Shown: positions 1 to 41,361 of the stretch, piece after piece
Layout of the letters: each line of letters begins with the position of its first letter
How positions within the stretch are numbered: the stretch's first letter is position 1
NCBI GenBank assembly: GCA_026706635.1
Contig: JAPOYJ010000026.1
Coordinates: 1 to 41,361 of the forward strand
Reading direction: 5' to 3'
Length of the DNA: 41,361 nucleotides
Origin: Gemmatimonadota bacterium
Lineage (GTDB): Bacteria; Gemmatimonadota; Gemmatimonadetes; Longimicrobiales; Gaopeijiaceae
The notes under the pieces: model-generated
The model's database searches: none
What the model was told of the DNA's origin: nothing
The model's input: the letters and a program-made list of their open reading frames with translations, nothing else
Translations under genes and position numbers: made by a program

Positions 1-120
1 TGGTTAGCTTCGGCTTCATGGCCAGCCTCCTGTGGTTGTGGGCTTCCAAGCCCGTCTCACTGTGCAGCGCCCCGAAAGGTGGCGACTGCGTTAGCAGGAG
101 GTTGGCCTTCTCATGTCAAT
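1..120. other. left edge, no gene recognised
   Basis: I see no supported coding region here. Open frames exist but show no recognisable domain, start signal or coding continuity. It lies directly before the first repeat copy. Confidence 0.4.
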
Positions 121-280
121 CTGGATCGCTCCGCTCGCCTACCCGTGCTGTAGCGTGTGCTTTACAATATGTAATTCATGGTTTACATCATCCGTACCCG
201 TTGGCTTCGCTCTGCGGCTCGCTTCGTCCCGCCTCGCCAGCGGAGCGCTCTGCCCGTTAGCACTCTTGGTGGACTGCTAA
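121..280 (-). repeat. CTAG-end repeat, copy E1 (left-truncated, with AT core)
   Basis: Reverse-oriented copy of the window-wide repeat family. The AT core is visible around 150-187 as two imperfect TGTAA-N8-(T/C)TACA palindromes. The outer end, GGACTGCTAA near 271-280, is a one-base variant of the usual GGACTGCTAG. The opposite end is missing; homology fades near 121. It lies just after the 3' end of the binding-protein gene, whose stop is at 288-290. Confidence 0.75.
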
Positions 281-287
281 CACCCCC

Positions 288-1211
288 CTACCACCCCCCG
301 TGCAGGCGCTCGGAAAGGTACCGGGCGGCCTCGCCCATGCGTGGCCCCGGCCGGCCGAAGAGGGATCCGTCCACCGAGATGACCCGACCCTCCCTGACGG
401 CACGGACCGCCCTCCACGCGGGCCGATCTGAGAGCCTTGCAACTCCGGGGTCCACACCTCCGGGCGGCACATCCGGCGTGCCAATACCGACTCTCGGGAG
501 CACCACGTACTCCGGGTCCCGCAGCACCACCTCCTCCATCGTCACGAGCGGCCAGCTGTCCAGCAGATCCCGGAAGACGTTCTCGGCACCGGCCACCGCC
601 ATCACCGAGTCGAGAAAAGCGCCCGGACCCACCGTCACGAAGGGCTCGGCCTGGACGACGTAGGCGACGCGGACGGGAGTCCGGCCCGCCCAGCTCTCGC
701 GCACAGACCGGAGCCCGTCGCTGACCGCGCCCACGACCGAGTCGGCCGCCCGGTCGAGACCGACGAGGAGTCCCAACTGCGCCGTGTGTCTCTCGAAGTC
801 GGCGATCGTCTGGACCGCCGCACCGTACCACGCCACTCCGAACTCGTCGAGCGCGTCGCCCAGAGTCGCCCTCCCGGCACCCGACGCCCATGCTACTACC
901 AGCTCCGGGGAGAGCTCCGCCAGATACTCGAGGCTCGGATCCAGGCCGCCACCCACCGAGGGGAGGTGCGCGACATCGGGCGCTTCGTCGTAGCGGGTGC
1001 GGGCGACGAGGCGGTCAGCGGCGCCCATGGCGATCAGCGTCTCGGTGAGGGCCGGGACGAGCGACACCACGCGGGTGCGCGGCGGGGTCGGCGCGTGCAC
1101 TCGCCCGGCGTCGTCTACTATCTGGCCGTTCCGGCCGCCGCGATCGGCACCGGGGGAGCAGGCAGCCAGCGCCAGCGCGAGCGTTAGTGCTAAGCTGGCG
1201 CCCCGGATCAC
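288..1211 (-). CDS. periplasmic metal/cobalamin-type substrate-binding lipoprotein (BtuF-like)
   Basis: About 307 aa. GTG start at 1211 overlaps the feoB stop as GTGA, so translation is probably coupled; earlier in-frame starts would lie inside feoB. The N-terminus is a lipoprotein signal ending LALAAC, so the protein should be anchored outside the cytoplasmic membrane. The segment RVVSLVPALTETLIAMGA followed by PSVGGGLDPSLEYLAELSPELVV is the N-lobe signature of the BtuF/FhuD-like helical-backbone binding proteins. Such proteins deliver vitamin B12, haem or siderophore iron to an ABC permease, but no permease or ATPase gene is next to it. Position in a feoA-feoB operon suggests an iron-related ligand; this is inference. 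The family is well supported, the ligand is not. Confidence 0.85.
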   Translation of the reverse strand: MIRGASLALTLALALAACSPGADRGGRNGQIVDDAGRVHAPTPPRTRVVSLVPALTETLIAMGAADRLVARTRYDEAPDVAHLPSVGGGLDPSLEYLAELSPELVVAWASGAGRATLGDALDEFGVAWYGAAVQTIADFERHTAQLGLLVGLDRAADSVVGAVSDGLRSVRESWAGRTPVRVAYVVQAEPFVTVGPGAFLDSVMAVAGAENVFRDLLDSWPLVTMEEVVLRDPEYVVLPRVGIGTPDVPPGGVDPGVARLSDRPAWRAVRAVREGRVISVDGSLFGRPGPRMGEAARYLSERLHGGW

Positions 1212-3106
1212 AGGATCGATTTCGCGGCCCACGCGCCCAGATAGGCAAGCGCCAGCATGTAGGCGAACTGAAGCGACGGCCATCGCCACCCGCCCGTCTC
1301 GCGCCGCATCACCGCCACGGTGGACATGCACTGCAGGGCGAAGGCGAAGAATACGAGTAGCGCCACCGCCGAGCCAAGGTCCATATCCCGCTGGAGCGCG
1401 GCGCGGAGCTCCAGGGTGGTGTCGTCCTCGGCCTCCACTCCGTAGATCGTCCCGAGGGTGCCCACGATGACCTCGCGAGCGGCGAGCGAGGTCACCAGCC
1501 CGATGCCGATGCGCCAGTCGAAGCCGAGGGGCTCGATCGCGGGTTCGATCAGCTGGCCCATCCGACCCAGGGCGCTCTCCTCGATCGGGGGCGACCCGCC
1601 GTCGGGTGTGCGCGGAAGTTGCGTCAGCACCCAAAGCACCACCGTGACCGCCAGGATGATCTTGCCGGCCCGCCTGAGGAAGACCTTGGCGCGGTCAAGC
1701 AGGCGGGTTGCCACCGAGCGGGCGCTCGGCATCCGGTACGGCGGCATCTCCATCACGAAGGGGAGCGGACGCCCTCTCAGAAGAGTCCGCTTGAGCAGCG
1801 CCGCCGTGCCGATGGCCGCCACCAGGCCCAGCGCGTAGAGCCCGATCAGCACCGCGGCCTGCCGGCCCAGGATGGGGCCGAGCACCGGGCCCGCCGGGAC
1901 GAAGGCCGCGATGAGGAGGGCATAGACCGGAAGCCGCGCCGAGCACGTCATGAAGGGCGCTACGAAGATGGTGGTGAGGCGGTCGCGCTCGTCCTCGACT
2001 GCGCGCGCCGACATGATCGCGGGGATCGCGCATGCGTACGCGGAGAGGAGCGGAAGAAACGACCGACCCTCCAGACCCACCCGGTGCATCAGTCGGTCGG
2101 CGACGACGGCCGCGCGCGCCATGTACCCCGAATCCTCCATCAGCGCGATGAAGAAGAAGAGAATCAGGATCTGGGGAAGAAAGACGATGACGGACCCCAC
2201 ACCCGCCCACACCCCTTCGACAAGGAGCGAGCGCAGCCACCCGTCCGGCATTATCCCGTGCAGGTACCTGCCGGATATGCCGATCATCGCCTCCGTGGCG
2301 TCCATGAGCGGCACCGCCCACGCGAATATCGTCTGGAATACGAGCGCCACGACGCCCAGAAAAACCACCGGACCCCAGATGCGGTGCAGCGCAAGAGCGT
2401 CGAGCCGCTTGGTGACGACCGACTCCCGAGGCGCACGGTAGCCGGCCGTGCGACCCAGCTGCCGAGCCCGTTCGCGTCTGGCCGAGAAGAGATCTACGAC
2501 CGGCAGGGGCCGCGTCGGCGCATGGGGAGGCGATTGCGCGACATGGCTATCCGCAACCGCCACCGCCGGGCAGGCGCGCGCCTCCTCTCCCCCGGTCAGC
2601 AGGGCCTCGAGGAAGCTGTGGACAGAGCCCAGCGTCCCCGGGTCGCGGGCGTCGACCAGCGCCACCTCGACCCCGAGCTCGCGCGAGAGCTCGGCGGCTT
2701 CGACGGTCCCGTCGCGCTGCCCGAGCTCGTCCGCCATGGCGAGCACGACCAGGGTGGGAGTCCCCAGCCCCAGAAACGACTCCGCCACCATCAGATGCGA
2801 GCGCAGCCGGGTCGAGTCGAGCAGGATCACCAAACCGTCCGGACGCAGTCCGCCCTCCGTCTCCCCGAGGAGGGCTCGCCGGGTGACCAGCTGGTCGAGG
2901 CTCCTGGGCGACAGACCATGCACGCCCGGCAGGTCGACGAGCTCCACGCGCCCAGAGGCGAGCCGCACCACCCCGGACCTGCGCTCGACGGTGACGCCGG
3001 GGTAGTTGGCTACCCGCTGGCGCAGACCGGTCAGCGAGTTGAAGAGGGTGGACTTGCCGGAGTTGGGAGGTCCGGCCAGCAACACCACGGGGCGCGAGTC
3101 AGCCAA
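1208..3106 (-). CDS. feoB: ferrous iron transporter FeoB
   Basis: 632 aa, shorter than the roughly 770 aa Escherichia coli protein. N-terminal G domain: G1 GPPNSGKST at residues 12-20, G2 around GVTVE, G3 DLPG at 58-61. The usual G4 NMxD reads AMAD at 123-126, so the guanine-specifying Asn is replaced. The membrane part carries the two Gate signatures, ACAIPAIMSAR and MTCSARLPVYALL, with the conserved cysteines, followed by several transmembrane helices. The protein imports Fe(II) across the inner membrane. The start is TTG at 3106, 9 bp after the CTAG end of repeat E2, and no Shine-Dalgarno site is visible, so the repeat has probably replaced the native leader. The stop overlaps the next gene as GTGA. 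Confidence 0.95.
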   Translation of the reverse strand: MADSRPVVLLAGPPNSGKSTLFNSLTGLRQRVANYPGVTVERRSGVVRLASGRVELVDLPGVHGLSPRSLDQLVTRRALLGETEGGLRPDGLVILLDSTRLRSHLMVAESFLGLGTPTLVVLAMADELGQRDGTVEAAELSRELGVEVALVDARDPGTLGSVHSFLEALLTGGEEARACPAVAVADSHVAQSPPHAPTRPLPVVDLFSARRERARQLGRTAGYRAPRESVVTKRLDALALHRIWGPVVFLGVVALVFQTIFAWAVPLMDATEAMIGISGRYLHGIMPDGWLRSLLVEGVWAGVGSVIVFLPQILILFFFIALMEDSGYMARAAVVADRLMHRVGLEGRSFLPLLSAYACAIPAIMSARAVEDERDRLTTIFVAPFMTCSARLPVYALLIAAFVPAGPVLGPILGRQAAVLIGLYALGLVAAIGTAALLKRTLLRGRPLPFVMEMPPYRMPSARSVATRLLDRAKVFLRRAGKIILAVTVVLWVLTQLPRTPDGGSPPIEESALGRMGQLIEPAIEPLGFDWRIGIGLVTSLAAREVIVGTLGTIYGVEAEDDTTLELRAALQRDMDLGSAVALLVFFAFALQCMSTVAVMRRETGGWRWPSLQFAYMLALAYLGAWAAKSIL

Positions 3107-3115
3107 GGTTGCTGG

Positions 3116-3358
3116 CTAGCGGCCCGTGGACAAACCTCCCACGGCATTCGAGCGGCGCTGCATCCCCGCTGGACCGCTTCGTTCGCTTATCCATTATGTA
3201 ACGTATGCCTTACATTATGTAATCCACGATTTACAGTCACCCTGCCCGGCGCCAGCTCTGCGTTGCTCCTCGGGCCGGTAGCGCTGCTGCCAGCGCTTGC
3301 GGACCGCCAGCGCTTCGCCGGTCTCGGTGCCCGCACGAGACTATCCACGGACTGCTGA
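3116..3358 (-). repeat. CTAG-end repeat, copy E2 (near full length)
   Basis: Reverse orientation, about 243 bp, from CTAG at 3116-3119 (CTAGCGGCCCGTGGACAA) to CTGA at 3355-3358. It contains the AT core around 3188-3234 with two palindromes, and the stem-loop GGTAGC/GCTGCC at 3277-3291. It separates feoA from feoB and leaves only 9 bp before the feoB start. Confidence 0.85.
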
Positions 3359-3409
3359 GCAGGGGCGGCCAGAGAGGGGCCGAGCCGTTGGGTCAGTCGG
3401 CGTCGGGGG

Positions 3410-3757
3410 TCAATTGGCGTCGAGGACCCCAGCGGCCTCCAGCGCGCTCCGCACGCACAGACACGAAGCAATCTCCCTCCTGAGCGCCACCAGGCAGCCA
3501 TCGACCGAGTAGACGGTAGGCCCTCCGACCGGAGCGTGGCGGACTGGGCAGAGCCTGCACCCAGGGACGATCCCCCGCTCCAGGAGCGGCTCCACGTCCT
3601 CGCCGGCCACATCCATCCGCACCAGGACGACCTCCTCCTCGAGAGGAACCTCGGCCAGCATGCGAAGCGGAACTCCGCCACCTACTGCACTGCCGCCGCC
3701 TGCGGCGGCTTCGTCGCTCCCGATCTCGGATTCTCCTGGCTTCAGGGCAGGTCGCAC
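3410..3757 (-). CDS. feoA: FeoA-domain protein
   Basis: 115 aa from a GTG at 3757. Residues from about 31 to 105 match the FeoA SH3-like fold: PLRMLAEVPLEEEVVLVRM, then ERGIVPGCRLCPVRHAPVGG, then CLVALRREIASCLCV. FeoA is a small cytoplasmic partner of FeoB needed for ferrous iron uptake. A Gly/Ala-rich stretch of about 30 residues precedes the domain, so the true start could be further in. The gene is upstream of feoB on the same strand, separated by repeat E2. It diverges from recF across about 290 bp. Confidence 0.85.
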   Translation of the reverse strand: MRPALKPGESEIGSDEAAAGGGSAVGGGVPLRMLAEVPLEEEVVLVRMDVAGEDVEPLLERGIVPGCRLCPVRHAPVGGPTVYSVDGCLVALRREIASCLCVRSALEAAGVLDAN

Positions 3758-3994
3758 GGACTCGGGCGGGCGGAGACACCCTGCCTCGGCAGGAGGGCCA
3801 TCGCCGTGCGCGATGGAGCAACGTTACCCTGGTGATGCGAAAATGGGAAGGTCCGCCCCACCCACCCGATCTGCAAGACCGCGCGAATTCGCCTCGCATC
3901 GGAGGGGTTGCCCGGTCTAGCAGCCCATGGAGAACCTCGCGCGAGCGTCCGACGCGCACCGCTTCCAGAGCCCGGAAGGGGCGCGGCGACCTGT

Positions 3995-4000
3995 TATATT
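3995..4000 (+). promoter_or_regulatory. candidate -10 hexamer upstream of recF
   Basis: TATATT inside an otherwise GC-rich stretch. It sits 5 nt before an ATG at 4006 and 43 nt before the recF GTG. No good -35 is visible at 16-18 bp spacing. Seen in sequence; promoter activity is inferred. Confidence 0.4.
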
Positions 4001-4005
4001 CGGGC

Positions 4006-4053
4006 ATGCTCGGAGCCTCCCTTCCACCGTCGCATCCTGCTCCGTGGCGCTGA
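4006..4053 (+). CDS. possible leaderless 15-codon upstream ORF overlapping recF start
   Basis: ATG at 4006 begins 5 nt after the -10 candidate and reads MLGASLPPSHPAPWR then TGA at 4051-4053. It overlaps the recF GTG (4044) by 10 bp in another frame. It may deliver ribosomes to recF, which has no clear Shine-Dalgarno site. The product itself shows no recognisable feature. Speculative. Confidence 0.2.
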   Translation: MLGASLPPSHPAPWR

Positions 4054-5179
4054 GGGAGCTTGGGCTGCGCCACTTCCGCAATCTGGGCACCCAGGAGCTG
4101 CGCTTCCCGCCGGAGGGGGTCGCGGTGGTCGGCGAGAATGCGCAGGGCAAGACGAACCTGCTCGAGGCGATCTACTACCTGGAGAGCCTCCGCTCCTTCA
4201 GGGGTGCGGGCGACTCCGAGCTGGTAGCCTTCGAGGAGAGCGCCTTTCACCTGCGGGGCCTCGTGGAGGTGGATGGGGAGAGGACCACGACAGTGCGGAC
4301 CGGCTTCGACCGCGCGAGGAGGAGAAAGAAGGTGGCGGTGGACGGGAAGGAGACGGAGCGAATCGTGGACGGCCTGGGCCTTCTGGGCGCCGTCGTCTTC
4401 TCGCCGTCCGACGTCAACCTAGTCAACGGAGGCCCTCGGCTCCGCAGACGCTTCCTGGACATGGCGCTCTCGCTCGACGGCACCGAGTACGTCGGCACCC
4501 TCTCGCGATACCGGAGAGCGCTAGCGAACCGCAACGCCGCCCTGCGCGCGGCCGCCCGGCCCCGAGCCGTCGAGGCGTGGGACGACGGCCTGGTCTTCGA
4601 GGGGGCTCGCGTCACGCACATGCGCCGGGCCTGGGTCGCCGACTGGTCGAGCGCCTTCTCCGACTACGCGATGGCGATCTCGGGGCGCGACTCGGTGCAC
4701 CTGGCGTACCGTCCCGACGTTGGACGGGGGCCGGAGGCCCGCGGTCGCGACCTGGCCGACGGCGAGGACACGATCAGGGAGCTCTTCGCCGATCGCCTCC
4801 GCGCCTGCCGCGACGAGGACCGCCGCAGGGGATCCACCACGGTCGGCCCGCATCGCGACGAGCTGCTCTTCACGATCCCGACCCGGCACGGCAAACCGCT
4901 TTCGGCCCGTAGCTACGGCTCCGGCGGCCAGCGCCGCACGGCCGCCCTCGCGCTGCGCCTTACCGAGGCGGCGGCGATTCGGAAGCAACGCTGCGATCCC
5001 CTTCTGCTCCTCGACGACGCCTTCGCCGAGCTCGACGAGGAGCGCTCGCGGAGGGTCATGGAGCTCCTCGCCGAGGAATGTGGCGGCCAGGTGATTCTGA
5101 CCGCGCCCAAGGCGTCGGACGCCCGTCTCAGGGGACCGTCGCTAGAGCGCTGGCGCATCCGCGCCGGGGTGATCGAGGC

Positions 5180-5183
<4 letters not shown>
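4044..5183 (+). CDS. recF: DNA replication and repair protein RecF
   Basis: 379 aa from GTG at 4044, chosen because homology begins immediately (LRELGLRHFRNLG) and the length is typical for RecF. SMC-like ABC ATPase: Walker A GENAQGKTN at residues 30-38. Signature region SYGSGGQRRTAALAL and Walker B PLLLLDDAFAELDEER follow near the C-terminus. RecF loads RecA at single-strand gaps with RecO and RecR in the cytoplasm. The stop TGA at 5181-5183 overlaps the next start as GTGA. recF, dciA and gyrB together resemble the classical origin-proximal cluster, but dnaA and dnaN are not in the window; upstream is feoA instead. Confidence 0.95.
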
Positions 5184-7634
<2,451 letters not shown>

Positions 7635-7641
7635 CGGGGCC

Positions 7642-10600
7642 GTGGCGGCCAACGGTGCCGGCTACGGAGCGTGCGCGCTGGTCGCCGAGCTTGATCGGAT
7701 CGCGCGCGGGGAGGGCTACTCGCGCAAGGTGCTCGTGGCGCGCAATCCGGGCGAGGGCCGCGAGCTGCTGGCGCAGGTGGCGCTCCGGGGCACTTCCTGG
7801 GCGGGCTTCGAGCTGCGCACCCTCCAGGCGTTGGCGGCCGAGATCGTCCAGCTCGGCGGCCACCTGGGTGGGCGCACGGTAGCCGACGCCTTCGAGATAC
7901 AGGCCCTGGTCGAGCAGGCCATCGACGAGGCGCTCGCCGACGGCCACCTCCTGCCCTATCCGGAGCTGGTCGAGCGGGTTGGGCTGCGCGAGGCCGTACG
8001 GCGCTCGGTGGCGGCCCTGCGGATGGGGGGGGTTCGGGCCGCCGCGCTCGCCGGGCGGGCGGCATCGCCGACGATAGCGGGCACGGTGCTCGGCCGCTAC
8101 GAGGAGCTCCTGGCGTGGGAGGGAGTGGCGGACGGCGCCTCGGTGCTGAAGGCGGCTGCGGCGGCCGTGCGACGGGATGCAGCGTCGCTGCCGCGCTCCC
8201 GGCGAATCCTCCTCCTCCCCGGTATCCACAACCGGGGTCTGCCCGGGAGCTTCGCACAGAGCCTTCTCGACCGCGGCGCTACGCTCCTCGCTGCCGACCC
8301 GGTAGAGGGGCTGCCGGCACCGGAGGGCATCCACTGGCGGGGCGCCGGAGCGAAGGCCGCGGGCAGCTGGCTGCACCGACCGGATGCATACCGCGGCACC
8401 ACCGGGCCGATCGAGCTCTTCGCGGCCAGCTCCGTGGCCGACGAGCTCCGCGGCGTGCTGCGCCGGGCGACGGCGAAGGGAAGGCGCTGGGACGAGGTGG
8501 AGATCGTCGCCACCGATCCGGTCGTCTACGCTTCGGCGCTTCACGCCGTCGCCGAAGCGATGGGTATTCCCGTCACGTACGCAACGGGCCTCGCGGTGGA
8601 GCGCACCCGCCCCGGTCGCGTGGCGGCGGCCTACTTCCGCTGGGTCGAGAGCGACTTTCAGGAGGCGCGCATCCGTGCGCTGATCGAGGCGAACGACATC
8701 CGGCCGCCGCCGCCCGGCAACGACATCTCCGGAGCCCGGCTGGCGCGCTCGCTGCGACGGCTCCGCATCGGGTGGGGCCGGGACAGGTACCTCGGTCGCA
8801 TCGAGCATGCCCTCACGCAGCTCTCCGCGATGCGGCCCCGGAGCGACGAGAGCGAGGAGGAGCTCGCGGGGCGAAAGGAGCGCCGCCGCGAAGAGCTCTG
8901 CGCGCTCAGGTCTCTGCTCGCCCCCGTTCTGGCCGCCACGCCGGCCGTCGAGGGGCGCACGTCGGCGGCCAAGGTGGCGATCGGCGTCGGGGCGCTGCTT
9001 CGGCACCTCGCGCCCGGCACGGACACCGACGATACCGCCAGGGGGCGGCTCGCCCGCCATCTCGAACGCATCGAGGCGACGCTGCACAGAGTCACCGACT
9101 ACGCGGCGGCTGCCGCGTCCGTCCAGGGCTTCCTCCGGTTCTCCGTCCCGGCGCCTCGCGACGAGGGCGTGGCACCTTGGGGATCCGCGCCGGGACACCT
9201 CTACCTGACGGATGTGGATCACGGCGGGGCCACGGGGCGGCCCTACACCGCGATCGTCGGGATGGACGCGGGGCAGCTTCCCGGCCCGTCCCGGGAGGAT
9301 CCTCTACTGCCAGACGGCGACCGGCGCCGACTCGGCGACCGAGCGCTCCCGCTCGCCACTCAGGGCGCCGCCGAGCGTCGGTTCCGATTCGCCCAACTCG
9401 TGGCCCGGCTGCGGGGCGAGCTCTCGATGAGCTACACGCGCTGGGATCCGTCCCAGGCCCGCCACCTCGCGCCCGCCCCCGAGATGCTCCAGGCGCTGCG
9501 GCTGCGCGAGGGGAACCCGTCGCTCAGCTTCGAGGAGCTGCAACGGAGGCTGGGGGTGAGCGAGTCGAGGCTGCCCCGCGCCGAGACCGCAGCCGATCTG
9601 GACGAGGCAGACGTCTGGCTGCGCCTGCTCGCCGCTCCGGATGGAACGATGCTGGACGGTGGCAGGGCCGTCGCTCGCGCCCACCCGCACCTCGCTCGGG
9701 GCCGCGCGGCGCACGAGGCGCGACAACGCGACGTGGCGAGCGTTCACACTGGCTTTCTGGCACCGCCCACACCCGGCGAGTCCTTCCGCGATTTCAGCGA
9801 GTGGACCTTCTCGGCAACATCTCTCGGCAATCTGGGCACCTGCCCGAGACGCTTCCTACTCGGCAGCGTGCTGGACGCGTCTCCTCCCGACGACCCGGTG
9901 TTCGACCCCGACCGCTGGCTGAACGCACTCCAGCGAGGGACGCTCCTGCACGAAGTCTACGAGCGCACTCTCACTGTCGCCCGAGAGCGCGGCGTTGAGA
10001 TCGGCGACGACGCCTTCCTGGCGCTCGCGCTCGCCCGGGTCGACCGCGCCGTTGCGAAGGCGATTCGCCGTGTGCCGACTCCGAGCGCTCTGGTGCGCGA
10101 GCTGGAGATCGAGGCGCTTCGCGACGACGTGCGCTCCTTCGTCGAGATGGTGCGGAGCAGGCCCCCAGCCTGGACCCGCCTCGAGATGTCGTTCGGCGGA
10201 CCCGAGGATCCCCTGACGATCGACGTGGCGGGGACTCCCGCGAGGGTGCGGGGAATTATCGACCGGATCGACGAGGGCGAAGACGGCGAAGTGCGGGTCG
10301 TCGACTACAAGACGGGGCGGAGCTCCGGATACGACGCAGCGGGCGCACCGTTCGACGGGGGGCGGCGGTTCCAGGGCTACCTCTACGTCGAGGCGGTCCG
10401 CAGGGAGCTCGGTCGGCGCGCCGACGCGATGGAGTATCACTTCCCGACGCGCCGGGGCGAGAACCACGTGGAATCAATCGCCGCGCATCGGCTGCACGGC
10501 GGCGCGACGGTAGTGGCTACGCTCCTCGAGGGGGCCCGGAGGGGGCGCTTTCCCGCCACGGATACCCCGGCGGACTGCCGCTACTGCGACTTCGGAGTCG

Positions 10601-10722
10601 TCTGCGGCGTCCGGACCGATCGGTGGGGCAAGGCGTCGTGCCGCCACGCCGACTGGACGAAGCGCAACCTCGGGTCGCTTCCCGAGCTGGATTCGCTCCG
10701 CCGCGTGCGCGACGAACCGTGA
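7642..10722 (+). CDS. addB: AddB-like PD-(D/E)XK nuclease with iron-sulfur cluster
   Basis: 1026 aa from GTG at 7642, only 8 bp past the end of repeat E3. The long N-terminal region resembles the degenerate helicase folds of AddB-type subunits. The C-terminal nuclease has GTLLHEVYERTL, RGIIDRID and VVDYKTG (Asp888, Lys890), the core of the PD-(D/E)XK fold. Cysteines in CPRRFLL (Cys734) and CRYCDFGVVC (979, 982, 988) fit the 4Fe-4S staple that brackets AddB nuclease domains. With AddA it would process double-strand breaks for RecA loading. Its stop TGA at 10720-10722 lies inside an ancestral GTGA that once opened addA. Specialised names within this family vary; the nuclease assignment is firm. 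Confidence 0.85.
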   Translation: MAANGAGYGACALVAELDRIARGEGYSRKVLVARNPGEGRELLAQVALRGTSWAGFELRTLQALAAEIVQLGGHLGGRTVADAFEIQALVEQAIDEALADGHLLPYPELVERVGLREAVRRSVAALRMGGVRAAALAGRAASPTIAGTVLGRYEELLAWEGVADGASVLKAAAAAVRRDAASLPRSRRILLLPGIHNRGLPGSFAQSLLDRGATLLAADPVEGLPAPEGIHWRGAGAKAAGSWLHRPDAYRGTTGPIELFAASSVADELRGVLRRATAKGRRWDEVEIVATDPVVYASALHAVAEAMGIPVTYATGLAVERTRPGRVAAAYFRWVESDFQEARIRALIEANDIRPPPPGNDISGARLARSLRRLRIGWGRDRYLGRIEHALTQLSAMRPRSDESEEELAGRKERRREELCALRSLLAPVLAATPAVEGRTSAAKVAIGVGALLRHLAPGTDTDDTARGRLARHLERIEATLHRVTDYAAAAASVQGFLRFSVPAPRDEGVAPWGSAPGHLYLTDVDHGGATGRPYTAIVGMDAGQLPGPSREDPLLPDGDRRRLGDRALPLATQGAAERRFRFAQLVARLRGELSMSYTRWDPSQARHLAPAPEMLQALRLREGNPSLSFEELQRRLGVSESRLPRAETAADLDEADVWLRLLAAPDGTMLDGGRAVARAHPHLARGRAAHEARQRDVASVHTGFLAPPTPGESFRDFSEWTFSATSLGNLGTCPRRFLLGSVLDASPPDDPVFDPDRWLNALQRGTLLHEVYERTLTVARERGVEIGDDAFLALALARVDRAVAKAIRRVPTPSALVRELEIEALRDDVRSFVEMVRSRPPAWTRLEMSFGGPEDPLTIDVAGTPARVRGIIDRIDEGEDGEVRVVDYKTGRSSGYDAAGAPFDGGRRFQGYLYVEAVRRELGRRADAMEYHFPTRRGENHVESIAAHRLHGGATVVATLLEGARRGRFPATDTPADCRYCDFGVVCGVRTDRWGKASCRHADWTKRNLGSLPELDSLRRVRDEP

Positions 10723-10727
10723 GCGGC

Positions 10728-10983
10728 CTGGCAGTCCGTGGATAACCTCGCGCGAGCACCGAGAGCGGCGAAGCGCCCCGCTGGCAAGGCGCGACGAAGG
10801 GCCAATAGCCGCAGCGCTATTGGTTCGAGGAGCAACGCAGAGCGAAGCCCCGGGTACGGGCATTGTAAACCATAGACTACACATTGTAAAGCATAGATGA
10901 CATTATGGATAAGCGAGCGAAGCGGCCCAGCGGAGATGCAGCGCTGCTCGAATGCCGTGGGAGGCTTGTCCACGGGCTGCTAG
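10728..10983 (+). repeat. CTAG-end repeat, copy E4 (full length) splitting addB/addA
   Basis: About 256 bp, from CTGG (10728) to CTAG (10980-10983), with left end CTGGCAGTCCGTGGATAA and right end TTGTCCACGGGCTGCTAG. It contains the hairpin CCAATAGC-CGCAGC-GCTATTGG at 10802-10823 and the AT core at about 10864-10902. An ATG at 10905 inside it opens a frame that runs out of the right end into addA. Removing the repeat restores GTG AGC GGC CTG GCC GAC, an addA start overlapping the addB stop. Confidence 0.9.
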
Positions 10984-13900
10984 CCGACGAGGCGGCCCGG
11001 CGGAGCATCTGCGAGGATCTGGACGATAACCTCCTGGTGGAGGCGGGAGCGGGCTCCGGAAAGACGACCGAACTCGTCAACCGGATGGTCGCGCTCGTGC
11101 GGACCGGAGCGACCCAGGTCGAGGAAATCGCCGCGGTCACCTTTACGCGCAAGGCGGCGGCCGAACTCCGCGAACGCTTTCAGATCGCCCTCGAGAAGTC
11201 CCTCAGCGATCTCCGCGACCTCCCGGCCGAGACGGCCGCGAGAGAGCGACTGGGAGCGGCAATCCAAGGCGTGGACGCGGCGTTTCTGGGCACCATCCAC
11301 GCCTTCTGCGCCCGGCTACTCCGGGAGCGGCCGCTAGGGGCGGGTCTCGACCCGGGATTCCGCGAGATCGAGGAGGCAGAGGCGGAAGCGATGCGTCGGC
11401 GATTCTGGGTCGACTTCCAGGAGCGAATGGCGACCGACGGGGATGAGCGCCTGAGCGACCTCGCAAGGCTCGGGGTTCCGCTCGAACGGCTCGAGGCGGC
11501 ATTCGCGACGGTGGAGGAAAACCCGGATGTTGACTTCGGCTTCGCGGCGGTCCCCGCCACGCCTCCGGAGGCGATCGACCTCGTACGCACCCACCTGGAC
11601 GAGCTCCTCGACCGGGCTGCGGCGCTCCTGCCCGACCGCACTCCCCAGAAGGGCTGGGACCCATTCGCGACGAGGATGCGGACTCTTCTCTACCGGCGCC
11701 GCGCCTTCGATTGGAGCGACGATCGCGTCCTTTTCGACGCGTTGACGACAATTCACCGCAAGAGGTGCGCGCTAGTGCAAAACCGGTGGAGCGACACGGC
11801 GAGCGGCAAGCAGCGGGCCAAGACGCTCTGCCGGGAGGTCGAGGAGTTCGCAGCTCCGGGAGGCGCCGCCGACCTCCTGCTGGCCCGGGCGTGGGCGCAC
11901 CGCTATCCGGTTGCGATGGGAATCGCGAGGGACGCGGCGCGCGCCTTCGCCGAAGAGCGCAGGCGACTCGGGCTCGTCAGCTACCAGGACCTGCTGGTGC
12001 TAACGAGGGAACTGCTCGCCAGCGAGCCGGATGGCCGCCGCGAGCTGGCGGCAAGATTCCCGCGCATACTCGTCGACGAGTTCCAGGACACCGACCCCCT
12101 GCAGGCCGAAATTCTGCTGCTCCTGGCGAGCGACCCCGAGACGGGCGACGACTGGCGCAGGGTGGAGCCGCGACCGGGCGCACTATTCGTCGTCGGCGAC
12201 CCGAAGCAGAGCATCTACCGCTTTCGACGCGCCGACATCGCTCTCTACCAGGTCGTCAAGCGCCGTTTCGAGCACTTCGGCAAGGTGCTCGGCCTCGAGA
12301 CGAACTTCCGCTCGCTCCCCGCAATCGGAGAGATCGTGCAGGGCGCGTTCGATCGCCACGACCGTTTCGGCGCCAGCGACACGGACCGGCAGGCGGCCTT
12401 TGCGCCGCTCGTGCCAGCGCGCACCGATGAGGGGCCTGGGCTGGTGGCGGCGTACCGGATCGCCGGCGGCAACCACCGGGCAATGGCGCGCGACGAGGCG
12501 AAGCGGATCGCGACGGAGATCTCGGCGCGGGTGAAGGCGGGCGAGCGGAAGGCGGGCGACTTCATGGTCCTCACCCGCACGAGGCACCACCTGCAGAGCT
12601 ACGTACGCGCACTCGAGCGCCGGGGCGTGCCCACCGATGTCTCGGGCGCGGGAGTCGATTTCGACGAGGAGCTGGCGGCCTTCCTGCTCTTGCTGAGATG
12701 CCTGGAGGACCCCACCCACCGAACGCGCGTTGTCGGCGTGCTAACGGGACCGCTCTTCGGGGTCACGCTGGAAGAGCTGGTCGCCTACCGGGACGCGGGC
12801 GGCTTCGAGATAAACCGCCGGGCCCGCGGCGACGGCGAGGTGGCCGGAGCGGTCGACACCCTGCACAGGTGGTGGAAGAGGGCGATGAGGGAACCTGCCG
12901 ACGTTACCGTGGAGCGTCTGGTCGCCGAGACGGCTCTCTTTCCGCTCGCCGCAGCCGAGGAGCTCGGCCAGCTCCGCGCAGGTGCGGTCGCCTACCTCCT
13001 CGACGCCGTGAGGGTGTGCGTTCTGGAGGGCGACGGCTCCCTTGCCGGCGCAGCCGACGCGATCGAGGATGCGCTGAGGTGGCAAGACGCCGAGGCGCCG
13101 CTCGTGCCGGGTCGCGGCAACTGCGTGAGGGTCATGAACCTGCACCGCGCCAAGGGGCTGGAGGCACCGGTGGTCTTTCTGGCGGCACCTTTCGGCGAGA
13201 CGAACCGACCGCCGCGGATGCGCGTCGCGCGCGACGAGAGCGGAGAGGCCAGGGGCAGTACCGCGATCCTCGACCGGGCGGATCCGGCCAAGTGGTTTGC
13301 ACGGCAGCGGAGGGTGATCGCGCAACCCCTGGACTGGGAGCGGGAGCTGAAGGAGGAGCGCGACTTCGAAGCCGCCGAGAGCGTGCGCCTGCTCTACGTC
13401 GCCGCCACCCGCGCAAAGGACGAGCTCTGGATCGCACGGTCGGGACCAAGGGGCGGCTCGCCCTGGCAGGCGCTCGAGGAGTGGGTCGTGAACGCTGCGA
13501 AAAGGGTGCCCGGAAAGGCCGGAAGTGTCAGGCTCGTGGAGCTTAGCTCGAAGGAGGCGCCCCCCCCTCCCGAGCTGAGTCCCGATGTCGACCTGGCACC
13601 TCGGCTGGGCACCATGCGGAGGGCGGCCGAACGCAGCCGCATTGCGACGTACCGACGAAACTCGGTGACGGAGAGCACCAAGGGCGGCGGTGCCGGCGGT
13701 GACCGGGAGCGGATGCGGCGGATCCGCGTGCATACCTTCGCGCCGCCGACCGAACGGCCCGCGAGCGGTGGGCGCGAATGGGGCAGCGTGGTGCACCAGA
13801 CGCTGGCGATCGCGGCCGAGGGAGTGCGCGGCGAGTCGCTCGACCGGCTAGCCCGCGATCTCCTCGCTGGCCGTGGGCGCATCGCGCGCGACGGAGGCGA

Positions 13901-14264
13901 GCCGCCGGATATAGCTGCCCTCCTCTCGCTTGTAGCCTCGGTACGCGCCTCGCCGATCTGGAAGCGCGCGATGGCCAGCGACGAGCACCTCGTCGAGTTG
14001 CCCTTCTCGCTTGCTAAGGCGGCGAGCGGCGAGCACCGCGAAGTCCTCGAGGGGGTGATCGACCTGGTCTTCCGCGAGGGCGACCGCTGGTGTGTGGTCG
14101 ACTACAAGGCGGACCGCGGCGACGATCCCGACTTCGCCTCCAGGGTCGAGGAGTACCGGGCCCAGGTAGACCTCTACGCCCGCTGCTGGGAGGAGCTGAC
14201 CGGCGCCGAGGTCGGGGAACGGGTGCTACTCTTCGTGGCCCAGGGTCGAGCGGAGTCGTGGTGA
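10905..14264 (+). CDS. addA: AddA-like UvrD/RecB-family helicase-nuclease, N-terminus supplied by repeat E4
   Basis: 1119 aa from ATG 10905. SF1A helicase motifs in order: Walker A AGAGSGKT at residues 47-54, FTRKAAAELRERF, GTIHAFCARLL, ILVDEFQDTD near 390, VVGDPKQSIYRFRRAD, LETNFRS, VMNLHRAKGLEAPVVF and LLYVAATRAKDEL. The C-terminal RecB-type nuclease has GVIDLVF and VVDYKADR near 1063, then QVDLYAR. This is the helicase partner of AddB. The first 27 codons, starting MDKRAKRPSG, are repeat-derived; the native start was probably GTG at 10719, and reading from it now stops after 8 codons. Whether the ATG or another site is used in the cell is unknown. Confidence 0.9.
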   Translation: MDKRAKRPSGDAALLECRGRLVHGLLADEAARRSICEDLDDNLLVEAGAGSGKTTELVNRMVALVRTGATQVEEIAAVTFTRKAAAELRERFQIALEKSLSDLRDLPAETAARERLGAAIQGVDAAFLGTIHAFCARLLRERPLGAGLDPGFREIEEAEAEAMRRRFWVDFQERMATDGDERLSDLARLGVPLERLEAAFATVEENPDVDFGFAAVPATPPEAIDLVRTHLDELLDRAAALLPDRTPQKGWDPFATRMRTLLYRRRAFDWSDDRVLFDALTTIHRKRCALVQNRWSDTASGKQRAKTLCREVEEFAAPGGAADLLLARAWAHRYPVAMGIARDAARAFAEERRRLGLVSYQDLLVLTRELLASEPDGRRELAARFPRILVDEFQDTDPLQAEILLLLASDPETGDDWRRVEPRPGALFVVGDPKQSIYRFRRADIALYQVVKRRFEHFGKVLGLETNFRSLPAIGEIVQGAFDRHDRFGASDTDRQAAFAPLVPARTDEGPGLVAAYRIAGGNHRAMARDEAKRIATEISARVKAGERKAGDFMVLTRTRHHLQSYVRALERRGVPTDVSGAGVDFDEELAAFLLLLRCLEDPTHRTRVVGVLTGPLFGVTLEELVAYRDAGGFEINRRARGDGEVAGAVDTLHRWWKRAMREPADVTVERLVAETALFPLAAAEELGQLRAGAVAYLLDAVRVCVLEGDGSLAGAADAIEDALRWQDAEAPLVPGRGNCVRVMNLHRAKGLEAPVVFLAAPFGETNRPPRMRVARDESGEARGSTAILDRADPAKWFARQRRVIAQPLDWERELKEERDFEAAESVRLLYVAATRAKDELWIARSGPRGGSPWQALEEWVVNAAKRVPGKAGSVRLVELSSKEAPPPPELSPDVDLAPRLGTMRRAAERSRIATYRRNSVTESTKGGGAGGDRERMRRIRVHTFAPPTERPASGGREWGSVVHQTLAIAAEGVRGESLDRLARDLLAGRGRIARDGGEPPDIAALLSLVASVRASPIWKRAMASDEHLVELPFSLAKAASGEHREVLEGVIDLVFREGDRWCVVDYKADRGDDPDFASRVEEYRAQVDLYARCWEELTGAEVGERVLLFVAQGRAESW

Positions 14265-14270
14265 TGCAAG

Positions 14271-14449
14271 GCGCTTCGCGGGGCGCATGGCGGAGCCATT
14301 CGCCCAAGAAGCGTCGCTGAGCAGAGCCACGGACATGCCCACTGTAAACCATGGATTACATATTGTAAAGCATAGATTACAGTACGAAGAGCTAGTAGCG
14401 AAGCGGTCCAGCGGAGATGCAGCGCTGCTCCTGCCGTGGGAGGTGCTAC
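14271..14449 (+). repeat. CTAG-end repeat, copy E5 (diverged ends, intact AT core)
   Basis: The AT core is the cleanest in the window: TGTAAACCATGGATTACA at 14343-14360 and TGTAAAGCATAGATTACA at 14364-14381, start to start 21 bp. The left arm is diverged and the right arm has lost the TTGTCCACGG segment, ending GGTGCTACC. The stop codon of the convergent transporter gene lies in this right end. Confidence 0.75.
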
Positions 14450-15717
14450 CCGGCCGCAGACACGAACGGATCCCTCACCCGCTGCAGCAGCACCAGGCCG
14501 ATCAGGAAGAGCGCGGTAAGCACCAGGAAGCCCGGCCGCTGGTTCCCGCCGGCCAGATAGGTGACCCCCCCGAAGAGCACCGGACCAAGCACAGACGACG
14601 ACCGCCCGCACAGCGCATAGAACCCGAAGAGCTCGGCCTCCCGTCCACCGGGTATGAGCGACGCCATGAACGCCCGGCTCGCCGACTGCACCGAACCCAG
14701 TCCGAACCCGGCCGCCACGGCCAGGCCGCGGAAAACATCCGGGCTCCGCACGAAATACGCCGCGATCCCGGCTGCCACCCACAGGCAGAGCACGCCGGTC
14801 AGCACCCTCTTCGGCCCCAGCGTGTCGGTGGGCTTCGCCATCGCGTAGGCCCCGGCCAGCGCCGAGAACTGCACGATCAGGAAGAGGATGATGACGCCCT
14901 GCTGGTCGAAGCCGAAGCTCTCCGTGGCGATGACGGCTGCCATCACGATGATCGTCAGGACGCCGTCGATGTAGAAGAAGAAGGCGAAGAGGAAGCGGCG
15001 CAGATTGGTGTGACCCCACACCTCCGCGGCAATGCGCTTGAAGTCCGCGAATCCCCTCGCGACGGCCTGCCCGATGCCGATACCACCCCGCCGGTCCTGT
15101 GGTAGGAAGCGGAAGGCGGGAATCGAGAAGATCGCGAAGAAGGCGATGACCGCGAGCCAGACGAGTTCGATGTGCCCCCACCTTTCCAGGAGCAGTAGCG
15201 CGAGCATCAAGCCGAGCGCCGATCCCAGGTATCCCAGCCCGTAGCCGTAGCCCGAGGTGCGGCCCAGCCGCTCGGGGGACACAATGTCGGGGAGGTATGC
15301 GTTGTAGAAGACGTTCGCGCTCTCGAACCCGACGTTGGCGAGGATGAAGACGAGGAAGCCCGCGACGATCATTCCCGGCTGGAGCGTCGTCATGAGCGCC
15401 ACGCCGACCAGACAGGTGGCCACATAGAAGCACAGGAAACGCTTGCGGGCACCACTGCGGTCGGCGATCGCGCCCAGGAGGGGGGAGGTGACCGCGACAA
15501 TGATGGCCGATGCGGCCACCGCCCAGCCCCACCAGAGTTCCCCCAGTCCCCCTTCCCCACCGACGATCGTGCCGCGGTAGAAGACAGGAAAGACCGCCGT
15601 CGTAACGACCGCCGGATAGATCGAGTTTGCGAAGTCGTACAGAATCCATGACCGGACGGCGCGCTTGTCGTGGCGCGGTGCGCCCGCGCCGCCGTCCTCC
15701 TGCCCGGCCCGGGGCAC
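14446..15717 (-). CDS. MFS transporter, UMF1 / Atg22-like family
   Basis: 423 aa from GTG at 15717, which shares its G with the preceding gene's TAG stop (TAGTG). The opening WILYDFANSIYPAVVTTAVF is characteristic of UMF1-type major facilitator proteins, and about 11-12 hydrophobic helices follow. A helix 2-3 loop of MFS type, GAIADRSGARKR, is present. The late segment GLGSVQSASRAFMASLIP also fits the family. The substrate is unknown. It is the last gene of a three-gene minus-strand unit with the small membrane protein and the YkvA-like gene. Its stop TAG is in the end of repeat E5. Confidence 0.85.
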   Translation of the reverse strand: MPRAGQEDGGAGAPRHDKRAVRSWILYDFANSIYPAVVTTAVFPVFYRGTIVGGEGGLGELWWGWAVAASAIIVAVTSPLLGAIADRSGARKRFLCFYVATCLVGVALMTTLQPGMIVAGFLVFILANVGFESANVFYNAYLPDIVSPERLGRTSGYGYGLGYLGSALGLMLALLLLERWGHIELVWLAVIAFFAIFSIPAFRFLPQDRRGGIGIGQAVARGFADFKRIAAEVWGHTNLRRFLFAFFFYIDGVLTIIVMAAVIATESFGFDQQGVIILFLIVQFSALAGAYAMAKPTDTLGPKRVLTGVLCLWVAAGIAAYFVRSPDVFRGLAVAAGFGLGSVQSASRAFMASLIPGGREAELFGFYALCGRSSSVLGPVLFGGVTYLAGGNQRPGFLVLTALFLIGLVLLQRVRDPFVSAAG

Positions 15718-15989
15718 TATCCGTCCCGAGCCCTGACGATCCCCATCCCAACGCCCGTGCCGACGCCTAGGCCCAGGAGGAGGGCAGCCCCGGTTCCGAA
15801 AACGGGCAGCACGGCCACGACGGGCGCGGCCACGATCGAAGTAGCTGCTCCTGTCAAGAGCGCCATCCCGCCCGCCGACCTCTCCGCAACCTTGGTGTAG
15901 CGTAGCCTGCGGCTTACGAAGTCCTTCGACTTCACATGGCCGAAGAGGCCCGCGACACCCGCGATCAACAGCCCTAGCGTCTCCATCAT
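15717..15989 (-). CDS. small hypothetical membrane protein
   Basis: 90 aa. ATG at 15989 (or the adjacent ATG at 15986), preceded by AAGGAAGGTG at a suitable distance. One N-terminal hydrophobic segment (TLGLLIAGVAGLFG), a charged middle (KDFVSRRLRYTKVAERS), then a long Gly/Ala/Val-rich hydrophobic region likely to form two helices. I recognise no family. It lies between the YkvA-like gene (46 bp gap) and the transporter (1 bp overlap), so it is probably co-transcribed. Confidence 0.65.
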   Translation of the reverse strand: MMETLGLLIAGVAGLFGHVKSKDFVSRRLRYTKVAERSAGGMALLTGAATSIVAAPVVAVLPVFGTGAALLLGLGVGTGVGMGIVRARDG

Positions 15990-16035
15990 TGCACCTTCCT
16001 TTCGTGTGGCAAGTCGATGAACGGGTGGTGGACGA

Positions 16036-16569
16036 TCACGATTCGCGCCCGAGCCCGGCCCAGGCTCGGTTCACCTGCGTCGAAACGTCCTGCAGCGCAA
16101 AGAGCGACGCCTCGTCGAGCTTGTCGCTGATCGCTTGTCCGAGCAGGCGCCGCAGGAAGCGCAGCGGCTCCATGAAGTCCACATCCATGAGGGGGGGAGA
16201 ACCGTAGTTGAAGTTCTCCAGGATCCGAAAGGCCAGGTAGGTGTCGTCGAGGAGGCCGGCTAGCCCCTGGGTCATCTCCGGAATCAGGTCGACCGGATTC
16301 ACGAAGTACCGCGCCGCGTGCTCCAGCACTGGCAGCACGACCACCTCCAGCTGGCGCTCTTCGGCCGCCTGGGCCGCGCACGCCAGCACGACCGGCACCA
16401 TCTCGACGACCTCCACGGCGACCGCCGCCGCCTCGGCCACCTCCTCGTCGGACGAGGACGGGGAGACGCGCCGGACGAACTCCTCGAGCTTGCCCTCGTC
16501 GCGCTCCTTGGCGCTGGCAATCACGGCCTGGATGTCCTCCAGTACCGTCTGAACGTCATCGAGTTTCAT
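16036..16569 (-). CDS. YkvA/DUF1232-like protein
   Basis: 177 aa. The middle segment ARYFVNPVDLIPEMTQGLAG followed by LLDDTYLAFRIL resembles the YkvA/DUF1232 motif, in which an N-P-[ILV]-DLIP turn lies between two helices. The rest is predicted helical and rich in Ala/Glu; function unknown. The start codon at 16567-16569 directly abuts CTAG of repeat E6, so the native leader is gone and no Shine-Dalgarno site is visible upstream. An internal GTG about 16 codons in, preceded by GGAGG, is a possible alternative start. Confidence 0.7.
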   Translation of the reverse strand: MKLDDVQTVLEDIQAVIASAKERDEGKLEEFVRRVSPSSSDEEVAEAAAVAVEVVEMVPVVLACAAQAAEERQLEVVVLPVLEHAARYFVNPVDLIPEMTQGLAGLLDDTYLAFRILENFNYGSPPLMDVDFMEPLRFLRRLLGQAISDKLDEASLFALQDVSTQVNRAWAGLGRES

Positions 16570-16821
16570 CTAGCAGTCCGTGGATAATCTCGCGCGACCG
16601 CCGAGAGGCGCGAAGCGCTCCGCTGCCAAGGCGCGACGAAGGCTTGGTAGCAGCGCTACCGGGCCGAGGAGCAACACAGAGCGAAGCCAGAGATACAGGA
16701 TTGTAAAACGTGGATTACACATTGTAAAGTACACATTACAGTATGGATAGGCGAGCGAAGCGGTCCAGCGGAGATGCAGCGCGCCTCGAATGCCGTGGGA
16801 GGCTTGTCCACGGGCTGCTAG
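16570..16821 (+). repeat. CTAG-end repeat, copy E6 (full length)
   Basis: 252 bp, from CTAGCAGTCCGTGGATAA at 16570 to GTCCACGGGCTGCTAG ending 16821. The hairpin reads GGTAGC-AGC-GCTACC at 16646-16660, a covarying variant of the stem in E4. The AT core is at about 16701-16741. Its left end touches the start codon of the YkvA-like gene. Confidence 0.9.
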
Positions 16822-16841
16822 GCCCTCCCCAGCCGGGCAGC

Positions 16842-16882
16842 GCGTGGACAAGCCTCCCGCGAGACTACTCACGGACTGCCAG
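16842..16882 (-). repeat. CTAG-end repeat, end-to-end fragment E6b
   Basis: About 41 bp joining one terminal repeat (CGTGGACAAGCCTCCC) directly to the other (GCGAGACTACTCACGGACTG), an extreme internal deletion. Its outer end CCAG lies in the last codons of the FG-GAP gene and supplies that gene's stop. Confidence 0.7.
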
Positions 16883-18697
16883 GTAGAGTACCACCCCGCC
16901 GCCGCCGCCGCCCGCAGCCACGTCCAGGCGACCGTCGCCATTCAGATCCGCCAGCGCCGGCGCCACGTACGTTGGCAGCTCGATGGCGATGGGATCCGAC
17001 TCTACGAAGCTCGGCGCCTCGACGGAGCCTTCGTTGAGGAAGATTCCGATACCTGAGAGCTCCGACCCGACCGCAAGGTCGAGGTCGCCGTCGCCGTCCA
17101 GATCCACGAGCGTCGGCGCGCTCCTGCGCCCGATGTCGATGTCGTTGAACTCGTCGGAGACGAGCTCGAATGAAGGACTCTTGGCGGTGCCGACGTTGCG
17201 GTAGTAGTTGAGGGCCCCGGAGGACTCGCCCACGAGCAGATCGAGATCGCCGTCGCCGTCGAGGTCGCCTAGAGTAGGCGTGGTGTTGCGGCCCCGCGTG
17301 AGGGTGACCGCCACCGAGTCGACGAGCGTCCAGCGCCGCACGGCCCCGCCCTTGCCCCCGGGACCGTCGTTGCGGTAGTAGGCGACCCGGTCGCGCCACT
17401 GCCCAAGGAGCATGTCGGAATCGCCGTCCCCGTCCAGATCGCCGAATGCGGGGGCTAGGTTGTAGGCGCGCCCAATTCCCTCGACCCTGCCGAGCGCCCT
17501 GAAGGACGGCCGGGAGGCGGTGCCTTCGTTCTCGAAGATATGGAGCGCGCCGCGCTCGGAGTCGTCAGGCTCGATCTTCCCGCCGACGAACAGGTCGAGA
17601 TCGCCGTCGCCATCCACATCCGCGAACGCCGGGATCGACTCGCTCCCCACGTCCAGAGTGCGCACAAGGCGGGCGGTGACGTGCCCGAAATCGCCGTCCA
17701 CCCCCTGCTCGAAGTAGTGCAGGTTATCGACCGAGGTGCGCGACGGCAGGAAGGCGCCGCCGAGGACGCCCATCACGAGATCGGGATCGCCGTCGCCGTC
17801 CAGGTCGCCGAGCGCCGGGGCGTTGTAGCCACTGGTGGCCACCGGATCGCCCGGGGGGAAGGGCACGGGCGTCCCCCTCAGGATCGGTCGGCCGCACTCC
17901 CCCGAGGTGTTCTCGATCAGGAGCAGCCCGGCCTCGAAGAAGTCGCCCCAGAGGAGATCGTAGTCGCCATCCCGGTCGATGTCGCCCAGCGCCATCGTGT
18001 TGGCGCCGTGCCGCATCCCCTGGAAGGCCGCCACGATCTCGATGTCCTCGAAGAAGTCGGTGACGTGGCGGAAGCGGGGAACTCCCCACTCGTCGCTGCC
18101 GTCGGCCTCGTAGCGAGTGATCGTCCCAGTCAGACGCCCGATCAGCAGATCGAGCCGTCCGTCGCAGTCGATGTCGGCCGCGTTCGGGATATTCTGGCGG
18201 TCCGAGAAGATGGGCTCGCCCGCGATGTCCCTGAGGGTGTCGGCCGCCAGCACGTAGCGCGGGGTGCCGGTGCCACCGTCGTTGCGGTAGTAGCGGACGT
18301 AGCTGTACGGCTCCTCGGCCAGCAGGTCGAGGTCGCCGTCGAGGTCCACGTCGACGAGGCGGAACCACTCGCCGACCGTCAGCTCCTCGTAGTGGTCGGT
18401 GATCCAGCGGTAGCCGTCGTCGTCGCTCCGAAAGAGCATCACGCGGTCGGCTCTCTCCTGCAGGAAGAGGTCGAGATCACCGTCGCCATCCGCGTCCGCG
18501 AGCTGGGGTCGCGGGAGGTTGAGTCCGCCCAGAAAGGGATGGTCCACCGGTGCGCCGTCCGCGTCGCGCATCTCAACCCCGTCCGATCCGTTGACGACCC
18601 GGTGCCACCTGCGGCCGTCGAACGCCTGCGCAGAGGCGCACCCTGCCAGGAGCAGTGCCACAATGAGACTGGGCAGCCCCGGGCGCCGTTGCCTCAT
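16865..18697 (-). CDS. FG-GAP/VCBS-repeat beta-propeller lipoprotein
   Basis: 610 aa. Lipoprotein signal ending LLLAGC (Cys20). Ten calcium-type loops of the form DxDxDGDxDL (for example DADGDGDLDLF, DIDRDGDYDLL, DLDGDGDLDLL) recur through the protein, as in FG-GAP/VCBS integrin-like propellers; the protein should fold as an extracytoplasmic propeller. Its ATG overlaps the upstream gene's stop as ATGA. The final residues LAVRE and the TAG stop are encoded by repeat fragment E6b (same bases as CTGGCAGTCCGTG), so the native C-terminus was altered or trimmed. Ligand unknown. Confidence 0.85.
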   Translation of the reverse strand: MRQRRPGLPSLIVALLLAGCASAQAFDGRRWHRVVNGSDGVEMRDADGAPVDHPFLGGLNLPRPQLADADGDGDLDLFLQERADRVMLFRSDDDGYRWITDHYEELTVGEWFRLVDVDLDGDLDLLAEEPYSYVRYYRNDGGTGTPRYVLAADTLRDIAGEPIFSDRQNIPNAADIDCDGRLDLLIGRLTGTITRYEADGSDEWGVPRFRHVTDFFEDIEIVAAFQGMRHGANTMALGDIDRDGDYDLLWGDFFEAGLLLIENTSGECGRPILRGTPVPFPPGDPVATSGYNAPALGDLDGDGDPDLVMGVLGGAFLPSRTSVDNLHYFEQGVDGDFGHVTARLVRTLDVGSESIPAFADVDGDGDLDLFVGGKIEPDDSERGALHIFENEGTASRPSFRALGRVEGIGRAYNLAPAFGDLDGDGDSDMLLGQWRDRVAYYRNDGPGGKGGAVRRWTLVDSVAVTLTRGRNTTPTLGDLDGDGDLDLLVGESSGALNYYRNVGTAKSPSFELVSDEFNDIDIGRRSAPTLVDLDGDGDLDLAVGSELSGIGIFLNEGSVEAPSFVESDPIAIELPTYVAPALADLNGDGRLDVAAGGGGGGVVLYLAVRE

Positions 18698-19788
18698 CCG
18701 CCCGCCGGACCGATCGATATGCCCGCCGGGTACGCCCCGACCTCGATCGTCCTCACAACCTCGAAGGTGCGGGTGTCGATCTTCACCACGGTTCCCACCT
18801 CCGAGTTGCTCGTCACCTCCTGGCGTGGCTCGTACCTCCCCGAGAGGTTGCGGTTGGAGACGAAGAGGTAGCGCCCGTCGGCCGTCACCGCGCTACCGTG
18901 AGGCTCCACGATCCCGGGGGCGGTCAGGCGGTGCTCAACGGTCCAGCCCCGGGTCTCCACCACGACCACGGCGTCGTCGTCCTTGGCACCGAAGTAGACA
19001 CGGTCCCCCGTTGGCGAGAAGACGGGGTGCCAGGGCTGCCTGCCCACATCTACCTCGGTGACGAGCCCCGCCGATGGATCGGCCGCGTCGAAGACGAGGA
19101 GCTTGCCGGTGATCTGGGCAGTCGCCACCAGGTGTCGGCGGTCCGGCGAGAGCGCGAACTGCACGAGCGTGTGGGGCGGCCCGGCCACATCCACTAGCTC
19201 GATCTCCTCCGCGTCGCCGAGCACCCCGAAGCGGTTCTCGACCAGCGAGGCCGAGAAGACCCGCCCCGACTCCGAATCGACCGCCAGCGCATGCGGCCTC
19301 GGAAAGAAGACATCCAGCTCGACGATCTCCATATCGGCCGGGTCGATCATCCCGATCCGCTGCGGCGGGTTGACCGCCATCATCGACCGTCCTACATAGA
19401 GAATCCCGGTGGCCGGATCCGGTGCAAGCATCCCCGGCGTCTCGAACTCGGCCCGCCCGACGAGCTCGTTGTCGGCGTTGAGGCGCAGCACGTGCCCCCC
19501 GCCGATCAGCGAGACGTACCAGTGGCTGCCGTCGGCGTCCACCGCCGTGTGGTGCGGTCTGGAGTTGGCGTCGAAGCCTAGCTTCGTCATGTCAACGGTC
19601 GCCACCACCTCGCCCGACTCCGCGTCGATCACCGAAACGCTTGCCGAGGCCTGGTTCGCCACGTAGACGCGCTCGGATGGCGACTCCTCCGTGCCGATCG
19701 CATCGGCATCCTGCGCCTCCAGCGCGGATGTCCCAATCCAGGGGAAGGTCACACAGGCGGCCATCCTCCCGACTACTCGCATTCTCAT
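18694..19788 (-). CDS. secreted YncE-like / YVTN beta-propeller protein
   Basis: 364 aa from ATG at 19788, preceded by GGGAG at 8-9 bp; a longer frame to 19833 exists but would overlap the end of the peptidase gene. An Arg-rich start and hydrophobic stretch precede ALEAQDADA, a likely signal peptide. Repeats such as RVYVANQASASVSVIDAESG, GEVVATVDM and GTVVKIDTRTFEVVRTIEVG are typical of YncE/cytochrome-d1-like propellers with YVTN blades. Probably a periplasmic binding or scaffold protein. It is the middle gene of a three-gene unit and is coupled to the FG-GAP gene by ATGA. Confidence 0.85.
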   Translation of the reverse strand: MRMRVVGRMAACVTFPWIGTSALEAQDADAIGTEESPSERVYVANQASASVSVIDAESGEVVATVDMTKLGFDANSRPHHTAVDADGSHWYVSLIGGGHVLRLNADNELVGRAEFETPGMLAPDPATGILYVGRSMMAVNPPQRIGMIDPADMEIVELDVFFPRPHALAVDSESGRVFSASLVENRFGVLGDAEEIELVDVAGPPHTLVQFALSPDRRHLVATAQITGKLLVFDAADPSAGLVTEVDVGRQPWHPVFSPTGDRVYFGAKDDDAVVVVETRGWTVEHRLTAPGIVEPHGSAVTADGRYLFVSNRNLSGRYEPRQEVTSNSEVGTVVKIDTRTFEVVRTIEVGAYPAGISIGPAGG

Positions 19789-19825
19789 CTTCGCTACTCC
19801 CGGTGCGATTCCACTTTGCGGGCTG

Positions 19826-21619
19826 TTACCCATCGCGCCCCCGGGCGTTCCAGGTGTCGTCCAGGAGCTGGCACGCCGCCTGGAGGTCCTCCACGACCCT
19901 GTTCATCCGGCGGCGCAGACCGGTCACCACATGCCAGAAGCGGTCGGGCTCGTCCTCGAGCAGCCTCTCCAGCTCCGGGACTCGCGCCAGCGTGGGGATC
20001 AGGGGCCTTTCCAGGGCGGGGTCGTGCTCGAAGCGGGGCTTCTCCGCGTACCCGAGGCGCACCAGGGCGCGGCCAGTTCCCACCAGGGACCGATTCGCGA
20101 CCGTAGGCGCGACCTTGCCGTCCTCGATGCCCTCGTAGAGGCGGTCAAGCCGCCTGACGAGGCCGTTGAAGATGGTCCGCAGGGGGGCCAGGTTGAACTT
20201 CTTGCCGAGCTGCCGCGAGATCGTCGCCTCGTTGCCAGCAAGCGCCTCGTCCAGCTCGGCCGCGGTGCGACGGAAATCCAGCGGCAGCACCTCGTCGTTC
20301 AGGAGCCGGGAGACCAGCGTCAGGTAGACGCGAAGATCGCGCTCCAGATTCGAACGGTCGGCGACCTTCAGCCGGTCGGCCTCGGTGCGCCACGCTATGT
20401 TCCCGCCACATCCTCCGACCGGGTAGTAGCCGAGCCTCTCGCGCTCCTCGCTCGGGATCTTCGAGAGCGTCTTGAGGAGCGAGGTGACTCCGAGCTCGCT
20501 GAAGGAGTAGTCGCCAGCGCGCGGCGGTCTGCCCCCTGTCGGCTCCGAATCCGTCACCGACGCGATCGCAGCGCGGCAGATATCCTCCGCCTCGGCCATC
20601 CAGACCACGTCGTCGTAGTCGGTGGCACCCAGGCATCCAGGCGACTCGACGTTGACCGCCGCCACACAGTTGCGGGCGATCTCCAGCGCGAAGTTGTCGG
20701 CGTACCACGCCGACCCTGCGAAGCTCCCGGTCAGCGTGCCGGGCCACCAGGCGATCCTGAGCGAGCGGCGCATCTCGCCCTGACGCTCGTGGAAGAGCCG
20801 GGCCAGCTCGAGCATCGTCGCGTTGCCGACCGCGTTGCTGCCGATCCCGATGTCCCACGAGTCGTAGTGCCCGTGGACGAGCACGAAGTCCTTCCTCAGG
20901 CCATCGATCCTGGCCACCGGCACAGGACAGTCGTACCAGCCCTCGTCGAGCTCGGCGTGAACCACCACCTCGTCAAGACCATTCGCGACGGCCTCCAGGA
21001 GCAGATCGCCGCCCCGGCGGTCGATCGACACGACAGGGGTCTTCGGCTTCATCCCCATCTGGGACTCCCCCGGCGATCCCCAGATCGGGCTGCACGCGGA
21101 CCAGTGAATGCGGCTCCCCGGGTTCACGTAGAGCTGGCCGATCGCCCCGGCGGCCTCCAGACGCGCGACCACGCTGGGCTCAGGGTAGCCCTCGGCGATG
21201 ACTACCCTCCCAGCCAACTCGTCCGGCACCGGCTGTCGCACCGGGCCCGCTTCCGCGCCCTCGTCGCCGTCGGCCTTCGGGGGGAGGTACATCGGTGCTC
21301 CGGAGACGCCCTCGCAGGGGGTGGAGACCGAAAAGGAGGCGGCCTTGGCCTCGATGCGCTCTTCGCCGAAGGCGACCGAGGCGCTCCGGGGCAACGAGAG
21401 GTGCAGCTCCGCCTCGTGCACGTCGTGCGGAATCTCCAGCGACTCGAGCCTCGAGGAGATGAAGTGGGCCGCGGCCCGCTCGTCAAGAGACCCGGACTCC
21501 CGCGAGAGCACCGAGAAGCGCTGAATCAGACTCCACCCCAGGTCGAAGGATGGATCAACAAGAGTCTCGGCTAGGCCGACACCGTCTGGCAGGGTGCGAG
21601 AGGCGGAAGATGCGGGCAT
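19826..21619 (-). CDS. M28-family zinc peptidase-like protein with altered active site
   Basis: 597 aa. N-terminal portion with an inserted PA-like region, then the peptidase core HGHYDSWDIGIG-SNAVGNAT. His251 and Asp253 match the first metal motif, but the usual Asp before N-A-x-G is Ser261. In the segment that normally carries the catalytic Glu pair (before G-S-x-x-Y) the sequence is WWPGTLTGSFAGSAWY, with no acid. The third motif NVESPG has Glu where Asp is common. This may be a pseudo-enzyme or a subfamily with different chemistry. No signal peptide is evident. ATG 21619 lies 6 nt after a TATACT hexamer. Confidence 0.75.
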   Translation of the reverse strand: MPASSASRTLPDGVGLAETLVDPSFDLGWSLIQRFSVLSRESGSLDERAAAHFISSRLESLEIPHDVHEAELHLSLPRSASVAFGEERIEAKAASFSVSTPCEGVSGAPMYLPPKADGDEGAEAGPVRQPVPDELAGRVVIAEGYPEPSVVARLEAAGAIGQLYVNPGSRIHWSACSPIWGSPGESQMGMKPKTPVVSIDRRGGDLLLEAVANGLDEVVVHAELDEGWYDCPVPVARIDGLRKDFVLVHGHYDSWDIGIGSNAVGNATMLELARLFHERQGEMRRSLRIAWWPGTLTGSFAGSAWYADNFALEIARNCVAAVNVESPGCLGATDYDDVVWMAEAEDICRAAIASVTDSEPTGGRPPRAGDYSFSELGVTSLLKTLSKIPSEERERLGYYPVGGCGGNIAWRTEADRLKVADRSNLERDLRVYLTLVSRLLNDEVLPLDFRRTAAELDEALAGNEATISRQLGKKFNLAPLRTIFNGLVRRLDRLYEGIEDGKVAPTVANRSLVGTGRALVRLGYAEKPRFEHDPALERPLIPTLARVPELERLLEDEPDRFWHVVTGLRRRMNRVVEDLQAACQLLDDTWNARGRDG

Positions 21620-21625
21620 CCCCTA

Positions 21626-21631
21626 AGTATA
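21626..21631 (-). promoter_or_regulatory. candidate -10 for a leaderless peptidase transcript
   Basis: On the minus strand TATACT ends 6 nt before the ATG at 21619, the distance at which transcription would start at the A of the start codon. The intervening TAGGGG is too close to act as a Shine-Dalgarno site. No clear -35. Confidence 0.4.
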
Positions 21632-21726
21632 ACGGGCGGCACAATACCCCCACCGCACGCCCCCGCCAGGACAGAATAGCCCTGCCCAGACGGGTCCGCA
21701 GCTGCCCGCATCACCCCTTCTGAAGG

Positions 21727-22389
21727 CTACTGTCCCTCGGAGTCCCCTTCCGAGTCGTCGTCCTTCTCGCCGAGCCCCTTCAGCACCGACAGTATGTCCT
21801 CGTTGGAGGGCCGTATCCGATAGTCCGTCTCGATGAAGCGGTACCTGACCACTCCCTCCATGTCGATCACGTAGGTGGCCGGGTGGGGAAAGGGGCGCTT
21901 CGGGGGCGACCCCTCGTTGAAGAGACCGTAGCGGTCGATGACTGCGTGGTCGGGGTCCGAGAGCATGACGAAGCGCGGCACCTCGCCGTCCTCCTCCGAG
22001 ATGCGCTCGACCATCCTCTCCATACCCTCCCGGTCGTCCACCGACACGGTGACGATCTCGGTACGGTCACCTACACCCTCCGGCAGTAGCTCTCTCAGCT
22101 CCCCGAGCTGACCGGCGCAGTAGGGTCACCAATGGCCGCGGTAGAAGACGAGGACGACATCCTTGGCGCCCCGATACCCGGACAGCTCGACCGCCTCACC
22201 GTCGTAGTCCATAAGGGTGAAGTTGGGTGCCTCGTCCCCCACAGCCACCCGCTCCAACGCTGCGCGGGGGAGATCGTGGCCATCGGCGGGGCCGAGCGTC
22301 TGCGCCTGAGCGGCTGAGCGAGCGAGCCCAGGTGCGCAGAGGGCGAAGAGCACGCCGACAGCCGCGCGGGATCTGATTGCTGTTCTCAT
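21727..22389 (-). CDS. secreted AhpC/TSA-type redoxin, candidate selenoprotein (UGA at 22126-22128)
   Basis: 220 residues if UGA at 22128-22126 is decoded. ATG 22389 has GGAG 7 bp upstream and a signal peptide ending SAAQAQ. The redoxin core GDEAPNFTLMDYDGEAVELS leads to VVLVFYRGHW, then UGA, then PYCAGQLGELRELL. In homologues the same place reads W-C-P-Y-C, so UGA replaces the catalytic cysteine (residue 88) with the resolving Cys91 kept. The frame stays open for 132 codons after the UGA and continues the fold (FVMLSDPDHAVIDRYGLFNE, PATYVIDMEGVVRYRF). A hairpin follows 15 nt after the UGA. Alternatives are a nonsense mutation or assembly error. Standard gene callers would split it at 22126. 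Confidence 0.75.
22096..22110 (-). promoter_or_regulatory. candidate bacterial SECIS hairpin
   Basis: On the coding (minus) strand CAGCTC-GGG-GAGCTG forms a perfect 6-bp stem with a three-G loop, starting 15 nt after the UGA. Bacterial SECIS elements lie in the reading frame shortly downstream of UGA with a small loop containing G, so position and form fit. A longer stem with the flanking CCGG segments is possible. Confidence 0.5.
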
Positions 22390-22530
22390 CGGACGACTCC
22401 GCTGCCTGCGGGAACACGGGGACGGGTAGATTGGTAGCATAACAACACCGGCCCCGGCCGCGCCATTCCCTCTGCGCGCCGCCCCGCCAAACCCACCACT
22501 GTCCACAGGGAAGATGGAGCGCCCAGCACG

Positions 22531-23298
22531 ATGAGAATGCAGCTTGCCACCGCGGCCTCCGCGATCCTCGCGGTCGGATGTGCCCCCGCCTTCGCCGGCT
22601 CGGAGCTCGTTGCCCAGGAGCGCGACTTCCTCCTTTCCACGCCCAGGGCCTCGATCTCGCTACGGGCCGGCGTGTCGGTGCCGCGAGCCGAAGGGGGTGG
22701 CAGCCGTCCGAGTCTCTGGGACTTCGCCCGCGAGCAGCTGACCGTCGAGACCAACGACCTGACGGGGGCCTATCTCCTGGGAGAGATCGGGGTCCGCGCC
22801 TCCGAGCACGTGGACTTTGTGCTCGCGGTGGGGTACACCTCGTCGGCGGTTCGGTCCGAGTACCGCCACTGGGTCGATACCGACGACCTGCCGATCGAGC
22901 AGACCACCGAGTTCACGACGACGCCGGTCACCGTCGGAGTCAGGTACTACCCGCTGCCTCGAGGTCGCCAGGTCGGAAGCTACGCGTGGATCCCGAACGC
23001 GGTCGGCCCTTTCGTGGGGATTGCGGGGGGGGGCGTCCGCTACCGCTTCGAGCAGGACGGCGACTTCGTCGACGACGAGACGCTCGACATCTATTCCGAC
23101 AACCTCCGTTCAGTCGAGGCAAGCCCCACCCTCCACCTCTTCGCCGGACTCGACGCGAGTGTCAACACCCGGATGCTTCTCACGACCGAGGTCCGCTACG
23201 GCTTTGCCAGCGCGCCGCTCGACGACTCCTTCAAGGGCTTCGCCGACCTCGACCTGGCGGGGCTTCACCTGAGCTGCGGGCTTACCTTCAGGTTGTAG
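22531..23298 (+). CDS. outer membrane beta-barrel protein
   Basis: 255 aa from ATG at 22531, with GGAG about 11 bp upstream. The signal peptide runs to about residue 23-30. Alternating hydrophobic and polar strands follow, ending in LHLSCGLTFRL, a barrel-type C-terminus ending in an aromatic plus Leu. Segments such as VGVRYYPLP and PFVGIAGGGVRYRF are typical of small OmpA/OmpW-like barrels. No specific family is certain. It diverges from the redoxin gene across about 140 bp, which should hold both promoters. Confidence 0.75.
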   Translation: MRMQLATAASAILAVGCAPAFAGSELVAQERDFLLSTPRASISLRAGVSVPRAEGGGSRPSLWDFAREQLTVETNDLTGAYLLGEIGVRASEHVDFVLAVGYTSSAVRSEYRHWVDTDDLPIEQTTEFTTTPVTVGVRYYPLPRGRQVGSYAWIPNAVGPFVGIAGGGVRYRFEQDGDFVDDETLDIYSDNLRSVEASPTLHLFAGLDASVNTRMLLTTEVRYGFASAPLDDSFKGFADLDLAGLHLSCGLTFRL

Positions 23299-23326
23299 CG
23301 ACACACCAACCCGAACGGGGGCAATC

Positions 23327-24565
23327 ATGACTTGGCAGATGGGAAGGGCGGCTACAGGGATCGGGCTAGCAGCCCGTGGACAAACCTCCCACGGCATTCG
23401 AGCAGCGCCGCATCCCCGCTGGACCGCTTCGTCGCGCCTTGCCAGCGGGGCGCTTCGCCGGTCTCGGTGCTCGCGCGAGATCATCCACGGACTGCTAGCG
23501 GTGGCGCTTCTGCTGCCGCCACTCGCTGGCGTCGCGCAGGAAGAGACCCGGGGCCCGTGGGGTGCCTACCTGGGGTGCTGGAGTTCGCTGGCGGCGGGCG
23601 AGGAGGAGGGCAACCTCTGCTTCGTGGCCGACGGGGCGGACGTCGAGATGCTGACGGTCGTCGATGGGGCTGTCCTGCACCGCGAGCCGTTCATCGCCGA
23701 CGGGGTGAGGCGCGAGATCGCCCGAAGCGGCTGCCGAGGCACCGAATCGAACCTCTTTTCGGACGACGGAAGGCGCCTCTACACCAGCTCCGAGACCGCG
23801 TGCGCGGGCGAGCCGCTCCGCCGGAGCACGGGGGTCATCTCGATGATCGGCACCGACGAGTGGATAGACGTGAGGGCGATCGAGGCGAACGGTGTCGCCA
23901 CCCCCTGGTCGCGCCGCTACGAGCGCACCGGCTACGGACCACTGGTCGAGGCAGGGTTGGTGGCAGAGGAAACGGCCCTGCTTTTCGGCCCCGGGGTTGC
24001 TGTCCCCCGGGTGCGCGGCGTCACCGTGGACGAGATCCTCGACGCCGTGGGCAACGTGGACGCCGTGGCCGTGCAGGGCTGGCTCGCCGAAGCGGAGGAG
24101 CGGGTTGCGGATCTGGACGCGGAGGGTCTCGTGCGCCTGGAGGAGGCGGGCGTCCCTGGTGCTGTGATTGACATCGCCGTGGCAGTCACCTTCCCGGAGC
24201 ACTTCGCCCTGCGGGACGACCGGCGAGATCGCGGAGGCAGCCGTCACGGCTATTGGGGCGGGTGGCGTGCGCCCTACCACCGCTACTCCTCCTACTACGG
24301 CCCCTGGGGCTACCGGCGCTACGGTTACTGGGGCTACGGCGGATACTACACGCCGGTTGTCGTCACCGTGGCGCCGAACACCGATCGGGCGAAAGGCGGC
24401 CGGATCGTCGCGGGGAAGGGGTATCGCGCCCCCAGGGGCACGGCAGCCAGCAGTGGCGGCAAGCAGGTGCGCCGTGCGCCGACCAACGACAGCGGCTCGG
24501 GCTCCAAGTCCGGCTCCAGGCGAGGGAGCACGGGGCGCAAGGCCAAGCCACGCGGCGGAAAGTAG
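23327..24565 (+). CDS. exported hypothetical protein with repeat E7 inserted in its signal peptide
   Basis: 412 aa as it stands, ATG 23327 with GGGGG just upstream. Codons 14-56 are repeat E7. Removing its 129 bp joins MTWQMGRAATGIGLA to VALLLPPLAGVAQ, a normal signal peptide. The mature part begins EETRGPWGAYLGCW, has several Cys, a putative helical region DEILDAVGNVDAVAVQ, then a Tyr/Gly-rich stretch (YRRYGYWGYGGYY) and a Ser/Gly/Lys/Arg-rich basic tail. Function unknown. The fused N-terminus would probably not be an efficient signal, because 43 mostly polar and basic residues split the n-region from the hydrophobic core; a GTG at 23501 would leave too short a signal. Confidence 0.7.
   Translation: MTWQMGRAATGIGLAARGQTSHGIRAAPHPRWTASSRLASGALRRSRCSREIIHGLLAVALLLPPLAGVAQEETRGPWGAYLGCWSSLAAGEEEGNLCFVADGADVEMLTVVDGAVLHREPFIADGVRREIARSGCRGTESNLFSDDGRRLYTSSETACAGEPLRRSTGVISMIGTDEWIDVRAIEANGVATPWSRRYERTGYGPLVEAGLVAEETALLFGPGVAVPRVRGVTVDEILDAVGNVDAVAVQGWLAEAEERVADLDAEGLVRLEEAGVPGAVIDIAVAVTFPEHFALRDDRRDRGGSRHGYWGGWRAPYHRYSSYYGPWGYRRYGYWGYGGYYTPVVVTVAPNTDRAKGGRIVAGKGYRAPRGTAASSGGKQVRRAPTNDSGSGSKSGSRRGSTGRKAKPRGGK
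23366..23498 (-). repeat. CTAG-end repeat, short copy E7 inside a gene
   Basis: 133 bp bounded by CTAG at 23366-23369 and 23495-23498. Counting one CTAG as target duplication, the net insertion is 129 bp, exactly 43 codons with no stop. It lacks both the hairpin and the AT core; the deletion junction lies at a CGAAG shared by both sides in the long form. Reverse orientation. Confidence 0.9.
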
Positions 24566-25173
24566 CTCTCGCACCTCGCCAGCTGGCCAGACGCGGTTCT
24601 CTCGCGCCTTTGCCTAAGGGTTGTCACTCGGGTCCTGGCAGCCTGGCCGCGCCAGGCATCGGCGACGGCGGAGTCCGTGGCGATGTCTCGAACAAGTGCG
24701 CGAGTGGCCGGGTCCTCCGAGAGCGAGATATAGCTCATCAGGAAGAGCGGCCCGAGGTTCGAATCGTCGGCCTCGTCACTCAGGATCCCGTCGCGCCACT
24801 GGCGGCGCAGTTCGCTGGCCAGCCACGACTCGAAACGGGGCAGGTCGTCAGGGCAATTGTCCTTGAGGACGACCGCGGCTCCCATGCCCTCGGCCAGCTC
24901 GGAACGCAGCACGCTATCCGCCTTGGCCACCTCCTCGAGTACGTCGAAGACGGACCCGGCCCATCCGCCGTCGGAGGGACATACGACCCTGAGGAGATAC
25001 TGGACCGGCAGGTTCCCCCCCGCGACGAGATGGAGAACCCCCCCGGGATCACGCGGCAGGCCGAGCCTTGCCAGCGAGTCGGGGAGCTGGTAGTCCTAGG
25101 CGGCCACCCCCGGGGGCGACACGATCAGGGCGATACCGAGGAGCAATGCCGAAAGGCGTAGCCGCGTCGTCAT
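24346..25173 (-). pseudogene. exported hypothetical gene interrupted by an amber codon
   Basis: ATG 25173 opens a good signal peptide ([20 protein letters not shown]...GVAA), then TAG at 25098-25096, then the frame continues without a break: DYQLPDSLARLGLPRDPGG, VLEEVAKADSVLRSELAEG, DNCPDDLPRFESWLASELRR and LMSYISLSEDPATRALVRDI. A CAG to TAG change at the signal cleavage site is the simplest explanation. The part after the stop could restart at GTG 24930. The frame runs on to 24346, but the last 70 or so codons lie opposite the 23327-24565 gene and are probably not original sequence. I recognise no family. Confidence 0.6.
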
Positions 25174-25192
25174 AGTTCGCCCTCGCTTCCGC

Positions 25193-25207
25193 TCCACGGG
25201 CTGCTGG
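25193..25207 (+). repeat. terminal fragment of the CTAG-end repeat
   Basis: TCCACGGGCTGCTGG matches the right end of the repeat (TCCACGGGCTGCTAG) with one change. No body is attached. It lies between the broken gene and ahcY and may be a solo end or chance. Confidence 0.35.
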
Positions 25208-25278
25208 AGGCCGGTGGCAAGTCGCGCTCTAGATTACCTTCCTCACTCTGGAACCCACAATTAGGAGGGGGCATCCTC

Positions 25279-26753
<1,475 letters not shown>

Positions 26754-26757
<4 letters not shown>

Positions 26758-26839
26758 CAGCCCGTGGACACCCCCCCATTCGAGGCGCGCCGCACCCGCC
26801 GCTCCCCGGTGTTCGCCCGAGACTGTCCGCGCATTGCGG
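26754..26839 (-). repeat. CTAG-end repeat, degenerate copy E8 in ahcY stop codon
   Basis: Begins CTAGCAGCCCGTGGACA, with the ahcY TAG inside the first CTAG. ATTCGAGGCGCGCCGCA and CGAGACTGTCCGCG follow, diverged forms of both arms. Body about 86 bp with internal deletions. Confidence 0.65.
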
Positions 26840-26877
26840 TTGTGCCCTCCAGAAACAAGGAAAACGGGGCCCGGACC

Positions 26878-27057
26878 CTAGCAGCCCGTGGACAAACCTC
26901 CCACGGCATTCGAGCGGCGCTGCATCTCCGCTGGCCCGATGCTCTCTGCGTGCTCCTCGAACCAATAGCGCTGTGGCTATTGGCTCCTCGTCGCGCCCTG
27001 CCAGCGGGGCGCTTCGCCGCTCTCGGTGCTCGCGCGAGACTATCCACGGACTGCTGC
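26878..27057 (-). repeat. CTAG-end repeat, medium copy E9 (hairpin, no AT core)
   Basis: 180 bp from CTAG (26878) to CTGC (27054-27057). It contains CCAATAGC-GCTGTG-GCTATTGG at 26962-26983 but no AT core. The 10-mer GCCCGGACCC occurs on both sides, at 26869-26878 and 27058-27067. Confidence 0.85.
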
Positions 27058-27104
27058 GCCCGGACCCCGCTTCTCCCACTTGGTGTGCGGGGCGATCCCC
27101 GTGG

Positions 27105-27587
27105 CTACGCCAGCTCGGCGTCCCTCTTCGCGATCTCCCTTGTGGAGAGCTCGATCTTCCTGCTCACCGCCTCGTCGGCCTTCGGCAGGCGGACGGTCAG
27201 GAGGCCATGGTCGAATTCGGCCGTGATTCCGTCGGCGTGCACGGTGCGCGGCAGAGTGAAGGAGCGGCGGAAGGTACCGAAGGACCGTTCCACGAGGTGA
27301 TACTTGCCCTCGGCGCCGTGCTTCCGGCGCACATCGCGCTTGTCGCCCGAGATGGTCAGGACGTTGTTCTCGAGGGTGATCTCGACCAGATCCTCCGTCA
27401 TTCCCGGAAGCTCGGCCGTGAGGAGAATCTCCCGGTCCCTCTCCTCGACGCTCACCGGGGGCACCCAGTCGGCACCGTAGGTGAGATTCCTCATCCCCGA
27501 GTCGCCCAAGAGGCGATTCATCCGGTTGGCCAGCACGTCGAGGTCGGCCCAGTGGCTGATGCGGCTACCATGCTTGGTCAGTGACAT
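27105..27587 (-). CDS. Hsp20 / alpha-crystallin small heat shock protein
   Basis: 160 aa from ATG 27587, with AAGGAG 7 bp upstream. ATP-independent chaperone that holds unfolding proteins in the cytoplasm. The alpha-crystallin domain runs from about residue 45 to 145: WVPPVSVEERDREILLTAEL, PGMTEDLVEITLENNVLTIS, VERSFGTFRRSFTLP, and the hallmark AEFDHGLLTVRLPK. A short C-terminal extension follows, without a clear I-x-I motif. It stands alone, flanked by repeat E9 downstream. A GCACGG/CCGTGC palindrome lies about 72 bp upstream. Confidence 0.92.
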   Translation of the reverse strand: MSLTKHGSRISHWADLDVLANRMNRLLGDSGMRNLTYGADWVPPVSVEERDREILLTAELPGMTEDLVEITLENNVLTISGDKRDVRRKHGAEGKYHLVERSFGTFRRSFTLPRTVHADGITAEFDHGLLTVRLPKADEAVSRKIELSTREIAKRDAELA

Positions 27588-27658
27588 TGCTTTGCTCCTT
27601 GTCCAAAAGCGAGTGTGGCTTGACTGTGCGCCCCTACGGGCAAGCGCCCACGGCAATC

Positions 27659-27673
27659 GCACGGTCCGTGCCA
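27659..27673 (-). promoter_or_regulatory. palindrome upstream of hsp20, possible operator or sigma-54-like site
   Basis: GCACGG-T-CCGTGC is a perfect 13-bp inverted repeat (27659-27671). Read on the hsp20 strand, TGGCACGGACCGTGC has GG and GC 12 bp apart as in sigma-54 promoters, one base off the TGGCACG-N4-TTGC consensus. Either reading is weakly supported. Confidence 0.22.
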
Positions 27674-27862
27674 GCTCGAAGGCGGCCATTTTGGCATACT
27701 CCTGAGCGCGGCGGTGCGCTTGGCGCCCGCAGGCAGTCGGGGTCTGCCACTTTGGCAGAGGTGAGGCCGCGCGTGGTCGTTAGGCGCACGGCGACTCTGG
27801 GCGGCTCTGCTGCGCCTGCCAACCGTCCTTGCATCCCGCGCGGGCCGGGGTCAATTTACGCC

Positions 27863-27941
27863 ATGGGCAGGCGAGCGAAGCGGTCGAGCGGGGATGCAGC
27901 GCCACTCGGATGCAATGGGAGGTTTGTCCACGGGCCGCTAG
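27863..27941 (+). repeat. CTAG-end repeat, right half E10
   Basis: 79 bp corresponding to the right arm only, starting at the internal ATG (ATGGGCAGGCGAGCGAAGCG) and ending GTCCACGGGCCGCTAG. The left arm and AT core are absent. The frame from this ATG stays open into the following exported-protein gene, as in E4/addA. The 27588-27862 stretch before it has no gene I can support. Confidence 0.75.
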
Positions 27942-27976
27942 CGACGGCTGTGCGTTCACCGAAGGCCGGGGTGGCA

Positions 27977-28585
27977 ATGGTGCAGGGGTGGTGGAGGTTA
28001 CGAGCGGCATTGGTGATCGCGGTCTCGGCTGGCAGCGCCCTACCGGCGCTTGGCACCGCGCAGAGCCCCGTCCCGGGGGGGACGGCAGCTTCCCTGGATC
28101 AGGCGATCGCGGAGGCCGCGCGAAGCCCGCTCCGCCCCGGGGGCCAGGGTGCGGGCTACGACGGGAACCCACTGCGGATCCCCACCGGCAGCGCTCGGCT
28201 CGGTGCCCCCCCGACCAACCTAGCAGGCGACTTGGCCGTCCCGGCCACCGACACCCTCGCGGGGGATGTCGTGGGCTTCACCTTGATCGGGGCGATGGTC
28301 AGCTATTTCGCCGCCGCCTACACCCTAAAGGACGCCTGTGGCTTCGATAGGCGGGACATGGCGCCGGGATGCTGGGCGGCACCGCTGTTCCCCTGGGCGC
28401 TCGTGGGGGCGCCGGCGGCGAGTGCCGGGTACGGGGGCAAGGCCTTCCGAGCGTCCGGATACGGGGCGTTCGCCGGAGTTTCGGCCTTCGTCGTTACCCA
28501 GTGGAGAAGAATGATGAACCCCTACGGGTCCTCGCTCGTCAGCGGCTTCCTCCACTTCGTCGTCACGCAGACGTTGCTCCGCTAG
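27977..28585 (+). CDS. exported hypothetical protein
   Basis: 202 aa from ATG 27977, chosen because MVQGWWRLRAALVIAVSAGS begins a signal peptide ending LGTAQ. A longer in-frame product could start in repeat E10 at 27863. The middle has a hydrophobic helix (VVGFTLIGAMVSYFAAAYTL) and a pair of Cys (KDACGFDRRDMAPGCW). A second hydrophobic, Gly/Ala-rich half follows (APAASAGYGGKAFRASGYGA). Possibly a membrane or envelope protein of unknown role. The TAG stop at 28583-28585 is part of the CTAG opening repeat E11. Confidence 0.6.
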   Translation: MVQGWWRLRAALVIAVSAGSALPALGTAQSPVPGGTAASLDQAIAEAARSPLRPGGQGAGYDGNPLRIPTGSARLGAPPTNLAGDLAVPATDTLAGDVVGFTLIGAMVSYFAAAYTLKDACGFDRRDMAPGCWAAPLFPWALVGAPAASAGYGGKAFRASGYGAFAGVSAFVVTQWRRMMNPYGSSLVSGFLHFVVTQTLLR

Positions 28586-28936
28586 CAGTCCGCGGATAAT
28601 CTCGCGCGAGCACCGAGAGGGGCGCTGCGCTGGCGGTCCGTGGACAGGCCCGGACGAGCACCGAGACCGGCGAAGCGCCCCGCTGGCAAGGCGTGACGAA
28701 GGGCCAATAGCCGCAGCGCTATTGGTCCGAGGAGCAACGCAGAGCACAGCGGCCCAGCGGGGATGCTCCGCCGGGCGAATGCCGTCGGGTTCCTGTTCGC
28801 GGGCCGCCCCGCTGGCAGGGCGTTTCGCAGCGCGAATAGCAGCGCTATTCGTGCAAGAAGCAACGAAGAGCGCAGCGGTCCAGCGCGGATGCAGCACGCC
28901 TCGAATGCCGTCAGGGTTCCTTCCACGGGCTGCTAG
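28582..28936 (+). repeat. CTAG-end repeats, tandem/nested cluster E11
   Basis: From CTAGCAGTCCGCGGATAA (28582) to TTCCACGGGCTGCTAG (28936). There are three pieces: a lone left end, a copy with its own left end from about 28628 (CTGGCGGTCCGTGGAC), and a second copy lacking a left end from about 28797. The two hairpins are CCAATAGC/GCTATTGG at 28704-28725 and CGAATAGC-AGC-GCTATTCG at 28833-28851. There is no AT core. The cluster lies between the unknown gene's stop and the amidase 3' end. Confidence 0.85.
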
Positions 28937-30425
28937 CGGTCCCCAACGGGATCCGGTCGAACCAGGGGCGGGCGCTCTCCAGCTGGGCCGCGAGTCGTAG
29001 CAGGGTGGCCTCGTCGCCGACGGGCGCGGCAAGCTGCACCCCAACCGGCAGCCCCTCTCCGCTCCAGTGCAGCGGAACCGACATCGCCGGCTGACCGCTC
29101 ACGTTGAAGAGCGGCGACCAGGGGGTGAAGTCGAAGGCGCTCTCGGCGATGCGCTCTATGAGACCGGTCAGCTGGACGAGGCGTCCGGACCCGATCGCGC
29201 CCAGCGCCCTGAGCAGGAGCCGCTCCGCGCGCTGGGGGCCAAGGGCGCCGATGCGGGGCGGAGGAGACGCGACGGAGGGTCCGAGGAGGAGCTCCGACGG
29301 TCCCAGGAAGCCTGCGATCTCGTACCCGTAGCGATCCAGAGCGCGGAGCGAGTCGGCGTACTCGCGGGCCGAGACGACGGTCGCCAGGAGGGTCAGGCAT
29401 CGGGTGAGCGGCTCCAGCTCTCCCCGCCGGGGCCGCCTCCCGACCCACTCGGCCAGCTGTTCGACCTCGGCCCCCAACTCTCCGATTACGACCCGCGTGA
29501 AGGCCATCGCAAAGGAGGTGCGGTCCACCCGCGGCCATCCCTCCACGACCTCGTGGCCCAGATCCTCCAGGAGAACCCGCGCGCCCGCCACCGCCCTAAT
29601 GCACTCGGGGTGCACCGTGTCGCCCAGCGTCGGCTCGGTCGTCCAGTAGATGCGGAGCCGCTTCGGATCGCGCTCGACCTCGCGCAGATAGGGTCTCCTG
29701 GGTAGCTGAATGCGGTACCGCGCCCCTCGGTCCGGGCCGTGGGTGGCGTCGAGCATCGCTGCGCTGTCCCGCACCGAGCGTGTGAGCACGTGTTCGACCA
29801 CGGCACCGCGCCAGGACGCCCCCCACCTGCTGCGCGACGGGACGCGCCCCCTCGTCGGCTTCAGCCCGAAAAGCCCGCAGCACGAAGCCGGAATGCGAAT
29901 CGAGCCAGCACCGTCGCCCGCGCCCGCGATCGGGACGATACCCGCAGCCACCGCGGCCGCCGCCCCTCCGCTCGACCCGCCCGGCGTGCGGTCCAGATCC
30001 CAGGGATTGCGGCAGGGGCCCCAGCGCAGAGGCTCAGTGCACGGAAGCAGGCCGAACTCGGGCACGTTGGTCTTGCCGAGCACGCTGACGCCAGTCGCGC
30101 GAACCCGCCGTGCGAGTTCGGTGTCGCTCTCGGCGACGGTCCCCTCCAGGAAGCGACTGCCCTGGGAGGTGGGGTGTCCGGCGTAGTTGCCAATCAGGTC
30201 CTTGGCCAGGAAGGGCACTCCCGCGAACACGCCTTCGGGAGGTGTGCTAGCCACGGCCGCCATGGCCTCGTCGTCCATCCGGTGGACGATCGCGTTGATC
30301 AGCGGGTTGATCCGCTCAATCCGTTCGACCGCAATCTCGGCGATCTCCCGGGCCGAGACCTCGCCGGAGTGGTGAAGCGCCGCAAGCGCCACGGCGTCAA
30401 GTCGGACGTATTCGTCGTGCGTCAT
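28911..30425 (-). CDS. amidase signature family hydrolase
   Basis: 504 aa from ATG 30425; an upstream frame extends to 30569 but homology starts here (HDEYVRLDAVALAALHHSGE). The Ser-cisSer-Lys triad is visible: Lys75 in FLAKDL, Ser151 in GGSSGG and Ser175 in GDGAGSIRIPAS. Such enzymes hydrolyse amides in the cytoplasm. The C-terminal FNVSGQPAMSVPLHW and GLPVGVQLAAP agree with non-GatA amidases, and no gatB or gatC is adjacent. The last residues, SSPWKEP, and the TGA stop are encoded by the end of repeat E11, so the native stop was displaced. The start lies 5 nt after TATACA. Confidence 0.9.
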   Translation of the reverse strand: MTHDEYVRLDAVALAALHHSGEVSAREIAEIAVERIERINPLINAIVHRMDDEAMAAVASTPPEGVFAGVPFLAKDLIGNYAGHPTSQGSRFLEGTVAESDTELARRVRATGVSVLGKTNVPEFGLLPCTEPLRWGPCRNPWDLDRTPGGSSGGAAAAVAAGIVPIAGAGDGAGSIRIPASCCGLFGLKPTRGRVPSRSRWGASWRGAVVEHVLTRSVRDSAAMLDATHGPDRGARYRIQLPRRPYLREVERDPKRLRIYWTTEPTLGDTVHPECIRAVAGARVLLEDLGHEVVEGWPRVDRTSFAMAFTRVVIGELGAEVEQLAEWVGRRPRRGELEPLTRCLTLLATVVSAREYADSLRALDRYGYEIAGFLGPSELLLGPSVASPPPRIGALGPQRAERLLLRALGAIGSGRLVQLTGLIERIAESAFDFTPWSPLFNVSGQPAMSVPLHWSGEGLPVGVQLAAPVGDEATLLRLAAQLESARPWFDRIPLGTASSPWKEP

Positions 30426-30430
30426 CTGCC

Positions 30431-30436
30431 TGTATA
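30431..30436 (-). promoter_or_regulatory. candidate -10 for a leaderless amidase transcript
   Basis: TATACA on the minus strand ends 5 nt before the ATG at 30425, with no Shine-Dalgarno site between (GGCAG). The layout matches that of the M28-type gene. Confidence 0.38.
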
Positions 30437-30591
30437 CCGAATTATGGCCCGCCCGCCGACCACTGCAACGTGCACGGCAATGGAGGCTAGGTCGGCGTCG
30501 CCTCGCTGCAGGTAGGCTATCTTTGGGCGCCGTGCACCGCCACACCTTGCGAGCGGTGCCGCCACCCACCCCTGATTGACTCCACGATCAT

Positions 30592-31431
30592 ATGAGCGAC
30601 CTAGACAAGATCGGTTCAACCGCATTCGTGATCGCCGCCATTCGCGCCAACGAGCGCAACCAGGCGGTCCGCCTCTTCAACGACCCCTACGCCCGCTGGT
30701 TCGCATCGGAACCCGCCTTCGTCGCGACCAAGGCGCTCGACGCCGCCTTCCCTCCGGCTACCACCATGGTCCGCTTCCGCACCCGCTTCTTCAACGAGTA
30801 CGTGGAACACGGGATCGAGAACGGCGCACGCCAGGTCGTGCTCCTGGGAGGCGGCTTCGACATGCGGGCCCACATACTCGCCGACGAGAGAGCCAGCTTC
30901 TTCGAGGTCGACCAGGCACCGGTAGTCGACTTCAAGCGTTCCGTGCTCGGCGCCCACGGTCTGGAGCAGCCGCCGTCGGTGCCGCACAACTACCTGGAGG
31001 TCGATCTGCCCGACGAGCTGGCCGGGGTAGGGCTGGAGCTCGACGCACCCACGCTCGTGGTGTGGGAGGGGAACACGATGTATCTGCCGGTCGGAGAGGT
31101 GATGCCCTTCCTCGATCGGTTGGCGAGCGCGCTCCCGAGGATGAGCATCGCCTTCGACTACATGGCGGCCGACCTGCAGAATCGCGACCTGTTGGAGGAG
31201 GCCGATGTACGCAGGCTCGAGGGCGTAGAGGCCGCGATGCGCGCCTCCTTCCCGACGGGATTCCCCGACCTCTCGGTATTCGAGGAGCGTACCCCGCTGC
31301 GAGTGGCCGAGTCGGGGCACTTCTTCCGCCTGGGGCACCACTACGGCCTCGGCGATATGGTGGACGACTACCCGGAGGACTGGCGCGAGACGCTCAGGCT
31401 CTACGGGTATTGCGTGCTAGCGAGCACGTGA
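30592..31431 (+). CDS. class I SAM-dependent methyltransferase, TIGR00027 / LCM-type
   Basis: 279 aa from ATG 30592. It opens with DKIGSTAFVIAAIRANERNQ, then LFNDPYARWF, the conserved start of the TIGR00027 (PPM1/LCMT-like) methyltransferases. The SAM-binding motif is VVLLGGGFDMRAH, followed by FFEVDQAPVVDFKR (acidic residue for the ribose) and VWEGNTMYLP. The methyl acceptor is unknown; relatives act on carboxylates or small molecules. It diverges from the amidase over about 165 bp. Its product S-adenosylhomocysteine is the substrate of AhcY, but no operon links them. Confidence 0.88.
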   Translation: MSDLDKIGSTAFVIAAIRANERNQAVRLFNDPYARWFASEPAFVATKALDAAFPPATTMVRFRTRFFNEYVEHGIENGARQVVLLGGGFDMRAHILADERASFFEVDQAPVVDFKRSVLGAHGLEQPPSVPHNYLEVDLPDELAGVGLELDAPTLVVWEGNTMYLPVGEVMPFLDRLASALPRMSIAFDYMAADLQNRDLLEEADVRRLEGVEAAMRASFPTGFPDLSVFEERTPLRVAESGHFFRLGHHYGLGDMVDDYPEDWRETLRLYGYCVLAST

Positions 31432-31536
31432 CCGACCCCCGGGGGGTGTAGGGGGTTACCTGGCATCAGCGTTTCGCGCCGCGGCAGATCATCGAGCCAG
31501 CGGCGTTCGTCCTACTCAGGCTACTGGAGATCCGAC

Positions 31537-32334
31537 ATGCGACGGTCAGCTTCGCCGATGCGCAGCAGCGGTTGGAGGCCGGCACTGGTTCGCCGCCTTG
31601 GCGCCACGATCCTCTGGGCTGTAGCGGCACCAACGGCGGGGTTGGCCCAGACGGAGCTCAATCTACTCTACGGCGAGCACGTCAACCCCTTTGGGGAAAC
31701 GGTCACGACGAGCCGGACCACGGTGCTTACGGTGCAGCACTACGAGCAGTGGAGGTACGGCGACGTATTCCTCTTCATCGACTTAGCCGACGACGCCAAC
31801 CTCGACGGCTACAACGACGACGACGCATACGGCGAGTTCTTCGCCAACTTCAGCTTGGGCAAGGTCCTGGGGGCCGATCTGGGATTCGGCCCGATCCTGG
31901 ACTTTGGAGTGGTGGCGGGCGCCTCGTTCGGTGCCGACGACAACGTTCGCCAGTGGCTGCCCAGCTTCCGCATCGCTTGGCGCGTGCCCGGGTTCGTGTT
32001 CCTCACCACCGACTTCGCGCTGGCCATGGACGCGGGCGGGGGAGTCTTTGGGCGCGACCGCTACACCAAGCGCGACGACCACCTCATCACTTCCGTCGTC
32101 TGGCTGCTGCCCTTCGCCGTCGCAGGCCAGTCATTCTCCTTCGCTGGCTTCGCCGAGCACCAGTCGGGATCGTCCAACTTCCCGGTTGCGCTCTTCAGCC
32201 AGCCCCAGCTCAGATGGGACATCGGCGGAGAGAGCGGGTTGATGCTCGGGGTCGAGGGCCTGCTCTGGTTCAACAAGCTGGGCACCGAGAAGCACGAGGC
32301 GAACCCACAGCTGATGTTGGTGTGGGAGATGTAG
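31537..32334 (+). CDS. Tsx-like outer membrane channel protein
   Basis: 265 aa from ATG 31537, with GGAG 7 bp upstream; a second ATG at 31558 is possible. A signal peptide ending PTAGLAQ is followed by strands rich in aromatics. The segment HYEQWRYGDVFLFIDLADDA resembles the W-x-x-G-D-x-x-F-F-x-D motif of nucleoside-specific Tsx/OmpK channels. Further matches are LGFGPILDFGVVAGASFG and the C-terminal NPQLMLVWEM. The substrate is inferred from the family only. Repeat E12 starts 13 bp after the stop. Confidence 0.7.
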   Translation: MRRSASPMRSSGWRPALVRRLGATILWAVAAPTAGLAQTELNLLYGEHVNPFGETVTTSRTTVLTVQHYEQWRYGDVFLFIDLADDANLDGYNDDDAYGEFFANFSLGKVLGADLGFGPILDFGVVAGASFGADDNVRQWLPSFRIAWRVPGFVFLTTDFALAMDAGGGVFGRDRYTKRDDHLITSVVWLLPFAVAGQSFSFAGFAEHQSGSSNFPVALFSQPQLRWDIGGESGLMLGVEGLLWFNKLGTEKHEANPQLMLVWEM

Positions 32335-32346
32335 GCAGAGCCCGGT

Positions 32347-32415
32347 CTAGCAGTCCGTGGACAATCTCGCGCGAGCACCGAGAGCGGCGAAGCGCCAGCG
32401 GTCCGTGGACGGACC
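32347..32415 (+). repeat. CTAG-end repeat, double left end E12
   Basis: CTAGCAGTCCGTGGACAA plus about 30 bp of left arm, then a second left-end copy (CAGCGGTCCGTGGACGG) near 32395. Homology ends where the IS110 remnant begins. Confidence 0.8.
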
Positions 32416-32709
32416 CGGGTCGCCAGCCTCGCCGGGCTGGCTCCGGTGACCCGCGAGTCGGGCACCTGGAGGGGCCGCAGCTTCATCCAGGGAGGCAGGG
32501 GCAGTGCGAGGCGGACGCTGTACATGCCCGCGGTGACCGCCATCCGCCACAATCCTGACCTGAAGCGGCGGTACGAGCGGATGCGCGCCGCCGGCAAGCC
32601 GGCGAAGGTGGCGATCACGGCCGCCATGCGGAAGCTGGTAGTGCTTGCCAACGTCCTCCTCCAGCAGGACCGCTGCTGGACCCCCGAGCCTCCGGTGCCC
32701 ACCGCATGA
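32416..32709 (+). pseudogene. IS110-family transposase, C-terminal remnant
   Basis: About 97 codons open to TGA at 32709. RVASLAGLAPVTRESGTWRG and then RSFIQGGRGSARRTLYMPAV are the C-terminal Transposase_20 region of IS110/IS1111 transposases. The catalytic Ser region of this family is nearby (GTWRGRSFI). ITAAMRKLVVLANVLLQQDR is the usual final segment. The N-terminal DEDD domain is absent, the sequence being cut at repeat E12. Not functional on its own. An internal ATG/GTG start could still give a short peptide. Confidence 0.85.
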
Positions 32710-32918
32710 CGGACTGGAGTGCTCCGCCCGAGCGCCCAGGAGGGCGGTCGGAAACCCATTGCATGGGTCTGCCAGCCGTCCTAAACACCGAAAGTCACCG
32801 AAACCCCCACCTCCGCGCACACCACGACCCAACGGTCGAACACCCACCCTGGACAACATGGATACTGCTAGGCCCGGAGACCTGCTTCGCCGACGGGTCC
32901 CGGTTCTGACCCCCGTGC
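32710..32918. other. non-coding stretch after the IS110 remnant
   Basis: Contains direct CACCGAAAGTCACCGAAAC-type short repeats and C-rich sequence. It may include the residual right end of the IS110 element. No gene is supported. Confidence 0.35.
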
Positions 32919-35189
32919 TCAGCGGGGCCGCCCCATCCCCGCGGCCGCCTCCATGCGAGCAACCGTCGCTCGCCAACCCTGCTCTCTCGGCTCGAGCGCG
33001 ATCGCGTCGCGACCGTGGAGGACAGCCTCTTCCAGGCGTCCCGACCGCGCGAGCGCCAGGGCGAGATTCAGGTGTGCGCGGGCCAGCTCCGGCGTCCCTG
33101 CGATGGCGCTCTCGTACGCGCTGATCGCGCCAGCCAGGTCGCCGGCGCGCATGCGGATGTTGCCGATCTGCAGGTGCGCCTGACCCTCGTAGGGGTTCAG
33201 CGAGATCGCCCGCTCGAACTCCCGGAGCGCCCCGACTGTGTCGCCGAGCTCCTTTCGGGCCACGCCCAGAGTTACGAACAGCGCTGGCTGGGCCGAGTCA
33301 ATCTCGAGACTCTCCTCGAGGGCCTCGATGGCGGGGCCGTACTCCCCGCCACCCCCACGGGCCGTCCCCAACGCGAATGCCAGCGACGCGTCGCCGGGGA
33401 GCGCCAGCCGGGCACCACGCAGCGCGCTCTCGGTACCCTCGCGGTCGCCGCGAGCATCCATGCCCTGCGATAGGATCCCCAGTGCCGAGGCAAATCTGCG
33501 ACGCGTTGCCACCGGCTCCCGAAGGGCCCGCTTCATGGCATCGCCCGCAGGGTCGGCCACATACAACGCGGCCAGGGCAAGCGCCCGCAGGTCGGGATCA
33601 GGCGACTCCGCCATTCGCCGTATGCTCTCGGCCGCATGGCTGTCGAGAGCCGCGCCCGGCCGCACCCACCCCCTCAGGAAGACAAGCAGCCCCTGGACCT
33701 TGGTCCTGACACCCGGCTCTTCGGGGTGCAGGAGCAGGCGTGCGGCCAGCGCCCTGCCCGTGGTCCTGCCGAGCGAGAGCAGGCCCTCCGTTATGGGCCC
33801 CAGTGGCTTGAGATCGCCCCACCACCTCTCAACCTGCAGCTGGTGCTCCTCATCGCTCCGATCCGCGTGGCAGCCCCGGCAGGCACTCGTCAGCCCCAGC
33901 CTGTCGTCCAGCTCGGGGCGCGGCACCGGGATCGTGTGGTCGGAGCGCGCAAAGGGCACCTGGTCCCCGACCGCCGGCTGCTGCAGGTAGGGCATGTGGC
34001 AGCTGACGCAGCGTGCGCCGGCCGAGGAGGGCGGGTGGAAGGTGTGCGCCTCCGGATCCACTTCCTTCGAGGCGTGGCACCCGGTGCACTGGCGATCGTC
34101 GTTGACGCTGGCGAGCGGGGCGCGGTTGATGTCCCAGTAGCCGAGCCCGTGGGGCTCGTGACAGCTGACGCACGTCATTGCGCCGTCCACATAGCACGAC
34201 GACGAGAGGTGCGTGCCCTGATAGGCGAAGAAGGCAATCCTCCCGTCGGGCAGGTAGTTCGTCCCTTCGAAGAGCGACAGCAGGTGGGAGGAATAGTCGG
34301 AGAGCCGCTCTCCCGGCAGGTGCCCATCCTTGATCGTCATCCTCAACGCGTGGCACTGGAGGCAGACCTCGAGCGACTCCTCGACGCCGTCGGTGGCACG
34401 GCTGGCGAGACCGATGTCGGCGACCGCGACAGCCTGGCCGGAGGCTACTGCGGTCATCGTCTCGACATGGCCGCGCGCGGGTCCGTGGCACGACTCACAG
34501 TTGATTCTGAGCGACGTCCACTCGGTCCGATATCCCCGGCCGGGCTCCAGACGCGTCGTGATCTGGCTACCGTGACAGCCCTGGCAGTTCACGATTGTGG
34601 CCACCGTCCCAATGGCCCTGTACGGCGGCCAGTCGCCGCAGTCCGCTAGTGCCAGCTCGGTGGTGATGGGAACCCAACCCTTGTCGCGACGGCCGGTAGT
34701 GTTGCAGAACCAGCGATCCAGCTGGCGCGAGTAGTCGAATGGTATGAATCGCACCGTGCCATCCAGCACCCGAGTCACGAAGCCCTGCGTGCCCCCACCA
34801 AGGAGGTGGCCGCCCCCGACCACTCCGTCTACCGTCAACCGCCGCTCAGACCGCCCTTCCTGGAGAACCACGAAGACATACCGGCCAACGGAGTCCAACA
34901 TGGGCACCACCGTCGCGTCGCTGAAGACGATCGGGGTGCCGTCGAAGGGGGCGATCACCGTCTCTGGGCTCGGCTCGCCCCCGGCGCGACCGTGCGTAGA
35001 GCTCACCCATGCGGCGTACTTCTCCGCGTGGCAGCCCTGGCACGACTCGGCACCAGCGAACTCGGCCCGTGCGGCCTCGACGTCCTTCGGGAGCTCTGCG
35101 TGGAGATCGCCACCGGCATCTCCACCCCGGTCCCCGCAACCGACGGCGAGCGCCGCGAGGAAGGTCGGTGCGAGCTGCCAACTCCTCAT
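32919..35189 (-). CDS. eight-haem cytochrome c with C-terminal TPR repeats
   Basis: 756 aa from ATG 35189, which overlaps the upstream gene's stop as ATGA. The N-terminal segment LAPTFLAALAVGC suggests export, probably as a lipoprotein. Eight CxxCH haem sites: CQGCH twice, CESCH, CLQCH, CVSCH twice, CTGCH and CRGCH, in the first 60% of the protein. TPR-type helical repeats follow: SLAFALGTARGGGGEYGPAI, ALREFERAISLNPYEGQAHL and AISAYESAIAGTPELARAHL. The haem part resembles cytochrome c554/NrfA-like electron carriers; the TPR part would bind partners. Probably extracytoplasmic electron transfer. The redox substrate cannot be read from sequence. Confidence 0.85.
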   Translation of the reverse strand: MRSWQLAPTFLAALAVGCGDRGGDAGGDLHAELPKDVEAARAEFAGAESCQGCHAEKYAAWVSSTHGRAGGEPSPETVIAPFDGTPIVFSDATVVPMLDSVGRYVFVVLQEGRSERRLTVDGVVGGGHLLGGGTQGFVTRVLDGTVRFIPFDYSRQLDRWFCNTTGRRDKGWVPITTELALADCGDWPPYRAIGTVATIVNCQGCHGSQITTRLEPGRGYRTEWTSLRINCESCHGPARGHVETMTAVASGQAVAVADIGLASRATDGVEESLEVCLQCHALRMTIKDGHLPGERLSDYSSHLLSLFEGTNYLPDGRIAFFAYQGTHLSSSCYVDGAMTCVSCHEPHGLGYWDINRAPLASVNDDRQCTGCHASKEVDPEAHTFHPPSSAGARCVSCHMPYLQQPAVGDQVPFARSDHTIPVPRPELDDRLGLTSACRGCHADRSDEEHQLQVERWWGDLKPLGPITEGLLSLGRTTGRALAARLLLHPEEPGVRTKVQGLLVFLRGWVRPGAALDSHAAESIRRMAESPDPDLRALALAALYVADPAGDAMKRALREPVATRRRFASALGILSQGMDARGDREGTESALRGARLALPGDASLAFALGTARGGGGEYGPAIEALEESLEIDSAQPALFVTLGVARKELGDTVGALREFERAISLNPYEGQAHLQIGNIRMRAGDLAGAISAYESAIAGTPELARAHLNLALALARSGRLEEAVLHGRDAIALEPREQGWRATVARMEAAAGMGRPR

Positions 35190-36541
35190 CCGGAAGAGGC
35201 TCCGTCGTGCGCCCAGGCAGGCCCTTGGCATCGGCAGAGAGTACGGATGTACGCCACCAAGTCCCTCGTCTCGGCGTCAGTCAGCGACGCCCCGAAGGCT
35301 GGCATGCGGCGGCTCTTGCCCAGAATCCAGCCACCGGCGTGCACGCCGTCGTAAAGGGTGTCGTCGGGTCGGAGCGACATTGCGGCGGAGTCGCTGTGAT
35401 CGGTCGGGGGAACCGGCAGGTAGGGAGCGTTGAATCCGTCTCCTTCACCCGCCGGACCGTGGCACGGAGCGCACCTTCCCCGGTAGAGCTCGGCGCCGGG
35501 AGCGGCCTCCGCGGGGGTCGGCGAGGCCTGGTGCGCTACTCTTTCTCCGCCACTCCACTGGCCGCCTCGGCGGAGCAGATACGAGGCGACGAGGTCAATG
35601 CGGTCGCTCCGCTCCAGCGAGGCGGGCATGATCGTACCGCTCGCGAGTACCGTCGGATCGGTGATCACACTCCTCAGGTACTCGGGTCGAAGGCGCTCGG
35701 CGATCCCGTCCAGCCGGGGACCGATCCGCCCCCCGTCGTCGCCGAGCTGGTGGCAACCCAGACAGCTCCACTTCTCCACCAGCAGCGCCTCGGCCTTTCG
35801 CATCGCGAAGGGCGAGAGCTCGAGAGGTGCCCAGGTAGGCGGCGGAACTCCGTCGCGCCGGGCCGCCTGATGGCCCAGCTCGCGCAGGTGAGCGACAATT
35901 GCCGCAATCTCGTCGGGCACCAGGGCAAAGTCCGGCATCTGTCCCCCCTCGCCTGGCCTGGGACCAGCTGGGCGCACCGTCGCCGGGTCGGCCAGGTAGC
36001 GCTCGATCCACTCCTCCCGTAGCCGAAGCGTAGCCGTAGCCAGGTCCGGCGCCACGCGACGCGGAGAGGCTTCGGGGTGAAGGTGGCAGCTTGCACAGCC
36101 CAGTGCCTCGAAGAGCCCCCGCCCCTCCTCCCGGTCCGTCTCCGGGTGACGCTCCTGGGCGCTCCGAAACGCATCGTCCACGCCTCGCATCTCCCGGTCG
36201 TTGGTGACGAAGAGCGCGAGCGCCAGCCTTTGCCGCTCGTCGAGGTCGAAGCTCGGCATCCTTGCGGGCGCGATGTCGGGTCGCACCGGACGGGGATCGG
36301 CGAGGTAGTGGAAGACGTAGGCCGGGGCGAGCGTCGGGGTGCCTTCTCCGAAGGGAGGAGTCGCGCTTCTGATCGCCTCGTCCTCGGCAACCCCCGTGTG
36401 GCAGGCACCGCACCCCAGGGCGGCCATAAGCTGGGCACCATCCCGGGCGTTGCCGCCCTCGGCCGCAGGAGCACCCTGCGGCCCGCCCGACCACCCTGCA
36501 ATCCCGAGCGCGAAGGCCGCGCCCAAGATCAGCCATCGCAT
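35186..36541 (-). CDS. four-haem cytochrome c protein
   Basis: 451 aa from ATG 36541; an upstream frame exists, but the signal peptide RWLILGAAFALGIAGW begins here. Four CxxCH sites, CGACH (44-48), CASCH, CLGCH and CAPCH, each in a cytochrome-c-type domain with a distal Met (for example GQMPDF, TIMPASL and RRMPAF). DETRDLVAYIRTL-like final helices mark the last domain. Likely periplasmic electron carrier feeding or accepting from the eight-haem partner encoded next (ATGA overlap). Several domains of this sort are found in respiratory cytochromes of oligotrophs. The pathway is not determined. Confidence 0.85.
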   Translation of the reverse strand: MRWLILGAAFALGIAGWSGGPQGAPAAEGGNARDGAQLMAALGCGACHTGVAEDEAIRSATPPFGEGTPTLAPAYVFHYLADPRPVRPDIAPARMPSFDLDERQRLALALFVTNDREMRGVDDAFRSAQERHPETDREEGRGLFEALGCASCHLHPEASPRRVAPDLATATLRLREEWIERYLADPATVRPAGPRPGEGGQMPDFALVPDEIAAIVAHLRELGHQAARRDGVPPPTWAPLELSPFAMRKAEALLVEKWSCLGCHQLGDDGGRIGPRLDGIAERLRPEYLRSVITDPTVLASGTIMPASLERSDRIDLVASYLLRRGGQWSGGERVAHQASPTPAEAAPGAELYRGRCAPCHGPAGEGDGFNAPYLPVPPTDHSDSAAMSLRPDDTLYDGVHAGGWILGKSRRMPAFGASLTDAETRDLVAYIRTLCRCQGPAWAHDGASSG

Positions 36542-36678
36542 CGGCGGCGGGTCCTTTCGGCAGGAGGGGTGGGTGGCATTCCGGCGCGGAGCAAGCCGCT
36601 TGGCACCTGGCAAAGATGCGCTGCGGCGGGGTCGAGCGCCACACCGGCAGCGTCGGGCGTCACCCGCGCACACGGAGA

Positions 36679-36720
36679 GCAACTGTCAATCATGGGTTAC
36701 ATAATGTAAACTCTAGTTGC
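36679..36720 (+). repeat. solitary AT core related to the CTAG-end repeat (E13)
   Basis: GCAACT at 36679-36684 and AGTTGC at 36715-36720 form an inverted pair around two imperfect palindromes: TGTCAATCATGGGTTACA and, after TAA, TGTAAACTCTAGTTGC. The spacing of 21 bp is the same as in full copies, but neither arm of the repeat is present. Confidence 0.55.
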
Positions 36721-37188
36721 CACTGGACCCCTGTCGGATCTGCGCTCGGAGAGCACATCCTGGAGCGGTACCCGCTTCCCTGCGAGGAGCCGGAGTCGCC
36801 CTTACCCCATTTGGGACCGGATCCACGGGCTCGCCGGACCGGGGGTAGGGCGGTGGCCCTGCGGGGGCGAAGGGCGTCCCTCGCCGAGGCGCCTGGGGGC
36901 CCTGCGGGGTCGCGGTTCTCGAGTCGCGGGAATCCGAATCGGTCGCCCTGCAATGTGGGTGGGAGGCCAACGGTGGAACTTCCGCTGTCGCCTCCCGGTG
37001 TTGAGAACGCTCGCTCCCAGGAATCGACGGCACGCATCGCCGGCACCACGGGAACAAACCCCTGCCGGTGGGGTAAATCTCGCTTGGCGGCACTCGGATC
37101 TTCGGTCCGATCCGAGGGTGGCAGTCCATGGCCAGGGACGGCCGGACAGCCGCGAAACGGTGACCGGACAACAAGAGGAGAACACAGA
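36721..37188 (+). other. long non-coding leader with two hairpins
   Basis: About 470 bp with no gene I can support. Two stems stand out: CCGGCA/TGCCGG at 37040-37068, and CTCGGATC/GATCCGAG at 37093-37116. Both are in the last 150 bp before the lipoprotein gene. I could not match them to a known riboswitch. Confidence 0.35.
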
Positions 37189-37800
37189 ATGAAGGCAGCA
37201 AGACTACTGATGTCGGCGATCGCTCTGACTCTCGCCGCGACTGCGTGTGGGGAAGACAAGATTGAGCCTGAGGTAGGGATTACGGAGGAGGAGGCGATCG
37301 CGCTCTTCGACTCGAGGGAGTCGATGGCATCGCTTCTGGGCGACTCCACGAAGCTGATCAGCCAGTCGGAGAACGGTGCCGTTTATCGTTGCCCGCAAGG
37401 GGGTCAGGTGACGATGGTCATCACCGAGTTTTCGATGGACACGGTGGCGGCGGATACGACTCGGATCGTGTTCGGTGCGCAAACCACTCCGAGCGGCTGC
37501 AAGACCACCGCCGGCGACAGGGAGTTCACTCTGGACGGAGACCCCAGTGTCAGCGAGAAAGCCACGGTTTACCAGGTTCAGCTCCTGCCGGACCGCGTCG
37601 AGGGTTCGACCAAGGGCGGCCTGAAGTGGGCGCTCGAGGACCGTTCGGGCAGCTGCGAGATCGACCTGACGCTCACCGCGGAGATCGTTGATGGTGACGG
37701 TCCGTCCGACCCGAAGATAGCGAATACCTACCAGGGCCTACTCTGCGGCCATCAGGTGAAGTTCACGAGGACCCAGGACGTGGTGGTAACAGAGGGGTAG
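37189..37800 (+). CDS. hypothetical lipoprotein
   Basis: 203 aa from ATG 37189, with AGGAG 8 bp upstream. Signal ending LAATACGED, so probably lipid-anchored. The mature part has Cys pairs (YRCPQGGQ, SGCKTT, GSCEID, LLCGHQ) and alternating strands (GQVTMVITEFSMD, EKATVYQVQLLP), suggesting a beta-rich domain. No family recognised. It is preceded by a long, possibly structured leader. Confidence 0.7.
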   Translation: MKAARLLMSAIALTLAATACGEDKIEPEVGITEEEAIALFDSRESMASLLGDSTKLISQSENGAVYRCPQGGQVTMVITEFSMDTVAADTTRIVFGAQTTPSGCKTTAGDREFTLDGDPSVSEKATVYQVQLLPDRVEGSTKGGLKWALEDRSGSCEIDLTLTAEIVDGDGPSDPKIANTYQGLLCGHQVKFTRTQDVVVTEG

Positions 37801-38158
37801 GCGGATTCCGTACGGCGCAAAACACGGTAAGAAATCACGTAAGTCTAACTGGGACTGCACGATCTGCGTTCCTTTCCGTCTAGCGCGCATCTGGATCTGC
37901 CGTATGCGCATTGCGGGAAAACCGCCATAGAATGGCGGGAAATCCAAGCAATCGCGAACGAACTCTCTGGGGCATGTAGACGACCGCAACCGGCATGACC
38001 CGGAAGGGACCCTTCGTGCGGTCACTTGCCGGACAAGCAACCAATTCCACTTGGCATTGGGGATTCTGGTACGGACGGCCTGCGCCAGTCTCCATCCGTG
38101 CCGCGCTCAAAACCTGCCTAGTGGGCGCGGCAGGCAGTAGGAAACTGGCGCACCAAGC
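37801..38158. other. intergenic region between convergent genes
   Basis: About 360 bp. It holds the hairpin at 37922-37938 and a CTGCC/GGCAG stem near 38115-38139. Short open frames here show no coding features. Confidence 0.4.
37922..37938 (-). terminator. candidate intrinsic terminator
   Basis: CCGCCAT-AGA-ATGGCGG is a perfect 7-bp stem. Read on the minus strand it is followed by TTTT, so it would end transcripts from the 38159-39358 gene, about 220 bp past its stop. Confidence 0.5.
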
Positions 38159-39358
38159 CTAACCGGACGGATACCCAGGACCCGAGACTGTCACGAGTTG
38201 CAGCCCAACCTCATCAGACCAGACAAGCAGTCGGTTGGCATTCGTCGGATCGAATGCAGCGGAGATGAACGGTATCGACCACGCCGCAAGGAGTGTCCCG
38301 TCCGCCCCATATAGCTCAACAGAGCGGCGCTCGGTATCGGGCACTTCCATCGGGAGTGCTCCGTGCGTCAGAATACGACCGTCGGGCAATACGTGGAAGT
38401 TCTGGAGCGTGGTGCGGGCGGACCCGGCGCGAACGGGACTGATGTGTTGGTTGCGAAGGTCTTCGGGAATGCATCTTTCCAAGACCACCCTCGCCCCGGC
38501 CGACTCCACATGCCATATTCTGGAGCCCCACTGGGACCCGGCGTACAACCCCCGTGTGGGGCTCTCATGTAGCACTATTGGGGAGCCGCCGAACGGCACG
38601 GGGGTTCCAGGCTGAGCCTCAATCCCCAGGTCGGCATATGTCCATGCCGTCCGCATCTCGCCACGACCGAACAGCGTGGTCTCGTACAGGCCCGCACCCA
38701 TGACGGAGAGCACCAGCCGATCTTCCGCCGGGAAGAAGGCCGCGTCCCATATTGGTAACGGCACCCGCAAAGCTCGTTCCCTTGGATCACTGCCGAACAG
38801 TATGATCGACGGGGAACCCCGGTCCACGACAACGACCTGCTCGCCGCTCCCCCAGACGGCAACGGGTTGCGAATACTCCATCGGGCCAGGGCCGGCTCGG
38901 CCCCAGCGCGCAACCTCGTTGAGATCATCGTCCAGCTCGATCACCCGTCGCTCATACCGGTCATAGACCAGCCACCCGCCCGGAATCCGTGACGGAGGGG
39001 CGACAAGGGTCGGGTACACCTCAGGATTGCGTGCGAGCACCTCCAGTTCGAGCGGGGCGCGGTCGAGATCGCATGCGACAAAACTGCGGTCCTGCGCAGC
39101 GAGCTGCGCCCAGGGTGGTCCGCCCAAGAGGATCAGGAGAGTCGCAACCAATGCGGCACCATTGCGATCGAAACAGCTACTGGCCCGATCACCGGTTCGA
39201 CCGGACTTACGGTGTTCAACTCGGAGTTGCCCCGCCAAGGCGCCGAGGTCGAGCAACTGACCGAGCCGACGGCCGGCGGGATGGCGGTTGCCGACCTCTG
39301 TGGCAGCGCCGTCCCCACCGTCCTTCGGGGGCCGAATCAAGCCATCCCGCCGACCCAT
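38159..39358 (-). CDS. secreted six-bladed beta-propeller-type protein
   Basis: Up to 399 aa from ATG 39358, which lies 3 bp after the preceding stop. The first about 65 residues are Arg/Gly-rich and not protein-like, so a later start is possible: TTG at 39151 would place VATLLILLGGPPWAQLAAQ at the N-terminus as a signal peptide. The mature part has propeller-like repeats: GGWLVYDRYERRVIELDDDL, VVVVDRGSPSIILFGSD, GRGEMRTAWTYADLG and GRILTHGALPMEV. It resembles NHL/6-bladed propellers common in this type of genome. Function unknown. Confidence 0.65.
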   Translation of the reverse strand: MGRRDGLIRPPKDGGDGAATEVGNRHPAGRRLGQLLDLGALAGQLRVEHRKSGRTGDRASSCFDRNGAALVATLLILLGGPPWAQLAAQDRSFVACDLDRAPLELEVLARNPEVYPTLVAPPSRIPGGWLVYDRYERRVIELDDDLNEVARWGRAGPGPMEYSQPVAVWGSGEQVVVVDRGSPSIILFGSDPRERALRVPLPIWDAAFFPAEDRLVLSVMGAGLYETTLFGRGEMRTAWTYADLGIEAQPGTPVPFGGSPIVLHESPTRGLYAGSQWGSRIWHVESAGARVVLERCIPEDLRNQHISPVRAGSARTTLQNFHVLPDGRILTHGALPMEVPDTERRSVELYGADGTLLAAWSIPFISAAFDPTNANRLLVWSDEVGLQLVTVSGPGYPSG

Positions 39359-39361
39359 GAC

Positions 39362-39712
39362 CTAGTTGGCCCCCAGCTTGAAGCTCTCGGTCTCTCCGGC
39401 GTTGACTTCGAAATCATCGCCGTTCGCGGTGCCAGTGCACTGACCCGTGATGACGGTCACGGTAACGGTTGTGGTCCCCCCAGCAACCACCGTCGTCTTC
39501 ACATGGTCCCCCGTGCACTCCATCTCGAAATCCGAGACGGGGAGGGCGATCGCCGCAGCCAGAGGCGCGTACGCCGCTTCGGCTATGGTCGCGCTCGGTG
39601 CGACGAGTGAAGGTGACGGGGCCACCGCTGCCTCCGCCTGGGACGGTGCCAGCAGCACGGCCATGGCCAGGGCGGCCGCGATGGGTGTCAGTTTCGTTGC
39701 GATGCGGTTCAT
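39362..39712 (-). CDS. small secreted hypothetical protein
   Basis: 116 aa from ATG 39712, with GGAGA 7 bp upstream. A clear signal peptide ends SQAEAA. The mature part is Ala/Ser/Thr-rich, with two Cys (EMECTGDH and GQCTGT) and a Thr/Val strand region (KTTVVAGGTTTVTVTVITGQ). Followed 3 bp later by the propeller gene, so probably one transcript. No family recognised. Confidence 0.65.
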   Translation of the reverse strand: MNRIATKLTPIAAALAMAVLLAPSQAEAAVAPSPSLVAPSATIAEAAYAPLAAAIALPVSDFEMECTGDHVKTTVVAGGTTTVTVTVITGQCTGTANGDDFEVNAGETESFKLGAN

Positions 39713-39966
39713 TGAAACTCTCCTTGATCTTGGAGCGCCGGTGCGGGCCGGTCAACTCCGTGGTTCGGGTAATCCCCCCTTGGGATCGTGCCCTCGCCCT
39801 AATAGACAGTGCGAGCGGGAAAAACGTCTCACCGGCCCCAGAGCCCCGATTCGGTGGTTTATTCGGCTTGTATTCGGCAAATCGCGCCGGACGGGAAGTT
39901 CTTGGCACATTTCGGGGCCGATTTCGGGAACCTTCTTCCCGACCCGACGGGAAGTTTCTGCCCTGG

Positions 39967-40602
39967 CACGCCGGAATCAAGCTGCTCATCGAACTCACGG
40001 AACGGTACGATGTGGTCGGAGAGGCTTCCTCCGGTCAAGCGGCCGTCGAGCGGGTCAACGCACTCAAGCCCGACTTGGTGGTCATGGACATCCGCATGCC
40101 GGGCATGGACGGCATCGCCGCAACCCGGAAGATCACGACGCGGAACCCGGATGTCCGCGTGCTGGTGTTGACCGCCCACGACGACCCGGAGTATGTCGAA
40201 GCCGCGATTGAGGCGGGTGCCATGGGCTGCCTGAGCAAGCGGCGGGCTCGCTCCGATCTGGTCGGAGCCCTCGACATGGTGGCCGCCGGAAGGATGACCT
40301 TCCCCGCGCATGTCGTCGGGCTGCTGTCGAAGGCGCGAAACGCCTCGCAGGGCCTCGCCGGTGGTTGGGACTCCCTGAGCGATCGCGAACGCGATGTCCT
40401 GTACCTCACCGCGACCGGTTACACCGCCGAGGAGATCGCCCGGCGGATCCATCTGGCACCGAAGACCGTCGCGAACTATCGAATGTCCCTGAAGAGCAAG
40501 CTGGGCGTCCAGAGCCGCGTCGATCTCATGCGGGTCGTCGTGGAATCGGGCCATCTGGCGGACATGCTGAAGACGGCCGGGATCGATTGCGAGGACCGGT
40601 AG
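39967..40602 (+). pseudogene. NarL/FixJ-type response regulator lacking the start of its receiver domain
   Basis: Homology begins at HAGIKLLIELTERYDVVGEA (39967) and runs through the phospho-acceptor region DLVVMDIRMPGMDG, VLVLTAHDDPEY, and the LuxR helix-turn-helix LSDRERDVLYLTATGYTAEE, IARRIHLAPKTVANYRMSLK. The first about 15 residues, with the acidic pair needed for Mg2+ and phosphorylation, are absent in all three frames. The frame is open upstream, but its translation there is unlike a receiver. A perfect 11-base repeat GACGGGAAGTT occurs at 39890 and 39946, just before the break. It may be a remnant, or start internally as a DNA-binding fragment. No histidine kinase is adjacent. Confidence 0.6.
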
Positions 40603-40804
40603 ACCGCATGGCCTGCCCCGAGGCTATCGCGCCACTCCCCGTCCGGGTGCGTGCGCCAAGACCGGCCGAAACCGTACGGAACATCGTGGAACTCTGTGAA
40701 CACTCGGAAGGCCACCCACAGGTTGACGCGCTTGCAATCGGTTGTCCACCGTTTCAGGCATGGAATCGCGGAAGCAATGGTCCTGCCCAGCGGTGGGTGG
40801 GTGA

Positions 40805-41361
40805 GTGGCCCGCCTGAAGGGCCGCGCGAAGGTGCTGGAGCCCTTGGGCTGGACGGGACGCCGGGCCGAATGGATCGCGCTCGCCTGCTTCCACGGCGGC
40901 GTGTTCACCCGGGCGCAGTGGACGAGCTTCCTCGGGTGCCACCACGAAAAGGTCAGCCGTGCCGTCCGCAAGCTGGTCGCCCAGGGCGTAGCCGTCGAGG
41001 AGAAGCCGCCCGGCATCAACGGCATCGGCCGGATCTGCCGGATCCACGGTCGCAGGATCTACAAGGCGCTTGGTGCCGGGGACCACCGCCGCCGCCGGAT
41101 CACGTCGCCGGAAGTGCTGATGCGCCGTCTGCTCGCGCTCGACTATGTGCTCGAACATCCCCGCCTGCCGTGGCTTCCCACCGAGGCCGACCGGGTGGCC
41201 GCCTTCGAGGCGCTCGGGATCGAGCGGGGACTCCTTCCCCAACGGGTCTACCGGGGCGCGCTCGGGGGTCTCCGGCGCTTCTTCCCGCTCGGGCTGCCCA
41301 TCGCGCTGGACACGGAGCGCGCCGTCTTCGTCTACGCCGAACCGGGCCACGACACCGCGAC
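40805..41361 (+). CDS. hypothetical protein of mobile-element type (5' part, runs off the window)
   Basis: GTG 40805 opens 185 codons without a stop to the window edge. The product begins ARLKGRAKVLEPLGWTGRRA, then EWIALACFHGGVFTRAQWTS, and later RRLLALDYVLEHPRLPWLPT. An N-terminal winged-helix-like fold is plausible (KVSRAVRKLVAQGVAVEEK). I associate this type with integrative and conjugative elements from memory of similar sequences, with low certainty. Codon use and third-position GC support coding. The start and the function are uncertain. The gap 40603-40804 shows nothing. Confidence 0.6.
   Translation, partial: MARLKGRAKVLEPLGWTGRRAEWIALACFHGGVFTRAQWTSFLGCHHEKVSRAVRKLVAQGVAVEEKPPGINGIGRICRIHGRRIYKALGAGDHRRRRITSPEVLMRRLLALDYVLEHPRLPWLPTEADRVAAFEALGIERGLLPQRVYRGALGGLRRFFPLGLPIALDTERAVFVYAEPGHDTA

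Follow-up and report, generated by a model that had tools for sequence, protein, structure and literature searches.

A short, mobile repeat has come to lie between addB and addA in the analyzed Gemmatimonadota genome. Read from the sequence and from the repeat-free junctions of congeners, this copy (herein referred to as E4) cut addA off from its former GTG start, which overlaps the addB stop codon and was translationally coupled to addB. An ATG at position 10905, inside E4, is the sole ordinary start predicted to be left for a complete AddA helicase domain. The replacement is recurrent, since at sequence level it affects at least four conserved genes of this genome: addA, rdgB, mobA, and nadD.

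The window, i.e., the whole 41,361-nucleotide stretch of DNA that was analyzed, is one contig (C79) of a 2.81-Mb assembly of 86 contigs. The genome may belong with the marine and sponge group named Palauibacterales. The genes on its + strand follow in the order recF-dciA-gyrB-repeat-addB-E4-addA, the dciA label being taken from the initial annotation. The addB gene (7642–10722, +; stop codon TGA at 10720–10722) is an open reading frame for an AddB-type PD-(D/E)XK nuclease of 1026 aa, which matched the PDDEXK_1 profile (5e-30) and, weakly, AddB models. In its present form, addA (10905–14264, +) encodes 1119 aa with UvrD-helicase (3.4e-51), UvrD_C, and PDDEXK_1 domains. The pair has the composition of an AddAB helicase-nuclease, in which AddA combines a UvrD helicase with a PD-(D/E)XK nuclease domain and is encoded beside an AddB nuclease; the NCBIfam equivalog models for AddA and AddB also matched, but below their cut-offs. 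The adjacency is native, addB preceding addA in all congeners. A second repeat copy (7437–7609) was found at the gyrB stop codon (GTC TAG, inside a CTAG). This copy ends approximately 30 nt before the GTG start of addB, so that addB has repeats on both sides.

The repeat was found at the addB-addA junction in none of 22 congeneric genomes (0/22). A 4-base overlap of stop and start, NTGA with the NTG at −4, is present in 20 of these 22 genomes, including 9 with GTG, 3 with ATG, and 8 with TTG. In the window, the GTG at 10719–10721 shares bases with the TGA at 10720–10722 in the same way, forming GTGA. Sequence, translation, and congeners place the ancestral addA start at this GTG (10719–10745, +). 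With E4 removed and its flanks joined, the sequence reads GTG AGC GGC CTR GCC GAC GAG GCG (M S G L A D E A), in the AddA frame and at the position expected from the congeners. The reconstructed ancestral N-terminus, MSGLADEAARRSI, aligns with those of congeners, e.g., MSTRPLPDEDARNRI. The net insertion is 252 bp, or 84 codons, if the 4-bp CTRG is counted once in the 256-bp copy. Because of this length the frame is kept across E4; even so, the old GTG now opens an 8-codon dead end, VSGLAVRG followed by TAA. The restored GTGA overlap, the net length divisible by three, and the early TAA had all been described in the initial annotation and were confirmed here, as was its reading of the recF stop as GTGA; the uninterrupted junction that it expected in relatives is the one found in them.

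A short-read assembler could in principle have placed a repeat at this junction, and several contigs of the assembly do begin within repeat copies. However, the join is clean at the CTRG and in frame, other genes show the same pattern, and a false join is made unlikely by the addB-addA adjacency shared with all congeners. An assembly artefact is therefore scarcely credible.

The donated ATG (10905–10907, +) lies 79 nt before the right end of E4. It is in the AddA frame, which stays open into native AddA, in agreement with the restart inside the repeat claimed earlier. The 27 repeat-encoded residues of that claim have to be corrected slightly: 26 whole codons belong to the repeat, together with one base of the 27th, and native AddA follows from the A of ADEAARRSI. 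Relative to the ancestral form, the N-terminus has gained a net of approximately 22 residues, and matches of congeners to the present AddA mostly begin at residues 24–28. Between the preceding stop codon and the Walker A motif, the only ATG, GTG, or TTG codons in the AddA frame are ATG 10905 and GTG 11037, the latter located two codons before Walker A. AddA might nevertheless start elsewhere, either at GTG 11037, which is in frame, or close to the right end of the repeat at a non-standard codon (CTG or CTC), as non-AUG starts occur in bacteria. This appears improbable: initiation at GTG 11037 would lose the sequence (PP)DQAARxRI...LLVEAG, which is conserved in congeners, so that making a whole helicase domain from a normal start means starting inside the repeat.

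E4 (10728–10983, +) extends over 256 bp, from a CTGG at 10728 to a CTAG at 10983. A repeat search and comparison with other copies in the genome and the genus identified it as a full-length member of a MITE-like family bounded by terminal inverted repeats (TIRs). The left TIR, CTGGCAGTCCGTGGA (10728–10742, +), has a target-like CTGG at its end, and the right TIR, TCCACGGGCTGCTAG (10969–10983, +), a target-like CTAG; the TIR pair of the family is CTRGCAGTCCGTGGA / TCCACGGGCTGCTAG. Allowing 2 mismatches at most, a search of the genome recovered 512 occurrences of the TIR CTAGCAGYCCGTGGA, versus 49 of the reversed control, which exceeds chance. The mobility that had been ascribed to the repeat is supported. 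Another copy shows a 96% match to E4 along 257 bp. The family length is about 248–256 bp, many copies being shortened internally, and approximately 257 elements or fragments account for 2.3% of the 1.59 Mb sampled (57% of the genome). Within the genus, each of the 23 genomes contains the repeat, with the same TIRs and length, and a few genomes at a greater distance show it weakly. Among the congeneric genomes, the two of smallest size (2.8 and 3.3 Mb) had 468 and 383 first-look repeat candidates, versus 38–189 in the others, which suggests repeat growth alongside genome reduction. Additionally, three head-to-tail copies with 2-bp spacers were observed at G021:C1 206900–208200 (locus L236).

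E4 folds end to end as one hairpin (−124.9 kcal/mol, z −6.9), and 18 of the 59 consensus pairs in the fold of the genus alignment have changes on both sides. Folding of the sequence and of the alignment also recovered an inner hairpin, GGGCCAATAGC-loop-GCTATTGGTTC (10799–10826, +), the arms of which covary across the genus, e.g., at columns 76/95 (GC:20, CG:10, UG:3). Such compensatory changes suggest that pairing, as RNA or as single-stranded DNA, matters to the element. A known structured RNA was rejected as a reading of the repeat, no Rfam family matching the window, any repeat copy included.

Like MITEs, these repeats have TIRs, are short (<600 bp), fold into a long hairpin, and occur in many copies with internal-deletion derivatives and no transposase. 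Their ends are CTAG or TA on both sides in part of the copies, and unlike 2–4 bp ends in many others; the restored frames at addA, at nadD, and at position 23366 of the window are consistent with duplication of one CTRG. CTAG/TA targets are those of IS630-derived MITEs, and the presence of CTAG or TA at both ends in many copies is a likeness to these elements. A difference is that the one IS630-type (DDE_3) element of the genome, located at G000:C13 (about 89.6–90.8 kb), has other ends, TGTCGTGTCCC, with no TIR in common with the repeat; a mobilizer would be expected to end in GCAGTCCGTGGA. IS630 was rejected as the mobilizer for this reason, and IS5/IS4 because no DDE_Tnp_1 proteins were found in the genome. 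Thus, no transposase sharing the TIRs of the repeat was found among the two families searched in this genome, DDE_3 and DDE_Tnp_1. The IS630-type element (locus L160, about 9600–10830) directly adjoins a repeat TIR (AGCAGCCCGTGGACAAACC).

Most near-full copies in this genome have an ATG at the donated-start position (−79), and the frame that it opens in the right arm, MDKRAKRSSGDAAPLECRGRFVHGLL, contains no stop codon. An outward frame that has a start but no stop codon can be present at either end of the repeat, which accounts for the replacements at rdgB, mobA, and nadD. These three cases were checked against congener orthologues, the sampled sequence being 1.59 Mb (57%). The rdgB gene starts two codons before LLLATRS in 19/19 congeners; here, the repeat splits the native start codon and provides an ATG in frame. 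This repeat copy deviates from the majority at 11 of 76 positions and is still open in frame. For mobA, an ATG precedes the motif by six codons in 11 of the 16 congeners that could be read, e.g., ATG AGT CTG CTG GGT GCG, whereas here native GC GCG follows directly on the CTG CTA G of the repeat end. The −79 codon of this copy is ACG, and another in-frame ATG is located further up; the left flank has lost register by one base, so that the empty site is less exact than in the other three cases. The nadD gene was struck by the other (left) end of the repeat, with GTG at −32/−26. Its joined flanks read GTG GCG TCT AGC TCT CGC GTA GGG, which places the restored GTG 7 codons ahead of GVFGG; 10 of 21 congeners have their start at this distance too. 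The Pfam domains of rdgB, mobA, and nadD begin at or just past the repeat boundary.

Treating addA as a single case, as had been done before, is thus too narrow. About five more genes have probably lost their native start and are in frame with a repeat start: those for a beta-propeller lipoprotein (C13:62362), a PEMT-like methyltransferase (C13:87916), and an S9 peptidase (C52:30286), and two further ORFs (C8:36059 and C76:7424). The recF gene was rejected as a further case, the repeat fragment at 3917 being upstream of a plausible native GTG. In the gene at 23327–24565 (+), an internally deleted 133-bp copy (23366–23498) is located in frame within the signal peptide (+129 nt, 43 codons), and its flanks, when joined, give a clean signal-peptide-like sequence, MTWQMGRAATGIGLAVALLLPPLAGVAQ. 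A further copy (3106–3356) adjoins feoB. Its terminal TAG closes the feoB frame, which leaves TTG 3106 as the first start; the native start of feoB may thus be lost too.

An AT-rich segment (10857–10907, +), evident in the sequence and in the genus alignment, runs into the donated start of addA, and ATG 10905 sits in the AT-rich apical part of the E4 hairpin. No Shine-Dalgarno was found in the sequence before this ATG; SD-like motifs precede 42% of the unambiguous starts of this genome, versus a 7% background. The initial annotation overlooked a competing ATG at 10897, 8 nt upstream. Its out-of-frame ORF, MTLWISERSGPAEMQRCSNAVGGLSTGC (10897–10983, +), closes by translation at the terminal TAG of the repeat (10983). 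At 10899, 60 of 64 copies have T and 3 share G, and this minority T-to-G change creates the ATG. No private substitutions were found in E4, every base being common to other copies. The insertion must therefore be recent, and the intact ORF says little about function; a neutral clock, tried as a proof of selection on addA, was uninformative for the same reason. The earlier conclusion that the repeat rewired initiation without destroying the gene goes beyond this evidence, because an intact ORF would be expected even if expression had collapsed. AddA is not generally an essential gene.

These observations raise the possibility that addA is badly expressed or silent, a pseudogene in waiting whose ORF is intact only because the insertion is young. 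The loss of coupling, the start lacking a Shine-Dalgarno under a strong hairpin, and the rival ATG whose frame ends inside the repeat would all fit. Against this, the same arrangement occurs at four conserved genes, among them nadD, which is commonly essential, and the far more diverged rdgB copy is still open, but the cases were found by seeking open frames. For that reason, the absence of indels in open copies was set aside as a sign of selection. On balance, a silent addA is considered rather unlikely. Peptides such as RPSGDAALLECR or LVHGLLADEAAR would be the signature of a translated repeat frame.

The repeat could also be a selected expression module that brings a promoter or a translation start to downstream genes. 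In keeping with this, aligned full copies have an AT-rich segment ahead of the start, about half of the genus copies have ATG or GTG at −79, the hairpin covaries, and the right ends with an outward gene fall into frames of 19, 15, and 6, the TAG-closed frame being the least common. However, divergence of the repeat ORF by codon position is 0.076, 0.077, and 0.089 (30 right-arm copies). A conserved repeat-encoded protein was rejected because there is no codon-position bias, and without this signature start donation looks like a tolerated accident and not a selected function. The only good sigma-70-like match, TTTACA-17-TACAAT (10/12; 10862–10890), is located in the AT-rich part on the − strand and points towards addB; a forward promoter was rejected, no forward consensus match being found. 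Leaderless promoters were rejected as well, since TANNNT precedes 6.6% of the starts versus 2.6% (n=76), too small an enrichment. Right ends face convergent genes more often than outward ones (77 versus 40). Open frames are only weakly in excess, a pattern that purifying selection on the struck genes would leave. A selected module is thus very improbable.

We consider it reasonably likely that the arrangement arose by recent insertion and persists as tolerated damage. In this account, a non-autonomous, TIR-bounded, MITE-like repeat of about 250 bp, present in hundreds of copies, recently entered a CTRG site four codons into addA. The insertion separated the gene from its coupled GTG, from which only 8 codons can now be read before TAA, whereas the right arm of E4 is open in the AddA frame from the ATG 79 nt before its end. 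Translation of AddA from the addB-addA mRNA would now begin at 10905 and no longer depend on addB termination; it would lack a Shine-Dalgarno and start within the AU-rich loop of a long hairpin. The predicted product is AddA with a basic N-terminal extension of approximately 22 residues, and its output relative to AddB is probably reduced. Start donation would thereby persist without being a selected device, as insertions near gene starts may survive when a repeat end supplies a start in the right frame. Both nadD and rdgB, genes that a cell normally keeps, rest on starts similar to that donated to addA, which, like the position of ATG 10905 in the AT-rich apical part, speaks for a working start. 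The chances are about even that the repeat family as a whole is a recurrent translation-start donor in Gemmatimonadota, insertions into the first codons of housekeeping genes being survived through exchange of the native start for that of the repeat and giving unrelated host proteins a common repeat-derived N-terminus.

The affected genes form a natural experiment series on the bacterial tolerance of mobile DNA inserted at gene starts. They make testable how well uncoupled, SD-less initiation performs inside a hairpin-rich repeat, and whether operons can be colonized by repeats while the struck genes survive. For annotators, they are a warning that N-termini held in common in such genomes may be repeat-derived.

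No paper on this Gemmatimonadota repeat family was found in the literature searched. The QMITE1/2 elements of Coxiella are similar in being short, TIR-bounded, multi-copy, hairpin-forming elements without a transposase, with copies overlapping gene ends; their insertions were described at 3' ends, and no gene of known function was reported to be affected at its 5' end (PMC5896051). Here, in contrast, conserved genes are struck at the start codon, and the source transposase was not found among the two families searched. Fusions of MITEs and of RPEs to genes are already known (PMC10969869). RPEs are selfish repeats of about 150 bp that encode a conserved peptide and are found in frame within ORFs of unrelated conserved genes in a host-associated bacterium (PMC10969869). 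Judged by that description, the Gemmatimonadota repeat resembles RPEs in its in-frame insertion into conserved genes (the starts of addA, rdgB, mobA, and nadD, and the signal peptide at 23366–23498), the 133-bp copy being of the RPE type; unlike RPEs, it lacks codon-position conservation, and its main effect is replacement of the start codon. N-terminal fusions to ORFs have also been described for ERIC and related enterobacterial repeat units, e.g., Yersinia YP_0349 (Delihas, 2007; PMC2759123). Such N-terminal repeat-ORF fusions occur in both systems, but here four conserved genes are set against orthologues that lack the repeat and have an identified native start. Repeat-gene fusions as such are therefore known, and what is new is start replacement as the recurrent, orthologue-checked effect of a repeat family.
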